Source: Planctomycetota bacterium (GTDB lineage Bacteria > Planctomycetota > Phycisphaerae > Phycisphaerales > SM1A02). Taken from it: a stretch of DNA of 64,000 bases. The notes below the pieces were generated by a model. It was given only the letters and a program-made list of their open reading frames with translations. It searched no databases and was not told the DNA's origin. Below are positions 1-64,000 of the stretch, piece by piece (the first letter of the stretch is position 1; every line of letters starts with the position of its first letter). The stretch lies in assembly GCA_022560875.1 (NCBI GenBank), contig JADFSH010000003.1:1-64000 (forward strand), in the 5' to 3' direction. A program made the translations under genes and the position numbers.

Positions 1-978
1 GTTGTCGAGGCAGTATTCCATCGCGGGCAGACGCACATCGATGCTGCGCTCCACGCCGAGGGCTTGCAACTCATGACGCAAGCGACTGTTCGCACTCACG
101 CCGCCTCCGATGAGCATGGTCTTCACATTCTGCCGGTCGAGCGCCTTGGTCACGTTCTTCATAATCGCCCCGATCGCAGCCCGTTGGAACGATGCCGCAA
201 AATCCGCCTTCTCGGATTCCGAAAGCTGCGAACCATCACGCTCGAAATGTGAATCGGCCCCACGTCCCACGGGCTGGCCGCAGACGGCGTACAGCAGAGA
301 AGTTTTCAGCCCGCTGTAGGAGAAGTTGAGATTGTCCCGTCCCAGCGAGGAGATGGGAAAGTCGTGGGCACGATCATCACCCTGTCGGGCGAGGGCATCC
401 AGCTTCGGGCCGCCGGGATAGCCGAGTTTGAGTATGGTTGCCGCCTTGTCGTAGGCTTCACCGATCGCATCGTCGATGGTGCGCCCCAACGATTCGATTT
501 CCAATGCGTTTCTGACTAGAAACAGGCTTGTGTGCCCGCCGGATACCACCAGTCCCAGGGCGGGATACTCAACCGGCTCGGCATCCAGCAATCCCGCATG
601 CAGATGAGCGTGGATGTGATCAACGCCGATGAGGGGCTTGCCGAGCGACCACGCCAGGGCCTTGGCAGCACTGACCCCGACCAGCAGGGAGCCGATCAAA
701 CCCGGGCGATGCCCGACCGCGATGGCGTCGAGATCACCATACCCCTTGCCCGCCTTCGCCAAGGCCTCGCGAATGACGGGGGTGATACGCTCAAGATGGG
801 CTCGACTGGCGATCTCCGGCACCACCCCCGCGTACTGCGCGTGCAGGTCATGTTGAGTGGCGATGATGCTGGAAAGCACCTTGCTCGGGCCGCTCACCAC
901 TGAGGCCGCGGTTTCATCGCAACTGGATTCGATGCCGAGGATCAGAGGGTCCGGGTCCGGGGGCGGGGGCGGAGTCAT
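1..978 (-). CDS. tsaD: tRNA N6-adenosine threonylcarbamoyltransferase TsaD (3' end cut by window)
   Basis: Transfers the threonylcarbamoyl group to A37 of ANN-decoding tRNAs together with TsaB/TsaE, in the cytoplasm. I translated the minus strand from the ATG at 978 to the window edge and got 326 residues in one open frame. The Kae1/TsaD signature is clear: GIESSCDET near residues 15-23, the metal-binding HxxxH at His121 and His125 (HIHAH), SGGHT near 146-150, and a GGGVSANSRLR motif near the cut end. The family is usually about 340 residues, so little is missing. Its ATG overlaps the TGA of the upstream protease gene (ATGA), implying translational coupling. A proline-rich start (MTPPPPPDPDP) precedes the domain and is probably unstructured. 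Confidence 0.95.
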   Translation of the reverse strand, partial: MTPPPPPDPDPLILGIESSCDETAASVVSGPSKVLSSIIATQHDLHAQYAGVVPEIASRAHLERITPVIREALAKAGKGYGDLDAIAVGHRPGLIGSLLVGVSAAKALAWSLGKPLIGVDHIHAHLHAGLLDAEPVEYPALGLVVSGGHTSLFLVRNALEIESLGRTIDDAIGEAYDKAATILKLGYPGGPKLDALARQGDDRAHDFPISSLGRDNLNFSYSGLKTSLLYAVCGQPVGRGADSHFERDGSQLSESEKADFAASFQRAAIGAIMKNVTKALDRQNVKTMLIGGGVSANSRLRHELQALGVERSIDVRLPAMEYCLDN

Positions 979-2627
979 TCTTCCTGCTTCAGAGGCGTAA
1001 GCTGGACGCTGTTGAGGGCCAACTCCAGATCTCCGCCATCGATGCGAAATTTTCCGATCACGTTGCCATCCTTGTCGCGAAGGGTAATCGTGCCGGCGAT
1101 GAGTTCGACATCCTCAGGAAGCAAAGGCTCCCGGCCCGTGACGACGGCCATGTTCTTTCGGGTCTGGAGCCTTTCGTCGATCTGCTCCAACTGCCGAATC
1201 ATGCGGCTGCGGGCCTGGGTCAGGCGTTTGAGTTCCACATCAATGGCGGCCACGGCAGGATCTATGTCGTTGACTTCTATCCACTCATGGTCCGTGATAC
1301 GCTTGGCGAGCACCTCGATGGCAGTGGCGAGTTGGATGTCCTTGATATTCTCTTGAATCCAATCGATGTCGAGGCAGGTCGCCAGCGTTTCGTCGAAGTC
1401 CTTGATCACTTCATAGGGGCGACGCGCCAGGATACGCTCGACATAGGCTTCATCCGCTTCCGTAATGACGAGTCCGGGGCTGGGATCAACACCCCACACG
1501 GTTTCCTCGCTTTTACGATCGCGATTGAGGTTGCGACCGCTGGGCAGGTAGTAGTAGGCATTCGTGTATTTCAATGTGCCTCGATTGAAATCCAGTTCGC
1601 GGACTTCCTGCACAGATCCCTTGCCGAACGATCTGGTGCCGAGGACTTTGGCGCGGTCGTTATCCTGCAACGCCCCGGAGACGATTTCACTGGCGGAGGC
1701 GGAGCTGCCGTTGACGAGAACGATCATGGGGAAATCAGGCAGGGTGCCGAATCGATGAGAACGCCATTTTTTTTCACTGCCTACCTTACGGGGACGAACC
1801 TCAAGAATGACACCCTCCGTGAGAAACATATCGGCCATCTTGATTGCAGCAGGCAGGGCTCCGCCGGGGTTGTCGCGGAGATCGAGAATGAGACCCTGCA
1901 TGCCACCATCCACCAGATCATCCAGCGTGCGGCGGAGTTCCCGGATGGTCGAGCCGTTAAACTGCGTGACCCGTACATAACTGATGTTGTTCTCAGGATC
2001 GACGCAGTGATGCCAATCCTTACCGTTGCGAACGAGTCCTTTGACGGTGCGGGCGGTGATGCGACGACGGGTGATGGTAATGAACTCCTCCTCGCCATCG
2101 AGATGCCGCACCTTGATGGTCACCTTTGTGTTCGGCTTGCCCAGGAGCTTGTCGATGCACGATTGCACCGGCAATTGATACGTCGTTTCGCCTTCGATTT
2201 CGAGCACGACATCACCCGCGCGGATGCCTGATTCGAGCGAGGGTGAGTCATCCATCGGCGAGACGATGGTAAGGTAATCGTCGATGATGCGCACTTCAGA
2301 TCCGATGCCGACATACGTTCCGCGGAGGTTCTTGTTGAAGTCACGAACTTTCGCTGGGGGGATAAAAATCGTATGCTGATCGCCGAGGGTTTCGATCATG
2401 GCCTTGATGGCGGCCCGCTGCATCTTTTCCTCATCAGGTTCGCGTACGAAGTTCTCCACCAGGATGCTGCGAATATCGATGATCGGGTCGATGAAATCAT
2501 ACCCCGAGGTCCGGTCCGCAATGGCCAGAGGCAACTGCACGAGCACGGTGCAGAAAAGGACGATGAGAAGTATCGGGGCAAAGACTTTCTTACGCACGGG
2601 CAGTCTCCTTGTAAGGGCCGCGTTCAT
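975..2627 (-). CDS. S41 family C-terminal processing peptidase (CtpA-like)
   Basis: Periplasmic, membrane-anchored serine protease that cleaves proteins from their C termini. Residues 14-34 form a signal anchor. A PDZ domain follows (about 97-185, with the GIRAGD carboxylate-loop region). The S41 core carries DLRDNPGG (about 249-256), the serine motif NGSSASASE (about 306-314) and the general-base lysine in GTRSFGKGS (Lys near 336). A C-terminal extension of about 150 residues holds a coiled-coil-like stretch, longer than in minimal CtpA. I chose the ATG at 2627; a TTG two codons upstream is less likely. The stop overlaps the tsaD start. The start faces hflX, with a perfect palindrome between them. 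Confidence 0.9.
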   Translation of the reverse strand: MNAALTRRLPVRKKVFAPILLIVLFCTVLVQLPLAIADRTSGYDFIDPIIDIRSILVENFVREPDEEKMQRAAIKAMIETLGDQHTIFIPPAKVRDFNKNLRGTYVGIGSEVRIIDDYLTIVSPMDDSPSLESGIRAGDVVLEIEGETTYQLPVQSCIDKLLGKPNTKVTIKVRHLDGEEEFITITRRRITARTVKGLVRNGKDWHHCVDPENNISYVRVTQFNGSTIRELRRTLDDLVDGGMQGLILDLRDNPGGALPAAIKMADMFLTEGVILEVRPRKVGSEKKWRSHRFGTLPDFPMIVLVNGSSASASEIVSGALQDNDRAKVLGTRSFGKGSVQEVRELDFNRGTLKYTNAYYYLPSGRNLNRDRKSEETVWGVDPSPGLVITEADEAYVERILARRPYEVIKDFDETLATCLDIDWIQENIKDIQLATAIEVLAKRITDHEWIEVNDIDPAVAAIDVELKRLTQARSRMIRQLEQIDERLQTRKNMAVVTGREPLLPEDVELIAGTITLRDKDGNVIGKFRIDGGDLELALNSVQLTPLKQEE

Positions 2628-2661
2628 AGGCAAGGTCTGGGATATTGTTCCGGTTCCTGAT

Positions 2662-2678
2662 CCGGATTCTGAATCCGG
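2662..2678. promoter_or_regulatory. Perfect palindrome between divergent ctpA-like gene and hflX
   Basis: An 8-bp inverted repeat (CCGGATTC) with a single central base lies 35-51 bases in front of the protease start, in the intergenic stretch 2628-2896 shared with hflX. The ATCCGG word recurs on both sides (near 2650-2690). The size and symmetry suit an operator or a cruciform-type site. No known regulator motif is recognised, so the role is inferred from symmetry and position only. Confidence 0.35.
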
Positions 2679-2896
2679 GCTGGAAATCCGGTGGGGGTGA
2701 GTATTCTAGCTGACATATCGGGTTGTATGGAGCATTTTCGTGATGCTCCATTCTCTGGCCTATCTGTGAAACGTACCGGGACGCGATTTATTCGCTGCAG
2801 GGAGATTCCGTCGCAAACAATGTCATTGTCTGGCGATTTTCAACCCGATCTCCCTACAATGGCCCGTTTTGCAGAGTACCGGACGCAAACAGAGAT

Positions 2897-4282
2897 ATGT
2901 CGCAGATACAACGTGAGCAACTCAAAGTCGTCGCCGAAAGGGCGATTCTGGTCGCGGTGGTGCTGCCGGATACCTACGTCGATGCCCAGGATCGTTTCGC
3001 CGAGCTACGAGCCCTGACGGAAACGGCGGGAGCGACAGTGGTGGGCGAGTTGGTGCAAAAACGTCGCAAGCCCACCGTCCGGACCTATCTCGGCAAGGGC
3101 AAGGTTCTTGAGCTTGCCGGATTGGCGAAAATGACCGAGGCGACGCTTATCATCTTTGATTGCGATCTCAGCCCCGGCCAGATCCGCAATCTCGAAGAGA
3201 CCGTGGAATGCAAGATCATCGATCGCAGTGAACTGATTCTCGACATCTTCGCAAATCGCGCCTCCACCCTCGCGGCACGCTTGCAGGTCGAAATCGCCCA
3301 ACTCGAATATACCTATCCCCGGCTGAAAGCAATGTGGGATCATCTGGGACAGGTGGTGGGCGGGGCGCCGATCGGCATCGGCACCCGCGGTCCCGGCGAG
3401 CAACAACTGGAAATCGACCGCCGTCTGGTCCAACGTCGTCGTCGCCAGCTTCAGCGTGAACTCGAAGGTATTCAGCAGCGCAAGACTCGTGAAGTGCAGC
3501 AGCGACGACTCGATCACTACACCGTCGGTCTGGTCGGCTATACCAACGCGGGCAAGTCAACGCTTTTCAATCAGCTCACTGCCGGCGGGGCGTTCGCCCA
3601 TGCGAAACTCTTTGCCACCCTGGGCACGCGGCTGGAACGGTGTGATCTGGGGGGGGGCAATCATGTCATACTCTCCGATACCGTCGGATTCATTCGCGAT
3701 CTTCCTCACCACCTCATCGCGTCGTTCCGCTCCACGCTGGAGGAAACCGTCTATGCACACTTGTTGGTGATCGTGCAGGATGTTTCCGATCCGAACGCCC
3801 AGATGCAGCTTGAGGTGGTCAATCGCACGCTGGATGAGATCGGGGCCACCGAGCAGCCGCGGATCGTCGTCCTGAATAAGATGGACTTGCTTGAGAAACC
3901 GTCGGATCTGCTGGTTTGGCTGAATCGACTTCCCGAAGCGATCCCGATCAGCGCTGCAAAGGGTGAGGGTATCGATCAACTACGCGACTGGTTATCCCTG
4001 CACATGCTGGGGGGTGAGAAAGAAGTGTCTATCACGATCCCACTGACTGACAGCCGGTCAATTTCCTTTCTTGAACAAAGGGCGAAGGTGCTCACCCGTG
4101 AGTACGGCAGTGAGGAAGTGATTCTGCAGGTTCTCATCGGAAGGCGACATATCGACCAGCTTCTGGCGCAGGGAGCGCAAATGCGTATCAATGGCATATC
4201 TCCACTGGAAGCGGTGAAGGCAATCTGGAACGATGATCCGGAAGAAATCGTTGCCACCCGCATACCGCCTCATGAACGCTAG
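2897..4282 (+). CDS. hflX: GTPase HflX
   Basis: Ribosome-associated GTPase of the Obg-HflX superfamily that splits stalled or heat-damaged ribosomes. The N-terminal HflX domain has GTRGPGE at 162-168 before an Arg/Gln-rich helical linker. The G domain shows G1 GYTNAGKST (214-222), G3 DTVG (261-264) and G4 NKMD (327-330). At 461 residues it is of normal size. The ATG at 2897 has no clear Shine-Dalgarno. A TACAAT box lies at 2854-2859, about 38 bases upstream, and is a plausible -10 element. The next gene starts 78 bases downstream on the same strand. Confidence 0.96.
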   Translation: MSQIQREQLKVVAERAILVAVVLPDTYVDAQDRFAELRALTETAGATVVGELVQKRRKPTVRTYLGKGKVLELAGLAKMTEATLIIFDCDLSPGQIRNLEETVECKIIDRSELILDIFANRASTLAARLQVEIAQLEYTYPRLKAMWDHLGQVVGGAPIGIGTRGPGEQQLEIDRRLVQRRRRQLQRELEGIQQRKTREVQQRRLDHYTVGLVGYTNAGKSTLFNQLTAGGAFAHAKLFATLGTRLERCDLGGGNHVILSDTVGFIRDLPHHLIASFRSTLEETVYAHLLVIVQDVSDPNAQMQLEVVNRTLDEIGATEQPRIVVLNKMDLLEKPSDLLVWLNRLPEAIPISAAKGEGIDQLRDWLSLHMLGGEKEVSITIPLTDSRSISFLEQRAKVLTREYGSEEVILQVLIGRRHIDQLLAQGAQMRINGISPLEAVKAIWNDDPEEIVATRIPPHER

Positions 4283-4360
4283 GACTACGACAACAAGCCC
4301 GATCAGACATATGCTCTTGGAGATGTTTCTTACTCACCAGGAGGAGGGTGTCCCATCGAG

Positions 4361-5311
4361 ATGAGGGGTGTAGAGGGCGGACTTCAGTTGTTTCGGGAGC
4401 AACTTAACCCGGATGTGGTTAAGGATGTCATACGCTGGCGGGATCGAGAGGGTCTATCCGCCCTATGTGCCGCACTCCAGGCCCATACCATGCGCAAGGC
4501 GTTCTTCGACACGTTTGCCGAGGCGATGATTGCCCGCCATCTACTCGCCAAAGGTTGCCGACTGCAATTTGAAGTGGAAACCCCCGCGGGTAAATGCTGC
4601 GACTTTGAAGTGTCCGATGGCGAACGGCGGTTCTATCTGCATATCAAGCGTCTGGACACCGAAAGACCGTCCCATCGCAAACTCACCGCCTCCTCCCGCT
4701 TGCGGGTGCTGGAGCGCATCGAGCGACCGTACATCGTCGCGGTTCGCTGGCAGGAGGATCTCACCGATGAAGCGATGCAACAATTCGTGACCGCCGCGTC
4801 GGTGTTTATCCTGCAGGCACGGGTCGGCGACGAGCAGGTCGTGCATGGCGCTGATCATCGTGAGCTGGGAGGAGTGCGGATCATCGCCCCGTGGGAAGGC
4901 CGGCGGGTGAGTCTGGTCTTGGGATTGCCCACGGGTTTTATTGACGACACGCCGCGCATGTACAAGCTTTTGAAAAAGGCGTATGAGCAGTTCATGCCCA
5001 AGGCGCTTAATCTGATCCTGATTTGCAGTTCCTTCGAGGAAGATGTGGACGATTTTGAATCGGCCCTGCTGGGTGAGCACATCGAGCGTTGGGACACCTT
5101 CCCGCCTCGCGGTCGACGCATCGCGCATGGGCGTGCGGAAGACGGATTCTGGGAGGGCGAAAGTCGAATCAACTCGGTCGTGGCCGGCTGGATTCACTTC
5201 AAGCCATCTGATGAGAACGTATGCGCCCGACTGTGCTTCCGGGAGGGCGGCGAACTCGATCCTGAGAGTCGGGCGTGGCTTGACGAACTTTTGGGCGAAC
5301 CGAGCGGTTAG
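4361..5311 (+). CDS. Unknown protein with a nuclease-like N-terminal region
   Basis: 316 residues, no signal peptide, no family I can name. Residues 43-98 read like the core of the PD-(D/E)XK fold: a helix with Glu54 (FAEAMIARHL), then CDFEV with Asp81 and Glu83, then a strand ending HIKRL with Lys96. The usual ExK is HxK here, so activity is uncertain. The C-terminal half alternates hydrophobic strands with acidic loops and has no recognised motif. A strong GAGGAGG at 4341-4347 supports this ATG. It sits between hflX and an aminopeptidase on the same strand, but the context does not define a job. The nuclease idea is an inference from motif order only. Confidence 0.75.
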   Translation: MRGVEGGLQLFREQLNPDVVKDVIRWRDREGLSALCAALQAHTMRKAFFDTFAEAMIARHLLAKGCRLQFEVETPAGKCCDFEVSDGERRFYLHIKRLDTERPSHRKLTASSRLRVLERIERPYIVAVRWQEDLTDEAMQQFVTAASVFILQARVGDEQVVHGADHRELGGVRIIAPWEGRRVSLVLGLPTGFIDDTPRMYKLLKKAYEQFMPKALNLILICSSFEEDVDDFESALLGEHIERWDTFPPRGRRIAHGRAEDGFWEGESRINSVVAGWIHFKPSDENVCARLCFREGGELDPESRAWLDELLGEPSG

Positions 5312-5366
5312 AATCTCCACCCTGAGATCAAGCCCATTTGCAGCTACAGGAAACGAGAAGACGCGC

Positions 5367-6491
5367 ATGACAGATCCCCGCATCACCAAACTGGCCGAGT
5401 TGCTCATCAATCATTCCTGTCGCCTCCAGCGCGGGGAGCACATTCTCGTTGAGGCGTTCGATGTACCCGAGTCCATCGTGATCGAATTGATTCGGGCCGC
5501 CCGTCGGGCCGGGGGACATCCGCACGTAGCCTGGCGCAGCAATCGCATCCTTCGCGCCCTGAACGAGGCGGCCGCCGAGGACAACCTGAAGATCTGGGCT
5601 GATTGCGACCTCCATCGCATGACGCAGATGCAGGCGTATCTCGGGGTCCGGGGGTCGGAGAACGTGAGCGAAATGTCGGGCATCGCCGCCGAGCAGATGA
5701 AAACCAACGCACGGCTCTACGCCAAGCCGGTACACTTTGAGCGAAGGATTAATCATACGAAATGGTGCGTATTGCGCTGGCCCACCCCGAGCATGGCCCA
5801 GCTCTCGCAATTGAACACCGAAGCGTTTGAGGATTTCTATTTCAACGTCTGCACGCTCGATTACGAACGCATGAAGCAGGCCGTCCAACCTCTGGCCGAG
5901 CGCATGGCCCGTACGGACCGGGTCCATATCGAGGGACCGGGCGATACCAATCTGTCGTTTTCCATCAAGGACATTCCCGCCATTCCCTGTTACGGTGAAG
6001 CGAACATTCCCGACGGGGAGTGCTTCACGGCCCCCGTACGCGACAGTGTCAACGGTGTCATTCACTTCAACACCCCGACGATCTACAACGGCCTGAGTTT
6101 CGAGAACGTCCGCCTGGAGTTCTCTCAAGGCAAAGTTGTCAATGCCACCGCCGATCAGAACGGCGAAGCGATCAATGCCATTCTTGATACGGATGAAGGC
6201 GCACGCTACGTCGGCGAATTTGCCATCGGTTTCAATCCCTACATTCTGGATCCGATGAAGGACATACTCTTCGACGAAAAAATCGCCGGGTCGCTCCACT
6301 TCACCCCGGGGCGCGCCTACGAGGATGCCAACAATGGCAACGTGTCCGAAATTCACTGGGACCTCGTCCTGATCCAACGCCCCGAGTACGGCGGGGGGAT
6401 CATCCGTTTCGATGACGAGGTTGTGCGTCAGGACGGTCAGTTTGTCAGCGCCGATCTTGTCGGCCTGAATCCCGAAGCACTCAAACGCTGA
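5367..6491 (+). CDS. M29 family (AmpS-like) metallo-aminopeptidase
   Basis: Cytoplasmic dinuclear-metal exopeptidase that removes N-terminal amino acids. 374 residues from the ATG at 5367, the usual size for the family; the frame stays open further upstream, but only this start gives the typical N terminus (MTDPRITKLAELL). The conserved metal ligands of M29 enzymes can be placed at Glu218 (PDGE), Glu284 (VGEFAIG), His311 (LHFT), His330 and Asp332 (IHWD). Its start lies 55 bases after the preceding gene, so the two may be co-transcribed. Confidence 0.9.
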   Translation: MTDPRITKLAELLINHSCRLQRGEHILVEAFDVPESIVIELIRAARRAGGHPHVAWRSNRILRALNEAAAEDNLKIWADCDLHRMTQMQAYLGVRGSENVSEMSGIAAEQMKTNARLYAKPVHFERRINHTKWCVLRWPTPSMAQLSQLNTEAFEDFYFNVCTLDYERMKQAVQPLAERMARTDRVHIEGPGDTNLSFSIKDIPAIPCYGEANIPDGECFTAPVRDSVNGVIHFNTPTIYNGLSFENVRLEFSQGKVVNATADQNGEAINAILDTDEGARYVGEFAIGFNPYILDPMKDILFDEKIAGSLHFTPGRAYEDANNGNVSEIHWDLVLIQRPEYGGGIIRFDDEVVRQDGQFVSADLVGLNPEALKR

Positions 6492-6511
6492 AAAACTGGT
6501 CCGGCGGGCGC

Positions 6512-6545
6512 AAAGAAAAGCCTCACACGACGGACGTGTGAGGCT
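6512..6545 (-). terminator. Intrinsic terminator read from the minus strand
   Basis: An 11-bp perfect stem (AGCCTCACACG with its complement, 5-base loop) at 6519-6545 is followed, reading minus, by TTTTCTTT. The plus strand has no T tract after it. It would end a minus-strand transcript about 430 bases past the stop of the MMPL transporter gene, or a separate RNA made from 6546-6978. Confidence 0.65.
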
Positions 6546-6978
6546 GGAAGTAGGGAATAGCCTGAGTTGGGGTAGCGGAGAGATTGCGGCCACGTTTGCG
6601 CGGCAGAGCGAATCGTTCATGTTTGAAGACCGGGAACCGTTGAGGGCATCACCCCACCTGCACGAGCAGGGCCCTGACGCAGGCTGGATATCAAAGCAAT
6701 CAGATATCAGATGTGCAAGGCGTGCTTGGTCGGTCCATACTTCTTCTTTTCTCCTCCGCTTTATATTGAGTCAGCAGCTTGTATAGGCCGCATTCAGTGT
6801 ACCGGCAGGTGGTGGATAAGCGAATTCTTTATCAAGTATTATTATTTTCCCGCTCATGCTGAGGCATTTCGGACTTTCCAACCTCGACATTCTACGTTCA
6901 AATGTGTCGCTGGAGATCTCTCGGCGAAGAACGTTTTTCTTGTGCGATACGCGTACTAACGCGAATGACAGCAACGTC
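6546..6978. other. 433-base stretch without a recognisable gene
   Basis: Lies between the minus-strand terminator at 6512-6545 and the 3' end of the transporter gene. I see no coding frame with family signal. There is a GATATC repeat pair near 6688 and 6705 and an AT-rich patch near 6830-6850. I looked for tmRNA, 6S RNA and tRNA signatures on both strands and saw none. It may be a long 3' untranslated region or hold a small RNA. Confidence 0.5.
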
Positions 6979-9627
6979 TTACGGCGATTCCGCTTCGGGC
7001 GGATCCGTACGAAGACGGAGGATGGGGGGGAGGATAGTGTAGCAGGCCAGAAGCGTGACCCCGAGGCCCGCGAGCATCACAAATCCCAGGGATCGAATGC
7101 CTCGATGTTCAGCCAGCAGCAGGCTGCCGAACCCGATCATGGTGGTGATCATCGTGAGTGTGATGCCGCGCCCGGTCGCTCCGCTCAGCCCTGCCGGTCT
7201 TCCATAGGGCTCCAATCGCCAGCGGTGGACCATATGCACACCCGCATCAACACCAATGCCGAAGATCATCGGCAACACGATGATGTTGGCGAAATTGAGT
7301 GGCATGTCTATCAGTCCCATGAACCCGAATGCCCCGACAAATCCGATACTCACCGGCACAAGAGAACAAATTGAGTCTGCCGGAGATCTGAAATCAAGCA
7401 ACAGCAGAATGAAGATCGCCAGGATTGCATAAACCGCGGCGTGGGTATAAGCATCCACAATGAGCAGGCTCGATTCGTATATTTGCACCGGTGGCCCCAG
7501 AACATCTGGAGCCACCTCGCGAATGGAGTTCACGAACGGTCCCAGTCGATCAGGGTGGAGTATCGAACGGCCCTGTAAATCAGTGGTGGGAAAAACCTGC
7601 AACAACCAGGTTCCGTCCGTGCTGATCCACTGGGCGCGAAGAAACTCCGGAAGATCCTCGGCTGAAAATGACGCTGGTGACAGGGCCTTCTCGATTCTTG
7701 AGACGAGTTCACTGCGAGCCGCAAGAAAAGCCTCGTTCAGCATCTGGTAGCGCTGCTCGGACTCATTGCCGGGGAGATCCAGGCCGGTGTCAATGGCCTT
7801 TTCGATCTTATCGATGATGCCCTGAAGCGACAACGCGATATCGGGTGGTTGGGTAGGGAGCCTGAACGCCAGGCCTTGGCGTACGGATGCCAGCTGTTGG
7901 TGTAATGCCCGCATACCTTCCGGAATCAGGGCCGAGGGTAAGGTCATTTCCCTGACCTCTTGAATGCGCTGGAGCCGTTCATCAAGATTCGCAGGGTAAA
8001 GAAGTCCCATCCCGCCCACATCAGATACGCCCGGCAGATCGCGAAGCCGCTCGATCAGGGAGGGCGCATCTTCGGGGGTGGTCTCGATCAAAGCGCTCCA
8101 GACGGTGCGCTCGTCATCCTCGACGAGTTTCATTTCCCACTGCACTGATTCGATACCCGGGGGTTGCAGGTTCAGGACATTCGGGTCATAGCGGACGTTG
8201 CGCGCCGACCCCAAGGCGAGTCCGATCACGACGGCGGCAATGACCAGGACCGGGATGGGATGACGATCAACCACATCGAGACGGCCATGGGCAAAATGGG
8301 CTTCCTCGCCCCCGGGACGGTGGCGGATGATTTGCTTCCATCGTTTCGTGAGGGCCAGGCTGGCGGGAAAGAAACAGAGCATGGCGATCAAGCAGAGGAT
8401 GATGCCCCCCCCCGCGATGATGCCCATTTCCGCCATCCCCTTGAATTTCGGCGTGAATGCCGTGGATGCGAATGCCGCGGCGGTGGTGACAGCCCCGGTC
8501 AGCATTCCCGGACCGATACCCCGGAAAACCCGGGCCATGGCCGAGGGCAGATCCTTGTGCTCATCCTGCACGAGTTCGAGACGGGCCACGAGGTGCAGCG
8601 CGAAGTCGATGCCGAGTCCCAGCAGGATGACCGAAAAAACCACGGAGAGAAGCTGGAGGTGTCCGACGGTCAGGATCAGCCAGCCGAAGCTCCACGCCAT
8701 CCCGATCAGCAGAGAGCCGGCGGCAAGAAGCGGGACGACGATCCCGCGAAAGACCACGAGCATCAGGATGGTAATGCCCACGAAGGCCACGATCGAGGCG
8801 AGGGTGGAATCGCGTATGGTCTGGGCGGTTTCATCGGCCTCAATGGCGGAGATGCCGGTCACCCCCCACTGAACGTTGTCAATTTCATCGGCTTCGATGA
8901 CGTTTCTGACCTGAGCGCGGAGCCAGGAGAGATTTTCACTCATCCCGGCCAGCGCGGTGGTTTCTCCTGCGAACTGGACCTGGATGAAGATGAGCCGTCC
9001 CGAAGTTGAACTGAGCGGTGTCCAGCCCTCATCGTCCTGAACGAGAAAATCGAAATTCGGCTGGCCCCCGCTAATGGCCGTGAGGTAAGGATCAAGGAAA
9101 TGTTGAAGGTCATCCAGAGATGTCTTACCCGTCGCTTCCGAGGCCAGATTGTTCAGGAGCAGACCGAGAGCCTGATTGGCGTGCTGGGTCGAGGACAGAA
9201 TCCGGCCGATCCTCAGCTTGCGCAGGGCATCGTCAAACTCCGAGGAAGAGGCGTACGTGAACATCCGGGGATCAACCTGAGTTTCCAGGAATCCAGCATC
9301 CGCGGCGGCGATACGCGTATCGAGTCTCAGCCGCTCGGCGATCCGCCTTGCCAGCCCGACGACAGGAGAATCCACTGAGTCCGTTGCGAAGCAAACCAGC
9401 AGATCGTCCCAACGTGTGAACTGCTGCTTGTATTGGGCGTATCGCCGGTTCCACGAAAGTCCGGGATCGATCAGTTCGCTGCGATCAGAATGGAACTCGA
9501 GTTCTCGGATCGTCAGCACAATCGATAGCAACGCCAGGATGAGGCAGATAACGATCGTCAATAACGGACGATCTGTAACCGCCCTTCCCCAGCGCTGAAG
9601 CAAAGCATCGCGGATACGTTCATGCAT
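6979..9627 (-). CDS. MMPL/RND family exporter (HpnN-like)
   Basis: Inner-membrane proton-driven exporter, probably of lipids or hydrophobic compounds. 882 residues in the two-fold MMPL layout: TM1 near residues 22-42, a large periplasmic loop, a bundle of five TM helices (about 300-450) containing LGLGIDFALH, then the same pattern repeated with FGIGVDAGVHMVHRW in the second bundle near the C terminus. The paired GhGhDhh(h)H motifs in TM4 and TM10 are typical of RND/MMPL and of hopanoid-associated HpnN. I chose the ATG at 9627 (MHERIRDALLQRWG); a TTG 37 codons upstream adds a sequence without family character. No hopanoid gene is adjacent, so the substrate is unknown. Confidence 0.87.
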   Translation of the reverse strand: MHERIRDALLQRWGRAVTDRPLLTIVICLILALLSIVLTIRELEFHSDRSELIDPGLSWNRRYAQYKQQFTRWDDLLVCFATDSVDSPVVGLARRIAERLRLDTRIAAADAGFLETQVDPRMFTYASSSEFDDALRKLRIGRILSSTQHANQALGLLLNNLASEATGKTSLDDLQHFLDPYLTAISGGQPNFDFLVQDDEGWTPLSSTSGRLIFIQVQFAGETTALAGMSENLSWLRAQVRNVIEADEIDNVQWGVTGISAIEADETAQTIRDSTLASIVAFVGITILMLVVFRGIVVPLLAAGSLLIGMAWSFGWLILTVGHLQLLSVVFSVILLGLGIDFALHLVARLELVQDEHKDLPSAMARVFRGIGPGMLTGAVTTAAAFASTAFTPKFKGMAEMGIIAGGGIILCLIAMLCFFPASLALTKRWKQIIRHRPGGEEAHFAHGRLDVVDRHPIPVLVIAAVVIGLALGSARNVRYDPNVLNLQPPGIESVQWEMKLVEDDERTVWSALIETTPEDAPSLIERLRDLPGVSDVGGMGLLYPANLDERLQRIQEVREMTLPSALIPEGMRALHQQLASVRQGLAFRLPTQPPDIALSLQGIIDKIEKAIDTGLDLPGNESEQRYQMLNEAFLAARSELVSRIEKALSPASFSAEDLPEFLRAQWISTDGTWLLQVFPTTDLQGRSILHPDRLGPFVNSIREVAPDVLGPPVQIYESSLLIVDAYTHAAVYAILAIFILLLLDFRSPADSICSLVPVSIGFVGAFGFMGLIDMPLNFANIIVLPMIFGIGVDAGVHMVHRWRLEPYGRPAGLSGATGRGITLTMITTMIGFGSLLLAEHRGIRSLGFVMLAGLGVTLLACYTILPPILRLRTDPPEAESP

Positions 9628-9919
9628 GGTGGTGTACAGGCTAGCGAGTCTGCAGGGGGAGACTGATAACGTGCATTTTCTATCGTTTCGTTGTTCGGAA
9701 CATGAGGAAAAAGGGGGAATGTTTTCGGGGGTTTGCAACCTGCTCCGACTGCGAAATCGGGGTTGAGTCGGAGGGGTCGGCGTGATATTTTGCCGCTACT
9801 GACCAGTCCGCACAGGCGTCCGACTCACTGGTCAGAAAGGGCGGATATGCCCGGATGACGGGGGAAACCGAGGTGGAACGCCGATAGGCCGGGTGGAGGC
9901 GAAAGGAGGAGGGGAAAGC

Positions 9920-10423
9920 GTGGATTGTCGACTCGGTCAACTACTTGTTGAGCAAGGTATTCTGACTGCCGATCAGGTTGAACTGATTCTCAAGCATCAG
10001 CGTCGTTCCGGCAAGCCTTTCGGTCTTCTTTGTGAGCATATCTTCGACGTCGATCCGGATTTGATCGAAAATGCCTGGGCCGCTCAGTATGCCCGGATAG
10101 CCCGAAAGGTCGATCCGGAGATCGAGGTCTATGAGCAGCGGGCGTTGGAACTGATCACTCGTCGTCAGGCCTGGCAGTTTCGCATTCTGCCCATCCGCTT
10201 TGATGACAACGAACTGATGATCGCGACTTCCCAACAGCACCTCCGACGGGCGCTTCGGTTCGCGGTCAATGTGATCGGTCTGCCGGTGTACCTCGTGATG
10301 GCAGATGCGGACAAGCTGGGGACGGCATTATGTAGATTTTACGAACTCCCCGGGATGACCCCCGATTTGGTTGAGAATCAGACACTGGATCGGCTTCTGA
10401 TTCCTCCGACTGCCCGATCGTGA
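9920..10423 (+). CDS. Stand-alone MshEN / GspE N-terminal domain protein
   Basis: 167 residues carrying the N-terminal domain of type II secretion/type IV pilus ATPases (GspE/PilB/MshE): RLGQLLVEQGILTADQVE at the start and the second half with RRQAWQFRILPIRFDDNELMIA. In MshE-like proteins this domain binds c-di-GMP. No ATPase domain follows; the frame ends with a stop, and a tRNA gene comes next. The GTG at 9920 is preceded by AAAGGAGGA at 9902-9910, which fixes the start; an earlier GTG at 9893 lacks such a site. It may be an adaptor or c-di-GMP sensor; that role is inferred. Confidence 0.8.
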   Translation: MDCRLGQLLVEQGILTADQVELILKHQRRSGKPFGLLCEHIFDVDPDLIENAWAAQYARIARKVDPEIEVYEQRALELITRRQAWQFRILPIRFDDNELMIATSQQHLRRALRFAVNVIGLPVYLVMADADKLGTALCRFYELPGMTPDLVENQTLDRLLIPPTARS

Positions 10424-10459
10424 TGTGATCATTGGGAATCAATTGGTTCGGAATTCCAA

Positions 10460-10532
10460 TGGCGAGGGGCGGACTTGAACCGCCGACACCCGCATTTTCA
10501 GTGCGGTGCTCTACCAGCTGAGCTACCTCGCC
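10460..10532 (-). tRNA. tRNA-Phe (GAA)
   Basis: Cloverleaf on the minus strand with a 7-bp acceptor stem (GGCGAGG/CCTCGCC), D arm GCTCAGCTGGTAGAGC, anticodon loop with GAA, T arm with GGTTCAAGTCC and discriminator A at 10460. The CCA end is not encoded. GAA reads Phe codons. Confidence 0.96.
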
Positions 10533-10593
10533 GCGACGACCGGGGCCGAAGCGGTGAAAGGCTAGACCATGAGACCATCATGTCAAGAGACCG

Positions 10594-11310
10594 TCATTTC
10601 AAATCGTCGGTCGGGGTCAGCCCATTTCCGAGTTTGAGTTCGCGGGGTGAATCCCAGGCGGGGAAGGTGGATGAGAAGCCGTTAGAGAGATCATCGCCAA
10701 TGGCCTTGTGGACCGGGAACGGGAATGCGTCGGATGCTGCATTGGTCTTGTCGGCAAGTCCCAGCACCGGTCTGAGGGTGAAGCGTGATGTCTGTCTGAA
10801 ATTCGAGTGAAGATTTCTATGCACCGCGACTCCGTTCGTGAGGGTTTCCATCATCCGTTCATACAACCACAAATGCAGCGGACGATCCCCGATGAATCCC
10901 CGCAGATCGAGACAACATTTTTTGCCCGTCGTGTTCTGCTGACGGAGTTCGGTGAGATAACGTCGAACAAAGACGATGGATTCGGAATCTTCCAGATGGC
11001 TCAGGCATTGACGCACGAGCATGCGTTCGTTTTGCTCGCTCAAGTCACACCAGGCCGTGCTGATGTGCTGAATGCAGCCGATGGCATGCACAAGATCTTC
11101 GAGATAACCGATTCGACGAAGGCTGATGCGGGATTGAATCGTGCGGGCCTGCCAGAGATGACGCACGATGTCTTCAAAGCTGACGTGATAGCGTGCGGCA
11201 GTGGCAGCGCAGCGGGAAAAGTATGCGCGTCTGAGCTGGGTCAAGGCGTTGGTGCGAGGATATCTCGCTTCGTAAACGGGTCCGGCGGGTTGGTATCGAC
11301 CGTCATTCAT
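10594..11310 (-). CDS. Unknown helical protein with faint sigma-factor-like region
   Basis: 238 residues, mostly alpha-helical, rich in Arg and Cys, no signal peptide or membrane segment. The segment about 85-165 (QNERMLVRQ, DSESIVFVRRYLTEL, LRGFIGDRPLHLWLYERM) resembles the region-2 helix and the Y.G..PL..WL turn of ECF-type sigma factors. There is no region-4 DNA-binding helix-turn-helix: the C terminus is a low-complexity tail with GNGLTPTDDLK. It may be a diverged sigma-like or anti-sigma-like protein; this is a weak inference. Start ATG at 11310; no Shine-Dalgarno seen. Confidence 0.55.
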   Translation of the reverse strand: MNDGRYQPAGPVYEARYPRTNALTQLRRAYFSRCAATAARYHVSFEDIVRHLWQARTIQSRISLRRIGYLEDLVHAIGCIQHISTAWCDLSEQNERMLVRQCLSHLEDSESIVFVRRYLTELRQQNTTGKKCCLDLRGFIGDRPLHLWLYERMMETLTNGVAVHRNLHSNFRQTSRFTLRPVLGLADKTNAASDAFPFPVHKAIGDDLSNGFSSTFPAWDSPRELKLGNGLTPTDDLK

Positions 11311-11436
11311 GCAAGATATCCAGAGACGCCGGCATCAATCCGGCTGACCTAGAGTTTAAACACATTAACCAAAAGTGCAATGCAATGTATGTGAGTTTCC
11401 GGCGAAGGATTCCAACATTCGCTCAAAAAGATAGTC

Positions 11437-12228
11437 CTATATTGTTTGGTCAATCGGAATCGCCCCCAGCAAATCGCGCCGCAGGTCGCGCAGCGCAGGA
11501 AATTCTTCACGCCAACGGCGAATTGAGTTCGGATTCAGTTCCGCCCGAAGCACCTGAGGCTCGTGACCGGCCTCTGCCAGAATTTCGCCCCGGGGGGAGA
11601 TGATGAGCGATCCCCCCGCGTAGCCGAGATTGGGATCGACTCCGATGCGGTTCACCGCCACCACAAACGCCTGATTTTCGATCGCCCGGGCCAGGAGCAG
11701 GGATCGCCAGTGAGCCTGCCTCGCCTCCGGCCAACTCGCTCCGATGGTGAAGACTTCCGCGCCCCCCAGGACGCCGTGTCTCCAGAGTTCGGGAAAGCGC
11801 AGGTCATAACAGATCATGGGACACACCTTCAGGCCGTCGCAGGTGCGGATGACGAGTTGATCTCCCCCCACAAAGTACTCGCTTTCGCGGCTGTAGCTGA
11901 AGGGATGGATCTTGGCATAGGTTGCGATGACCTCGCCCTGGGGTGAGATAATTGAGGCGCAGTTCAACCCTTTGTCGCTGTCGGTCGATCTGGCGTACCC
12001 GACCTGGAGCCAGATTCCCAATCGCTCAGCCAGATCACTTCCCCAGTCCAGCGTTGTCTCATCCACGATTTTCGGAAGATTGAAGCTGAAACCGGTGTCC
12101 CCCAGCTCCGGGAGCAGGACGAACGTCCCCGGCTCGATGCCGGCCTCATGAAGCAATTGTTCGATCAAAGCGTGGTTGGCCGATTTATCCTCCCAGATGA
12201 TGTCGAATTGAATCGCGGCGAACTGCAT
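11437..12228 (-). CDS. Carbon-nitrogen hydrolase, omega-amidase type
   Basis: Nitrilase-superfamily amidase; the closest subgroup by motif is omega-amidase (YafV/NIT2), which hydrolyses alpha-ketoglutaramate-type amides. The catalytic triad is visible: Glu41 (LLPELGDTGFS), Lys106 (AKIHPFSY) and Cys140 (CPMICYDLRFPELWR). 263 residues, normal length, cytoplasmic. The ATG at 12228 has no Shine-Dalgarno but a TACACT box sits 7 bases upstream, suggesting a leaderless message. It is divergent from the membrane protein gene at 12269. Confidence 0.9.
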   Translation of the reverse strand: MQFAAIQFDIIWEDKSANHALIEQLLHEAGIEPGTFVLLPELGDTGFSFNLPKIVDETTLDWGSDLAERLGIWLQVGYARSTDSDKGLNCASIISPQGEVIATYAKIHPFSYSRESEYFVGGDQLVIRTCDGLKVCPMICYDLRFPELWRHGVLGGAEVFTIGASWPEARQAHWRSLLLARAIENQAFVVAVNRIGVDPNLGYAGGSLIISPRGEILAEAGHEPQVLRAELNPNSIRRWREEFPALRDLRRDLLGAIPIDQTI

Positions 12229-12235
12229 ACCCTAA

Positions 12236-12241
12236 AGTGTA
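12236..12241 (-). promoter_or_regulatory. -10 box TACACT for leaderless amidase mRNA
   Basis: TACACT ends 7 bases before the amidase ATG, so the expected transcription start falls at or next to the first codon. No Shine-Dalgarno is present. The same arrangement recurs at several other genes in the window. Confidence 0.5.
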
Positions 12242-12268
12242 CTCAACCTGTGAAAAAGGTGAGTGAAT

Positions 12269-13099
12269 ATGCATCTGCGAAGATGGCCAGTATTTGTCCT
12301 TCTCGTGCCCGCCTATACGGTGTTGCTGTTCATTCTGGGTTCGCTTCTGTTAGCATTGATCTCCAAAGAGATGATCCTTGATTCATCTCTTTCGATTTTT
12401 GCAAGCGTTGAAGAATTGCTCGGCGATCCTGAGTGGTGGACTTTCGGCGGAATAGTCGCCTCGATCAGCGTTGCGATTCAAGCGGTTTTCCTGATTCCTC
12501 TGTTTGATCGACACCCGCCGCGCGGGGAGCGGTCGAGGGCTTTGGTGCTGAGCTTTATCATCGGATCGTTCGTGGCCGCATTGCTCATGGTGGGAATGGC
12601 GCTGAGCCTGGCTGAACTCGTCAGTCTCCTGTCTGAAGAGCGGTTTTCGGTGGACCAAATGGGTGAGGCGTACCGGATTTTGATTGGTACGCTTTTCTTC
12701 GGAGGCTGGGCGTTCTGGACGCTATGCCTGATTGTCTTCGTCAGGGATATCTGGTCCGATCGAATACTCGGTCGGATGGTGGGAGCTCTTTTAGCCGGGA
12801 CGGTGCTGGAAGTCATCGTGGTGCTTCCCATCGACATCATGGTGCGGAAGAAGACAGACTGCTACTGCGACACCGGAACCTTCTTTACCCTGTGCATCGC
12901 TTCCGCGGCCACGCTCTGGTTGACCGGACCGGGTATCGCCATTGCCCTGCTGTCGAAGAAGCACCGAATGTGGAGGCGGGATCATTGTCTGCGTTGTGGC
13001 TATGCAAGGGGACCATCGCCGGGTGACGTCTGTCCCGAATGCGGCTATCTGTGGAAAGAAGGCCCCGATGTGAAGAAAAGGGCGACGGACGGGATTTGA
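12269..13099 (+). CDS. Polytopic membrane protein with C-terminal zinc ribbon
   Basis: 276 residues with about six hydrophobic segments (near 8-30, 55-80, 95-120, 140-160, 170-190, 205-230). The cytoplasmic tail carries a zinc ribbon: CLRCGYARG..GDVCPECGY, four cysteines in two CxxC pairs. Such tails are frequent in Phycisphaerae membrane proteins; the function is unknown. The ATG at 12269 follows AAGGTGAG; a GTG two codons earlier is too close to that site. The last 19 bases of the gene run into the 3' half of tRNA-His on the other strand, so the final residues (RATDGI) are encoded opposite the tRNA acceptor and T arm. Confidence 0.75.
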   Translation: MHLRRWPVFVLLVPAYTVLLFILGSLLLALISKEMILDSSLSIFASVEELLGDPEWWTFGGIVASISVAIQAVFLIPLFDRHPPRGERSRALVLSFIIGSFVAALLMVGMALSLAELVSLLSEERFSVDQMGEAYRILIGTLFFGGWAFWTLCLIVFVRDIWSDRILGRMVGALLAGTVLEVIVVLPIDIMVRKKTDCYCDTGTFFTLCIASAATLWLTGPGIAIALLSKKHRMWRRDHCLRCGYARGPSPGDVCPECGYLWKEGPDVKKRATDGI

Positions 13100-13154
13100 A
13101 CCCGTGACTTCCTGGACCACAACCAGGTGCTCTACCAACTGAGCTACCGTCGCC
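13081..13154 (-). tRNA. tRNA-His (GTG)
   Basis: Minus-strand cloverleaf with anticodon GTG. Eight bases (GGCGACGG) precede T8-A9, giving the extra G at -1 that pairs with C73 and is the identity element of tRNA-His. D arm GCTCAGTTGGTAGAGC and T arm GGTTCAAATCC are intact. CCA is not encoded; CTTTTCTTC follows the 3' end and may serve as a T-rich stop. The gene overlaps the 3' end of the zinc-ribbon membrane protein gene on the plus strand. Confidence 0.96.
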
Positions 13155-13435
13155 ATCGGGGCAGTCGGATCCCGGTGGCCCGTATCCGGGGGGCCGTGTC
13201 CGGGGGGCCGGATCGCTTCTGATGAGCCGGTCGAAACAGTATAGCTCGGCCATCAGAGGGTCAATGCTCAAGCCTATCCGGTCGATGGAAGATTCTGGAA
13301 AAGGCATCCATTCCGCTGGTCGTCAGTCCGCAACGTGCTAGCATCGACAAATTCGTTCCTGACCCGCGGACTTGACTCCTGCAGGATGAGAAACGCGGCA
13401 AAGACACTGCGGAAAATACTGAGAAAGATTCTAAT

Positions 13436-15019
13436 ATGACGACCGCTCAAGCAACTCTGGTGTACGAATTCGGCACCACCACCATTCACCGTAATCTCTC
13501 CTCATCTCGCCTGATCGAGGTGGCGATCCAGAAGGGGGAGGGTGTTCTCGCTTCCAACGGCGCGCTAAATGTCGATACCGGCGAGCGCACCGGTCGAAGC
13601 CCCAACGATAAATTTCTTGAAGACACCCCCGCCATTCATGACTCCATCGGATGGGGAAATGTCAATCGTCCCATCACCCCGGATCACTTTGCCGCTCTCG
13701 AGACGAAGGCAGTGGCCTATCTGAGTGAGAAGGATGAACTCTTTCGATTCGACGGCTTTGCCGGCGCTGATCCGGCATACCGCCTCAAGGTATCGGTAAC
13801 CACTGAGGAAGCCTGGCACTGCCTTTTCGCTAAGACCCTGTTCATCAACGCTGACGAGGCGGCACTGCGTAACTTCGAGCCCGACTGGCAGATCATCAAC
13901 GCCTGCAATCTTCAACTTGATGATTACGCCGCCTACGGTTTGAATTCTCCCATCGCCGTCATTCAGTCACTGGAACAACGAAAAGTCATCATCATCGGCA
14001 CGCGCTATGCGGGGGAGATCAAGAAGTCGATCTTCTACGCTATGAACTACGACTTGCCCGAGATGAGCGTGTTTCCCATGCACTGCTCGGCAAACGTGGA
14101 TGAAAATGACGAAGCCAACGTCGCCCTGTTCTTTGGGCTTTCCGGTACGGGCAAGACCACGCTCTCGGCCGATCCGAATCGCCCCCTCATCGGCGATGAC
14201 GAACACGGATGGTCGGACACCGGCGTGTTCAACATCGAGGGTGGCTGCTATGCCAAATGCATCAAGCTCAGCCGGGAAGGCGAACCCCAGATCTGGGATG
14301 CCATCCGATTCGGCTCCGTACTCGAAAACGTGATCCTCGACCCCGACAGCCGAGTGCCTGACTATGACGACGGATCCAAAACGGAAAACACTCGCGTCAC
14401 CTATCCGGTGAGTTATATTCCCGGGGCGAAAATTCCCTCTATCGGGGCACATCCCAAGAATGTGATCTTCCTCGCTGCCGACGCTTTCGGCGTGCTTCCC
14501 CCGGTGAGTCGTCTCAGTCGAGAGCAGGCGATGTACTACTTCATCAACGGCTATACAAGCAAGCTGGCGGGGACCGAGGCCGGCGTGACCGAACCCCAAC
14601 CGAACTTCAGCCCCTGCTTCGGGGGACCGTTTTTACCCCGTCCGCCCATGGTCTATGCCGAATGGCTCGCGCGTCGCGTCGAGGAGCATGATGCCGTTGT
14701 GTGGCTGCTGAACACCGGCTGGACGGGCGGGCCGTACGGCGTGGGGGAGCGATTCAAGCTCCAATACACACGCGCCTTTGTCACCGCCATTCTTGATGGA
14801 ACGCTGCGTAATGCCCATTATCAGAATGATCCTGTCTTCGGTCTGCGAGTGCCGGACCATGTCGCCGGGGTGCCGGATGAGGTTCTCTTACCCCGCAATA
14901 CCTGGGCGGACTCCGACGCCTATGACGCCAAGGCGAAGCAACTTGCGGAACTTTTCCGCGCGAACGACGCGAAGTACGACATAACCGACGCCGTCCGTGA
15001 GGCCGGGCCGAAGGGGTAG
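13436..15019 (+). CDS. pckA: Phosphoenolpyruvate carboxykinase (ATP)
   Basis: Converts oxaloacetate and ATP to PEP, CO2 and ADP, the entry step of gluconeogenesis. 527 residues, typical for the ATP-dependent form. Key sites: RTGRSPNDK (about 51-59), HCSANV (216-221), the kinase P-loop GLSGTGKTT (234-242), and the metal/substrate segment DDEHGW (254-259). The start ATG follows TCTAAT without a clear ribosome site. A strong terminator follows the stop. Confidence 0.97.
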   Translation: MTTAQATLVYEFGTTTIHRNLSSSRLIEVAIQKGEGVLASNGALNVDTGERTGRSPNDKFLEDTPAIHDSIGWGNVNRPITPDHFAALETKAVAYLSEKDELFRFDGFAGADPAYRLKVSVTTEEAWHCLFAKTLFINADEAALRNFEPDWQIINACNLQLDDYAAYGLNSPIAVIQSLEQRKVIIIGTRYAGEIKKSIFYAMNYDLPEMSVFPMHCSANVDENDEANVALFFGLSGTGKTTLSADPNRPLIGDDEHGWSDTGVFNIEGGCYAKCIKLSREGEPQIWDAIRFGSVLENVILDPDSRVPDYDDGSKTENTRVTYPVSYIPGAKIPSIGAHPKNVIFLAADAFGVLPPVSRLSREQAMYYFINGYTSKLAGTEAGVTEPQPNFSPCFGGPFLPRPPMVYAEWLARRVEEHDAVVWLLNTGWTGGPYGVGERFKLQYTRAFVTAILDGTLRNAHYQNDPVFGLRVPDHVAGVPDEVLLPRNTWADSDAYDAKAKQLAELFRANDAKYDITDAVREAGPKG

Positions 15020-15044
15020 ACCCCGTCTTCTTGCCGAATCATGA

Positions 15045-15080
15045 CGGAATCCCTTGCGATTTGGGTTCCGTTTTTGTTTT
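15045..15080 (+). terminator. Intrinsic terminator after pckA
   Basis: Stem CGGAA(T)CCC with GGGTTCCG around a short loop, followed by TTTTTGTTTT. It lies 26 bases past the pckA stop. Confidence 0.8.
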
Positions 15081-15176
15081 TGAGGGGAAGTGTTTCAGCC
15101 CAACTCCCGGTGATCTTGCCTGCGAATCGAGCCGATAACAAGCATGCGATAATGTGACGGGTACAGGTGACGAAGC

Positions 15177-15623
15177 ATGGAAACCATCGGCGACATCATG
15201 ACCCATCCGGTGACAACGGTACGGATGGACGATTCCGTCAAGACCATCCAGAGAATCTTTGAAGAAACCGGTTTTAATCATCTCGTGGTCAAGAAAGTGA
15301 AAAAACCCGTCGGGGTGATAAGCATCCGTGATCTCCTTCGGAACCTCAGCCCCTTTATCGGTAATGCCCTGATGGAGCGACCGCAGGATCTCAATACTCT
15401 CCGAAGATGTGCCCATCAGATCATGCACCGCGATCTTGTGACCGTTCAGGAGGATGTCTCACTGTTGGAGGCGGCTGATCTGCTGCTGAGCCGACGTGTC
15501 ACCTGCCTGCCGGTGGTTGACGAAAAGGGTCATCTGCATGGCATCGTCACCTGGCGTGATCTTCTGCCCTTGTGTTTCAATTGCGAACTTCCGCAGAACG
15601 ACACGGCTGAAGATGCGGCCTAA
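15177..15623 (+). CDS. Two-CBS-domain protein
   Basis: 148 residues made of a CBS pair (about 5-60 and 82-140), a module that binds adenine nucleotides and senses energy state. Both halves show the usual start (IMTHPVTTV and IMHRDLVTV) and end (GVISIRDLL and GIVTWRDLL). No enzyme domain is attached. GATAAT at 15149-15154 is a plausible -10 box. Its partner is unknown. Confidence 0.88.
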   Translation: METIGDIMTHPVTTVRMDDSVKTIQRIFEETGFNHLVVKKVKKPVGVISIRDLLRNLSPFIGNALMERPQDLNTLRRCAHQIMHRDLVTVQEDVSLLEAADLLLSRRVTCLPVVDEKGHLHGIVTWRDLLPLCFNCELPQNDTAEDAA

Positions 15624-15650
15624 TAAAGAGGGGACGTACTCGCAGTAATC

Positions 15651-16217
15651 TCATTCCGGCCACTGCCCTGGTGTACCCTCGTCCTCGCCGAGTCTGACCC
15701 CAAGACCGGCAACGATCCGATTCACGTAATTGAAATATCCGATGCACTGAGCTAGATCGAGGATCGCCCGGTCGTCCAGGCCAGCCTTCCGGAGCGGTTG
15801 CAGATCGTCCTCGCGCATCTCCAGAGGTTGGCAGGTGAGTTTGCGGGCATAAAGCACCATGGCCACTTCTCGATCGGACAGGCCGTCCAGATCGCCGTGA
15901 CGCAAATTCTCGGCGGCCTCATGTCGCCGATCCGGAAGCAGGCGTTTGAGCCCCAGGTTGTGGTGGTGAAGGCAGTATTCGCATCCGTTGAGGCGACTGA
16001 CCTCCGTGGCGACCATTTCCCGCTCGGTCCGGGAGAGGGGTGAGGGTTTGTGCAGGGCCGCCACATACATCTCGAAATGCGTACGCAACGATTCGGGGTT
16101 CAGCGCGTGAACCTTCATGACGTTGTCCACCGTGCCGTCGGGGTTTCCGACGCGCTGGTAGAGCGCGGCAAGTTCTCCGCTCGCATCCCGTTCGTGAACT
16201 GTCTCGATATAGGCCAT
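15651..16217 (-). CDS. AhpD-like carboxymuconolactone decarboxylase family protein
   Basis: 188 residues of the CMD/AhpD fold, the peroxidase-related branch. The redox site is Cys79-x-x-Cys82 with His86 (NGCEYCLHHH). The C-terminal helices hold the GYFNYVNRI segment typical of this group. It probably acts as a small thiol peroxidase or disulfide reductase in the cytoplasm; the substrate is not known. It converges with the CBS gene, 27 bases apart. Confidence 0.85.
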   Translation of the reverse strand: MAYIETVHERDASGELAALYQRVGNPDGTVDNVMKVHALNPESLRTHFEMYVAALHKPSPLSRTEREMVATEVSRLNGCEYCLHHHNLGLKRLLPDRRHEAAENLRHGDLDGLSDREVAMVLYARKLTCQPLEMREDDLQPLRKAGLDDRAILDLAQCIGYFNYVNRIVAGLGVRLGEDEGTPGQWPE

Positions 16218-16565
16218 GGTCGCATGATCTTATCACCTGATCGATCCGGCAAGACGGCGAGCCCTTTTACGTGGCCGATAACTCATAAACGCCATCCCAT
16301 CAGCGACACGTTTTTTGCTTCCTCCCCGCCTTCGGTACGGAATGACATGATTCGGACCGTGGAGTTCTTTCCGAATGATCTCAGTGAATATGTGCCGGAC
16401 ATTTCCGGACGCAATCGAGACGTCGGTGGTAATACAGCCTGCATTTGTAAGGGAATTCCAATCGTAGCGATCAACTCGACTTTGAATCAGGCCGATCCTG
16501 AATAAGAGGGTTGAGGAAATCGCCCGCGTCGCCGGACGTGGCCAGCTTTAGATGCGAGGAATTGC
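16218..16565. other. 348-base intergenic region between divergent genes
   Basis: Separates the AhpD-like gene (minus) from the HTH-receiver gene (plus). No coding frame shows family character. It should hold both promoters; I found no strong -35/-10 pair or operator. Confidence 0.5.
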
Positions 16566-17147
16566 ATGAATCTTTTCGAGAAAGATGTATTGACTACCGG
16601 AGAGGTAGCGAAAATCTGCAATGTCGCGTCTCGAACCGTGAGCAAATGGTTCGATTCCGGCCAACTGCGGGGGTATCGCATACCCGGTTCCAAGGACCGG
16701 CGCATACCCGTCAGCAATCTCGTCAAGTTCATGAAGGGTCACGGCATCCCGATGGACGGGCTCATGAGTGGGAGCACCCGCGTCCTGATCGTGGATAGTG
16801 ATGAGGATGTCATCAACACCCTCACCAAGGTTCTCTCCGAGCAGACCAACTACGAAGTCCATTCGGCGACCAGCGCCTTTGAAGCCGGTGTGGAGTGCGA
16901 ACGTTTCCGGCCGCACGTCATGCTGCTTGATATTCATGTCTCCGACAGTGAAGGCCGCGATGTCTGCAAGGTTCTCCGGGCGAGTGATGATCTCCAGGTC
17001 ACGAAGATCATCGGCATGAGTTCAAAGCTCACGGACGGACAGGTCGCCCAGCTTCGTCATCAGGGGTTCGACAGCGCCCTGCGAAAGCCCTTCAGCGTGC
17101 GTCAGGTCATCGATGCCATCGAGGGTGCTCACGCCCTCGTGTATTGA
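16566..17147 (+). CDS. Excisionase/MerR-type HTH plus response receiver regulator
   Basis: 193 residues. Residues 9-60 are a helix-turn-helix of the excisionase/MerR type (TTGEVAKICNVASRTVSKWFD...RIPVSNLVKFM). Residues 71-190 are a CheY-like receiver with the acidic pair at 78-81, phospho-acceptor Asp122 (LLDIH), switch Ser152-Ser153 and Lys174 (RKPF). The DNA-binding domain comes first, the reverse of ordinary response regulators, an order I know from planctomycetes. No sensor kinase is adjacent. It is probably a phosphorylation-controlled DNA-binding protein. Confidence 0.88.
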   Translation: MNLFEKDVLTTGEVAKICNVASRTVSKWFDSGQLRGYRIPGSKDRRIPVSNLVKFMKGHGIPMDGLMSGSTRVLIVDSDEDVINTLTKVLSEQTNYEVHSATSAFEAGVECERFRPHVMLLDIHVSDSEGRDVCKVLRASDDLQVTKIIGMSSKLTDGQVAQLRHQGFDSALRKPFSVRQVIDAIEGAHALVY

Positions 17148-17291
17148 CCCCGGCGTCATGGTGGGCAAACCACCCCCCCGGTGGTTCTCGTCGCCGAATG
17201 TGGTCCGTGGGACATGACCGGGCATCCAATTCATAATAAAATAAACCCAGGAGGGACGGGCGCTGATTCCGCCGCGGTTCCCCGGTGAAGC

Positions 17292-18101
17292 ATGAACGAT
17301 GTAGCCAACAAATCATCGATCGTACCTGGCAATCGGAGACTACCTCCGCCGCGCCCCGGGGTGCGTCATGTGACGTTGCCATTGATCCGAATGATCGTGA
17401 TTGCGGATGATGACCTGCGGACCTCGATCAATCGGCATTTTCACTGGCCGATGCTGGTACTTGCTCTGCTCATGTTGCCGCTGCTGGTGGTGGAGTTCAC
17501 GATCAACCCCGTCTCCGGCACGTGGTTGTGGTGGTTGAGTGTGATCGGATTGACAATCATCTGGCTGGCGTTCTTCATCGAATTCGTGGTCAAGATCACC
17601 ATCGCCGAAAGCCGCTTTGAATACGCCAAACGCAACTGGCTCGACATCATCATCATCATCATGCCGGCCTTTCGCACTCTGCGGATCGCATCGATCGCCC
17701 GGTCCTCTCGCCTCTTCACCCTGCGGGGCGTGGGGATGAAGTTCGCACGTTATTTCTTCACCGGCCTGCTGGGGCTGGAGGCGACGGATCGGCTCCTCCA
17801 CCGAATCGGGTTGAAGAAAAAACACCGACGACCTCACCCCGACAAGATGACACGGCATCAACTCAGCACGGAAGTGCTCAAACTCAGGAAGCTCGAAGAC
17901 GCCTGGGAGGCCTGGTACGAAGAGCACATGGAACACCTGACCGAGCGGGGAATCGAGCATTATGAGGAGACCCCGCCGGTGTTCGTGGATCAGGACGATG
18001 ATGATTCCGTAGTGGAGGAGATTGTCGATGATTCTTCCGGGGCGAAAGGCGAGGATGAACCTACAATTCCACCGTCATGCGAATCGCCCTCGCCCAACTG
18101 A
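17292..18101 (+). CDS. Voltage-sensor-like four-helix membrane protein without pore
   Basis: 269 residues. Four hydrophobic segments: S1 about 53-70, S2 77-101 ending FIEFVVK, S3 115-126 (DIIIIIMPA) and S4 127-146 with spaced arginines (Arg128, 131, 137, 140, 145). Acidic residues Glu97 in S2 and Asp118 in S3 match the charge-transfer positions of voltage sensors. No pore helix or selectivity filter follows; instead there is a basic amphipathic stretch (KKKHRRPHP) and a long acidic tail. It could be a voltage-gated proton channel-like or regulatory protein; function unproven. Its 3' end overlaps nadE by 25 bases in another frame. Confidence 0.72.
   Translation: MNDVANKSSIVPGNRRLPPPRPGVRHVTLPLIRMIVIADDDLRTSINRHFHWPMLVLALLMLPLLVVEFTINPVSGTWLWWLSVIGLTIIWLAFFIEFVVKITIAESRFEYAKRNWLDIIIIIMPAFRTLRIASIARSSRLFTLRGVGMKFARYFFTGLLGLEATDRLLHRIGLKKKHRRPHPDKMTRHQLSTEVLKLRKLEDAWEAWYEEHMEHLTERGIEHYEETPPVFVDQDDDDSVVEEIVDDSSGAKGEDEPTIPPSCESPSPN
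18062..18067 (+). promoter_or_regulatory. -10 box TACAAT in front of nadE
   Basis: TACAAT ends 9 bases before the nadE ATG, inside the end of the voltage-sensor-like gene. No Shine-Dalgarno is seen. It may give nadE its own leaderless or very short-leader transcript. Confidence 0.4.
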
Positions 18102-19813
18102 ACCCCGTCATCGGTGACATCGCTCGCAATGCCGATCAGATTCGACTGGCGATCGATCAGGCCCGACGGGATATGGCCGATGTGCTGGTCACCAGTGAGC
18201 TTGCTCTGCTTGGTTATCCGCCGCGGGATCTGATTCTGCGGGGCGGGGTGGTGGAGGCGTGTGAGCAGGCGGTAGGCGAGCTTGCAATGTACGCGGGCGA
18301 TCTGCCGATCATCATCGGTCATCCCCGTCGCGTTGAGCAAGGCATCCGTCCCCTGCGAAACAGTGCATCGATCTGTACGGGAGGCAAGGTGATCGCCATC
18401 TATGACAAGCGGCTCCTGCCCGGCTACGACGTCTTCGATGAAGACCGCTACTTTGCCCCCGGCAGCGACCCGTGTGTCGTTGAAATCGCGGGTCGAAAAC
18501 TGGGCATACTGATCTGTGAGGATATCTGGAGGGCCGGCGACAACGCCGTCCAGCGGATGTACCCGGACGATCCCCTGGGGGACACGATCCGGGCCGGATG
18601 CGATCTGCTGGTGAGCTTGCATGCGACGCCGTTCGTCTACGGCAAGTGGCTTCAACACCTTGAGCAGGTCAGTCGGATTGCCCGCGAGAATAAGGTTCCG
18701 GTGGTCATGGTCAACGAAGTGGGAGGGTTCGACGACTTGGTCTTCGATGGTCGCTCAATCGTGGTTGATGCGAATGGCGAGACTCGCGCCGTGCTGCCCG
18801 GCTGGGAAGCCTGCACGCAAACCGTCGATCTTGAAGCGTCACATGCCGGTGATCGGTTGAATGTCGCGCAGACGCTGGAGATGGATCCGCTCAGCGAAAT
18901 GTACGAAGCGCTGGTGCTGGGCGTGCGCGACTATGTGCGCAAGTCGGCACACGAGCAAGTATTGCTCGGCCTCTCCGGGGGCATTGATTCAGCGCTGACT
19001 GCGACCATCGCCACGTCGGCGCTTGGGCCCGAAAACGTCGTCGGCGTCCTGATGCCTTCCCGATATTCCTCTGCGGGATCGCTCGTCGATGCCCGGGAAC
19101 TGGCGAATAATCTGAATCTGGAGAAATGCATCGAGCTTCCCATCGAGGATCTGCATCAGACGGCGCGAAGCACCTTTCGGGCCGCCCAATCCGGAGCGCT
19201 GGAAGGTGTGGCCGATGAAAACATCCAGGCCCGATTGCGGGGCATGATGCTCATGGCTCTGTCAAACTCACGGGGGGGATTGGTGCTGGCCACCGGCAAC
19301 AAGTCAGAGCTGGCGGTGGGTTACTCCACCCTCTACGGCGATATGTGCGGGGCGCTCTCGGTCATCGGTGATGTACGCAAGATGCAGGTCTATGACCTTA
19401 CGCGCTGGATCAATGACCACCCCCGGAAGCTGGGTTTTTCGACTGCTCCCATTCCCGAGTCCACAATCAGTAAGGCTCCCTCCGCGGAGTTGCGTCCCGA
19501 CCAGACCGACCAGGATTCCTTACCTCCCTATGAAGTGCTCGACGACATCATTGATCGCTACGTGGATCGTGAGATGGAGGTCATGCAGATTGTGGAAGAT
19601 ACCGGCTTCGATGAAAGTCTGGTCAGCAAAATCGCACGGATGATCGACCTTGCCGAATACAAGCGTCAACAGGCGGCGGTGATCCTCAAGGTCTCGCCGC
19701 GCACCTTCGGGCGAGGCAGACCCTGGCCGATCGTGATGAAGGCTTCGACAAGTTGCCCACAGGAAATCGGGACGGAGAAGGATATTGAGTCCGGGATCAG
19801 TCGGGATACGTGA
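18077..19813 (+). CDS. nadE: Glutamine-dependent NAD+ synthetase
   Basis: Amidates nicotinic acid adenine dinucleotide to NAD+ with glutamine as nitrogen donor. 578 residues in two domains. The N-terminal nitrilase-type glutaminase has its triad at Glu41, Lys111 and Cys147 (LICEDIWR). The C-terminal synthetase domain has the PP-loop SGGIDS at 300-305 and the late motif ATGNKSELAVGY. It overlaps the preceding membrane protein gene by 25 bases. mutL follows 120 bases downstream. Confidence 0.96.
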   Translation: MRIALAQLNPVIGDIARNADQIRLAIDQARRDMADVLVTSELALLGYPPRDLILRGGVVEACEQAVGELAMYAGDLPIIIGHPRRVEQGIRPLRNSASICTGGKVIAIYDKRLLPGYDVFDEDRYFAPGSDPCVVEIAGRKLGILICEDIWRAGDNAVQRMYPDDPLGDTIRAGCDLLVSLHATPFVYGKWLQHLEQVSRIARENKVPVVMVNEVGGFDDLVFDGRSIVVDANGETRAVLPGWEACTQTVDLEASHAGDRLNVAQTLEMDPLSEMYEALVLGVRDYVRKSAHEQVLLGLSGGIDSALTATIATSALGPENVVGVLMPSRYSSAGSLVDARELANNLNLEKCIELPIEDLHQTARSTFRAAQSGALEGVADENIQARLRGMMLMALSNSRGGLVLATGNKSELAVGYSTLYGDMCGALSVIGDVRKMQVYDLTRWINDHPRKLGFSTAPIPESTISKAPSAELRPDQTDQDSLPPYEVLDDIIDRYVDREMEVMQIVEDTGFDESLVSKIARMIDLAEYKRQQAAVILKVSPRTFGRGRPWPIVMKASTSCPQEIGTEKDIESGISRDT

Positions 19814-19921
19814 GAGCCATTGGCAAAATCCACGTGCCATAAGCCCAAGCCACTGGGGAAGACCTGAAATCTGAATCTTTTCTTCCCCGCCTCCCGGTCT
19901 CCAAGCCTCCGGGACTTCATC

Positions 19922-19927
19922 TACAAT
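19922..19927 (+). promoter_or_regulatory. -10 box TACAAT for leaderless mutL mRNA
   Basis: TACAAT ends 6 bases before the mutL ATG, so the transcription start should coincide with the first codon. No ribosome-binding site is present. Confidence 0.5.
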
Positions 19928-19933
19928 CCTGTC

Positions 19934-21805
19934 ATGTCCATCCAACGACTTTCGTCATTGCTCGTCAATCAGATCGCCGCGGGCGAGGTGATCGAGCGTC
20001 CGGCGAGCGTGGTGAAGGAACTGGTGGAGAACGCAATTGACGCGGCGGCGAGCCGGATTGATGTCGCGATCGAAGCGGGGGGACGGGAACTCATTTGCAT
20101 TTCCGACAATGGCAGAGGTATCCCCTTTGATGAACTTCCCCTGTCCATTGCGCCTCATGCCACCAGTAAAATCTCCCAGGCGGAGGATCTCAATGCCATC
20201 GCCACCCTGGGTTTTCGGGGCGAGGCCCTGGCTTCGATCGCCTCCGTCAGTCGGCTCTCGATTCTTTCACGGACAAAGACCCAAGAGGGGGCGGGGCTCA
20301 TCGAGATCGAGGGTGATGACTCGGGCGAACCGCGACCGGCCAGCGGCCCGGTGGGAACGACGGTCACGATGCGCAACTTGTTTTTCAATACGCCCGCCCG
20401 GAGAAAGTTTCTCAGAACCGAAGCGACGGAGACGGGGCGGATCAGTGACATGGTGCAGAATCTCGCCCTTGCCCATCCCGAGATCGGATTCACGCTGAAG
20501 GTTGATAAGCGGCTGACTTTGGAGTTTCCGCCCCGGCAGACACCACGAGAGCGGGCGTTGGCGATTCTCGGAGGCGAACTCGAGGGTGAACTTCTGGAAT
20601 TGAATATGCATGAGCGCGGCATCGGGATGTGGGGCATGGCGGGAAGACCCGGCATCGCCCGCGGGACAATGAAACATCAGCGGGTCTTTCTCAACGGACG
20701 ACTCATCAGCGATCGCTCAATCAGTCACGCCATCAAGGAAGCCTATCGCGGCCTGATCGAGCCTTCCCGCTACCCGACCATCGTGCTGTTTCTGGTGATG
20801 GATCCCGCCTCGATCGATGTGAACGTCCATCCTGCGAAGGCGGAGGTGCGCTTTCGCAATCAAAGCTCGGTGCACGGGGCGGTGCTCAATGCGGTGCGTG
20901 AGACGCTGCGCCGGGCCGATCTCATGCCTCAGTTTGATATGAGCCGGGCTTCATCTCTGGTGGATGCGCTGGCGGTCGGGACTTCCCCACTGCCGGAATT
21001 CGGGGCGGGTGATGTTTCCGCTTCACCAACCGGGGCATCGGCGGGGAGAACGCCCAATCCCGGGGCATTCGTTGATTACTTCAAGCGGCTTGATCCCCGC
21101 CAGAAGGGATTTGTCTACGCCGAAGTCAAGCAGGCTCTGGCCAATGAGGCGCCGGAGATACTCGAAGCAAATGATGAACGGACCGCGACTGGCCTGAAAG
21201 TTGATTCATCACACCCGGGCATCCGGCAAGTCGAGAGCATCCTCCAGATCCATTCGAGTTATCTGGTCACCCAGGATGCCGATGGGATCGTCATCATCGA
21301 TCAGCACGCCCTGCACGAACGGGTGATGTTCGAGAAACTCAAGGCACGTATCGAGAAGGGGAATCTCGAATCGCAACGTCTGCTTATGCCCGCGACGCTC
21401 GAAGTCGATCAGGCCCAGGCAGAAGCGGTCATGGAACTGAAACCCATGCTCGAGCGTATCGGCATCGAGGCCGAGCCGATCGGGCCGAACGCGATCGCGG
21501 TCCACGCCTTCAGTTCACTGTTATTTGAACGCAATGTCGATCCCATCGAGTTCATGCACGACCTGCTGGAAAAGGCGGTCAATGACGGGCTCAATCACGA
21601 TTCCGAAGCCGCGCTGCACGAAGTCCTGGACATGATGGCCTGTAAAGCGGCGATCAAGGCCGGAGACCGACTCAGCGAAACCGAACTTGTCGAACTGCTG
21701 AACTACCGCGAAACGATCGAACGCTCCAGCAACTGCCCGCACGGCCGGCCCACCAGCCTGCGTCTGAGCATTTCGGATCTGGAGAAACAGTTCGGCAGAA
21801 GATAG
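19934..21805 (+). CDS. mutL: DNA mismatch repair protein MutL
   Basis: Matchmaker of methyl-independent mismatch repair. The GHKL ATPase domain is complete: QIAAGEVIERP, ENAIDA, DNGRGI and LGFRGEALASI. The C-terminal domain keeps the endonuclease motif DQHAxxExxxxE starting at Asp456, plus ACKAAIKAGD near 569 and CPHGRP near 601. It is therefore the nicking type found in bacteria without MutH. 623 residues. No mutS in the window. It converges with moaD, 7 bases apart. Confidence 0.97.
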   Translation: MSIQRLSSLLVNQIAAGEVIERPASVVKELVENAIDAAASRIDVAIEAGGRELICISDNGRGIPFDELPLSIAPHATSKISQAEDLNAIATLGFRGEALASIASVSRLSILSRTKTQEGAGLIEIEGDDSGEPRPASGPVGTTVTMRNLFFNTPARRKFLRTEATETGRISDMVQNLALAHPEIGFTLKVDKRLTLEFPPRQTPRERALAILGGELEGELLELNMHERGIGMWGMAGRPGIARGTMKHQRVFLNGRLISDRSISHAIKEAYRGLIEPSRYPTIVLFLVMDPASIDVNVHPAKAEVRFRNQSSVHGAVLNAVRETLRRADLMPQFDMSRASSLVDALAVGTSPLPEFGAGDVSASPTGASAGRTPNPGAFVDYFKRLDPRQKGFVYAEVKQALANEAPEILEANDERTATGLKVDSSHPGIRQVESILQIHSSYLVTQDADGIVIIDQHALHERVMFEKLKARIEKGNLESQRLLMPATLEVDQAQAEAVMELKPMLERIGIEAEPIGPNAIAVHAFSSLLFERNVDPIEFMHDLLEKAVNDGLNHDSEAALHEVLDMMACKAAIKAGDRLSETELVELLNYRETIERSSNCPHGRPTSLRLSISDLEKQFGRR

Positions 21806-21812
21806 CTGGTCT

Positions 21813-22058
21813 TCAGCCGCCACTGACGGGGGGGATAAGAGCAATGGTGCAATCGGCGGTGAGAGTCGTCTGCATACCGGCGTACGATTCATCCACCGCC
21901 ACGGCGATGCTGTCGCGTATGTTTTCGATCGCTTCATGCTGGTTCGCCAGCACCTCCAGAGCATCCCCGACGTTTGACTCATCGGGCAACTCTATCGTCA
22001 ATTGCCGCGTGTTGAGGGCTTCTGCGAGTTGGGCGAAGAGGAGGACGGTGCAATGCAT
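21813..22058 (-). CDS. moaD: Molybdopterin synthase sulfur-carrier subunit MoaD
   Basis: 81-residue ubiquitin-fold protein ending in the required Gly-Gly (PPVSGG). The C-terminal glycine is thiocarboxylated and donates sulfur for molybdopterin. It follows moeA by 53 bases on the same strand. It also has its own TACACT box 8 bases before the ATG. The partner MoaE is not in the window. Confidence 0.9.
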   Translation of the reverse strand: MHCTVLLFAQLAEALNTRQLTIELPDESNVGDALEVLANQHEAIENIRDSIAVAVDESYAGMQTTLTADCTIALIPPVSGG

Positions 22059-22066
22059 GGGAAGTC

Positions 22067-22072
22067 AGTGTA
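22067..22072 (-). promoter_or_regulatory. -10 box TACACT in front of moaD
   Basis: TACACT ends 8 bases before the moaD ATG, inside the moeA-moaD gap. It suggests a separate, probably leaderless, moaD transcript in addition to operon read-through. Confidence 0.45.
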
Positions 22073-22111
22073 GCCCCGGAGAATCGAGAACTCATTGGAA
22101 GAAGCCGATCA

Positions 22112-23308
22112 TTATGGCCAGGCAAGAAACCGAAGTTTCGTCCCCGTCATGACGGGTTCATCCTGCACCGGGAGTTCGACGAAGCCATCGGTGTGGGTGG
22201 TATGGGCCAGATCACCGGAGCCGGCCCACTTTGGTACGACGATTGTGTTCATGTCAATCAGCCGCGCCGGGCGGAAAGCCCGCCGGTTGGGGTTGGCCTT
22301 GACCTCTTCGGCCAAGTCAACTTTGCGCCATGGCAAATCCGGCGACAGACCCAGCATCACCCTCACAATCGGCCAGATGAAAATACACGCACACACGAGG
22401 GCGGAGACGGGATTGCCCGGCAGCCCCACGATGATGGTCCCATCGGGAGCGCGGCCGACCATGATCGGTTTACCCGGCTGGATCGATGCCCGATGCAAGG
22501 CCGACTCGATGCCGCACGTCTCGAAAGCGACGGGGAAATGATCACGCACGCCCGCGGAAATGCCCCCGATGGTGATGATGAGGTCCGATGAATCGATGGC
22601 GGTGCGAACCGCGTCGATCGTCTCATCCAGTTCGTCATGGACATGGATTATCGCGGAGGGGTCCGCCCCGAAGCGACGCAGAAGTTCTGCGGTCTGGAGT
22701 CCGTTGGAGTTACGAATCTGGTGAGGCAGAACATCGCTGCCTACCGCAACGATCTCATCACCCGAAGAGAGGATCGTAACCCGGGGTCGGATGGCGACCT
22801 GCAGCGACGCCTTACCCGCACTCGCGGCAATACCAAGATGATGCGCCGCCAGGACCACCGGAGGTTCGATGAGCGTGTCGCCGGTTTTCGCATCCACCCC
22901 CCGCGGATGCACCGCCCGCCCCGGTTCAACCTTGTCAATCGTAAAGTGAACGGGATCACCACGATCCGACAACTCGTGTTGGATGACGGTATCCACATCA
23001 TCGGGCAGGGGGGCGCCGGTGGCGATCATCACGCATTGGCCGGGCGGCACCACGACATCACCGGGATTACCGGCAGGAATGGACGTGATGACCGGCCATT
23101 CGGTAAGCTGACCGAGTTCCGAAGCCCGCAGCGCATAGCCATCCATTTGAGCGCGATTGAAGGGGGGGAGATCACGATCGGCGGTGATCGTTTCCGCCAG
23201 CACCCGCCCGGCACATGATTCGAGTTGGATAGTTTCCGTCCCCGGGAGAGGCTCGACAACCGCCAGTGCCTGATTCAGCGCATCGCGATAATCGGGCAGG
23301 CTCGTCAC
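22112..23308 (-). CDS. moeA: Molybdopterin molybdenumtransferase MoeA
   Basis: Inserts molybdenum into adenylated molybdopterin. 398 residues, standard size, with DRDLPPFNRAQMDGYA near the N terminus, ATGAPLPDDVDTV, SSGDEI in the MoCF-binding domain and GLPGNPVSA. The GTG start overlaps the TGA of the upstream hydrolase gene (GTGA), so it is translationally coupled. It belongs to the tight minus-strand cluster 26064-21813. Confidence 0.95.
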   Translation of the reverse strand: MTSLPDYRDALNQALAVVEPLPGTETIQLESCAGRVLAETITADRDLPPFNRAQMDGYALRASELGQLTEWPVITSIPAGNPGDVVVPPGQCVMIATGAPLPDDVDTVIQHELSDRGDPVHFTIDKVEPGRAVHPRGVDAKTGDTLIEPPVVLAAHHLGIAASAGKASLQVAIRPRVTILSSGDEIVAVGSDVLPHQIRNSNGLQTAELLRRFGADPSAIIHVHDELDETIDAVRTAIDSSDLIITIGGISAGVRDHFPVAFETCGIESALHRASIQPGKPIMVGRAPDGTIIVGLPGNPVSALVCACIFIWPIVRVMLGLSPDLPWRKVDLAEEVKANPNRRAFRPARLIDMNTIVVPKWAGSGDLAHTTHTDGFVELPVQDEPVMTGTKLRFLAWP

Positions 23309-24057
23309 TGACTGATTTCCGCACCAATCACCGCGGGCGCGTTCTCGAAAAAGCGCGTGATCTTTTCGAGGCAGAGCCGCCGGGCGGTTTCACCGGTAAA
23401 GGCGTGATCGGCGCGAGCGATGATCAGATGCTCGACTTTGTGATCCATCGCCTCGAGAGCGTTCAGGTAGATGCAGGATTCGGTAAAGGGGATGACTTTG
23501 TCGGACGCGGCGAAGAGGATAAGGGTGGGGCGATCGAAATACGCCGCATCTTTAATCGGGGTGAGTGGGCCATTCCCCGTGGTCAGAGTCTGCTTCGCTC
23601 CATTGCCGTTGCTTTCGGTCGCATCAAATACCGGAGTCGGGGTGAGAAGACACAATCCCGCGAGTTGATCCGTACGCCGGGCGAGACAGGAGGTAGGCAC
23701 GGCCCCCTGTGCATAACCGATCAGGTACAGTCGATGGAGATCGATGCTCTCATGGAGAGCCAGCCAGCGAAATGCCGCGGATGCGTCATCAACCGCATCA
23801 TGTGCGGTAGGAATTTGGTTTTCATTTTTTGACCGGGCGATATACACAACGGCGGCAATTCCCGCGCCGACAAGTGACTCCACCAGGGCGTCGATGAACT
23901 GAGACTCATCTTCACTGACTTTCGGGGAGTGGCAAATCAGCGTGCCGGGTATGGCTGGTTGCTCAGCCTGAAGCTCGGGCATGGACATGGTGCCCATGAT
24001 CGTTCGATCGGCCAACTCGATCTCAAAAGTCTGGGGATGCGACATATCCGCCATCAT
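23305..24057 (-). CDS. Alpha/beta hydrolase-fold protein lacking the nucleophile serine
   Basis: 250 residues of alpha/beta-hydrolase type. The nucleophile elbow reads GYAQG, with Ala116 where Ser is expected (GxSxG). The other triad positions are still present: Asp186 (FAASDKVIPF) and His218 (RADHAF). The protein is therefore either non-catalytic or uses other chemistry. There is no signal peptide. Its ATG overlaps the stop of the BFD gene upstream (ATGA) and its TGA overlaps the moeA start. A second ATG four codons later (MSHPQTFEIEL) is also possible. Confidence 0.85.
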   Translation of the reverse strand: MMADMSHPQTFEIELADRTIMGTMSMPELQAEQPAIPGTLICHSPKVSEDESQFIDALVESLVGAGIAAVVYIARSKNENQIPTAHDAVDDASAAFRWLALHESIDLHRLYLIGYAQGAVPTSCLARRTDQLAGLCLLTPTPVFDATESNGNGAKQTLTTGNGPLTPIKDAAYFDRPTLILFAASDKVIPFTESCIYLNALEAMDHKVEHLIIARADHAFTGETARRLCLEKITRFFENAPAVIGAEISQ

Positions 24058-24281
24058 ACGTCAGACTCGTGGTGATTGGTGTCCCTGACCGGAAAGGATG
24101 TCTGACCGGTCCGAAGCAGCTCGCGAATATAGGGGACACACAGTCCGCAGCCCCGCCCGCAGTTGAATCGTTTCCGCAGATCCTCATAGCGACAGGGCCG
24201 GGCATCGGCATACTGCTTCAATACGCTGAAGGGAACATCGAAACAGACACAGTGGTCAATCGGCATGGCGGGAGGGTTCAT
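24054..24281 (-). CDS. BFD-like [2Fe-2S] ferredoxin domain protein
   Basis: 75 residues with the bacterioferritin-associated ferredoxin pattern: Cys11-x-Cys13 and Cys45-x-x-Cys48 (CGLCVPYIREL), the four ligands of a [2Fe-2S] cluster. Cys41 is extra. Related domains also occur in nitrite reductases and NifU-type proteins. No bacterioferritin gene is near. It is translationally coupled on both sides by ATGA overlaps, to the pseudopilin gene upstream and the hydrolase gene downstream. Confidence 0.85.
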   Translation of the reverse strand: MNPPAMPIDHCVCFDVPFSVLKQYADARPCRYEDLRKRFNCGRGCGLCVPYIRELLRTGQTSFPVRDTNHHESDV

Positions 24282-25039
24282 CGAGGTTTGTATGCCCGAT
24301 CATCGTTGGACAGAAAGCCGTTGTCGGGATAGTCCATGAATGCAGACAACAGTGAATCAGTGGCGTGTATGCCTTCCCAAGGGCGTGATACGTGACCGAC
24401 ATGGCCGTCAATATAGGCCACATTGGTCGATCCGCGATGTCGAAAGGCCTGACCGCCGGAATACACCAACGACCAGGGCATGCTCTCCGGGTTTTCCGGA
24501 GCGCGCATGAATTTGTTCGCCCCGTTGAGCCACCCGCCATCGCCGAAGACGACGCAGGTTGAGGTTCGCGTGCAGGTGCTGGAGGGGATACCCGGGCGGA
24601 AGAGGTTCCACCCCACTTGGGGAAAGGGAGCTTCACCCCCCAGATATGAAGTGTTGTAGTTGTAGCCGGTGAAGGGATCGCCGTTGAAGTTGGACGGGCC
24701 TTCGTATTCAGGGCACTGGTGAATCTCGCCGGGGTTGTCGGTGAATTGCCAGAGCGCGCCCGAATCAATGACCTGGCCATCGAAGGTGGTCACCCAATCC
24801 CAGGTGAGACGTATCAACCCTCCATTCCTGCGTTCATATCGAATGGCGGGAGGGAAATAGTTGTATTGCAAGGCATATTGCCGGGCTCCGATCGACATCT
24901 GACGGAGATTATTCAGGCAACTCACATTGCGTCCTGCGGACCTGACGCCCGAAAGCGTCAGGCTCGTCAGACCGAGCAGCATGGCGATAATCGCGATGAC
25001 CACGATTATCTCAATGATGGTGACGCCACGACGCGTCAT
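24278..25039 (-). CDS. Prepilin-type protein with H-x9-DG motif
   Basis: 253 residues. The N terminus is a type IV pilin-like signal (MTRRGVTIIEIIVVIAIIAMLLGL): short basic leader, prepilin peptidase site before the hydrophobic helix, and Glu near +5. The C-terminal part ends with the H-x9-DG sequence (RHRGSTNVAYIDGH) common in planctomycete pseudopilins. It would be exported and cleaved as a minor pilin or type II secretion pseudopilin. The ATG at 25039 has GGGAGGGAG upstream; a TTG 8 codons earlier is unlikely. It starts 20 bases after the dockerin gene. Confidence 0.88.
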   Translation of the reverse strand: MTRRGVTIIEIIVVIAIIAMLLGLTSLTLSGVRSAGRNVSCLNNLRQMSIGARQYALQYNYFPPAIRYERRNGGLIRLTWDWVTTFDGQVIDSGALWQFTDNPGEIHQCPEYEGPSNFNGDPFTGYNYNTSYLGGEAPFPQVGWNLFRPGIPSSTCTRTSTCVVFGDGGWLNGANKFMRAPENPESMPWSLVYSGGQAFRHRGSTNVAYIDGHVGHVSRPWEGIHATDSLLSAFMDYPDNGFLSNDDRAYKPR

Positions 25040-25059
25040 GGGTGTACCCTCCCTCCCCG

Positions 25060-26064
25060 TCAACCCCAGTTTCCCAGCAGCGTAAGCAGGTCCGTCACAT
25101 TGACGAGACCATCATTGTTGAAATCCGCAGGGGGATCGCCGGGAGCGCGGGCTCCCCAGGCTCCGAGCAATTTCAGCAGATCAGTTACGTTGACCTGACC
25201 GTCAAGATCAACATCACCAGGAATGCGGGGAGCTACATCGGCAAAACCGTCGATCTCTGGGGTGATGCCGGATCCTACGGGATTGGAAATCCTGACAAAG
25301 CTGATTTCCGACAATCCCAGCGCCCCGATATCAACCCCCGCTCCACCCCCGGAACCGTTATATATTTCCAGAACTTGCGCGTAGGTCAGGCCGCTGAAGT
25401 CTGCAAGGCTCAGCGCGGGATCGACCGGTTGCGTGAAGTTACTCTCCACGCTTCCAGGGGTGGTGGCAAAGGGATCGGTCAGATCACGATACCCCTCGGT
25501 GGGAAACAGATCATCGGCCAGCGCATCGGCCACGGTGAACCAGGTGGTTCCATCAACACTGACTTCGATGATCCCCGGTTCACTGAACAGTCCTGCGGGA
25601 TTCCCCACCCCGCTCCCGCCAAAGGCGAACAGGGCGTTGCCGAAGACCAGCAGGTCGATGCCGAAGAGGTTGTCGGGATCGTCCGTGACGGGGGTATTGA
25701 ACTGGATGGTGAGCGAGCCGCCTTCGCCGATGGAGACGATTTCATCGGTCCCGAAAGGCGAGTTGAAGACGGTCACCGCGCTGGGAAAGATCCCTTCCCC
25801 GGTAAAACGCTCCGGAATGCCCAACGTGGTCAGGGGATCAAGGAATCCCGGGGCGGCATTGGTCCCGGAGTTATACGAAATGACCTGGTCGGCATAGGGA
25901 TCGTCGGGGCCGGCCTTTTTCAGGATGCTCCGGGCCAGGAGCATCCTGTAATCGGGATGGTCCGGATTCAGGGAGGCCGGGGTGACCGGGCCGGAAAAAA
26001 CGGTCGGGGTGATCAGGGCGGCGCAGAAAACAGCCGCCAGACGATTGAGGGTGCGCAGGGTCAT
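25060..26064 (-). CDS. Secreted dockerin-type protein under a cobalamin riboswitch
   Basis: 334 residues: signal peptide (MTLRTLNRLAAVFCAALITPTVFSG), a beta-rich domain with the sequence pattern GGSLTIQF, IDLLVFGNALF and IEVSVDGTTWF, then two calcium-binding dockerin repeats (DVDLDGQVNVTDLLKLLGAWG-like and DFNNDGLVNVTDLL). The ATG at 26064 follows AAGGAG. From memory, proteins with this VF(E/G)NA(F) and VSVDG pattern recur next to B12 riboswitches in several phyla. I infer a surface protein involved in cobalamin or cobalt capture; this is not proven. Confidence 0.8.
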   Translation of the reverse strand: MTLRTLNRLAAVFCAALITPTVFSGPVTPASLNPDHPDYRMLLARSILKKAGPDDPYADQVISYNSGTNAAPGFLDPLTTLGIPERFTGEGIFPSAVTVFNSPFGTDEIVSIGEGGSLTIQFNTPVTDDPDNLFGIDLLVFGNALFAFGGSGVGNPAGLFSEPGIIEVSVDGTTWFTVADALADDLFPTEGYRDLTDPFATTPGSVESNFTQPVDPALSLADFSGLTYAQVLEIYNGSGGGAGVDIGALGLSEISFVRISNPVGSGITPEIDGFADVAPRIPGDVDLDGQVNVTDLLKLLGAWGARAPGDPPADFNNDGLVNVTDLLTLLGNWG

Positions 26065-26209
26065 AACCTGGCTCCTTGTGAGACACTCCGATTCGCGCGG
26101 AGCGGTTCCCGCCATGACGAACGACAGACCCTCGACAGGATGGCTCGTAAGCGGGATTTCCGGCGGGAACAGGCCGGAGCCGCACGGCCAGACCCATAAC
26201 GCGAGGGCA

Positions 26210-26410
26210 ACCGAGCGACTGCGGCAGGTCTTCCGGCTTCAGGCATCCTTTGCCCGCCTTCCCATCGAGTCCCTTTGCAGGATCGACAGTGGCAAACTGG
26301 GCAAACTCAGATCCGGTCCAGAGGCCGGATCCTGCCTGTCACGGCGGCGCGTCCGCGGCGGTTTTTCACCGCCTTCCCTATTGAGTCCTCCCGATCGAAA
26401 TCGAGATATC
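26210..26410 (-). promoter_or_regulatory. Cobalamin (B12) riboswitch
   Basis: On the minus strand, the conserved cobalamin-aptamer blocks appear in order: AATAGGGAA then GCGGTGAAAAACCGCCGC near 26383-26355, GCCGCCGTGACAGG near 26347-26334, a second GGGAAGGCGGGCAAAGG segment, and the strongly conserved GAAGCCGGAAGACCTGCC at 26240-26223. The normal consensus has GGGAGACC; here it is GGAAGACC. About 150 bases separate it from the dockerin gene start and would hold the expression platform. The outer limits are approximate. Confidence 0.92.
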
Positions 26411-26633
26411 GGACGCCGCAATCTGATAGCACCTTACCGGGAACCGCAAGGAGGTCAAATCCGTAGGGGGTGATGTGGCCAGGCGTGCAGAAGATCATTG
26501 ACTCACGGGACAAGCGGAGTTAGTTTCAGAGTTTCCGATGGCTTCCAGCCAGGAAACCGCCTTTCTGCCTGTTTATGTACATCGAGGATGCTTACGAAAC
26601 GATTTCTCGGGGTTGGATCAGGAGTCCAGATAA

Positions 26634-28781
26634 ATGTCGATTTTTACCCATCGCTGCACATTGTTGACCGTTTCCGTGGTCCTGTTTGCCCTTGCTTCCC
26701 CCGCAACGGCCCAGCCGAAAACTCCCCAGGAACTTCTTGAGGACTTTGCCCATTACTCCCTGACGGCCAATGTCCAGCTGGCATCCGACAACGCACAGGC
26801 GTTGCTAGATCTGCCGTTGACCGATGCGGAGCTTGCCATCATATTGGATGAAGGCTCAGCGAACATTGATGCTGAAAAATTCGAACGGGCCATCAGTCGG
26901 GCGCAGATGGTGCCGGAATTGGAGGACATCGCATCTGAACTCGCACGACGTATCGAGGTGGGCCGGCTGGATCTGGCCCGAGATGCGAAACGAATCAACG
27001 AGGCAATCGCCATGTTGGTCGGCACCCAGCGGGCGAAACTGCTTGCAAAAAATCGCCTGATAGCTGCAGGTGAATATGCCGTTCCCGCGTTGTTGCGTCA
27101 AGTGACCGAGGGAACCGATGAATCTCTCAAACTGGCCGGCCAGGACATGATCCGTCAGATCGGTCGTCAGGCAGTGACGCCATTGTGCGAGTCACTGCGA
27201 CATCTTGGGGCCGTGAATCAACGCATTGTCTGCGATCTTCTCGGCGATATCGGCTGGCACCATGCCGCCCCGTATCTGCGTGAAATCAGTCTCGATGATA
27301 CGATTTCGGGTCCGGTTCGCGATGCTGCCAGTCGGGCGTTCGCCAACGTACAGGGTGTGGACACCGATCTCTCGACTCTGTACACGATTCAAGGTCGCCA
27401 GTATTTTAAGGGCATAGAAAGCCTGATTGCCTATCCGACCGAATCCTCAAACAACATCTGGTCGTACGATGCCTTTGTGGGGCTGGTGGCCACGCCGGTT
27501 CCGACCGTTATTTATTCCGAAGTGATGTCCATGCGGATGGTGGGCAAGGCGCTGGATATTGATCCCGGCAATGCCATCGCCCTGAGCCTCTTTGTCGGAG
27601 CGAATCTCAGGCGCGAAAACAACCTTCCTGAGGGTGAGTCGGACCCGATTTTCGGGGATCTCAATTATTCCCCGGACTTTTACGCTACCGTCTTCGGCAC
27701 GCAGATTTGCCAGGATGTCCTTGGTATGGCCCTCGACGAAAAGGATACCCCGCTGGTGCGAGATGCTATCGCGGCACTCTCCAAGACCACGGGCGGGTCG
27801 AATCTGTTTTCGGGAACCGGGCGCCGGCCGTTGCTGGAATGTCTGGAATACCCCGATCGTCGTGTGCAGTATGAAGCAGCCTTGACTCTGGCTCAGGCCC
27901 TGCCGCGGGAAGGTTTCGATGGTGACTTCTGGATCGTGCCCTTACTCTCGTCGGCGGTGCGAACCGGCAGTCAGATGTTCGCGCTGGTGATTGCCGATGA
28001 TCGTGAAGATCAGCAGACCATCGCCAACCGATTGTCGAGCTTGGGCTACAGCATCGTGGGCCAGGGGGCTTCGGTGCGGGAAGTCAATAATGAGATACAG
28101 GAATCGACCGGGGTGGACTTGGTCGTGATTCAGCGCAACACCGCAAATCGGTCCCGGGAAACCGTACAAAGCCTGTCGCTGATTCCCAGGACGGCAGTGG
28201 CGCCGATTCTCATTAGTGCCGCGCAAATCGATCGAAACAGCCTGAAAGTGGAATACCGGGGTCATCCTCGGGTCAGTGTCGTACGGGTGGGTTTGAGCGA
28301 GGAAGCACTGGCTTCGATCATTGAAAGCCTGATGGCGCGAGGCGCGGGCGGTCGCATCACCGAAGAGGAAGCCGAAGCTTATGCCATTGATGCTCTGATC
28401 GCCCTGCGCGACATCGCCATCTCACACTCACCCGTGTACAACATCGGTGATGCACTGTCTTCCCTGCGTGACGCCCTGGATGTGCGAACCGGAACCACGC
28501 GTCTCTGGGTGGCGGACATTCTCGCCCTGATCCCTGATCAGCGCGCCCAACGCAAACTTTTTGATGACGCGATGGTTGACGGTGACGATCAGCAGATCGA
28601 TCTTCTGGAGCGTGCGGCGGAATCCGTCAAACGTTACGGCAACATGATTGAGCAAAGGCATATCGACGCCTTGATTGATCTGATCATGAATACCGATGGT
28701 GAGATTGCCGAGGCCGCCTCCCGGGTCCACGGTTCCTTGAACCTCCCGGCCGGTGCGGCCCTCGAATTGATCCCCAATTGA
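26634..28781 (+). CDS. Secreted HEAT-repeat protein with degenerate receiver-like domain
   Basis: 715 residues with a signal peptide (cleavage after SPATAQ). Much of the chain is helical HEAT-like repeats (about 130-260 and 390-440). Residues about 445-560 resemble a CheY-type receiver (FALVIADDREDQQTIANRLSS, VDLVVIQRN), but the phospho-acceptor Asp position is not an aspartate. It is expected in the periplasm. The start lies about 220 bases from the riboswitch and reads the opposite way. Such proteins occur in Phycisphaerae; a scaffold role is a guess. Confidence 0.75.
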   Translation: MSIFTHRCTLLTVSVVLFALASPATAQPKTPQELLEDFAHYSLTANVQLASDNAQALLDLPLTDAELAIILDEGSANIDAEKFERAISRAQMVPELEDIASELARRIEVGRLDLARDAKRINEAIAMLVGTQRAKLLAKNRLIAAGEYAVPALLRQVTEGTDESLKLAGQDMIRQIGRQAVTPLCESLRHLGAVNQRIVCDLLGDIGWHHAAPYLREISLDDTISGPVRDAASRAFANVQGVDTDLSTLYTIQGRQYFKGIESLIAYPTESSNNIWSYDAFVGLVATPVPTVIYSEVMSMRMVGKALDIDPGNAIALSLFVGANLRRENNLPEGESDPIFGDLNYSPDFYATVFGTQICQDVLGMALDEKDTPLVRDAIAALSKTTGGSNLFSGTGRRPLLECLEYPDRRVQYEAALTLAQALPREGFDGDFWIVPLLSSAVRTGSQMFALVIADDREDQQTIANRLSSLGYSIVGQGASVREVNNEIQESTGVDLVVIQRNTANRSRETVQSLSLIPRTAVAPILISAAQIDRNSLKVEYRGHPRVSVVRVGLSEEALASIIESLMARGAGGRITEEEAEAYAIDALIALRDIAISHSPVYNIGDALSSLRDALDVRTGTTRLWVADILALIPDQRAQRKLFDDAMVDGDDQQIDLLERAAESVKRYGNMIEQRHIDALIDLIMNTDGEIAEAASRVHGSLNLPAGAALELIPN

Positions 28782-28964
28782 TTGAGATCCCAATGGCCGG
28801 TTGAATAGGGGATTTCGCCGGGGGTGTATGGTCAGTGGGTTTTCCGCCGCATGTTGCATGAAGGGAAGAGGCAGCCCTCAAGAGCGTGTTCGGGGCTTTG
28901 CTTTCGTAAGTGGCACCCGGTTGTGTTGCCGGGAACGGATCCCAGTGCTACCGTGACTATTCGC

Positions 28965-29037
28965 GCCACCCTAGCTCAGTTGGTAGAGCGGAGCTTTCGT
29001 AAAGCTCAGGTCACCGGTTCGAGTCCGGTGGGTGGCT
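28965..29037 (+). tRNA. tRNA-Thr (CGT)
   Basis: Acceptor GCCACCC/GGGTGGC, D arm GCTCAGTTGGTAGAGC, anticodon stem GAGCT/AGCTC with loop TTCGTAA (anticodon CGT, reads ACG), T arm CCGGTTCGAGTCCGG, discriminator T. CCA is not encoded. Confidence 0.96.
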
Positions 29038-29319
29038 TCGTCTTAACCCCCACTGGCGACCCCGTCAGCGGGGTTTAGTGGTTTAATTGTGATTTCGGGA
29101 CACGTCAGTTTGGCAATGCTCGCCCTATGCGCGCCTTGTTTTGCGCCCTGAATTGTTCGGTGAGCCCGATCTTGGTAAATCAAGGCAGTCGCGTCGCGAA
29201 CATCGACTGCTGTCGATCAACCTGTCCACGTATCGCTCGGCAAACTTGCCTAGTGTCAATGCGAAGGAGAAAATTGGAATTGTCGCGCTGGATGAACCGA
29301 ATTGTTTAGCAGCCTGCTC
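29038..29319. other. Gene-poor stretch after tRNA-Thr
   Basis: A short CCCCACTGGCGACCCCGTCAGCGGGGTTTAG segment right after the tRNA can fold (CCCCGTCAGCGGGG) and may end tRNA transcription. The remainder shows no gene I can support and precedes a decayed oxidoreductase fragment. Confidence 0.4.
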
Positions 29320-29450
29320 GGCTGAGTATTTGCACCATACGGTCTTCGCTGCGGGCGATCTCCGTGCGGGAAGCACCAAGCAGGTTGCGTCGGCCGTCGG
29401 CGATGCTGCTGGCGTCGCTGATGATCCTCGATTACCTGAACCGGCATTGA
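29320..29450 (+). pseudogene. C-terminal remnant of a thioredoxin-reductase-like FAD oxidoreductase
   Basis: The frame at 29340-29415 reads VFAAGDLRAGSTKQVASAVGDAA, a near-perfect match to the C-terminal FAD motif of TrxR-like proteins (GVFAAGDVR.GS.K.VASAVGEG). The next frame then gives LMILDYLNRH and a stop at 29448-29450, matching the usual C-terminal helix, so there is a frameshift near 29415-29425. The rest of the roughly 300-residue enzyme is absent upstream. It is a broken remnant. Confidence 0.65.
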
Positions 29451-29531
29451 TCGTCAGAAGAGAACCCCAGCGAACGTGTGATTGCGAGAGACGTCAAGTA
29501 CATTCGTGCAAGCCCCGCGCAATCGAAGTGG

Positions 29532-30335
29532 TCAAACAGCACGCCGGCTCTTCAGGTCGATGATGCCGAGGCCTGAGAGGATCGCAAGATTGATGAAAAG
29601 AAGGGGGGCGAAGACAGGCGGACCAAAGAGAATGTTCTCAAACACGTCGTGCGCGACACCGCCCAGAATGCCTCTCAAATGAAGCACAAAACCGATGCCG
29701 CCGACGATCGCCTGGGCGACAAGCACGCCGAGGCAGAGGTTGAGATACGATCGATTGGGCGAGGTGACGACGGCCAGCGCCAGAAAACCGACCGCGAACG
29801 CGCTGCTGAACACGGGGACCCATTCACTCGCGATGAAGAAACCGTTCTGGGCATGGTCGCACAGCGTCAGGATAAAGTTGCCGATGAATCCGCCGAGGCC
29901 GAACACGACAATCCATCGTCCCCATTCCATGTGATCAGGATCGACCATGCGATTGAGGAGGATCAGAAAGCCCAGGCCGGCATATGCCAACGGGGCCGCG
30001 AACGGAGCCGTATATACGAGACTTCGAATCGACATCAGCTCGAAGAACTGGCTCTCCAGGTGAAGCATCATTCCCCCGATGCCGACGATGATCGCTCCGC
30101 AGCCGATGATCATGCCGATCCACCTTCCCCATCTGCGGCGGTGTCGTCGGTCGGCGACGCTCGCAAGGGCCAGAAGGGGAGTGGCGATAACGGAGAACAC
30201 AAACGGCACCCATTCCAGGGGGTTGGCAAAGCGGTTGATGGAATGCGCAATGTAGATGTCCACCGCCAGGAAGGCTAGATTGGACAGCACGAAGAGTTCG
30301 AGAACGAGCCATCGCCAGTGGGGCCAATCAAGCAT
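29532..30335 (-). CDS. Polytopic membrane protein coupled to the octaheme cytochrome
   Basis: 267 residues with about eight hydrophobic segments (near 9-30, 41-60, 75-92, 108-128, 142-162, 172-190, 200-222, 235-256). No heme-binding CxxCH. Single histidines occur in or near membrane segments (for example LCDHAQNG and MMLHLESQ), which could touch quinol or heme. Its ATG overlaps the last 8 bases of the octaheme gene, so the two are made together. I do not recognise the family; a membrane electron-transfer partner of the cytochrome is the best inference. Confidence 0.8.
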   Translation of the reverse strand: MLDWPHWRWLVLELFVLSNLAFLAVDIYIAHSINRFANPLEWVPFVFSVIATPLLALASVADRRHRRRWGRWIGMIIGCGAIIVGIGGMMLHLESQFFELMSIRSLVYTAPFAAPLAYAGLGFLILLNRMVDPDHMEWGRWIVVFGLGGFIGNFILTLCDHAQNGFFIASEWVPVFSSAFAVGFLALAVVTSPNRSYLNLCLGVLVAQAIVGGIGFVLHLRGILGGVAHDVFENILFGPPVFAPLLFINLAILSGLGIIDLKSRRAV

Positions 30336-31587
30336 CGGGCAACTCTCGGCGTTTGCGAGCTCGAAGTTCCGCGGCCATGTCCTCGAGTTCGTTCATCTTC
30401 AGCAGCAACTCATAGTTGCCGTGCCATTGCACGAAATCCGCACCGCCCATGAACGCGCCATGTTTGGCGGTTCGTCCATAATAGTGCCAAAGGTCGAATA
30501 TGAGGAACTCAATCGGCTCGTCGAATGGCGCCGGGGTCAGGAGTTTTTCATCACGAAGCTTCTGCACCAGATCCAGCGCCGCCTGCACCTTCTCGTTAGT
30601 CGCATGGACGACGAGTTCGGCATCCTCATAGAATTTTTCGACCTGTGTCGTGGCATGGCATTTCAGGCAGGTCTCCTTCATCGCCGTCTGGCCGGTTTCG
30701 TACGTCGGGCGTTTCCTGGAAACCGGAGCGAACAGCCACCAGGACAACCGCTCGGTGACATCATGCGTCACCTTCTGCCCCTCCAACCCGCTCATATGGC
30801 ATGTGGCGCAACTGGGGACCGGCATGTCACGGGTTGTCAGCGTCTTGGATGGTGCGGATAGATTCATCAGATCCTTCTGGAACGCCCAGAGAATGCCGTG
30901 TTTCGACTCGTTGAAAATCTCGAGCTGGGAGTGGTCCGGCCCCATGTGACACTGCCCGCAGGTCTGCGGCTGTCGAGCAAGTGCGACGGATGTCGCGTGG
31001 CGGGAGTGGCACTGGGTACAAGAGCCGATGCTGCCGTCAGCATTCGGCTTGCCGATGTTGTGGCACGAGAGGCAGCCGAGATCCAGCACCCCTTCTCCTT
31101 GACGCAGCGCCAGCGCGTTCGGTGGACGGCGAACCGTTCCGGGATGGTATTTCTCCGCAAAGGCGATTTGTTCCTCGGTGAACCCCTGCTCGCCCTGAAC
31201 GGCGGCAAAAGCGGGCGCGCCGTGCCGGCTCCTGACGAACTGGTCGTACTCCGTCGTGTGACACTGGCGACAGTTCAGCGATGTCATTTGGCGAGTGAGG
31301 GTGAAGCCTGAATGGGCCCAATTTTCCTGTCCTTCCATTGGCTGATGGCAATCCAGGCATGTGACGCCCTTGACGGCGTGCCTCGACATCTCGTACTGGT
31401 GGACAATGGATGACGTCTCGCGCCGATGGCATTCGGCGCACTTGCCGATTGCCCGAATGAACTGGGCGGCGGGTTGCCCGACTACACCGCCGGTCTCGAT
31501 AATCGGGCGAGAGTTGTTGATGATGAGCGCGGAAACGATGAGCGCCGTGCCGATGAAGATGGCAATGAAGACAGATTTGAATGCCAT
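30328..31587 (-). CDS. Octaheme cytochrome c of the hydroxylamine oxidoreductase family
   Basis: 419 residues with an N-terminal signal anchor (about 5-24) and eight CxxCH motifs at 50, 77, 106, 172, 190, 210, 260 and 307. The order and spacing match HAO-family proteins: GCLSCHNIGK..DGS..SCTQCHSRH, CGQCHMGPDHSQLEIFNESKHG, VTHDVTERLSW, and late GADFVQWHG. In oxidative HAOs I recall the catalytic heme being cross-linked to a Tyr in this late region; here Phe385 stands in GADFVQWHG. That favours a reductive enzyme (nitrite or hydroxylamine to ammonia), as an inference. Acts outside the membrane; ccm genes lie 1.3 kb upstream. Confidence 0.9.
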   Translation of the reverse strand: MAFKSVFIAIFIGTALIVSALIINNSRPIIETGGVVGQPAAQFIRAIGKCAECHRRETSSIVHQYEMSRHAVKGVTCLDCHQPMEGQENWAHSGFTLTRQMTSLNCRQCHTTEYDQFVRSRHGAPAFAAVQGEQGFTEEQIAFAEKYHPGTVRRPPNALALRQGEGVLDLGCLSCHNIGKPNADGSIGSCTQCHSRHATSVALARQPQTCGQCHMGPDHSQLEIFNESKHGILWAFQKDLMNLSAPSKTLTTRDMPVPSCATCHMSGLEGQKVTHDVTERLSWWLFAPVSRKRPTYETGQTAMKETCLKCHATTQVEKFYEDAELVVHATNEKVQAALDLVQKLRDEKLLTPAPFDEPIEFLIFDLWHYYGRTAKHGAFMGGADFVQWHGNYELLLKMNELEDMAAELRARKRRELPDA

Positions 31588-31630
31588 GAATACCGCTCCA
31601 GAGATCGTAGTAGATCGTACACAGAAACCG

Positions 31631-31636
31631 ATTATA
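31631..31636 (-). promoter_or_regulatory. -10 box TATAAT upstream of the octaheme cytochrome operon
   Basis: A consensus TATAAT reads toward the octaheme gene, 43 bases before its ATG. No matching -35 is obvious. A GGAGCGG sequence close to the ATG can serve as ribosome-binding site. Confidence 0.4.
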
Positions 31637-31816
31637 TCTTTTTGCAGAGCAAGTCGAGTTCATGCTGCCTAATACTACTCACTAACTTGTATTATGCCCG
31701 CTCATTTGCTTCCACCTCGATCCCGGGTATCGTCGAAGGTCCTGCCCGAGGACGCCCAGACGAGCGGCTGTTCTTCTGACAGCCGGGCTGCATATGGCAG
31801 ATGCTATACTGCACAG

Positions 31817-32045
31817 ATGAATGACTCCAAGAGATCACTGCGCGGTCGGGTTGGATCACCGGATCGTGTTCAGCGACACGTCATCGGCCTGATCCTCATG
31901 GGCCTCAATGTCGTCGAACTCATGCTCCACCCCGAATGGCTTAGATGGATTGCCCTTTGTGCAGGTCGAGTTGGTCGGCACCGCGCTGATTGCCTGGTGC
32001 CCGCTGTATTGTTCGTTCGGCACAGATTCGTGTTCGGTGCGTTGA
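31817..32045 (+). pseudogene. Frameshifted DUF2892 (YgaP-like) membrane protein gene
   Basis: The frame from the ATG at 31817 reads RVQRHVIGLILMGLNVVELML, the first helix of DUF2892 proteins. After about 31949 the family continues in the next frame: LPFVQVELVGTALIAWCPLY and CSFGTDSC, ending at the TGA at 32043-32045. One extra base near 31949 explains this. The repaired protein would have about 75 residues, near the normal size. Confidence 0.65.
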
Positions 32046-32100
32046 TGACGCGGGCGGTCCCGAAGGAACTGTTCCAAAGCAGGCGGTGTATTTGTCAGGT

Positions 32101-32331
32101 CTAGGTTGCCGGCGGGACGACGTAATACCTTACCCAGACGGAGAGGACGTGCCCGAGGAATTGCGCATCCTTTGGCCGGGACACGAGGTGATCTGCATCT
32201 CCCAGAGAGACGAAGCTCTTGGGGAGTTTGGCGGCCTTGTAGATCTTCTCCGCGTTCTCGATACCTACGATCGTATTGACCGGAGAGGGAAAGATCAGCA
32301 GCCCCCGTTTGAGGGTGCCGAGACGATCCAC
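32101..32331 (-). pseudogene. C-terminal fragment of an alpha/beta hydrolase (OsmC-fused type)
   Basis: 76 codons reading GLLIFPSPVNTIVGIENAEKIYKAAKLPKSFVSLGDADHL. This matches the C-terminal hydrolase part (VGI.NA..IY.AA.HPKSFVSLD.ADHLL) of bifunctional alpha/beta hydrolase/OsmC proteins. The catalytic Ser domain upstream and the OsmC domain downstream are both missing. Its 5' end overlaps the 3' end of the broken SnoaL-like gene in another frame, so two decayed genes have been joined. Confidence 0.65.
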
Positions 32332-32855
32332 CCTTGCTGTCCATCATTCACAAGCTGCAGACTATTGATGCCACGCGCGTAGGGCGCTGCATCCTCTGAA
32401 TGCCGGGAAACAAAGGTGCTGAACACCTGTGCGATCTTGCCGAAGGAGTCCACTTCGCGATGACTGTCATTCTCGAAGTAGCCGCTCCGCTCGAAGTTGG
32501 TCTGGTTGGTTTGGCTGTAGGCATCCGGGCTGAGCGTCATGGGTTCGGCGCGCTTGGTATCCGGACTCATGACGATGAATCTTGCCCCTGACATGAACAA
32601 CGAGCGGAAGCGATCCCAGTTACGTTGCTGACCCTACCCAGCCGAATTTGACGTGTCGTAGGCATTAACAAGGGCGTTGATACTTGAGCCATCTGCGGGG
32701 TCGGATTCTCTTTCGCCTACTTTCGGATCCGGGGTCGGCATGCTGACCGCCGGGTGACCCGAGGGCAGTTGGCGCGGCGTCGAAGGCGGCTGGGAGCTGG
32801 CAAGGAGAGAGAATCCCGCCAGCGTGACCGTCATAGAGAGAAGGATGTTTTTCAT
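32295..32855 (-). pseudogene. SnoaL-like secreted protein gene with an in-frame amber stop
   Basis: From the ATG at 32855: a signal peptide, then DPADGSSINALVNAYDTSNSAG and a TAG at 32636-32634. Without changing frame the family continues at once as GQQRNWDRFRSLFMSGARF, then HREVDSFGKIAQVFSTFVSRH and ARGINSLQLVNDG, all typical of secreted SnoaL/NTF2-like proteins. The expected C-terminal strand (WWIV...) breaks off into GWIVSAPSNGGC at the junction with the hydrolase fragment. One nonsense codon plus a lost end means it is probably inactive. Confidence 0.7.
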
Positions 32856-32903
32856 GGCTTACCTTCGGTTCTTGATCGGATGAATATCCAGGTTGAAACG
32901 AGT

Positions 32904-33026
32904 TCAGTCCTCGACCGGATCTGTCGGTCCGTGCTTGCGGATTTCCCACCACAGCATTGCTGCAAATCCCCACAGCAGGGCCGAACTGGATACATAAGCC
33001 AGAATCATGTATTGCTCACCGTTCAT
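32904..33026 (-). CDS. ccmD: CcmD-like small heme exporter subunit
   Basis: 40 residues: MNGEQYMILAYVSSSALLWG followed by FAAMLWWEIRKHG, one membrane helix with a basic cytoplasmic end, exactly the CcmD layout. The ATG overlaps the ccmC TGA (ATGA). CcmD helps release holo-CcmE from the CcmABC complex. Position directly after ccmC supports the call. Confidence 0.85.
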   Translation of the reverse strand: MNGEQYMILAYVSSSALLWGFAAMLWWEIRKHGPTDPVED

Positions 33027-33730
33027 GCCAGTTCCTCCATGGGAGTTGGGGATGCGGGGGGGGCGGACTCAAAGACCATATTCTGGTTGCGCTGCGATTC
33101 GGTTCGGATTTGTCGGTTGAGAAGATACCCCGCTCGCAATAGTCCCAGCGCCAGCAGCGTGATGGGGAGAAACCAGACTAATACGGTCAGCTTCATGGCG
33201 GGGGCGAGTGCGATCGATGCAGGATGGATATCAGGCAGGAGCTTGACGGATAAATAGACGAAGGGGACATCGATGAAGGCCACGATGCCGTACACCGCGC
33301 TGATCATCGCCCGTCGCTGGGGTGAATCGATGGACGGCCGGATCATGAGATAGACCACGAACAGGAGCCACAAGACGAGGCTGAAAGTGAGTCGTGGGCT
33401 CCAGGTCCACCAGCTTCCCCATGCGCTCTTGCCCCAGATCATCCCGGTGAGCAGAACCACCGAGCAATACAGCACGGCCACTTTGCCGGCGGCGAAGGCG
33501 AGATCGTCCCACCACATCTTTCGCTGCCAGAGATAACCGATGCTGGCGATGAAGACGACAAAACAGGCGAGAAACGTGTTGATGGCGATGGGGAGGTGAA
33601 GATAAAAGATTTTCTGCACCGGCCCCATGGTCTTCTCTATGGGGGTATAGAGAAAGAGCATGGCCACACTCGCGACAAACAAGGCCAACGTCACGCTCCA
33701 GAAGCCGTAGACAAGGCATTTTCGGTTCAT
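33023..33730 (-). CDS. ccmC: Heme exporter/delivery protein CcmC
   Basis: 235 residues, six TM helices. The tryptophan-rich heme-binding loop is WGSWWTWSPRLT (about 105-116), flanked by His in FYLHLPIA and in PDIHPAS, the usual axial ligands. CcmC loads heme onto CcmE at the outer face of the membrane. It lies 13 bases after ccmB and is coupled to ccmD. Confidence 0.95.
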   Translation of the reverse strand: MNRKCLVYGFWSVTLALFVASVAMLFLYTPIEKTMGPVQKIFYLHLPIAINTFLACFVVFIASIGYLWQRKMWWDDLAFAAGKVAVLYCSVVLLTGMIWGKSAWGSWWTWSPRLTFSLVLWLLFVVYLMIRPSIDSPQRRAMISAVYGIVAFIDVPFVYLSVKLLPDIHPASIALAPAMKLTVLVWFLPITLLALGLLRAGYLLNRQIRTESQRNQNMVFESAPPASPTPMEELA

Positions 33731-33743
33731 GGGATATTACTCC

Positions 33744-34421
33744 TTACGGCTCAAGTACGAGTTCAAAGACCAGCCAGCTTACGATGAGAAAAATCATGTC
33801 GAATGCGCACAGGGTGGCAACGTCGGTTGAGGTCAGAGGCACGCCTTCCTCAAATACTTTCCGCATGAGCTGAGTGGACATGATCACCACGGGCAGGCTC
33901 AAGGGGAAGACCAACATCGCCAGCAAGCCGCCCTGAAGCCTTGTCGAACTGACGGCGGCGGAAAAGAGCGTTCCCACGGCCGTGAATCCAGTCACGCCCA
34001 GCGACATCACGATGAAGAATGCCAGCGGGTGCTCCGAAAGATCGAATCGAAACAGCGTCATCGCCACCGGCGTTACCACCAGCGCGAGGCCGATGATGAG
34101 CAGGAGATTGGTGATGAGCTTCGAGGCGTATATCACCCCGCGGTCGATCGGAGCGATGAGCAGTCCGGCCAAGGCATCGTCAAAACGCTCAACCGCCATG
34201 GTTTTTTCAAAGCACAGGACGCCGCCGAAGAGGTACGTGACCCACAGAATCGACGTGGCCCCGAATCCCGAAACCGGTCGTCCGGCCCCGAGCCCCATGC
34301 CGAGTACGACAATGATCAGAATGCCCAGCACGATGACGAGACCGATGGTCTGGCGTCCGCGCGCTTCGATACGCAGATCCTTTTGAATCAGCAGGCCGAT
34401 CTGGCGCAGGGTCCGGTTCAT
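33744..34421 (-). CDS. ccmB: Heme exporter ABC permease CcmB
   Basis: 225 residues, six TM helices, with the CcmB start (LLIQKDLRIEARGR) and LAGLLIAPIDRGVIYASKL. Partner of CcmA; together they release heme-loaded CcmE from CcmC. Its ATG overlaps the ccmA stop by 4 bases. Confidence 0.94.
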   Translation of the reverse strand: MNRTLRQIGLLIQKDLRIEARGRQTIGLVIVLGILIIVVLGMGLGAGRPVSGFGATSILWVTYLFGGVLCFEKTMAVERFDDALAGLLIAPIDRGVIYASKLITNLLLIIGLALVVTPVAMTLFRFDLSEHPLAFFIVMSLGVTGFTAVGTLFSAAVSSTRLQGGLLAMLVFPLSLPVVIMSTQLMRKVFEEGVPLTSTDVATLCAFDMIFLIVSWLVFELVLEP

Positions 34422-35191
34422 GTGGAGATCCCCTCAAGAATGGATTCCGCTTCGAGATTGACACTCGGCTCGTCGATGATGATTTTTCCCTTCCGCAGAA
34501 CGATGATCCGCTCGGCAAGTTCGAGACTTTGCCGGATGTCATGATTGACGAGCATGATCGTCTTGCCCGCAGCATGCTGGTGAGAGAGCAATTCCTGGAG
34601 AAGCTTGCAGGAAGGGGCATCAAGACCCGTAAACGGCTCGTCCGCCAGGAGAAGATCTGGATCATGCACCAGCGCCCGGGCGATGGCGATACGCTGCAGC
34701 ATTCCTCGGCTTAAAGTCTTGACCGGGTCGTCGGCGCGATGATGCAGTCCGACATATTGCAGGAGTTCATCAACACGTTGTACCGGAGCGGCATGATCGT
34801 AGAGTCTTGCGAAGAAGATCAGGTTTTCACGGGCGGAAAGATCCCGGTAGAGCATGGAATTATGTCCGATCAGACCGATGTTCGAGCGCAGTCGTATGGT
34901 GTTATTTCGGACGGGCATGCCGAAGAGTTCGAGTTGACCAGTGGAAGCGGGGAGAAGTGTGGCGAGAATCTTGAGCAGCGTGCTCTTGCCTGCGCCGTTG
35001 GCCCCGAGGATGGCGACGTATGCGCCGCGGGGGATCTCGAAGTTGAGGTTGAGGAGGATTCTCCAGTCGTCAATCTCCTTGCCCAGCCCCCGGGCCCGTA
35101 TGGCGGTCGATGGACTCATGACCTTCGCATTGGCATGCTTGATCGTGGTTATGGTGACGGGTTGGTCAGAAGTCTTCAGCATGGTTCGCAT
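34418..35191 (-). CDS. ccmA: Heme exporter ABC ATPase CcmA
   Basis: 257 residues. Walker A GANGAGKST, signature LSRGMLQR, Walker B LLADEP and switch His in LVNHD are all present. The first 25-30 residues before MSPSTAIRARGLGKEI are not ABC-like; an internal start there is possible. Located between ccmF and ccmB. Confidence 0.93.
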   Translation of the reverse strand: MRTMLKTSDQPVTITTIKHANAKVMSPSTAIRARGLGKEIDDWRILLNLNFEIPRGAYVAILGANGAGKSTLLKILATLLPASTGQLELFGMPVRNNTIRLRSNIGLIGHNSMLYRDLSARENLIFFARLYDHAAPVQRVDELLQYVGLHHRADDPVKTLSRGMLQRIAIARALVHDPDLLLADEPFTGLDAPSCKLLQELLSHQHAAGKTIMLVNHDIRQSLELAERIIVLRKGKIIIDEPSVNLEAESILEGIST

Positions 35192-35201
35192 TTATCCTGA
35201 A

Positions 35202-37253
35202 TCAGGATGATGACTCCGTCTGAAGAGTGGTCGAACATGTCGCCGGCTGAACAGCTTCGGTGCGTGCCGAATCTACTGATTGTGTTCGCTTCACCCGCAA
35301 AGCCTGCGGCAGGAGCCTGGGAGCAAGACTGAACAGGCAACCCGCCCCCATGACGATGCCCCCGAACCAGATCCAGGGCACGAGGGGGTTGAGCCTCACT
35401 TGAATGGCCGTGACCGTGCCGCGATCTTCCCAGCCTGCCAGGGAAACATAGACATCCTCTTTCCAACTCGAAAGGATGGCGACTTCGCTGTTGGGCTGAT
35501 CATTCCAAGTGTCGTAAAACCGGCGCTGGGGCCTGAGCGTGAAGACTTTGCCGTTGGCTTCGGTCAATGTGATCGTCGCTTCCACCGCGGTGAAATTGAC
35601 ATCGCGTCGTTCCTCCAGCGAGATGAGTGTGAGCGTTCTGCCGCTAAATGCTACGGTCTGACCGGCCTGCAGTTTGAATACCCGTTCTGAATCGAACAGG
35701 CTCGACCCGACGATGCCGATGACGAGCATCATCACCCCGAGGTGAGCAAGCTGCCCGCCATACCGTCGGTGATCCTTGTCGATCAGGCGAATCGAGGCCG
35801 CCAGGAATCCTTCACCGGTGCTGCGTCGTCGCGACGCAACGGTGGTTACGAAGTTGACGATCACGGCAGATGTTCCCAATACGCAGATCGCGGTGCAGAG
35901 GAGCGCCCAGCCATTCGTGGTGATGAAAAAACCGACCAGTCCGGTGACGATGAGGGAGGCAATCGCGGGGATCCTCAGGTTGCGGGCGATCTTGAGGGCG
36001 GCTTCTCTGCCGAACGCGAGTACCGGGCCCACCGCCATGAGGGCGACGAGGAGGAGCCCCATTGGGGCGACGATAATGTTGTAGAACGGCTGCCCGACCG
36101 TGACCGGATCAGTCATGACAATGCCGCTGAGGATCGGAAAAATCGTCCCCACCAGTGTGGTGAGCATCATGGTGACCAGTAGCACGTTGCCCAGCAGAAA
36201 TGCCCCTTCGCGACTGATCAGCCCTTCCAGCTTGTGCTCGGGGCGAAGATCCTTTCGCCTCCAGACGATCAGGCCGAAGCTGAACACGCTACTCAGGATG
36301 AGGAAAATCAGGAAAAAAGTGCCAAGCTGCGATGCATTGAACGCATGCACGGATTCGATGACACCGCTCCGGGTGAGATACGTGCCGAAAATGCAAAGGA
36401 GAAACGTCAAGGCAATGAGACTGGCGTTCCAGATCTTGAACATGCCGCGGTGTTGTTGCACCATGATCGAGTGAATGAGCGCGGTGGCGGTCAGCCAGGG
36501 AAGCAGGGAAGCATTCTCAACCGGATCCCAGGCCCAGTAGCCGCCCCAGCCGAGTTCGATGTACGCCCACCAGGCCCCGATCACGATGCCCGCGGTGAGG
36601 AAGAACCACGACACCAGCAGCCAACGCCTGATCAGGGCGAGCCAGTGATTGTCGGTGCGCCGGGCCACCAGCACTCCCACCATGATCGCGAAGGGAATCG
36701 TAAAACCCGCGTAACCAAGAAACAGCAGGGGGGGATGGATGATCATGCCCGGATCCTGCAACATCGGGTTCAGCCCCCGACCATCAAGAGCAACCGGCCC
36801 GTCAACGATCTTGAACGGATCAGCCGCGAACACGAGAAGCACCGCAAAAAATCCACAGATCGCTGCGAGTGTTCCCACGGTAATGGCGTGATCCGTTCCC
36901 GTCTGCCGGCGGAGTCCGATGACGGCGATGAAGCAGAGAATGCCCAGCATCCACGCCCAGAGAAGGAGGCTGCCTTCTTGTCCCGCCCAGAATGCCGCCA
37001 GCTTGTATCCGGCGGGCAAGGCTCTTTCCGAGTACGCCAGGACAGCTTCAAATTGGAATTGATTGTTCAGGAAGGCAATCAGCAGAGCCGCCGAAGCGAT
37101 GGTAAAGAGGGCGGCAATGCCTCCGATGGACCATCTTGCGACGCGAAGCCAAACGAGGGATTGGCGACGAGCGGAGATGAACGATGCCAGCATGCCTCCG
37201 ATCGCAACACATATGGCAAGGTCCAGACTGAGTGGGCCAATATCTGAGATCAT
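35202..37253 (-). CDS. ccmF: Cytochrome c heme lyase CcmF
   Basis: 683 residues with about 15 TM helices. The WWD-type heme loop WGGYWAWDPVENASLLPW (about 237-254) and the flanking His residues identify CcmF, which attaches heme to apocytochromes. The ATG overlaps the ccmE stop (ATGA). No ccmH or ccmG is present in the window. Confidence 0.95.
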   Translation of the reverse strand: MISDIGPLSLDLAICVAIGGMLASFISARRQSLVWLRVARWSIGGIAALFTIASAALLIAFLNNQFQFEAVLAYSERALPAGYKLAAFWAGQEGSLLLWAWMLGILCFIAVIGLRRQTGTDHAITVGTLAAICGFFAVLLVFAADPFKIVDGPVALDGRGLNPMLQDPGMIIHPPLLFLGYAGFTIPFAIMVGVLVARRTDNHWLALIRRWLLVSWFFLTAGIVIGAWWAYIELGWGGYWAWDPVENASLLPWLTATALIHSIMVQQHRGMFKIWNASLIALTFLLCIFGTYLTRSGVIESVHAFNASQLGTFFLIFLILSSVFSFGLIVWRRKDLRPEHKLEGLISREGAFLLGNVLLVTMMLTTLVGTIFPILSGIVMTDPVTVGQPFYNIIVAPMGLLLVALMAVGPVLAFGREAALKIARNLRIPAIASLIVTGLVGFFITTNGWALLCTAICVLGTSAVIVNFVTTVASRRRSTGEGFLAASIRLIDKDHRRYGGQLAHLGVMMLVIGIVGSSLFDSERVFKLQAGQTVAFSGRTLTLISLEERRDVNFTAVEATITLTEANGKVFTLRPQRRFYDTWNDQPNSEVAILSSWKEDVYVSLAGWEDRGTVTAIQVRLNPLVPWIWFGGIVMGAGCLFSLAPRLLPQALRVKRTQSVDSARTEAVQPATCSTTLQTESSS

Positions 37254-37684
37254 GGGGTGAACTCCGTCAGGTAGGGATTGCTATGGGGAGCTTCACCATC
37301 GATTGTTTCGTATTTGCTGGCACACTTGGTCATGAGCGTGTCGGCAAGAAACACGCCGGATTCATTCAGGCGGCCTTCCACAACCACATCCGCATCGGCC
37401 TTGAAGAGGTCGGGGATCACGCCGTGGTATTCGACCCGGATTGAAGATGTCTCGCCGTGCAGATCGAACAATGCGAGGAGATCCGCGGGGTTTGTATGCA
37501 GATTCTCTCTCCCGACAAAGCCATGCAGGCGGACTCGCTGGTCATGATACGTCGGATCATTGATGAACTGATCGACCCGAAGGAAGTACACCCAGCCCTC
37601 CCGGACCCCTGCTATCGCAAGAAAACCCACGGCGGTAATCAGGACCAGGCCGGCAATGAATATTTTGCATCGTGAATGTGTCAT
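37250..37684 (-). CDS. ccmE: Cytochrome c maturation protein CcmE, Cys (CxxxY) type
   Basis: 144 residues: TM anchor (about 8-27) and an OB-fold domain. The heme-attachment site, HxxxY in most bacteria, is Cys121-x3-Tyr125 (CASKY). This is the system I* variant known from Desulfovibrio (CPSKY) and archaea, in which heme is bound through cysteine and CcmH is absent. First gene of ccmE-F-A-B-C-D, preceded by a sigma-54 promoter at 37720-37735. Confidence 0.92.
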   Translation of the reverse strand: MTHSRCKIFIAGLVLITAVGFLAIAGVREGWVYFLRVDQFINDPTYHDQRVRLHGFVGRENLHTNPADLLALFDLHGETSSIRVEYHGVIPDLFKADADVVVEGRLNESGVFLADTLMTKCASKYETIDGEAPHSNPYLTEFTP

Positions 37685-37719
37685 TGAGGTTTCTCCACAC
37701 CAAGACCTGATCTAGTAAG

Positions 37720-37735
37720 AGCAAGATCAATGCCA
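37720..37735 (-). promoter_or_regulatory. Sigma-54 promoter of the ccm operon
   Basis: Minus strand TGGCATTGATCTTGCT: TGGCAY, five bases, TTGCT, with the invariant GG and GC exactly 10 bases apart. It lies 36 bases before the ccmE ATG. The NtrC-family activator gene is 2.3 kb away on the same strand. Activator-binding sites could lie in 37740-37920 but I saw no clear dyad. Confidence 0.8.
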
Positions 37736-37922
37736 AAAACGCAAATGCCGTTGATTGCTCAGGCGCGGAGGTTTTTTATTGTTTTTAAGGCTTTATGACC
37801 CGTCTGCGGGAATGCGCAGACCATCCGGGGGGGCGTTGCCTCTCACACTTGGGAGGAGACCCAAATGATCGATCCTGCGGATGAGAATGATTGCAGAAGT
37901 CCCGGAGAATACCCCAGAGTGA

Positions 37923-38168
37923 TTAATAGTCGTGGCAGTCCAGGCAACCTACATGTATCGCCGGGTTATGACTGAACTCTCGGTCGATGAGTGTGTTGTG
38001 GCAGGCCCCGTACGTACACTGGTTCGTCTGGATCCGGGGTCTGCCTTGGGCGGTCGCGACGGAAGCGGTGATGAGGGAAATCGTGGTGCCCAGGGAAAGT
38101 CCCCCGACGAGGAGTGCTGCGGGAAGCGGCCAGCTTGGTGATCGGTTATTAGAATTATTATCGACCAT
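37923..38168 (-). CDS. Very small diheme cytochrome c
   Basis: 81 residues with a signal anchor (about 15-40) and only about 40 residues outside. Two heme sites: Cys51-x4-Cys56-His57 (CTYGACH) and Cys75-x2-Cys78-His79 (CLDCHDY), the second almost at the C terminus. CX4CH sites are best known from tetraheme cytochromes c3. It is 94 bases after the sensor kinase gene on the same strand, before the ccm operon. It may pass electrons between the membrane and a periplasmic partner such as the octaheme protein. Confidence 0.78.
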   Translation of the reverse strand: MVDNNSNNRSPSWPLPAALLVGGLSLGTTISLITASVATAQGRPRIQTNQCTYGACHNTLIDREFSHNPAIHVGCLDCHDY

Positions 38169-38262
38169 GGCTGGAGTCTTTCTGGGGCTGTCGACTCCAA
38201 TATGAATGCATTCGGCGCGCTAAAAGCGCCCCGCCTGCAACCCGATTATTCAAGTGATGGGC

Positions 38263-39987
38263 TCAGGACTTCTCGGAATCAGGAATCCCAGCCTGATTTG
38301 ACTTCTCGTTTGCCGGAGATGCCTCCCGGGGCAGCCGGATGATGAAGGTGGTTCCCTTGTCGAGCGTGCTTTCGACCACGCAGGATCCGCCATGCTGCTT
38401 GATCAGGCTGTAACTGATGGAGAGTCCCAGGCCGGTCCCCTTGCCGACCGGCTTGGTGGTGAAAAAAGGTTCGAAAATCCGGTTCTTGATTTCATCGGGG
38501 ATGCCGTGCCCATTGTCCGTGATCTCGATGACACAGTATTTCGCCTCGAGACGAGTGGAAATGCTCAGGACAGGATGAGCGGCATTTTCAAGCGCATCAA
38601 GGGCGTTGAGAATCATGTTTATCAGCACCTGCTGAAAGGCGCTTGGAATCAGGCGAATCGTTTCAACTTCATCCGACAATTGTGAGACGACTTCCACGCT
38701 TCGCAGTCGATGGTCGTAACGTACCATTTCCAGAGCGCCTTCCACGACCTCATTGAGTCGCACGGTCTCCCAGCCGGTTTCGTTGGGATGGGCGAATTCG
38801 GTCATCTGCTGAACGATGTGACCGATTCGTTCGATCTGCTCCCGGAGGGTCGCGACCGTATCCGGCTTCATGCGGTCGGGATACCGATCGATCAACTGAA
38901 GAAGACTGTCCATGCTGGCGAGCGGATTGGCGATTTCATGGGCGATACCCGCCGCCATCTGGCCCATGGCGGACATCTTTTCACTTTGAATCAGGGCCTG
39001 CTGTTGTCGTTGCAGCTCCGTGTTGAGCTGCTTGAGATGCTCCTCCACCTGCTTGCGATTCGTGATGTCCCGGACAATGGCCGTGAAATTACGGCCCTCG
39101 TCGAGAGGCACCTCGCTGACGGCGGCATCGAGGGGAAAGACTTCACCATTCTTCCGTCGTCCACTGACTTCCCGCCCGCTACCGATGATTTCCGACTTCC
39201 CGGTTTTCAGATATTGGCGTATGTAGTCCTGATTCTCGCTGCGATAGGGTTCGGGCATGAGGACTCGAATGTTTTCGCCGATCAACTCATCGAGGTCGTA
39301 GCCGAAAATCCTTTCCGCCGAGGGATTGGCCGACAGGATGATGCCTTCCTCATCAATCGTCACGATGCCATCGGCGGCGGTGTCGAGGATGGACTTGATG
39401 CGGTGATGCTGGTTGCGTACTTCGGTCTCCTGTCGTTTGAGGCTCTGGGTGATGTGATTCGCGAGATACACCGTAAGCAGAAGTGTGAGCATCCAACCCA
39501 GAGCCAGAAGTTCGTCAGAGCGTTCGGACGGCCACTGATCCGAGAACACGAAACCAAGTCCCACAAACAAAATAGCCGCCCCCGCGCAGAGAAAGGCATT
39601 CATGGGTGACAGCAGCAGGCTGGCGAAGACCATGTGCAGGACAAACAAGCCCAGGAGCGGGCTGGAGATGCCCCCCGTCCACATGACCAGCAGGGTCAGG
39701 CAGAAAAGATCGAGGATGATCTGTATCCAAGCCAGTACCGGTGGGGAAAGCTTTGACTCAACGTTGTCGGGGAGTCGCCACAGGATGATCCAGAGAAACA
39801 CGTTGTACGACAGAATGGCACTGCCGACCATCAGGATCTTCATGTGCAGGTCAGTCCAGCCGACCCAGTAGGAGTTTGTGACATCGCCCAGGATCACGGT
39901 CATACCCGCGAACCACCGAAACAGCACGAAACGACACAGTTCGGAGAAGAGTGGCGATCGTTTGGTGATTGTGAAAGATGAAGTCAT
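38263..39987 (-). CDS. Membrane PAS sensor histidine kinase
   Basis: 574 residues: about six N-terminal TM helices (17-185), a PAS domain (193-310; [21 protein letters not shown]), the HisKA site His350 ([12 protein letters not shown]) and an HATPase domain with [18 protein letters not shown] and GTGLGLSIS. The layout is that of NtrB-like kinases. It follows the NtrC-like gene by 52 bases and forms a pair with it. The signal is unknown; redox or quinone sensing is a guess from the cytochrome setting. Confidence 0.93.
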
Positions 39988-40039
39988 GGCAGCGGCATCT
40001 CGATCTATGCTTCAGGTAATCTCACTTCACTCGGCGGGA

Positions 40040-41428
40040 TCACCCGCTCGACAGTTCGCCATCGCGACATTCCCTGGCCTGCAGATCCTTGGGAATGTTC
40101 AACTCATCGAGTTTCCGGTAGAGACTGGAGATGCCGATCCCGAGATGTCGAGCGGTTTCCGCCTTGTCGTAGTTATGCCGTCGCAGGCTGTAGATGATGT
40201 GCTGACGCTCAAACTGGCTCAGAGCGTCCTTGAGGTCTTCGCCCGTATCGTCGTCCGATTGCTCGGTGGCGAAGGGAAGATCCTCCACGGATATCTCGCG
40301 ATCTTCCGCGAAAATGACCGCCCGCTCCATGACGTTCTCCAGTTCGCGGACATTGCCGCGCCATTCATGGGTGAGCAGTGCCCGCATCGCTCCGTTGGTG
40401 AGCCCCAGCACCCGCTTGTTCATTTCCGTGGTGTATTTGTCAAGAAAATGATGCACCAGCAGCGGAATGTCGCTCTTTCGATTACGCAACGGGGGAAGCG
40501 TGAGCTGCACGACATTGAGGCGGTAATAGAGGTCTTCCCGAAATTCTTTGCGTTTGACCATGCCTTCCAGATCCTGATTCGAGGCCGCAATCACCCGGAC
40601 ATCGATGGCGCGCGGCGTCGTATCTCCGACGGGAACGACGACGCGCTCCTCCAACACCCGCAGCAGCGCGCTCTGGACCTTCATGGGCAGGGTGGAAACC
40701 TCATCGAGGAAGAGCGTTCCGCCGTGGGCGGCTTCGAAATAACCGATCTTGTCCCGGATCGCTCCCGTGAACGATCCCTTGCGATGGCCGAACAACTCCG
40801 ATTCGATCAATGATTCCGGTATCGCCCCGCAGTTGACGGCAACGAAAAGCTTGTTTCGAGTGATACCGTTGTAGTGAATCGCCTGGGCGATGAGTTCCTT
40901 ACCCGTGCCGGACTCGCCCACGATCAAGACGCTGCTCTTGACGGTCGAGAGCTTTTTCACCTGCCCGAAAATTTCGTTCATATTGGGCGATTCGCTGACC
41001 AGGTTGTGAAACGTGCTCTCGGAGGCGAGCTGCTCGGTGAGTATCTTCCGATCCCGCGACATCTCGCTGAATTCCAATGCCCGCTGAATCTTGACCAGCA
41101 GATCATCGAACTGGACCGGCTTGAGCAGGTAGTCCCACGCCCCCGAGCGCATGGCGGAGACGGCGCTGTCCACCGTGCCGTGGGCGGTGATCATGATGAC
41201 CGGGGTCTCCGGCGAGACTTTGACCAGATGATCAAGCAGGGTCATACCGTCCATCTCCGGCATGCGAATGTCGGACAGCACCACGTCCACGGTCTGCTCG
41301 ACCACGAATTCGTAGGCTTTCCGGCCGTCTTCGGCCTGATGAACTTCATAGCCCTCCTGCTCCAGCAGATCGGCAAGAGATTCTCGGAGTACCTGTTCGT
41401 CTTCTGCGATGAGGATCTTCTTGGCCAT
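40040..41428 (-). CDS. NtrC-family sigma-54 response regulator
   Basis: 462 residues: receiver with phospho-acceptor Asp53, AAA+ domain with Walker A GESGTGKE (about 168-175) and the sigma-54 contact loop GSFTGA (the usual loop is GAFTGA), and a Fis-type HTH at the C terminus (ARHLGIGISSLYRKLDEL). Pairs with the kinase at 38263-39987. The sigma-54 promoter in front of ccmE is its most likely target in this window. Confidence 0.95.
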   Translation of the reverse strand: MAKKILIAEDEQVLRESLADLLEQEGYEVHQAEDGRKAYEFVVEQTVDVVLSDIRMPEMDGMTLLDHLVKVSPETPVIMITAHGTVDSAVSAMRSGAWDYLLKPVQFDDLLVKIQRALEFSEMSRDRKILTEQLASESTFHNLVSESPNMNEIFGQVKKLSTVKSSVLIVGESGTGKELIAQAIHYNGITRNKLFVAVNCGAIPESLIESELFGHRKGSFTGAIRDKIGYFEAAHGGTLFLDEVSTLPMKVQSALLRVLEERVVVPVGDTTPRAIDVRVIAASNQDLEGMVKRKEFREDLYYRLNVVQLTLPPLRNRKSDIPLLVHHFLDKYTTEMNKRVLGLTNGAMRALLTHEWRGNVRELENVMERAVIFAEDREISVEDLPFATEQSDDDTGEDLKDALSQFERQHIIYSLRRHNYDKAETARHLGIGISSLYRKLDELNIPKDLQARECRDGELSSG

Positions 41429-41933
41429 GTCTTTCTCAATGATGGAGAGGGGGTCTTTTCGCCTTATCTTGACGATAATTCGATGAAAAAGCGAACGGTG
41501 AACGGCGTATCAGAATAAAATCCGACCGAACGGCAATGCATTGGATCCGGGAGAGTGACGCTCAGGTCAGCCTCGCCGGTGCGGCGCATTCAACCCGCTT
41601 TGAATTGGAATTATTAGCATTCATTAATGTACTGGCGGCAAGATGATGAATGAGCGTTTGAAGCGATATCATCAGGATTTTTCTATGCGGCAGATCAGCC
41701 CTCAGTCGCTCAAAGGCTGAGTGACCTGCTGTATCGAATGGGGAAATAGTATCGGCGATCTGTCAACAATGGCGATCGAAAGACGAACTGGGCAGTGGCT
41801 GGCGAAGGGAATCCGACGGAGTGTCGGCATTCTTTATCGCAGAATCATGTCGGCTGCCCGAATCTCATTCGCCTTGTCTGAGTCTATTATGTGGCGCGGC
41901 ACAGACCAACGGTAAGCCGCAAGAGGAGAACTC
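41429..41933. other. 505-base intergenic region between divergent genes
   Basis: No gene seen. It separates the NtrC-like gene from the SpoIIAA-like gene. TATTAT at 41885-41890 could be the -10 box of the latter. An AT-rich patch near 41610-41630 contains CATTCATTAATG. No sigma-54 box was found. Confidence 0.45.
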
Positions 41934-42296
41934 ATGCCGCTGGAATTTCAGGAAATCAAGGGAAACATCGTTTCGGTCAAGGCATCAGGCAAGCTGACCA
42001 AAGAAGACTACGATCAGTTCGTTCCGCGTATGGAGCAACTCATCGAGCAGTGGGGCCGACTTCGCATGCTTTTTCAAATGGATAACTGCCAGGGCTGGGA
42101 TACTCACAGCTCGTGGGACGAATTCAAGTTCCAGTTGAAGCACCGGAAGGACTTGAAGCGTGTCGCCGTCGTCGGAGACGCCAGGTGGGAGAAGTGGGCC
42201 AGTATGGTGTCCCGCATTTTTACTGGAGCCGATGTGCGTTATTTCGACCAGGATCAGGCGGAGGAAGCCAGTACCTGGATCGAATCCGGTTGGTAA
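41934..42296 (+). CDS. SpoIIAA-like (STAS-fold) protein
   Basis: 120 residues of the SpoIIAA-like family: ASGKLTKEDYDQFVP at the start, a middle segment DNCQGWDTHSSWDEFKF, and KRVAVVGDARWEKW..IF.GADVRYF, ending with a Trp-rich helix. Cytoplasmic; family members bind lipids or act as regulators. A good AAGAGGAG precedes the ATG. It stands alone on this strand. Confidence 0.85.
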   Translation: MPLEFQEIKGNIVSVKASGKLTKEDYDQFVPRMEQLIEQWGRLRMLFQMDNCQGWDTHSSWDEFKFQLKHRKDLKRVAVVGDARWEKWASMVSRIFTGADVRYFDQDQAEEASTWIESGW

Positions 42297-42332
42297 AAAA
42301 AGCCGAATGCGAAGTTGGGACGCTTCGCATTC
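42294..42332 (-). terminator. Intrinsic terminator on the minus strand behind the SpoIIAA-like gene
   Basis: A 10-bp perfect stem (GAATGCGAAG, 8-base loop) is followed, reading minus, by a run of seven T. On the plus strand it lies right after the SpoIIAA-like stop but has no T tract there. No minus-strand gene lies just upstream, so it either works on both strands or ends an unannotated minus-strand RNA. Confidence 0.6.
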
Positions 42333-42783
42333 GACCGAATCGGAAAGGGGGAATGCTCCCTTTGTGATATACGGATATGTTGTCGCGATATTGACGGAAA
42401 TAATGCAAAATTGGTAACCGCGGTTTCGGGGGCATGACTGAAAAACCAGTGTGTAATTAGTGCTTGATATGGCACGTGAGAAACGGGGGGTTACGTCAGA
42501 ATGCATTCAATGACATGAGCGATATCCCCGCCGGACACCTATCAAAACCCAACCAGAATCAGAAAGATTTATTCAGCCCGTAAAAAGTCTTGACAACCTC
42601 TAGGTTCAGCCGGACAATGGTATGTGCTTCACCCGAAGCCATGACACTATCTTCCTCTCTTCTCTGACGGGATGGAAGAAAATAACAATTCACGTTCGAT
42701 GGATTTGCGTTGAGGCAGCGCGACGAACATCGCCCCCGGAGCCGGCAGAATTGCCGAGCACTGGTTGGCAGGAGGGAAGGACT
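42333..42783. other. 451-base stretch without a gene
   Basis: Between the hairpin and the lamin-tail protein. It contains no frame with family signal. It would carry the plus-strand promoter of the next gene and any minus-strand RNA ending at the terminator at 42294-42332. Confidence 0.45.
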
Positions 42784-43593
42784 ATGTTCCGTTCGCAACG
42801 TTTCGTGGTCACCGGTACCCCTCGACTGCGGTCGAGTGGTTCGATGATTTCCAGGTCTCGTGTTTCCCGGAAGCTTCAAAGGATTTCGGTCGCGTTCATT
42901 CCGGGAATCCTGGTTTTCGCCAACTCCGCTGACGCGCGCTCTCTGGCGATCACTGAATTTTTGAACCATCCCGGTTCGACCGAATTGACGGAATGGGTCG
43001 AGCTGTTCAACTACAGTCCGAATGCACTCGATCTCAGTGGCTGGACGATGTCTGATGAAATCGGTGATCTGTCGGCCCTGCCCGACATCATCCTGCCCTC
43101 GGGCGGGTTTCTCATTCTGACCGCCAATAAAGCCGAGTTCGAGGCGGAATGGTTTGGCGGAACCGCAAACGCATTCGTCTGGGAATTCTCATCAGGCTTC
43201 GAACTCACCAACGCGGCGGATCAGATCATCATCTCCAACGCCCTCGCTGAGGTCGTCTGGAATATCGCCTGGGTCAATGATGAAAGTCCCGGCCGTGCGA
43301 CCTTTCTCACTGCGACCGACTTCGTCATCACTGATTTCGGAAGCCTCGCATTCCCGGGTATCAGTCGTAGCGGCGATGACCTCCGCATCTCCGGTTTTCT
43401 CGGCTATCAGCAGAACGACATCACCAGCGATCCCTGGGCCGTCTCATCCTTCACGGGCGACGTCGGCAGTCCACTCGCCGGAGGATTTGCCGCCATCCCT
43501 TCCCCGGGGAGTATATGGTTGCTGGGTCTGGTGATGCTCAAACGCCGGCGACGAAGAAGTGGGGAGAATTCGTCCGCGGAGGTGAGTGATTAG
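42784..43593 (+). CDS. Secreted lamin-tail-domain protein with PEP-CTERM-like anchor
   Basis: 269 residues. A long signal region is followed after SADA by a lamin-tail domain (about 53-170: LAITEFLNHPGS, EWVELFNYSPNALDLSGW, LPSGGFLILTA). The C terminus IPSPGSIWLLGLVMLKRRRRR has the motif-helix-basic layout of PEP-CTERM sorting signals, with PSPG instead of PEP. GGAGGGAAGG supports this ATG; the signal peptide may start at a later Met (MISRSRVSRKL). Surface protein of unknown role. The stop overlaps the convergent tolC-like gene by 4 bases. Confidence 0.8.
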   Translation: MFRSQRFVVTGTPRLRSSGSMISRSRVSRKLQRISVAFIPGILVFANSADARSLAITEFLNHPGSTELTEWVELFNYSPNALDLSGWTMSDEIGDLSALPDIILPSGGFLILTANKAEFEAEWFGGTANAFVWEFSSGFELTNAADQIIISNALAEVVWNIAWVNDESPGRATFLTATDFVITDFGSLAFPGISRSGDDLRISGFLGYQQNDITSDPWAVSSFTGDVGSPLAGGFAAIPSPGSIWLLGLVMLKRRRRRSGENSSAEVSD

Positions 43594-45311
43594 TTTGCTC
43601 GTGAACCCGGAAGACCGATCGCCCGACGCATGGTTTCCGTTCTTGTCTCACGCGGCACATCGACCGGCTCCCACTGCACCTTGTCAAGTCCCAGGAGCGT
43701 GCCGGTGGCGAAGGCGATGTCCACCTGCGATATCTGGTAGTCGGTCAGGGCGCGAATCTCTCGCGACTGGGCATCCGCCAGACTGGCCGCGGAATCGAGC
43801 ACATCGGTTGAGGTGCGCACGCCCACTTCAAACTGCCTTTGCTCCGCCTCATAGGTGAGAAGGGCGAGTTGATGCTCCTGGCTCGCCGCGATGATGCGCT
43901 GCCAGTTCTGCTGGAGTTGGTCGATGGCGTCGTAGACTTCCTGTTCGATGGCCTTAGCGCGTTGCTCCCGGGTGGCGAGACGCTGGAGGCGCTGAAGAAT
44001 TGCGCGATGGACTCTGGCGGCGGCCTGCTGGTTGCCAACGGGTATCTGCACGTTCACGCCTACCGTCCAGTCCTCGAACGAGCGATCGTCGAGCAGGTCG
44101 AATGAACTTTTATGTGTCCCTCCGAGCCCGTTGATATTGTACGTGTAATCAAGGGTCACAAGCGGCAGAGCCTGATTGCGTTGCAAGTCGATCGTGCTGG
44201 CATCAATGGCGAGTTGAAGCTCCAACTCCAGCATCTCCATGCGATTCTCGATCGCATTCGCCACGAGCCTTTCGGCATCGAGATCGAGCCCGAGCGGTTC
44301 AGGTTCGGTCGAGAGAAAAATCGCGGTGGGCGAATTGAGCGGCAGATCCTCTCGATTCATGATGCGTTTGAGATTTCGTTCGGCACGGCGGACCGCAGTA
44401 TTGGTGATGATGATCGCTTCCAGACGCGAGGCCAGACCGGATTCGGCCCGGGTGATTTCGATCTTGGGCGAGTCGCCCGCCGCCACCCGGCGTTTGGCCT
44501 GCTGAAGCTGGGTCACCGCCAGTTCATACTGCTGCACCCGCACATCGAGTTCACGTCGCGCCGCATACAACCGCCAATAGGCGCGATCGGCATTGGCGAG
44601 GATTCGTATCGCCTCCAGCTTCGTTCGTGCACTGGCGATCTGATATTGATGCTTCGCCACCCGTATCGTGTGTGTGTTTAGGTACTCACCAAAGTTGCGA
44701 AGGAGCGGTTGGGAGAGCGAAAAACGCAGATCGCTGGTGACCGAGGGATTAAGCGTGGAAAAAATGTTGTTGGTGGTCGTTTCGTTGATGGGAAAGTCGA
44801 TATTGAACGTGCCGCCGCCGCGCAGCGGGATATCAAGCCCGGCGCTGAAGGAATCGATCGTAGCCTTGGATGCCTGGGTGGAGAGGGCAGTGGGGGCGTC
44901 AAATTTCTGCCGACGGGCTGAGAAGTTGAACGTCGAATCAAACTTCGCCTCCTCTTCATCCACCGAAGTCTGGGCAATTGATGGGCTGATCAGTTCCACC
45001 TGAAGATCGAGATTGCTCTCCAGCGCCGCGGCACGAATATCGGCAATGGAAAACTCAATTCGTTCGGCGGGTTCCTGGAGCGAGTAGCCCTCAGACGCCA
45101 TTGCTTCGTCGATCGTTACCGGTTCCGTCATGGATAGTTCGCTGAGCTTCTGCGGCGTAATCGTCCGCAAGCGATCCGTCGGTACTGAGAAGTTGAGGTA
45201 GTCGCTTCGGGCGAACGGGCTCTGGCAACCCGGCAGCAGAAGCGTGACTCCCGCAGTGATAACGCAGAATGAGAGAATCCGTCGCATTGGTTCATGAGGT
45301 ACGTAGTTCAT
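43590..45311 (-). CDS. TolC-like outer membrane efflux lipoprotein
   Basis: 573 residues. Lipoprotein signal with lipobox LLPGC, then two outer-membrane-efflux repeats of long helices and beta hairpins (about 90-300 and 320-550). It forms the outer-membrane channel of a tripartite efflux pump with the three genes upstream. It starts 7 bases after the permease gene. An internal ATG eight codons later (MRRILSFCV) gives a more normal signal peptide. Confidence 0.9.
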   Translation of the reverse strand: MNYVPHEPMRRILSFCVITAGVTLLLPGCQSPFARSDYLNFSVPTDRLRTITPQKLSELSMTEPVTIDEAMASEGYSLQEPAERIEFSIADIRAAALESNLDLQVELISPSIAQTSVDEEEAKFDSTFNFSARRQKFDAPTALSTQASKATIDSFSAGLDIPLRGGGTFNIDFPINETTTNNIFSTLNPSVTSDLRFSLSQPLLRNFGEYLNTHTIRVAKHQYQIASARTKLEAIRILANADRAYWRLYAARRELDVRVQQYELAVTQLQQAKRRVAAGDSPKIEITRAESGLASRLEAIIITNTAVRRAERNLKRIMNREDLPLNSPTAIFLSTEPEPLGLDLDAERLVANAIENRMEMLELELQLAIDASTIDLQRNQALPLVTLDYTYNINGLGGTHKSSFDLLDDRSFEDWTVGVNVQIPVGNQQAAARVHRAILQRLQRLATREQRAKAIEQEVYDAIDQLQQNWQRIIAASQEHQLALLTYEAEQRQFEVGVRTSTDVLDSAASLADAQSREIRALTDYQISQVDIAFATGTLLGLDKVQWEPVDVPRETRTETMRRAIGLPGSRAN

Positions 45312-45317
45312 GGTGGG

Positions 45318-46571
45318 TTATTCGTGTCGAAGAGCCTCGATAGGGTCCAGGCGGGAAGCCTTAAACGCGGGAAACATCCCGAAGACGACGCCCACCGTGG
45401 CGCTGAAGGCGAATGACATCAGCACCGCCCAGAGGGGGACCGTTGCCTCGTCGAGGCCGGCATCGGGAATCAGGGTCAAGCCAAACGCAAAAGCGTTTCC
45501 GATGGCCAACCCGACAAACCCGCCCACAAGGCACAGGGTGATCGCCTCCAGCAGGAACTGCATGAGTATTGCTGAGGGGGTGGCCCCGACGGCCTTGCGG
45601 AGGCCGATTTCGCGAGTTCGTTCTGATACCGAGACAAGCATGATGTTCATGATTCCAATTCCGCCGACCAACAGGCTTATACCGACGATTCCTCCGGCGA
45701 TTGCGGTGATGCCTGCGGCCAAGGCCTTTAATTGGTCGATCATCTGATTCAGGGCCATGACCTGGAACGTGTCGGGTTGGCCCGGTTCCAGCTTGCGCAT
45801 CTTCCGAAGCACGAACCGGACTTCCGCTTCAGCCTCATCCGACATCTCCGGATCGAGGATCTGGGCGAGTATCATGAAGAAAAATACGGGTGGTTGCATT
45901 TTCACGGCGGTGGCGAAGGGTATGAACACTTCGACCTCCGTGCCGCCGGCCCCGAAGTCCGCTTGAATCATGCCGTCTTTTTTATCCTCGACCACGCCCA
46001 CGATGAGGAATCGGCGACCGTTGAGGAGGATATTGGTGTTGGTGGGGTCTTTGTCGAGTCGGAGCTTCTCGATCGCCTTGTCATTGATGAGGCAGACCTG
46101 TCTTGCGTTGTCCTCGTCTATCTTGTTGAAAGGTCTCCCCAGGATAAGTTCGCGGTTTTCGATTTCATGCCAGGCAGGCCAGATCCCGGAGACGCCGACG
46201 GAGGATATTTTTTCCTCGCCCGCCTCGATGTTCCCGCCGAGACCGGTAATCGGAGTCAGCTGGCGAATTGACGGGCAGTGCTCGGCAATGGCGTGCAACT
46301 CCGGGATCTTCATGCAGATTTTCGTGAACGGGTATTTGCTTCGGGGCTCGCCGGTGGGACGGTCGTGGAGGATGAACATCTTGTTCGCGCCGAAGGACTC
46401 GAACTCGTTCAGCACGGTGGTCTTGAGGCCGGTCAGGGCGGCGATGACCGCGCAAACCGACGCCACGCCGATGATGATCCCCAGCGACGTCAGAAACGAT
46501 CGTGTCTTGTTCATCCAGATCTGCTCGAGGGCGAGAAGAATCGTCTTGAGGTAGAACAGGGGATTCAGCAT
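45318..46571 (-). CDS. MacB-type ABC transporter permease
   Basis: 417 residues with the MacB layout: TM1 near 22-45 (SFLTSLGIIIGVASV), a large periplasmic domain and three C-terminal TM helices with a FtsX core (IMNIMLVSVSERTREIGLRKAVGA). The ATPase is a separate gene, 46565-47353, which overlaps its start by 7 bases. Confidence 0.93.
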   Translation of the reverse strand: MLNPLFYLKTILLALEQIWMNKTRSFLTSLGIIIGVASVCAVIAALTGLKTTVLNEFESFGANKMFILHDRPTGEPRSKYPFTKICMKIPELHAIAEHCPSIRQLTPITGLGGNIEAGEEKISSVGVSGIWPAWHEIENRELILGRPFNKIDEDNARQVCLINDKAIEKLRLDKDPTNTNILLNGRRFLIVGVVEDKKDGMIQADFGAGGTEVEVFIPFATAVKMQPPVFFFMILAQILDPEMSDEAEAEVRFVLRKMRKLEPGQPDTFQVMALNQMIDQLKALAAGITAIAGGIVGISLLVGGIGIMNIMLVSVSERTREIGLRKAVGATPSAILMQFLLEAITLCLVGGFVGLAIGNAFAFGLTLIPDAGLDEATVPLWAVLMSFAFSATVGVVFGMFPAFKASRLDPIEALRHE

Positions 46572-47353
46572 GTCTTCTCTCCCGAGCCGGTATCCGCCCG
46601 CTCCTGCTCGCCATTCATGCCGGGAGACAGTTCTGTTATCTCGAGGTTGGAATGGGCTCTCGACGCCCCGTCGAGGTGGATCGGAAGATCGGTCTTAATG
46701 AGCCCGTCAGTGAGGCGAATGACGCGCTGACAGTTGACGGCGACATCGTTCTCATGCGTCACGATGATAATGGTCTGCCCTTCGTCATGGAGTTGCTTGA
46801 AGAGGTCCATGATCTCATGGGTTGTGGTGGAATCGAGATTACCCGTGGGTTCATCGGCAAAGAGAATGGTGGGAGAGTTGAGAATCGCCCGGGCGATGGC
46901 GACGCGCTGCTTCTGACCGCCGGAGAGTTGGCTGGGCCGATGCTTGATTCGATCGCCGAGGCCGACACGCTCGAGCGCGGCTTTGGCTTTTCGCCCTCTC
47001 GAAGACCAGTTCCCGCGCGAGTACAGCAAAGGCATTTCCACATTTCTCAGCGCAGTCATTCTCGACATGAGTTCAAACGATTGAAAGATGAACCCGATAT
47101 GCTCGTTGCGGATGAGGGCGAGTTCGGTGGCGCTCATTCTTCGGGTGTCATGACCGTTGAGCAGGTAGTGACCTGAGGTCGGTCGGTCGAGACAGCCCAG
47201 CAGATTCATCAGGGTGGATTTGCCTGAGCCTGAGCTTCCCATGATGGCAACAAACTCGTTGGGCTCGATGTCGAGATCGACACCATCCAGCGCGTGAATA
47301 CGCTCCACCCCGACCCGATAGATCTTCTTGAGCTTCTCGGTATGGATGATCAT
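46565..47353 (-). CDS. MacB-type ABC transporter ATP-binding protein
   Basis: 262 residues. Walker A GSSGSGKST, signature LSGGQKQR, Walker B ILFADEP and His switch VTHE are intact; it is of the LolD/MacB class that drives mechanotransmission rather than import. The ATG overlaps the adaptor gene stop (ATGA). Confidence 0.94.
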   Translation of the reverse strand: MIIHTEKLKKIYRVGVERIHALDGVDLDIEPNEFVAIMGSSGSGKSTLMNLLGCLDRPTSGHYLLNGHDTRRMSATELALIRNEHIGFIFQSFELMSRMTALRNVEMPLLYSRGNWSSRGRKAKAALERVGLGDRIKHRPSQLSGGQKQRVAIARAILNSPTILFADEPTGNLDSTTTHEIMDLFKQLHDEGQTIIIVTHENDVAVNCQRVIRLTDGLIKTDLPIHLDGASRAHSNLEITELSPGMNGEQERADTGSGEKTC

Positions 47354-48738
47354 TGGGCCTGGCTCGATGCGGTGTCGCTCGAAGACACCGCCCCCGAGCC
47401 AACCGATTCTTCGATCACCTGGTCTCCCGCGAGCGCTTCGGTTTCGTTGGCCTTCCCGGTTTCTTTGGTGTCCATCCCGCCGGCCTGTTTCACTCGCTTG
47501 CCGTGCTCGATTTTTTCGAGCACCTTGTAGGGGCCCACCACGACCATGTCCGCTTCCTGCAAGCCCTCCAGTACTATGGTGTGGGTGAGATCGCTGGGGC
47601 CGGTCTTGACCGGAGTGCAGACGGTTTCGTCTTCAACCACCCGATAGACGACGCTGGTGATGCGCTTTGATTGGTCGATAAGCGGGTGCTTCTGGATTTC
47701 CTCGGGAAGGTCTTCAATCAGGCGATCAAGAATGGCCTGGCTCTCCACTCGAATGCCTTCGTGGCGGTTGATTTCGATATCCACATTGGCGTTCAATCCG
47801 GAGCGCAACTGTCGATTGCGCAGGTCAATTTCGATTTCCGTCTTGAAGTGCCCGCTGCCGTCCGCTTCCGTGGTTTGCTGGAGTGCAATCTTGGTCACGG
47901 ACCCGCTGAAGACCTCGTCGGGATACGCGTTGAGATGGATCCGTGCCGTCTGGCCCTCTTTCACCCGGGCGATATCGCTTTCCGGAACCCGGGCGATCAT
48001 GAGCATGCGTGACAAGTCGGCAATGACCATGATCTGCGTGCCCATGTTGCTTACCATGCCAAGCACCGCTTCACCAACTTCGACGTTGAGGATGGTGATA
48101 AGCCCGTCCATGGGGGCGCGAAGGACCGTGTTTTCCAGATCGCGTTCCGCGCGGGCAATGTTCGCCTCGGAGGCGGCCACGGCGCTCTCCATGACCGAGA
48201 TCGTGTGTACGGCCGCGTCGATCTGGGCATGAATGAACTCCACCCGCTGACGGGCGTCATCCAGAAAACTGAGGGCGATATCACCGCTGTCATAGAGTGC
48301 CTGCTGGCGGATAAGCGTCCGTTGGGCGTATTCCAGGTCTCCCCGCTGGCCCATGATTCGCGCCCGTTCGGATTCAATCCGAAACCGGTTCTCCTCGCGC
48401 TGGGCCATTCTGGAATCGAGCGCGGCCTTGAGATCCCGATCATCGAGGCGGACAATCACCTCGCCCTTGCGGACTTTGTCACCTTCATCGAAGGGAAGCG
48501 CTTTGATACGAGCGGAAACTTCAGAAAAGATGACTACTTTTGTGTGGGGTTCAATCTTACCGGGTGCCGAGGCGGTCTCAATGAGTTTTCCCGTAGTTGC
48601 CGGTACCATACGGACCTCGATCGAGTTGGGTTCCGGCTTGAATTTCATCAGGGCGCTCTGAAGCTGAGGCCCGATGATCAGGGTGCCTCCGATCACGACA
48701 ATGAAGGTGATGATGAGGATGGAGAGAATAATTTTCAA
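47350..48738 (-). CDS. MacA/HlyD-type periplasmic adaptor protein
   Basis: 462 residues: N-terminal anchor helix (KIILSILIITFIVVIGG), biotinyl-lipoyl-like halves around a coiled-coil hairpin (about 95-215), and a beta-barrel domain. A C-terminal Ser/Glu-rich tail of about 60 residues is unusual. The start codon is TTG. First gene of the MacA-MacB-TolC operon; the export substrate is unknown. Confidence 0.9.
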   Translation of the reverse strand: MKIILSILIITFIVVIGGTLIIGPQLQSALMKFKPEPNSIEVRMVPATTGKLIETASAPGKIEPHTKVVIFSEVSARIKALPFDEGDKVRKGEVIVRLDDRDLKAALDSRMAQREENRFRIESERARIMGQRGDLEYAQRTLIRQQALYDSGDIALSFLDDARQRVEFIHAQIDAAVHTISVMESAVAASEANIARAERDLENTVLRAPMDGLITILNVEVGEAVLGMVSNMGTQIMVIADLSRMLMIARVPESDIARVKEGQTARIHLNAYPDEVFSGSVTKIALQQTTEADGSGHFKTEIEIDLRNRQLRSGLNANVDIEINRHEGIRVESQAILDRLIEDLPEEIQKHPLIDQSKRITSVVYRVVEDETVCTPVKTGPSDLTHTIVLEGLQEADMVVVGPYKVLEKIEHGKRVKQAGGMDTKETGKANETEALAGDQVIEESVGSGAVSSSDTASSQAQ

Positions 48739-49139
48739 GGTTTGATTCCGTTGTTTCAGCGCTCACTAGACTGTTTGGGAAATGGGAGCCCTGAATTACG
48801 CGTCCTTAGTGATCACTTTCCATTACAGAGACCAGGAATGAAAGATGCGATGTCCAATTTCCATAGAGATGTCGGATCAGCCTCGCATCGGTTCATACTC
48901 TTTCTTCCTCCCGTGGGAATAACCTCGCGTAAGATCATATAGAACAGCATTTTAAGTGATGTGACCCAACAAGTAAATATCATCCTGCTCTTTTTTGTGG
49001 TTTCATGCTAGGCATGAACTTTGGCCCCGGAATGTCTCGAAAGTCGAAAGGTTGGACATCCAGATTACGACGGATCAAGACTTGATTCGTAACATGAGGC
49101 AGACTAGTCAAAGGAGGCGCTGTTCGGCGCGACGATATT
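48739..49139. other. 401-base intergenic region between divergent genes
   Basis: Lies between the adaptor gene (minus) and the PH-domain gene (plus). No gene seen. AAAGGAGG at 49100-49107 is too far from the GTG at 49140 to be an ordinary ribosome site. Confidence 0.45.
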
Positions 49140-49763
49140 GTGATCAAACTGGAATGTGATAACTGCGAAAAGACCTTCGAGGTTGGGGATGAACATGCCG
49201 GCGGTAAGGTTCCCTGTCCATATTGTGACGATGTGAATCGCGTGTCATCCCAGCTTGATAAACCAGATTCAAGCTTGCCTCCCGTACGAGGGGATGAGGA
49301 GCAGGTATGCATTGTCCGGCCGGGTATGTTCCGCGCCCGCCCCTTCCGTTACCTTTTTATACTCATTCTGATCTTTGGCGGATTCGCCCTGGCAATCTCA
49401 TCGAAGGTCAGTGAGCAGGTCTGGTCCTGGACCCTCTGGCCTGCCTTAGCACTCAGCGGCATGGCGATCTTGTGGTTCGCCACGTGGTGGCTCACGACGC
49501 ACTTCTGGGTGAAGCTGATCATAACCAACAAGCGATCCATCCGTCAGGAAGGCATTATCAAGCGCCACACCACGGAAGTCCTCCACGATCACATTCGCAG
49601 CGTGGACATCCGCCAGACGCTTCTGGATCGAATCCTGAAGATTGGCGACCTCGATATCGATTCGGCGGGACAGGGGGGTGAAAGTGATATCGAGATCCAG
49701 ATGAAGAAGATTCCGAGACCCTACGAGGTCAAGAAACTCATCGACCAGTATCGGAAGATGTGA
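49140..49763 (+). CDS. Bacterial PH-domain membrane protein with zinc ribbon
   Basis: 207 residues. Residues 1-32 form a zinc ribbon (CDNCEKTFEVGDEHAGGKVPCPYC). Two TM helices (about 70-90 and 98-118) precede a bPH2 domain (KLIITNKRSIRQEGIIKRHTTEVLHDHIRSVDI...GDLDIDS). GTG start. The role is unknown; bPH2 proteins are usually membrane-associated. Confidence 0.82.
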   Translation: MIKLECDNCEKTFEVGDEHAGGKVPCPYCDDVNRVSSQLDKPDSSLPPVRGDEEQVCIVRPGMFRARPFRYLFILILIFGGFALAISSKVSEQVWSWTLWPALALSGMAILWFATWWLTTHFWVKLIITNKRSIRQEGIIKRHTTEVLHDHIRSVDIRQTLLDRILKIGDLDIDSAGQGGESDIEIQMKKIPRPYEVKKLIDQYRKM

Positions 49764-49895
49764 GAAGAGAGACCGGAAGCACTTGGCACCAGGCCTCAGG
49801 AATACCCCGCCACCTGCCATCTGACACCTTTCTTCCCCCTCGTTATCATGCCTCCTTCACCTGACCTCACTCGCCTTATCCGAAGGAACTCCACC

Positions 49896-51095
49896 ATGAA
49901 AGTGCATGAATACCAGGCTCGTGACCTGCTGACCTCCGCCGGCATTCCCGTCAACGACTCTCGCATGGTCCAATCCGTCGATGATGCCGAGAGTGCGGCC
50001 AAGGAACTCTTCCACAGTGGCGCGAAACTCGTGGTCATCAAGGCCCAGGTTCACGCCGGGGGTCGGGGCAAGGCGGGTTTCGTCAAGCTTGTCAACACCC
50101 CGGCTGAAGCCCGCGATGCCGCGAAGTTCATGCTCTCGAATCGAATGGTCAGTCCCCAGACCGGTCCCGAAGGTCTCGAGGTCAAGCGATTGATCGTGGT
50201 GTCGGGCGTGGACATCGAAAAAGAATATTACCTCGCCATCACCACCGACCGGGCCAACAACACCAACACCATGATCGCCTCCGCCGAGGGTGGCGTGGAA
50301 ATCGAGCACGTGGCGGAGACGAATCCCGATGCGATCAGGAAGATGCCCCTGCATCCGCTGCTGGGTCTCCAGCCGCATCAGGCCCGCGAACTTGCGTTCA
50401 TGCTCGGCTTCAAAGGCAAGCAGGTCGGTCAGACGGTCAAGATCATGATGAAGCTTGCCGCTCTCTTCATCAACACCGATGCTTCACTGGCGGAGATCAA
50501 CCCGCTGATTCTCACCCCGCCGACGAGCGACCATCCCGACGGACAGGTCCTGGCGATCGATGCGAAGTTCAGCTTCGATGACAACGCCCTGTTCCGCCAC
50601 AAGGACATTGCCGCGATGTTTGATGCGGCCGAGGAAAATCCCGCCGAAATGCGGGCCAACAAGTTCGGCCTCAGCTACGTCGCCCTCGACGGCAACATCG
50701 GCTGCCTCGTCAACGGGGCGGGCCTGGCCATGAGCACCATGGATATCATCAAGCTCTACGGCGGCGAGCCTGCCAATTTCCTCGACGTGGGCGGCAGCGC
50801 GACCGAAGAAGCCGTCAAGGAAGCCTTCGACATCATCCTTTCCGATGACAAGGTCCAGGGCGTGCTGGTCAATATTTTCGGCGGCATCATGGAATGCGAC
50901 AAGATCGCCCGCGGCATCGTCGGGGCGGCCAAGTCGATCGGCTTCAAGGTGCCCCTGGTGGTGCGGCTGGAAGGCACGAACGTCAACGCCGCGCGGGTGA
51001 TCCTCGAGGAAGCAATGTCCGACATCCCCATGATGCAGACCGCGACCGACATTGCCGACGCTGCTAGGAAGGTCAGCGAAGCCGTCGCGGCGTGA
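49896..51095 (+). CDS. sucC: Succinyl-CoA synthetase (ADP-forming) beta subunit
   Basis: TCA-cycle enzyme subunit that binds nucleotide and succinate. 399 residues with an ATP-grasp domain (MKVHEYQARDLL, KAQVHAGGRGKAGFVK, LAEINPL) and the C-terminal ligase domain (GGEPANFLDVGG, GVLVNIFGGI). GAAGGA lies upstream of the ATG at 49896. The alpha subunit gene sucD, normally next door, is not in the window; the following gene is on the other strand. Confidence 0.96.
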   Translation: MKVHEYQARDLLTSAGIPVNDSRMVQSVDDAESAAKELFHSGAKLVVIKAQVHAGGRGKAGFVKLVNTPAEARDAAKFMLSNRMVSPQTGPEGLEVKRLIVVSGVDIEKEYYLAITTDRANNTNTMIASAEGGVEIEHVAETNPDAIRKMPLHPLLGLQPHQARELAFMLGFKGKQVGQTVKIMMKLAALFINTDASLAEINPLILTPPTSDHPDGQVLAIDAKFSFDDNALFRHKDIAAMFDAAEENPAEMRANKFGLSYVALDGNIGCLVNGAGLAMSTMDIIKLYGGEPANFLDVGGSATEEAVKEAFDIILSDDKVQGVLVNIFGGIMECDKIARGIVGAAKSIGFKVPLVVRLEGTNVNAARVILEEAMSDIPMMQTATDIADAARKVSEAVAA

Positions 51096-51155
51096 TGACC
51101 CATCCCCGGTCATGAGCGACTCGCAAGAATCGGTTGTCTCTTTCTCCGGAAAGAA

Positions 51156-52655
51156 TCAATCGAACGCCGCGGAGGCGATTTGAGTGATCGCGGGCATGAT
51201 GATCTCGACATTTGTACGAAGGCTCAAATCGGAACTGTACGTATGGCGGTTGGCGTAGAAAAATCTCGCCTGATAGGTTTCGCCATCGGTCAGGCCGAGT
51301 CGATCAAACTCGATGATCTGCTCCTGCTCGTTCATAACACCTCCAAGGTCGATGACGAGTCGTCCATCGATGAACAGATACACGTCATCGGCGCCGCCGA
51401 CCTCGAAGAACTGTGAGCCGCAGGCCTCATAGACGAATCTGAAATATGTTTCAAAGGTGAAATTGCCGTTATGCGGGCCGTTTTCGTTGCCGTACAGGCG
51501 GTCATCGATGGGATAAAACTCGTCGTTTATGTATTCATAAATGCCATTGTCGTTGAGCGTGAGGGTGATCGTATGATTCACCGATAGATTCGTGCCCATC
51601 ACATCGGTGAACCACTCATCGAATGTGGATGAGGATGTGACGTTGGCGGATGCGGGGCCGCCGGAGATTCCTACCAGGTCGTTGAGCACTGTGCCGCAGG
51701 CGGTCATCGGCGCCGGCAGGTCCAGGTGAAGGCCCGCGGAATTGTCGAGCTGTATGGTCTGGGCCGTGATCGTGCCGTAGAAGTCGGTGTTATTCGTCCC
51801 GTGAAACGGGGCGTACGGTGAAACGATCTCCGCGTAGATAAATGCACGGTTCCATAATCTCACCTCCTCAGTGCCGAGGTTGTAGATGGTGAGACGGGTG
51901 TGGTCGGGATCTGTCATATTGACATCCACGTTATTTGTGAACTCGATATCGTCCCTTGCATACACGGTCAGTGACGACCCTTCGGGGATGATGAGCTTTC
52001 CGTGGTTGCTGATGCTGAAATCCTCTTCGCACAAGACCGTGACATCTCCGCTGATGGTTACGGTGTGATTATTCCGGATGGTGAAGTTGTTGCAATGAAT
52101 GTCGGCGGAGAGAGTCGTCGAGCCGTTTCCGGAGAAATTCGCTTCGTTGATCAGGGGCGGCAGGCCCGTCGGCAGTTCGATGGTCGGCATGGTTGATCCG
52201 GTCTGGACCAAAGGCGTGGGCCCCGAATTCGTACTACTGTCATAAGGCCCCAGCAGGCTGTTGTAGGTATCAAAAGTGGGATTGCCATTGAGCGTGGGCG
52301 CCGTGACCAGATGAACCGCTTCTGATGCGCCCGCATACATATGCGGTGCGATCGGATTCGAGACGTCGTTTCGCCATTGCGTGTTGACGAAAAAGCCATT
52401 TCCCGACAGCACCGGCTTGCCTCTTGATGATTGGGTCAGATCGACATTCCCCGCGACATGCCCGTAACCGATTCCGAAATCCTGTCCAAAGTCGGGATGC
52501 GCGCCTTGAAAGTCGCGCACGGTACCAATTAAACGAGCTTCAGCGGGCGGGGCCGCATCGGCATTTTGGAAAAATCCGAATCCGAAACCCAGCAACAGGC
52601 TAGAGATAAAAATCGCTTTGAAATTACTGGGTCGAGCTTGGACTTCCTGGGGCAT
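51156..52655 (-). CDS. Secreted fibro-slime domain protein
   Basis: 499 residues with a signal peptide (cut after NADA). The fibro-slime domain spans the whole protein in two parts: LIGTVRDFQGAHPDF near the start, and the PA14-like C-terminal half with FFEVGGADDVYLFIDGRLVIDLGGVM and RFFYANRH. An inserted beta-rich stretch (about 170-300) resembles a right-handed beta helix. Probably an extracellular adhesive or matrix protein. Two terminators lie directly in front of the gene. Confidence 0.85.
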   Translation of the reverse strand: MPQEVQARPSNFKAIFISSLLLGFGFGFFQNADAAPPAEARLIGTVRDFQGAHPDFGQDFGIGYGHVAGNVDLTQSSRGKPVLSGNGFFVNTQWRNDVSNPIAPHMYAGASEAVHLVTAPTLNGNPTFDTYNSLLGPYDSSTNSGPTPLVQTGSTMPTIELPTGLPPLINEANFSGNGSTTLSADIHCNNFTIRNNHTVTISGDVTVLCEEDFSISNHGKLIIPEGSSLTVYARDDIEFTNNVDVNMTDPDHTRLTIYNLGTEEVRLWNRAFIYAEIVSPYAPFHGTNNTDFYGTITAQTIQLDNSAGLHLDLPAPMTACGTVLNDLVGISGGPASANVTSSSTFDEWFTDVMGTNLSVNHTITLTLNDNGIYEYINDEFYPIDDRLYGNENGPHNGNFTFETYFRFVYEACGSQFFEVGGADDVYLFIDGRLVIDLGGVMNEQEQIIEFDRLGLTDGETYQARFFYANRHTYSSDLSLRTNVEIIMPAITQIASAAFD

Positions 52656-52668
52656 TCCGTCATCCTCT

Positions 52669-52700
52669 AAAAAAAGAAAGGCCCGGGCTGATACCGGGCC
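52669..52700 (-). terminator. Promoter-proximal terminator next to the fibro-slime ribosome site
   Basis: GGCCCGG/CCGGGCC stem followed on the minus strand by TTTCTTTTTTT. It ends 14 bases before the fibro-slime ATG, so the T tract almost touches the ribosome site. Confidence 0.75.
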
Positions 52701-52713
52701 TGTATGGTGCCTT

Positions 52714-52743
52714 AAAAAAGGATCCTGGCTGAGCCGGATCCTT
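52714..52743 (-). terminator. Second, upstream terminator of the fibro-slime leader
   Basis: AAGGATCC/GGATCCTT stem with an inner GGCT/AGCC extension, followed on the minus strand by six T. It lies 14 bases before the first terminator. Confidence 0.72.
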
Positions 52744-53300
52744 ATTCTTGCACAGATTGTTGGACCGCGGAGATGACCGTTGTCCTGTGCCTGTAGAGTG
52801 GCATTAAACTGCTGTCGGGGCAGCTAGTATGCCTCTATAGATGTTGATTCAGGATGCTTTGCGCGGCTCAGCGAAGTGGGTGTATTGGGGCGCTTTCCTG
52901 GTTTCTGTGCGCAGACACATTCGAGTCCCATAACTAAGGCTATTGCGGCATCCGACTGACGCTTTGCCCATGACTCGATTCGCGGCCTAGATCTTCCTCG
53001 TTGGCGTTATCGGCAGCACCGCCTCGGTACGAAACGTCTTACGCTTCGATAGCATCCCGGAGACCAAACGTGATGGCAGGACTATGTAATGGTTATCCCT
53101 GTCCGATATTGTCAGACAATCAGTCCGACTACACCGGAGACAGACTGGTCATCACCGACTAGCCGGCCCTCTCTGCGGCTAAGGAGCCGTGCATCTCACT
53201 GTCCGGGCACAAGACGTCATTCGATTGAGAGAATGCGCTTGATGCCTCCGCGAAGCATGATTCCCTGAGGTTGTTTGACCTCTGGTCGGGGGGTAGCTTC
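52744..53300. other. Structured 557-base leader/intergenic region
   Basis: No gene seen. It contains a hairpin closed by TCGAGTC/GACTCGA (52920-52980). On the minus strand, CGCACAG...AAACC...GCGCAAAGC near 52910-52855 faintly recalls a GEMM (c-di-GMP) aptamer, but the later blocks do not fit well. It lies upstream of both the fibro-slime gene (minus) and the tail-fibre-like gene (plus). Confidence 0.4.
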
Positions 53301-54620
53301 ATGAAATCGAATACTTTCGCGGCTTGGACCGCTGTGGCTTTGTTATTGATGCCTTGCCTGTCTTCCCGAGCCCTGGCCCAGGCAGGTACTTCCGTGGTCT
53401 ATCAAGGAGAACTTGCCCGGCTGGGCGTTCCAATCAATGACACCTGTGAATTCAACTTTTCCTTGTGGGATGCGGAGTCGGCGGGGATTCAGATCGGCAG
53501 CACGATCAGTCTGCCTGCGGTGACGGTGGTCGGAGGATCATTCTCCGTGGCGCTCGATTTCGGGGCCACGGCGTTCGGCGGCGGAAACCGCTGGCTGCAG
53601 ATCGAGGTCCGTTGTCCTCCTGATGTCGTTTTCACGACCCTTGCCCCGCGCCAGCCGTTTCTGCTGGTGCCGTATTCCATCTTCGCTCAGGCCGCAAATG
53701 AAACATTCATCAACTATCGTGCCGATGGTTCGCCCGCAACGATGTTGTTCAACTTCGAGGGGCTCGACGAGGGTGTCCCGTTCATAGAAGCCGGTTTGCA
53801 GGTGTATGCGCCGGACCAGACGCTCGCCGACGAACCGGACATGATTCTCGGGGTTGACGATCAAGGTTCTTTTCTTGAAATGGTCGGGCCGGATACTGGC
53901 ATATTCATCTATCCGGTTAGAGCGGCATCCAACGCCGGGACACCGGCCATCAACATCTTTCATTTCCTGGCTGCGGGCGGCGCCGGGATGTCAATCAACT
54001 ATCCTTCCGGCAGCCCGGGTTTTTTCGTTAACCCGGGTGTCGTTACGCTCAACAATCCGGTCGGAAACAGTGTCGTCCAGATGGCCGTGCATACAACCTT
54101 AGGTCACGGCTTTCTGACCGTCAGCACCGCTGCATCCACGTTCGGCGTGAGCATCGATGGTGGAAGCGGGAGCATCAGCGCCGCCGGGGACATCGGCTGT
54201 AACGGTAACCTCAGTGCGAACGGGGATGTCATTGCCGGGGGCGCCAAGCTTTTTCGCATCCCCAATCCCTTGGACGACTCGACAGACATTGTGTATGCAT
54301 GCGTTGAAGGCCCCGAAGCCGCATGCTACGTGCGCGGCACGGGCGCGCTGGTCGATGGCCGGGCCAGGATAGATTTGCCCGATCACTTCCGGGCCGTGGT
54401 CAATTTAGACACGATGACCGTCCACCTCACCCCGACATCGGCGAAGTCGCTCGGGCTCGCGGTCATCGAGAAGAGCGGCGATTTCTTTGTGGTGGCGGAG
54501 TTGGCCCAAGGCACGGGAACGTATGAGTTCGATTATTACGTGATGGGCGTTCGCAAAGGATACGAGGATTTCCAGGTGATTCATCCCGCGTCGAATCGCA
54601 AAGAAGGAAACGAACCATGA
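53301..54620 (+). CDS. Secreted tail-fibre-like beta-structured protein
   Basis: 439 residues with a signal peptide (cut after RALAQAG). Residues 22-130 form a beta domain (VVYQGELARLGVPIND...FSLWDAESAG). The middle is repetitive beta-strand sequence (SIDGGSGSISAAGDIGCNGNLSANGDV-like), and the C terminus has the KLFRIPNPLDDSTDIVYACVEGPEA segment found in secreted fibre-like proteins, which may mediate trimerisation. Its stop overlaps the start of the dockerin gene (ATGA). Confidence 0.78.
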   Translation: MKSNTFAAWTAVALLLMPCLSSRALAQAGTSVVYQGELARLGVPINDTCEFNFSLWDAESAGIQIGSTISLPAVTVVGGSFSVALDFGATAFGGGNRWLQIEVRCPPDVVFTTLAPRQPFLLVPYSIFAQAANETFINYRADGSPATMLFNFEGLDEGVPFIEAGLQVYAPDQTLADEPDMILGVDDQGSFLEMVGPDTGIFIYPVRAASNAGTPAINIFHFLAAGGAGMSINYPSGSPGFFVNPGVVTLNNPVGNSVVQMAVHTTLGHGFLTVSTAASTFGVSIDGGSGSISAAGDIGCNGNLSANGDVIAGGAKLFRIPNPLDDSTDIVYACVEGPEAACYVRGTGALVDGRARIDLPDHFRAVVNLDTMTVHLTPTSAKSLGLAVIEKSGDFFVVAELAQGTGTYEFDYYVMGVRKGYEDFQVIHPASNRKEGNEP

Positions 54621-55036
54621 ATCGCCTTCACTATCGACTTTCGAGCATCTGCCTGCTGGTTCTGACCGCGGTTGTCTCCGCGATGGCACCGCAGGGTAGT
54701 GAGCCGGTCTTGACACAATTTGGAATCGACATTGGAGGCGGTGTCTCATCCCAGGGAGACTTCACCCTGGACGCGAACGTAGGAGGAGATGTGAAACCGT
54801 CAATGTCGGGAGGCGATTTCACTCTCGCCGGCAACTTCACATCCCAGCTGCCGCCGGTGCTTTTGCCTTGCCCCGCTGACACGAACATCGACGGTTCCGT
54901 CAACGTCACTGACCTGCTGGCCCTGCTCGCCGCGTGGGGTCCGAACCCCGATCATGTCGCGGATTTCAATGACGATGGAAATGTCAACGTCACGGACTTG
55001 CTGCAACTACTCGCGGCATGGGGGGCGTGTCCGTAG
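54617..55036 (+). CDS. Small secreted dockerin protein
   Basis: 139 residues: signal peptide, a Gly/Asp-rich segment, and a C-terminal dockerin pair (NIDGSVNVTDLLALLAAWG and NDDGNVNVTDLLQLLAAWG). It is translationally coupled to the fibre-like protein, so the pair may form one surface assembly. The repeats closely resemble those in the B12-riboswitch dockerin protein at 25060. Confidence 0.85.
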   Translation: MNRLHYRLSSICLLVLTAVVSAMAPQGSEPVLTQFGIDIGGGVSSQGDFTLDANVGGDVKPSMSGGDFTLAGNFTSQLPPVLLPCPADTNIDGSVNVTDLLALLAAWGPNPDHVADFNDDGNVNVTDLLQLLAAWGACP

Positions 55037-55167
55037 CTGGTGATCCGGTTGAGGTTTGATTCTTTGGGAATTGAAAGCCGCCAAGTGAACTCAAGGTTGG
55101 TATTTTCAGACAGAATTGCGCGATCTTCGATACACTGGGGTGTACTCCATACACAGGATTCATCCCA

Positions 55168-56073
55168 ATGAAAAAGTATGTTCTCGTCGTATGTCTCGGT
55201 CTGTTGATGATGTCCCTGAACACGCCGCGTTTCAGCGTTGATCAGCGTGAGCAAGTTGATCGGATACTGACCGATTTTCACGATGCCGCGGCGAAGGGTG
55301 ATTTCGATCGCTATTTCGGCCACTTCACCGACGATGCGATTTTCTTTGGCACTGATCCCGCCGAACGGTGGACCGTCGATGAGTTCAAGGGCTACGCCCG
55401 TGAGCCCTTTGCGGACGGGCATGGCTGGACCTATCACATGCGGGAGCGGAATATCTTCCTGGCCCCTGGAAACAATGCCGCGTGGTTCGATGAAATTGTC
55501 GAGAGCGAGCACTACGGCAAGTGTCGCGGGACGGGAGCCCTGATCCTCGACGATGGAAGATGGAAGCTCACTCAATACAACCTCGTCATCCCCGTGCCCA
55601 ATGATTTTGCCGATGAGGTTGTGGCCGCCACGCGGGGGGGACTGGTCACACCACGCACGATCGTGATAGTTCGACACGCGGAAAAACTTGCCGGTCGCGA
55701 TCCGGGTTTGAGCGATGTCGGTCGGGCTCGGGTTCTGCGCTGGCAAATCCTGATGGAGGAGTTCGAGTTCGGGATCGTCTGCAGTTCTGACTATCGGCGG
55801 ACCCGCGAAACGGCCGAGCCGTTCGCCGCTGACGCCGGGGTGGACCTGACGCTGTACGACCCGGGCGAGCCGGGTACTTTCGTGGAGCAGCTCAAGGCGA
55901 ACAACACCGAGGGCGCGGCACTCGTGGTAGGGCATTCCAACACCGTGCCTGAGCTACTCCGGGCATTCGGGCTGGAGGACATTGCAGATATGAGTGACCG
56001 CGAGTACTACCACCTGTTCATCGTGCGGCTGGACGAACTGGGACGAGCGTCTCTGACCCATTTGCACTTCTGA
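55168..56073 (+). CDS. Secreted fusion: SnoaL-like domain plus histidine phosphatase
   Basis: 301 residues with a short signal sequence. Residues 23-150 are a SnoaL/NTF2-like domain (ILTDFHDAAAKGDFDRYFGHFTDDAIFFG). Residues 162-301 are a histidine-phosphatase (SixA/PGAM-like) domain with Arg168-His169 in IVRHAEK, CSSDYRRTRETA and the second His in GHSNTVPELL (near 256). I know these as separate proteins; the fusion is unusual. One reading frame with no break at the junction. Confidence 0.85.
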   Translation: MKKYVLVVCLGLLMMSLNTPRFSVDQREQVDRILTDFHDAAAKGDFDRYFGHFTDDAIFFGTDPAERWTVDEFKGYAREPFADGHGWTYHMRERNIFLAPGNNAAWFDEIVESEHYGKCRGTGALILDDGRWKLTQYNLVIPVPNDFADEVVAATRGGLVTPRTIVIVRHAEKLAGRDPGLSDVGRARVLRWQILMEEFEFGIVCSSDYRRTRETAEPFAADAGVDLTLYDPGEPGTFVEQLKANNTEGAALVVGHSNTVPELLRAFGLEDIADMSDREYYHLFIVRLDELGRASLTHLHF

Positions 56074-56097
56074 TCCAGTCCTTGGGTCCGGCGGGCC

Positions 56098-56103
56098 TAT
56101 CAT
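56098..56103 (+). promoter_or_regulatory. -10 box TATCAT for leaderless HAD gene
   Basis: TATCAT ends 6 bases before the HAD phosphatase ATG; no ribosome-binding site is present. Confidence 0.4.
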
Positions 56104-56109
56104 GGCCTC

Positions 56110-56784
56110 ATGCTCATTCTCTTCGACATCGACGGCACGCTGCTGCTTACGAATCGTGCCGGTCTGACGGCCATGCAGGCCGCGACCAAGGAAATGTACG
56201 GCGATCTGGTCACCTTTGATGGCGTGGATTTCGCGGGTCGGCTTGATCCTTTGATATGGGCCGCCGTGGCCGAGTCACACGACATCGATGCGGAGGCCGA
56301 GCACGATCGGTTTCGCGCGGAGTATGCCCGACAACTCCGGAAACTCTTTGATGAAACGGCAACCTCAAACCTGCTGCCGGGAGTGCGGGAACTGGTCGAG
56401 GCCCTGGATGCGAGGGATGACATCACCCTCGGTTTGCTGACGGGGAATTACCCGGAGACGGGGGAAATGAAGATTGCTGCCGCGGGCATGGACCCGGGTC
56501 TCTTTCCAATCGCGGCATGGGGATGCGATGCTCCCCTGCGTCGTGATCTGACGCCGGTGGCGATGCAGCGTTACGAAGAGAAGTATGGACAGGCAATTGC
56601 TTCAGACCGGGTGCTGGTCATTGGCGATACGATTCATGATGTGGAATGTGCCTCGGTGCATGGTTGTCGCTCGCTCGCGGTAGCCACGGGGCCGAAGTAT
56701 TCGATTGAGGAACTGGAGGCGTGCGGGGCGGACAGGGTGGTGGAGGATTTATCCGACACCGAATCGATTCTCAACTGGATTTAG
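56110..56784 (+). CDS. HAD-superfamily phosphatase (phosphoglycolate phosphatase-like)
   Basis: 224 residues. Motif I DIDGT with Asp6 and Asp8, a helical cap (about 15-85), motif II LLTG, and motif IV VIGDTIHDVECA. Subfamily like Gph/PGP. Cytoplasmic; the substrate is not determined by sequence. It follows the SnoaL-phosphatase fusion by 36 bases. Confidence 0.88.
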   Translation: MLILFDIDGTLLLTNRAGLTAMQAATKEMYGDLVTFDGVDFAGRLDPLIWAAVAESHDIDAEAEHDRFRAEYARQLRKLFDETATSNLLPGVRELVEALDARDDITLGLLTGNYPETGEMKIAAAGMDPGLFPIAAWGCDAPLRRDLTPVAMQRYEEKYGQAIASDRVLVIGDTIHDVECASVHGCRSLAVATGPKYSIEELEACGADRVVEDLSDTESILNWI

Positions 56785-56842
56785 ATAATCGTCGCGGGTT
56801 TTCCCAATAAGCATCAGTCGTCCTCTGCGAAAGGAATTCCAC

Positions 56843-58111
56843 ATGAGCGAAGGACCTCCGGTCGAGATGGCTGAAACCCAAGCTGTCGCGGCTGCCGTCG
56901 CGGACCCCACACAGCAGACCGAACGCATCGTGGCCATCGACGTGCTGCGGGGGTTTGCCCTGCTCGGCATCCTGGTGATGAACATCCGGATGTTTGCGTC
57001 CGTGTTTGCCTCATATGGAAATCCCACCGTGTACGTGGACGGTACAGGCATTCATCGTTGGGTATGGCTTGCAGGTCATTTTTTTGCGGATTTGAAGATG
57101 ATGGCCATCTTTTCCATGCTGTTCGGGGCGGGTGTCGTTCTTATGGCATCACGTCAGCGTGAAAAGGGTTTAGGCTCGGCGTGGATACATTATCGACGCA
57201 TGTTCTGGCTGCTGCTGTTCGGCCTGATACACGCCCATCTGATCTGGGCGGGCGACATCCTGTTCATGTACGCGGTAGTTGGCATGATTGCTTACCTGGC
57301 CTGGCGTTGGTACGTGCCGATCCAGATTGGTCTCGGCTTGTTCCTGCTTCTCATTGGAGTGGCCCTCAACATATTGTCAGGACTGACGATGGAGGAATAT
57401 TGGCCCCCAGAGCAGGTAGATCTCATGCGGGCCATGTGGTCGCCGACGCCGGAAACATTAGATTCGGAGGTAGCCGCGTATGGCGGATCCTGGTTTGAGG
57501 CTCAGCCCTTACGCTCAAAGTTTGCGCTAAGTCTCCAGACGGGGGGGCTGATCTTCTTCGGCCTCTGGCGGGCCGGTGGACTTATGTTGCTGGGCATGGG
57601 ACTGTTTCGGATGGGTATCTTCAGCGCGACACGATCAAAGGCATGTTACCTCGGCATGCTCGGGCTGGGTCTGGCGATAGGGCTGCCGCTTATCCTGTTC
57701 GGCTACCAACGCAATGTCGAAGCGAACTTCGCTATGGAAACGTCGATGTTCATCAACAGCCAGTTCAACTACGTGGGTAGCATATTCGTGGCCTTGGCCT
57801 GGGTGGGACTGGTCATGCTCGTGGTCAAGGCCGGTGCTCTATCATGGCTGACCAAAGCCCTCTCTGCGGTGGGGCAGATGGCCCTGACCAATTACCTCAT
57901 GCAGTCGATCATCTGCACGACGATCTTCTACGGACACGGCTTCGGTCTCTTTGGGAAGTTCGATTACCTCCAGCAGATGTACGTCGTGCTGAGCGTCGGG
58001 ATCGTGCAACTGATCTGGTCTCCTCTCTGGATGCAATCCTTCCGCTATGGTCCATTCGAATGGTTATGGCGGTCTCTGACCTATTGGCGATTTCAGCCGC
58101 TGGCGCGCTGA
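56843..58111 (+). CDS. DUF418/YeiB-like membrane protein
   Basis: 422 residues with about ten TM helices. The family start RIVAIDVLRGFALLGILVMNI and the C-terminal DUF418 part (GQMALTNYLMQSIICTTIFYG, LSVGIVQLIWSPLWM, FGPFEWLWRSLTYWR-like) are clear. The function is not established for the family. AAAGGAA precedes the ATG. Confidence 0.9.
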   Translation: MSEGPPVEMAETQAVAAAVADPTQQTERIVAIDVLRGFALLGILVMNIRMFASVFASYGNPTVYVDGTGIHRWVWLAGHFFADLKMMAIFSMLFGAGVVLMASRQREKGLGSAWIHYRRMFWLLLFGLIHAHLIWAGDILFMYAVVGMIAYLAWRWYVPIQIGLGLFLLLIGVALNILSGLTMEEYWPPEQVDLMRAMWSPTPETLDSEVAAYGGSWFEAQPLRSKFALSLQTGGLIFFGLWRAGGLMLLGMGLFRMGIFSATRSKACYLGMLGLGLAIGLPLILFGYQRNVEANFAMETSMFINSQFNYVGSIFVALAWVGLVMLVVKAGALSWLTKALSAVGQMALTNYLMQSIICTTIFYGHGFGLFGKFDYLQQMYVVLSVGIVQLIWSPLWMQSFRYGPFEWLWRSLTYWRFQPLAR

Positions 58112-58253
58112 AGCGATATCGACAGTATCCCACAGGTTATCCCTGTCTTTCCACATGATTATCGTCGCCTGTCGTGTGTAAGACAGCAATACCGCGGCTC
58201 AGTAGGGTTGCGGTCTCCGAGATGGCTCTCGGGACGAACACGAGGGACTGTTG

Positions 58254-59003
58254 ATGCCCACGAATCACGGCGCGCTCTGCACCGACTTCTACGTCAACCA
58301 GAAAATTGCGCTGAAGATGGATCTGCCCACCGCCCGGGAAAGCGTACTGGACATGTTCGATCGTATTCGGCGCGAGCTTCCCACAATGCAGTGCTTCAAG
58401 CGATACGATGAGGAGTATGCCCTCGAATCCGTCATGCGGGATGCCAACTATTGCTGGATGGCCCTTCGCAAGACCTCCATTCGCAGCGGGTGGGTCAACC
58501 CCGGCTCACTCTCAGATGCCTATAAGCTGCATCGGGTGATTCTCGACGTCGCGCCGTATTACCTCTCCATCAGTCCGATCGATGTTGAGTACATCGAGCT
58601 GGTATTTGGTTTTGACATCCAGGCGGGGCTCAATCGCAACGAGATCGTTCTTAATGCACTACTCGCCAACTCCCCACTCGCGGCCCTCATCGATACTGAG
58701 CGCGAGGCTGTTCTCGACGCCCAACCGTTTCTCGGCTTCTCGCTGAGTCATCGTTGCGATCTTCAGGCGTTCGTTGAGGTCAAGACCCGCACCACTCCGA
58801 GCGAGGTGGCGAGCGGCAACTACGAGGATGAGCCGATCAGCATCTATCTCACCGCCCGAAGGCAAGGCCCCCTCACCTCCATCGAGGAGTTCAAAGAAAC
58901 CTTCGGCATGCTCGCGGGCCACGTCGAACGCCTTGCCGAGGAGCGGGTGATTCCCCACGTCGTGCTCCCCATCCGAGAAGCCATCATGTCACATCCGGGA
59001 TAA
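58254..59003 (+). CDS. Conserved-looking unknown protein
   Basis: 249 residues, no signal peptide or TM helix. Helical N-terminal part (TARESVLDMFDRIRRELP...ESVMRDANYCWMALRKTSIRSGWVNP), then a mixed alpha/beta part with HRVILDVAPYYLSISPIDVEYIELVFGFD and a long C-terminal helix. No motif of a known enzyme. A GAGGGA lies upstream of the ATG. Uniform codon use and frame integrity argue that it is real. Confidence 0.72.
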   Translation: MPTNHGALCTDFYVNQKIALKMDLPTARESVLDMFDRIRRELPTMQCFKRYDEEYALESVMRDANYCWMALRKTSIRSGWVNPGSLSDAYKLHRVILDVAPYYLSISPIDVEYIELVFGFDIQAGLNRNEIVLNALLANSPLAALIDTEREAVLDAQPFLGFSLSHRCDLQAFVEVKTRTTPSEVASGNYEDEPISIYLTARRQGPLTSIEEFKETFGMLAGHVERLAEERVIPHVVLPIREAIMSHPG

Positions 59004-59101
59004 GAAATGGCACTGGACACTGGGCATTAGGTACGTGGGAAGAACTTTGGTAGTTGATCCTTCTATACAAATCCCAAGTGCCATATCCCCAGTCCCTCTC
59101 T

Positions 59102-60067
59102 TTACACATGACTCAGCATGGCGAGCATGCGGCTGGGTGATTCGGACTGGCCGGTGCGACAACTCAGCCGCGCGGCTTCGCAAAGGGCGAGCAGTCTCGG
59201 ATAGTTCGGAGGGGGATCAGGGTGTTTGAGATTTTCCCGGAGTCGTTTGATCTGCCTTCCGACCAGAACCCCGGCGCTGACCGGCGTGGGGGCGTACTCA
59301 TGTATCTCACCGTCGTCGCCCGACCACCCGCACCCCGAATCGGTCAGGTGCAGGCTGCCGTCATCGGTGAGCATGGTCACGCTCCGATACCACGAATCGG
59401 TGCAATTGGAAAGAAGGGCAGAAGCGCAGCGATTGTCTCCGAAATGCACATTCAGCGACATGTGACCGCGGAGATTCATCAGCGTCTCAGGGATCGGAGG
59501 CCGGGCGGTGGTGACCGACAGTCCCGATTCCGCCAGGGTTGCGCTGACCGATTCCACTTCGCCGCAGAGTTGATCGATCAGGTCCATGGCGTCAAACAGG
59601 CGGGCAAAAAGCGTCCCTTCTCCGGCTCGGGATCGGAACGAAAGCAAGATGCCTTGAGGCGGGGAGTGAGTCTCCAGTATCTGAAGTGCGGACTGGAAAC
59701 TTTCGCTTCTCCTCATGAGCGGCATGAACACCTCCGGGGCCACGTCATCAGGATGGATGGCGAGGGTCGCAATATCTCCCGGTCGGGGCTCGCTGCTGAT
59801 GGTCAGAAGATCCATCTCTCGAATGAGTCTGCGCTCCGCCTCCTCGATCGGCGCGGGTGAGGCAAGCCAGAGGAGATCGACATCCGTGCGCCGAATCACC
59901 TGGCGGAGATCCCCGAGACGCTCCACCTGAAACATTTGACTCAATGCCCCCGTCCCGTCCGGGGTATCCGAGCCGACTGCGAGAAGCTCCAGTTCGGCTT
60001 CGCGAATGGCATCCCGGAGCAGGGTTTCCTGCTCGGGTCGGGCCCAGATGATAAGACGAGTGGACAT
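59102..60067 (-). CDS. Gfo/Idh/MocA-like protein without a recognisable NAD-binding loop
   Basis: 321 residues. The N-terminal half is Rossmann-like (TRLIIWARPEQETLL..., TDVDLLWLASPA), and the C-terminal half resembles the Gfo/Idh/MocA substrate domain (LRGHMSLNVHFGDNRCA, LTDDGSLHLTDSGC). The GxGxxG dinucleotide loop is absent, so it may have lost cofactor binding. I chose the ATG at 60067; an earlier start adds 42 residues without family character. TACACT lies 7 bases upstream. Confidence 0.7.
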   Translation of the reverse strand: MSTRLIIWARPEQETLLRDAIREAELELLAVGSDTPDGTGALSQMFQVERLGDLRQVIRRTDVDLLWLASPAPIEEAERRLIREMDLLTISSEPRPGDIATLAIHPDDVAPEVFMPLMRRSESFQSALQILETHSPPQGILLSFRSRAGEGTLFARLFDAMDLIDQLCGEVESVSATLAESGLSVTTARPPIPETLMNLRGHMSLNVHFGDNRCASALLSNCTDSWYRSVTMLTDDGSLHLTDSGCGWSGDDGEIHEYAPTPVSAGVLVGRQIKRLRENLKHPDPPPNYPRLLALCEAARLSCRTGQSESPSRMLAMLSHV

Positions 60068-60074
60068 GAAGCAT

Positions 60075-60080
60075 AGTGTA
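60075..60080 (-). promoter_or_regulatory. -10 box TACACT for leaderless oxidoreductase-like gene
   Basis: TACACT ends 7 bases before the chosen ATG at 60067. Its position also supports that start over the longer one. Confidence 0.5.
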
Positions 60081-60209
60081 CCGAAGTCGAGACCCGTTCC
60101 GGTCCGGACACAACTTCTTATCGGTGAAACGGTTATGCTCGAATTTCGAGCCGATGGCGTCCACCACCGCAACATGCAACGTGGAACTCCCATCTGGGTC
60201 TAATGAACT

Positions 60210-61799
60210 ATGAAATATCGCTCTGACCCCATTCAAATTTCCGCCGTTCTGAGTCTTACCTTTGTGATCGTGACCGGCTGCGCCACCAGTCAGGAGACAG
60301 GTTCGCAGTTCCAGATCACGCCCAACCGGCAGGCAGCCCTTGATTCGATATCCCCCGTGTCACTCCGCAAGCATCTGGAGTACATCGCCTCCGACGAACT
60401 GGGAGGGCGGGACACCCCGTCGCCGGGACTCGATCTGGCGGCGGACTATATAGCCAAGCAGTTTCGTGTCGCCGGGCTGGAGCCGGTCGGCGATGATGGA
60501 TATTTTCAGACCGCCCGTTGGCGGACGCGTAGGCCGAATGAGGATTCGTTTGCCTTGTCGGTTTCTACGTCTCATGGCGACATAACGCTATCCCTCGATC
60601 AGATCAGCACCACCCCGGGCAGCGCGATTGATCTGGTGGATGTCGGCCTGATCAAGATCGACTTTGACGAGTCCGAGCTGCCGGGGAAGGATGTCATTGC
60701 GGGCAAGGTCGTGCTGACGGAAATACCCGATTTCCGTCGAGTCGATCGCGTACAGCGGCGCGAGTTGTTCTCGACGCAGCGCCGATTCATGACTCGCATG
60801 GCTGAGTTGGAGGTTGTTGCCGTGCTGTCCGTTGATCGCCACAGCCCAAGAGGCAGCGGCTTCGGGCGTCCGCCGCTGATCGATCCTGAAAATGTCAGAC
60901 CTTCCCGTCGCGGACCCCAATCCAATGTCCCGCGCATCACCATCCATCATGAGGAACTGGTCGCTCTCTTTGATGAGGCGGGAGAGATGGCTCTGGACGC
61001 GACAATCACGCTCCGGATCGGCGCCCCCGAGGAGAAGCCGGTCGCCTTACGCAACGTGATTGGTCTGCTGAGAGGATCGGACCCGAAATTGCGTGACACC
61101 TATGTGCTGGTGACGGCGCATTACGATCACATCGGCACCCGGGCGGGGATGCCCGAAGGCGAGGACAATATCTTCAACGGGGCCAACGACGATGGCAGCG
61201 GCACGGTGTCGGTGATCGAACTGGCCGCCGCGCTGACCAGGCTCAAACCCCGACCCCGACGCAGCATTCTCTTCATGTGCGTGTTCGGCGAGGAGCGGGG
61301 CCTGCTCGGTTCGCGATATTACGGACGGAACCCGATCTTTCCCATCGAAGCCACCGTTGCCGACATCAATCTCGAACAGATCGGGCGCACCGACTCGACG
61401 GAAGGCCCGCAGGTGCTCAACGCCTCCATGACCGGTTTTGATTTCTCGGAAGTCGGGGAAATCTTCGCTCGGGCCGGGCAGCTTACGGGGATCGAAGTCT
61501 ACAAGCACGAAACCAATTCGGATTCCTATTTCGGACGCAGCGACAATCAGGCCCTGGCCGATCAGGGGGTGCCCGCCCATACGATCTGCGTGGCTTTCAA
61601 CTATGAGGATTATCACGGGGCGGGCGATCACGCGGACAAGATCGACTATGAGAACATGGCCGCAGTCAATCGCATGATCGCGACGGGAATCCTCATGATC
61701 GCCGACAACGATCATGAACCCCGTTGGTATGAGTGGAACCCCAAGGCGTCGAGATACCTCAGGGCCTGGCGCGAGCGAAGAGAGGTTGAGGGGGAGTGA
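60210..61799 (+). CDS. M28 family metallopeptidase lipoprotein
   Basis: 529 residues with a lipoprotein signal (IVTGCA). A PA-like insert (about 130-270) interrupts the early part. The zinc peptidase core shows HYDHIG, GANDDGSG, GEERGLLG, INLEQIG and the last ligand in YHGAGDHADK, the full M28 set. It is probably an aminopeptidase anchored in the envelope. It ends 76 bases before RNase P RNA. Confidence 0.92.
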   Translation: MKYRSDPIQISAVLSLTFVIVTGCATSQETGSQFQITPNRQAALDSISPVSLRKHLEYIASDELGGRDTPSPGLDLAADYIAKQFRVAGLEPVGDDGYFQTARWRTRRPNEDSFALSVSTSHGDITLSLDQISTTPGSAIDLVDVGLIKIDFDESELPGKDVIAGKVVLTEIPDFRRVDRVQRRELFSTQRRFMTRMAELEVVAVLSVDRHSPRGSGFGRPPLIDPENVRPSRRGPQSNVPRITIHHEELVALFDEAGEMALDATITLRIGAPEEKPVALRNVIGLLRGSDPKLRDTYVLVTAHYDHIGTRAGMPEGEDNIFNGANDDGSGTVSVIELAAALTRLKPRPRRSILFMCVFGEERGLLGSRYYGRNPIFPIEATVADINLEQIGRTDSTEGPQVLNASMTGFDFSEVGEIFARAGQLTGIEVYKHETNSDSYFGRSDNQALADQGVPAHTICVAFNYEDYHGAGDHADKIDYENMAAVNRMIATGILMIADNDHEPRWYEWNPKASRYLRAWRERREVEGE

Positions 61800-61863
61800 G
61801 CGAAAGCGAGTTTGCGGCATGACGCGCTGAGGGTCAAACAGCATCCTGACTCCCAGAGTCCGG

Positions 61864-61869
61864 CTATAC
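61864..61869 (+). promoter_or_regulatory. -10 box of rnpB
   Basis: TATACT placed 6 bases before the predicted 5' end of RNase P RNA (61876). The -35 element is not consensus. Confidence 0.55.
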
Positions 61870-61875
61870 TTGAGG

Positions 61876-62290
61876 TGGACAGACGATCGCGGCTGCGACT
61901 TGTCGGAGTCGAGGAAAGTCCGAACACGACAGGACACGGTGGTGGGTAACGCCCACCGGCCCCCGGTCGCGGGGTCAGGGAAAGTGCCACAGAAAATATA
62001 CGGCCGCCCCCGGATGCTCGGAAACGGGTCTCCGGACAGGCAAAGGTGAAATGGTGCGGTAAGAGCGCACCGCCCGGCTGGTGACAGTCGGGGCAAGGTA
62101 AACCCCACCGCGTGCAAACCCAAGCAGCCCCCCGGAAGTGGCGCAAGCCGCTTCCCGCCCGTGGTCCGCGGGGTTGGGGGCGGGTAGGGCGCTCGAGGCC
62201 GTCGGCGACGGCGGTCCCAGATGAATGATCGTCACCCGCAAACGCCGTCGCGAGACGACGCGCGCGGGAACAAAATTCGGCTTATGTCCA
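61876..62290 (+). ncRNA. rnpB: RNase P RNA (class A)
   Basis: Catalytic RNA that matures tRNA 5' ends. Conserved blocks in order: GAGGAAAGTCCG (61911-61922), CCACAGAAA (near 61989), GGTAAACCCC (near 62097), AGATGAATGATCG (near 62220) and the closing AAAATTCGGCTTATG. The TGGAC at the 5' end pairs with GTCCA at the 3' end (P1), which fixes the limits. Confidence 0.96.
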
Positions 62291-62307
62291 TTCGCGACCA
62301 TTTGATG

Positions 62308-62337
62308 ACGAGCCTCTCCGGAGGCTCGTTGTCTTTT
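62308..62337 (+). terminator. Intrinsic terminator of rnpB
   Basis: 9-bp stem ACGAGCCTC/GAGGCTCGT with a TCCG loop, followed by TGTCTTTT. It lies 18 bases after the RNA's 3' end and just before the convergent FAD oxidoreductase gene ends at 62343. Confidence 0.85.
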
Positions 62338-62342
62338 GCAAA

Positions 62343-63491
62343 TTAAGCCACCGGCGGTATCTGAAACAACCTCATGAACGCGCGATCGATCCGGTCCTTC
62401 CAATTCATCACCCATCGGCCTTCAAACGAAAAACCCCATTTCGACCCGATCGCCGTCCCGCCCCCCAGGTTGATCAGCATGAGAAAATCGCCCTGGGGTT
62501 TGTACTTCGTAAGCGGCTGGCCCTGGAGCGCCGCCCGGAGGTTCGCCGTGATGATCGGCCCCTCGCGCACCGCGTACACGCCGGCTTTCGGGGTGTCGGG
62601 ATAATCGATGAACGTCGCGCAGTCGCCCACCGCGAACAGGTCATCGTGGTTTTCAAACTGCAGCGTGGACCTCACCCGCACAAATCCCCGGTGATCCACG
62701 GGAAGCCTCGACTCGGTAAACAATGGATGGCTCACCGGACCCGCCACCCAGATCAGCGCATCACTGGCCAGCGTCTCTCCGTTTCGAAACACCACTTCAT
62801 CCGCCCTGGCGGCAACGACTTCGCGTTGACAAACGATTGTGATCTGTCGCCGCTTGGCATTGCGATACACCCGCTTGATCATCGACCGGGGGTACCCGGT
62901 CAGGATTTCCGGTCCGTTGGTCACCAGCGTCAGATCGATGTTCGTACTTGTTTCCTGCGTCAGGCGGGATTGCAGGGTGAAGGCAAGTTCCACGCCCCCG
63001 GCGCCGCCCCCGACCACTACCACGCGGAAGGGGCTTCCGGATGCGTGCCGCCCTGCGCGAATGATGAGTTCATCCACTTGCCCCACGAGTCCGGCGATGG
63101 GACGGGTGGGAAGGGAGTATTCACGAATGCCCGGCAGGTCGAGACCGATCACGGTCGAGCCGATGTTGAAGGAGGCGAGGTCGTAAGGGACGGGGGGATG
63201 CCCCTCCAACTCGATCTGCTTTTTTTCGGGGTCGATGCTCAACGCCTTGGCGACAATGACCTCGGCATGGGCCAGCTCGGCCAGGGGTCGGGCGTCGATT
63301 TGCAACTCTTCAGCGCGATACTGTCCCGCCACGAAGCCCGGCACCATGCCCGAATATATCGCAATCGGCGTATCCACGATCACCGTGAGATGACAATCGG
63401 GCGGCGGGATCTCCCCGAAGGCCTTGAGTACCTGAATATGAGTGTGGCCACTGCCGACGAGGACCAGCTCTCTTGGCTTGTTGTCAGGCAT
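62343..63491 (-). CDS. SelD-associated pyridine nucleotide-disulfide (NDH-2-like) oxidoreductase
   Basis: 382 residues with two dinucleotide folds: LVGSGHTHIQVL at the N terminus (FAD) and VVVVGGGAGGVELAF (NAD(P)H), plus the FAD-binding DLFAVGDCATF near the C terminus. The GSGHTH start is typical of the family often fused to or beside selenophosphate synthetase SelD. selD is not in the window. The start is uncertain: ATG at 63491 is chosen; ATG at 63515 and GTG at 63521 are possible. Confidence 0.85.
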   Translation of the reverse strand: MPDNKPRELVLVGSGHTHIQVLKAFGEIPPPDCHLTVIVDTPIAIYSGMVPGFVAGQYRAEELQIDARPLAELAHAEVIVAKALSIDPEKKQIELEGHPPVPYDLASFNIGSTVIGLDLPGIREYSLPTRPIAGLVGQVDELIIRAGRHASGSPFRVVVVGGGAGGVELAFTLQSRLTQETSTNIDLTLVTNGPEILTGYPRSMIKRVYRNAKRRQITIVCQREVVAARADEVVFRNGETLASDALIWVAGPVSHPLFTESRLPVDHRGFVRVRSTLQFENHDDLFAVGDCATFIDYPDTPKAGVYAVREGPIITANLRAALQGQPLTKYKPQGDFLMLINLGGGTAIGSKWGFSFEGRWVMNWKDRIDRAFMRLFQIPPVA

Positions 63492-63667
63492 GCTTGTAAC
63501 CGGTCTTGGCTTCATTATCACTGGGAGCGTTGAGGGCTGGACCGGGGGGTGAAGGGAAAGATGCTAGTATAACCTTTGCGATTTTGGGGAACGTGCCCCC
63601 CCGGTTCCCCCCGGTTTCCCCCGATTCCCTGCGGCAACAATACCAAACCATCACTGAAAGCCTGCCC

Positions 63668-64000
63668 ATGTCCGATGATGCCAAGCGACAACAATTAGAG
63701 ATGATCTACGAAAACGCACGACAGTCCTTCCCCGAGGTCGCGGAGATCACGGCGGAGCAGCTGATGGAGAAACGAAAGTCCCAGGACATCGTTCTGGTCG
63801 ATGTCCGCCAGCCCCAGGAGCGGGCGGTGTCGATGATTCCCGGGGCGATCACGTCGGAGACCTTCGAGGCCAGCCCGCAGGACTACGAGGGAAAAACCAT
63901 CATCACCTACTGCACCGTCGGCGGACGCAGCGGCATGTACGCCAGCCAGTTGCAGGCCAGGGGTTTCAACGCCCTGAACTTCAAGGGCTCGATCCTCGCC
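63668..64000 (+). CDS. Rhodanese-domain sulfurtransferase (cut at window end)
   Basis: 111 codons visible, open to the edge. A short helical lead (about 1-25) precedes a rhodanese domain: ITAEQLMEKRKSQDIVLVDVRQPQE, the persulfide Cys82 in YCTVGGRSG, and LQARGFNALNFKGSIL. Single-domain type; the last part of the domain lies beyond the window. TATAAC at 63569-63574 may be its -10 box. Confidence 0.9.
   Translation, partial: MSDDAKRQQLEMIYENARQSFPEVAEITAEQLMEKRKSQDIVLVDVRQPQERAVSMIPGAITSETFEASPQDYEGKTIITYCTVGGRSGMYASQLQARGFNALNFKGSILA

Follow-up and report, generated by a model that had tools for sequence, protein, structure and literature searches.

We analyzed a 64,000-nucleotide stretch of planctomycete DNA, referred to here as the window, and found that it very probably holds a riboswitch-controlled locus for capturing cobalamin at the cell surface. 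The reading that we prefer is a vitamin B12 acquisition module under riboswitch control, in which a binder and a pseudopilin work ahead of an ABC importer, and to which we assign a probability of roughly 0.78. Within it, surface capture of B12 by a BtuH-family binder is well supported, because homology to BtuH, conservation of the riboswitch, binder and pseudopilin together, the absence of CbiC and the frequent absence of Plug and TonB all point this way.

The riboswitch and the genes behind it

The features of the locus, all on the minus strand, are as follows.

26435-26206, minus: cobalamin riboswitch aptamer RF00174 (Rfam, 77.7 bits, E 2e-17)
26065-26205, minus: leader from aptamer to start codon, with the Shine-Dalgarno sequence AAGGAG at 26077-26072
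26064-25060, minus: secreted BtuH-type/dockerin protein, 334 aa (ATG 26064, stop 25062-25060)
25938-25213, minus: BtuH-type domain of that protein, 242 aa as aligned and modelled
25039-24278, minus: type IV pilin-like pseudopilin of the DUF1559 / H-X9-DG kind, 253 aa (ATG 25039)
24281-24054, minus: BFD-like [2Fe-2S] protein, 75 aa (ATG 24281; Fer2_BFD E 2.3e-5, just below cut-off)
24057-23305, minus: alpha/beta hydrolase (ATG 24057, ATGA overlap with the BFD-like gene)
23308-22112, minus: moeA (GTG 23308, GTGA overlap with the hydrolase gene; MoeA family match solid)
22058-21813, minus: moaD (ATG 22058, 53-base gap after moeA; TIGR01682 E 1.5e-20, above cut-off)

The aptamer matches the covariance model over its full length (1-189 of 189) with a score far over the gathering threshold of 31.5 bits, and it is the only RF00174 copy in the 3.66 Mb assembly, where it heads a tight gene cluster. 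An earlier sequence-only reading of this DNA had placed a cobalamin aptamer at 26410-26210, which falls inside the Rfam match, and the start and stop coordinates and gene overlaps that it gave all proved correct on reading the sequence. The AAGGAG lies seven bases upstream of the dockerin-protein ATG, the gap from the stop of this gene to the pseudopilin ATG is 20 bases, and the BFD-like gene begins within the end of the pseudopilin gene as ATGA. A search for anti-Shine-Dalgarno pairing in 23 leaders found no conserved signal (mean 4.3 versus 4.5 in shuffles), thus we do not claim translational control; the fold of the leader RNA is weakly better than that of shuffles (z -1.25). Sites resembling terminators or promoters are no more frequent across the region than chance would give (8 versus 7.6 expected; 5 versus 3.4 expected) and therefore give no argument for a break downstream of the dockerin gene. 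The sequence-only reading had named such a break, or a lack of conserved gene order, as what would refute it, and both checks turned out in its favour.

The pseudopilin has family matches to N_methyl (5e-4), DUF1559 (6e-6) and TIGR02532 (above cut-off), carries an N-terminal methylation motif with an invariant Glu10 as well as an H-X9-DG motif, and is modelled with a long N-terminal helix spanning residues 8-59. It shares the methylation motif, the helix and H-X9-DG with the pseudopilins of type II secretion and type IV pili and with planctomycete DUF1559 H-X9-DG proteins, but differs from them in forming an orthologous group of its own, associated with B12 riboswitch loci, and in its predicted head, which had no significant match in the PDB. 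A likeness of the head to BtuK1 was discounted (probability only 0.01). The window genome contains no other PF07596 match.

The BFD-like gene is a recurrent third gene, found at the same position in many relatives, distant families included. The hydrolase had been described from its sequence as lacking a nucleophile, and the comparison bears this out: the window protein reads GYAQG where most relatives have GYSLG, GFSLG or GHSLG, and the nucleophile has been lost independently in three further lineages. The moeA and moaD genes are downstream in some genera and missing in others, and a marine subgroup carries them on the other strand. Together with the hydrolase gene they are lineage-specific passengers, and the joint control of molybdenum-cofactor genes by B12 that had been proposed is not a core feature of the locus, given how their placement varies between genera.

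The BtuH-type domain of the secreted protein

The first gene had been described simply as encoding a dockerin protein. A dockerin-like tag is indeed present, but it accounts for only about 50 C-terminal residues, and the main domain is of the BtuH type. The full layout is an N-terminal hydrophobic stretch that looks like a signal peptide, the BtuH-type domain and the C-terminal dockerin-like repeat; neither a lipobox nor PKD domains were seen in the protein. The weak Dockerin_1 (PF00404) match falls below the cut-off of 22.9 bits (E 9e-4, 19.9 bits) and covers residues 282-329 only, with two EF-hand-like repeats visible, and the same tag is borne by dozens of proteins in the window genome.

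By sequence homology the main domain is a member of the BtuH family, and it is predicted to bind B12. When a profile of 53 homologues was compared with the PDB, a single chain was matched, Bacteroides BtuG1 (8blw_B, E 1.1e-10), and in a sequence search the homologue from a relative matches both this chain (3e-20) and BtuH2 (7biz_A, 2.5e-12). The AF2 model of the domain has a pLDDT of 94.8, and with Foldseek its top and only significant PDB match is again 8blw_B (E 2.4e-6, probability 1.00, but a low TM-score of 0.39 over a gapped alignment); the weaker matches are CBM32-like modules. The alignment of the 53 homologues shows Asp95, Asn101, Asp203 and Arg216 (domain numbering) to be invariant. 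Residues of BtuH2 that contact B12 include Asn399, Gln333 and Trp577 (PMC8941943). Asn101 aligns with Asn399, while the equivalent of Gln333 is kept in some families only, the subgroup of the window not being among them, and that of Trp577 is not kept, the closest variant too having another residue there.

BtuH2 of Bacteroides thetaiotaomicron (PDB 7biz) is a lipoprotein with N-terminal PKD domains encoded in a riboswitch-regulated B12 locus (PMC8941943). The window protein resembles it in the homologous domain, the riboswitch-regulated locus and the invariant Asn399 equivalent, but it has a C-terminal dockerin-like tag instead of a lipoprotein signal and PKD domains, Gln333 and Trp577 are not conserved, and its locus carries a pseudopilin in place of a BtuB/BtuG partner. 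BtuG sits on the TonB-dependent BtuB, as in the BtuB1-BtuG1 complex (PDB 8blw; PMC10404256, PMC12751083). The C-terminal domain of BtuG1 (BtuGH) is the best match to the window domain in sequence and in predicted fold, whereas no BtuB was found in the window genome and Plug and TonB went undetected in many relatives. DUF4465, or BtuJ, which is a proven B12-binding family (PMC12751083, PMC13398666), is of a different fold family and has no match above cut-off in the window genome. The sequence-only reading had suggested a surface capture system unlike BtuB/BtuG uptake. The conserved order stands and a capture locus is very probable, but the main domain is of the family seen at the C-terminus of BtuG1. 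What is truly unlike BtuB/BtuG uptake is the anchor, a dockerin or PEP-CTERM and not a lipid, along with the pairing with a pseudopilin and the lack of BtuB.

Conservation of the locus and the need for B12

Related loci were searched for with a 13-sequence alignment as the query. The order of riboswitch, BtuH-domain gene and pseudopilin gene, for which a comparison with relatives had been suggested, recurs across the Phycisphaerae. In 35 of the 39 genomes with a clear orthologue, a riboswitch precedes the first aligned BtuH residue by 10-892 nt. None was detectable at three orthologues (G006, G023 and G027), and among 20 more distant loci of planctomycetes 13 have one. Where a locus has enough sequence beyond the BtuH gene, the pseudopilin is almost always there downstream of it. 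The pairing is kept in families with different flanking genes, even where a propeller gene has been inserted between the two. Within the window's own family, synteny extends to a heat-repeat gene, mutL and nadE around the cluster, so part of the conservation there is general.

The protein ahead of the pseudopilin can vary. At other riboswitch loci the same pseudopilin is preceded by different secreted proteins, either of a family (c6) with no Pfam or PDB relative or, in the riboswitch cluster of one genome (G049, locus L116), by a DUF4465 protein that is the only such match above cut-off in 61 genomes. A PKD-BtuH protein lies behind a riboswitch in another planctomycete family (L246), and in other lineages the binder is anchored by PEP-CTERM instead of a dockerin. 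Some relatives have a propeller-like protein (c10) adjoining the BtuH gene. A reading of these beta-propellers as BtuG is not supported by sequence: they have no match to BtuG, and their NAD-kinase matches look spurious.

The clade is auxotrophic for B12 by the absence of CbiC, used here as the sign of de novo synthesis, from all 61 genomes. A B12-binding domain and a secretin are each found in 61 of 61 genomes and a FecCD permease in 60. To our knowledge, the TonB-dependent BtuB is the route by which B12 passes the outer membrane in Gram-negative bacteria. The TonB plug receptor (Plug) was found in 28 of the 61 genomes, as was TonB_C; by HMM search, which may miss divergent receptors, Plug was undetected in 33, and 28 of these, complete or nearly complete ones included, were also without TonB. 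Thirty of the Plug-less genomes carry both the riboswitch and the BtuH protein. No BtuB was found at the locus or in the window genome, an absence that is not absolute in an assembly about 91% complete, and the only TonB receptor there (one Plug protein) is of the siderophore type. One relative (G048, locus L111) has the opposite arrangement, in which the same riboswitch class governs a BtuB and there is no BtuH protein, as expected if both do the same job.

The possible role of the pseudopilin and competing explanations

In the module that we propose, scarcity of B12 would lead the riboswitch to permit expression of the exported binder and its dedicated pseudopilin. The BtuH-type domain would bind cobalamin on the cell surface or beyond it, where the dockerin tag, or PEP-CTERM in other lineages, would hold it. 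The pseudopilin may work with a secretin-type machine, either displaying the binder or helping B12 through the outer membrane, after which a BtuCDF-like ABC importer would move B12 inward; the ABC importer found is a candidate not assigned to B12 with certainty. This leaves two versions of the pseudopilin's part. Pseudopilins are known components of type II secretion, secretins occur in all 61 genomes and the binder needs export, so the pseudopilin may only export or display it while B12 crosses by an unrecognised channel or a leaky membrane. We rate this version at slightly less than an even chance. It leaves unexplained why, among dozens of dockerin proteins in a genome with one PF07596 pseudopilin, this cargo needs its own, and the association is confined to B12 loci. 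The other version takes its logic from competence pili, which take up DNA: a fibre working through the secretin would draw B12, or the binder loaded with it, across the outer membrane independently of TonB. The genomes in which Plug, and mostly TonB too, are undetected yet need imported B12, the 30 among them with riboswitch and binder, and the constancy of the pseudopilin while the binder varies are consistent with such uptake. However, no motor or retraction gene is in the cluster, the pseudopilin head has no significant structural match, and divergent receptors may have escaped the HMMs. We consider this version unlikely, and hold it similarly doubtful that a BtuH-type binder, a dedicated pseudopilus and a secretin form a TonB-independent outer-membrane route that replaces BtuB in Planctomycetota.

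Two further explanations would reduce the module itself. If the riboswitch governed the BtuH gene alone, the genes behind it would be bystanders kept by general synteny, as the conserved heat-repeat gene, mutL and nadE in the window's family and the coming and going of moeA and moaD might suggest. The pseudopilin nevertheless still follows the BtuH gene where the flanks differ, even past the inserted propeller gene, and also accompanies riboswitch genes of the c6 and DUF4465 families, which makes this improbable in our view. Dockerin proteins often bind carbohydrates, and the secreted protein might likewise bind a carbohydrate or some other ligand, its link to the riboswitch being incidental. 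The CBM32-like Foldseek matches and the modest resemblance of BtuH2 to an alginate lyase (PMC8941943) fit this explanation, but the matches in sequence, and the one significant match in structure, are confined to the B12-binding BtuG1 and BtuH2, and the riboswitch linkage holds across families. We therefore think it very improbable.

In the open-access literature that we searched, which is part of the whole, nothing was on point for B12 surface systems of planctomycetes. Here a large clade has a B12-binding domain in every one of 61 genomes and shows no indication of making the vitamin de novo, and half of these genomes have no detected TonB receptor. Its B12-responsive genes suggest where a search could start. 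The locus extends the BtuH family far beyond the Bacteroidetes and ties it to pilin biology. The pattern suggests that these bacteria collect scarce B12 in a manner not yet described, and makes the question of how bacteria without TonB import this vitamin testable with a few genes.

The riboswitch and the predicted B12 binder

The cobalamin riboswitch that the sequence-only reading had placed at the head of the cluster is present at full length, well above threshold, and is the only one detected in the 3.66 Mb assembly. The gene coordinates and overlaps claimed for the cluster were all confirmed on the sequence.

Riboswitch and genes of the cluster (gene coordinates read from the sequence)
26435-26206, minus strand, cobalamin riboswitch
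26064-25060, minus strand, dockerin protein
25039-24278, minus strand, pseudopilin
24281-24054, minus strand, BFD
24057-23305, minus strand, hydrolase
23308-22112, minus strand, moeA
22058-21813, minus strand, moaD, preceded by a 53-base gap

Across the region, sites resembling terminators or promoters are no more frequent than chance predicts, and a search of the leaders for conserved anti-SD pairing found none. The pseudopilin is the only PF07596 match in the window genome; its predicted model is confident, and its head has no match in the PDB. Elsewhere in the window, 30328-31587 encodes a cytochrome c-like multihaem protein rich in CxxCH motifs, adjoining a predicted membrane protein gene (29532-30335), and 61871-62298 is a bacterial class A RNase P RNA.

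The sole Pfam match in the dockerin protein is a sub-threshold dockerin at residues 282-329, and the rest of the protein is a conserved family. From relatives we gathered 54 homologues and aligned 53, and the resulting profile matched a single solved-structure sequence, 8blw_B (BtuG1 of Bacteroides thetaiotaomicron), at residues 391-658 with an E-value of 1.1e-10. A homologue from another family matched both 8blw_B (3.2e-20) and 7biz_A, which is BtuH2 (2.5e-12). The AlphaFold2 model of the window domain (pLDDT 94.8, pTM 0.91) gave only 8blw_B as a significant Foldseek match in the PDB (E 2.4e-6, probability 1.00), with a low TM-score of 0.39. Published BtuH2 residue numbers equal the 7biz chain position plus 100, taken from the printed alignment, and five published contacts (Gln333, Asn399, Phe401, Trp577 and Leu578) land on the correct letters. 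Asn399 is a published polar contact to B12 (PMC8941943), and its equivalent is invariant in 53/53 homologues; Gln333 is retained in some families only and Trp577 is not retained. The sequence matches place the main domain of the putative binder in the BtuH family. The surface-capture interpretation stands in outline, and its contrast with Btu systems was wrong, because this domain belongs to the BtuH family. At least 34 more stretches resembling the dockerin tail lie on many contigs of this genome, so the tag is general in it.

Conservation of the set and its variable members

The order of riboswitch, dockerin protein and pseudopilin is kept in relatives, as the earlier reading had expected. 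A riboswitch precedes the first aligned residue by 10-892 nt, on the same strand, in 35 of the 39 genomes with a clear orthologue; of the other four, one lies at the edge of its contig, while G006, G023 and G027 are negative even at a loose threshold. Among about 130 loci, the pseudopilin follows the BtuH gene wherever the contig is long enough, with few exceptions, a propeller gene sometimes being inserted ahead of it. Of these, 80 come from genome records that carry a name, in nearly every case planctomycete or Phycisphaerae. Some genomes contribute to both sets of loci through these named records, so that the sets partly overlap. Synteny within the window's own family is weak evidence, since conservation there extends to the flanking genes (the heat-repeat gene, mutL and nadE); in families f2, f5, f6 and f9 the flanks differ and riboswitch, BtuH gene and pseudopilin still occur together. 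In a phylum-wide sample the BtuH-type domain occurs in 35/246 genomes, with a riboswitch at 13 of 20 scanned loci. At one locus (L250:244-2241) a pseudopilin-like gene precedes the BtuH-type gene, both behind the riboswitch. Behind a cobalamin riboswitch scoring 118 bits, another planctomycete family encodes a PKD-BtuH protein whose signal resembles that of a lipoprotein (L246:358-2304), a layout similar to that of Bacteroides BtuH.

BFD recurs as third gene, distant families included; hydrolase, moeA and moaD are limited to some genera, and in a marine group moeA/moaD are encoded on the other strand. Some riboswitches head c6, another secreted PEP-CTERM protein, followed by the same pseudopilin. 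The c6 loci (L102, L112, L120 and others) are riboswitch-headed, and c6 matches nothing in Pfam or the PDB; as it is found alone or directly before the pseudopilin, it may be another B12 binder. One genome's cluster holds a DUF4465 protein (E 4e-33), the sole above-cut-off match in 61 genomes; DUF4465 proteins bind B12 (PMC13398666). At L116:1155-3554 a single open frame with no intervening stop joins a BtuH-type domain to dockerin repeats, a stretch resembling PEP-CTERM and finally DUF4465; it is either a fusion or a missed stop or frameshift. In other families, propeller-like secreted PEP-CTERM/dockerin proteins lie between riboswitch and BtuH gene (L100, L104, L107, L113-L115, L117 and L119), with no sequence match to BtuG. 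Given neighbours this variable among genera and families, the core is the riboswitch, a predicted B12 binder and the pseudopilin.

The hydrolase is nucleophile-less as claimed, with GYAQG in the window; most relatives keep GYSLG, GFSLG or GHSLG. The catalytic serine was lost repeatedly and independently, in the window (23305-24057) and in three other lineages (L063, L067 and L068).

B12 supply and the proposed import route

The CbiC step is common to both de novo B12 pathways, and CbiC was found in 0/61 genomes while control profiles did match. B12-binding domains occur in 61/61, and some of the frames that carry them are about 1,200 aa long, the size expected for methionine synthase MetH. FecCD permeases are present in 60/61 genomes and secretins in 61/61. 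In the window genome, an operon resembling BtuF-BtuC-BtuD and lacking a riboswitch is a candidate importer whose substrate may be B12; the sole plug protein of this genome is siderophore-type. TonB plug domains and TonB_C each occur in 28/61 genomes, and both are absent from 28/61, among them the complete or nearly complete G037, G042 and G046. By per-genome count, 25 of these 28 carry the riboswitch and a BtuH protein. In G048 the riboswitch heads BtuB (1nqe, E 1.4e-43; L111:1039-3270) and no BtuH protein was found, which looks like a functional replacement.

In the best supported scheme, low B12 would release the riboswitch, the BtuH-type protein would be exported and capture cobalamin at the surface, the pseudopilin with a secretin machine would display the binder or bring B12 in, and an ABC importer would complete import. 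That the protein binds B12, how the locus is regulated and what precisely the pseudopilin does are inferred. The locus is a variant of the known Btu-type B12 systems, and that it embodies a new outer-membrane route is a credible but hypothetical possibility.
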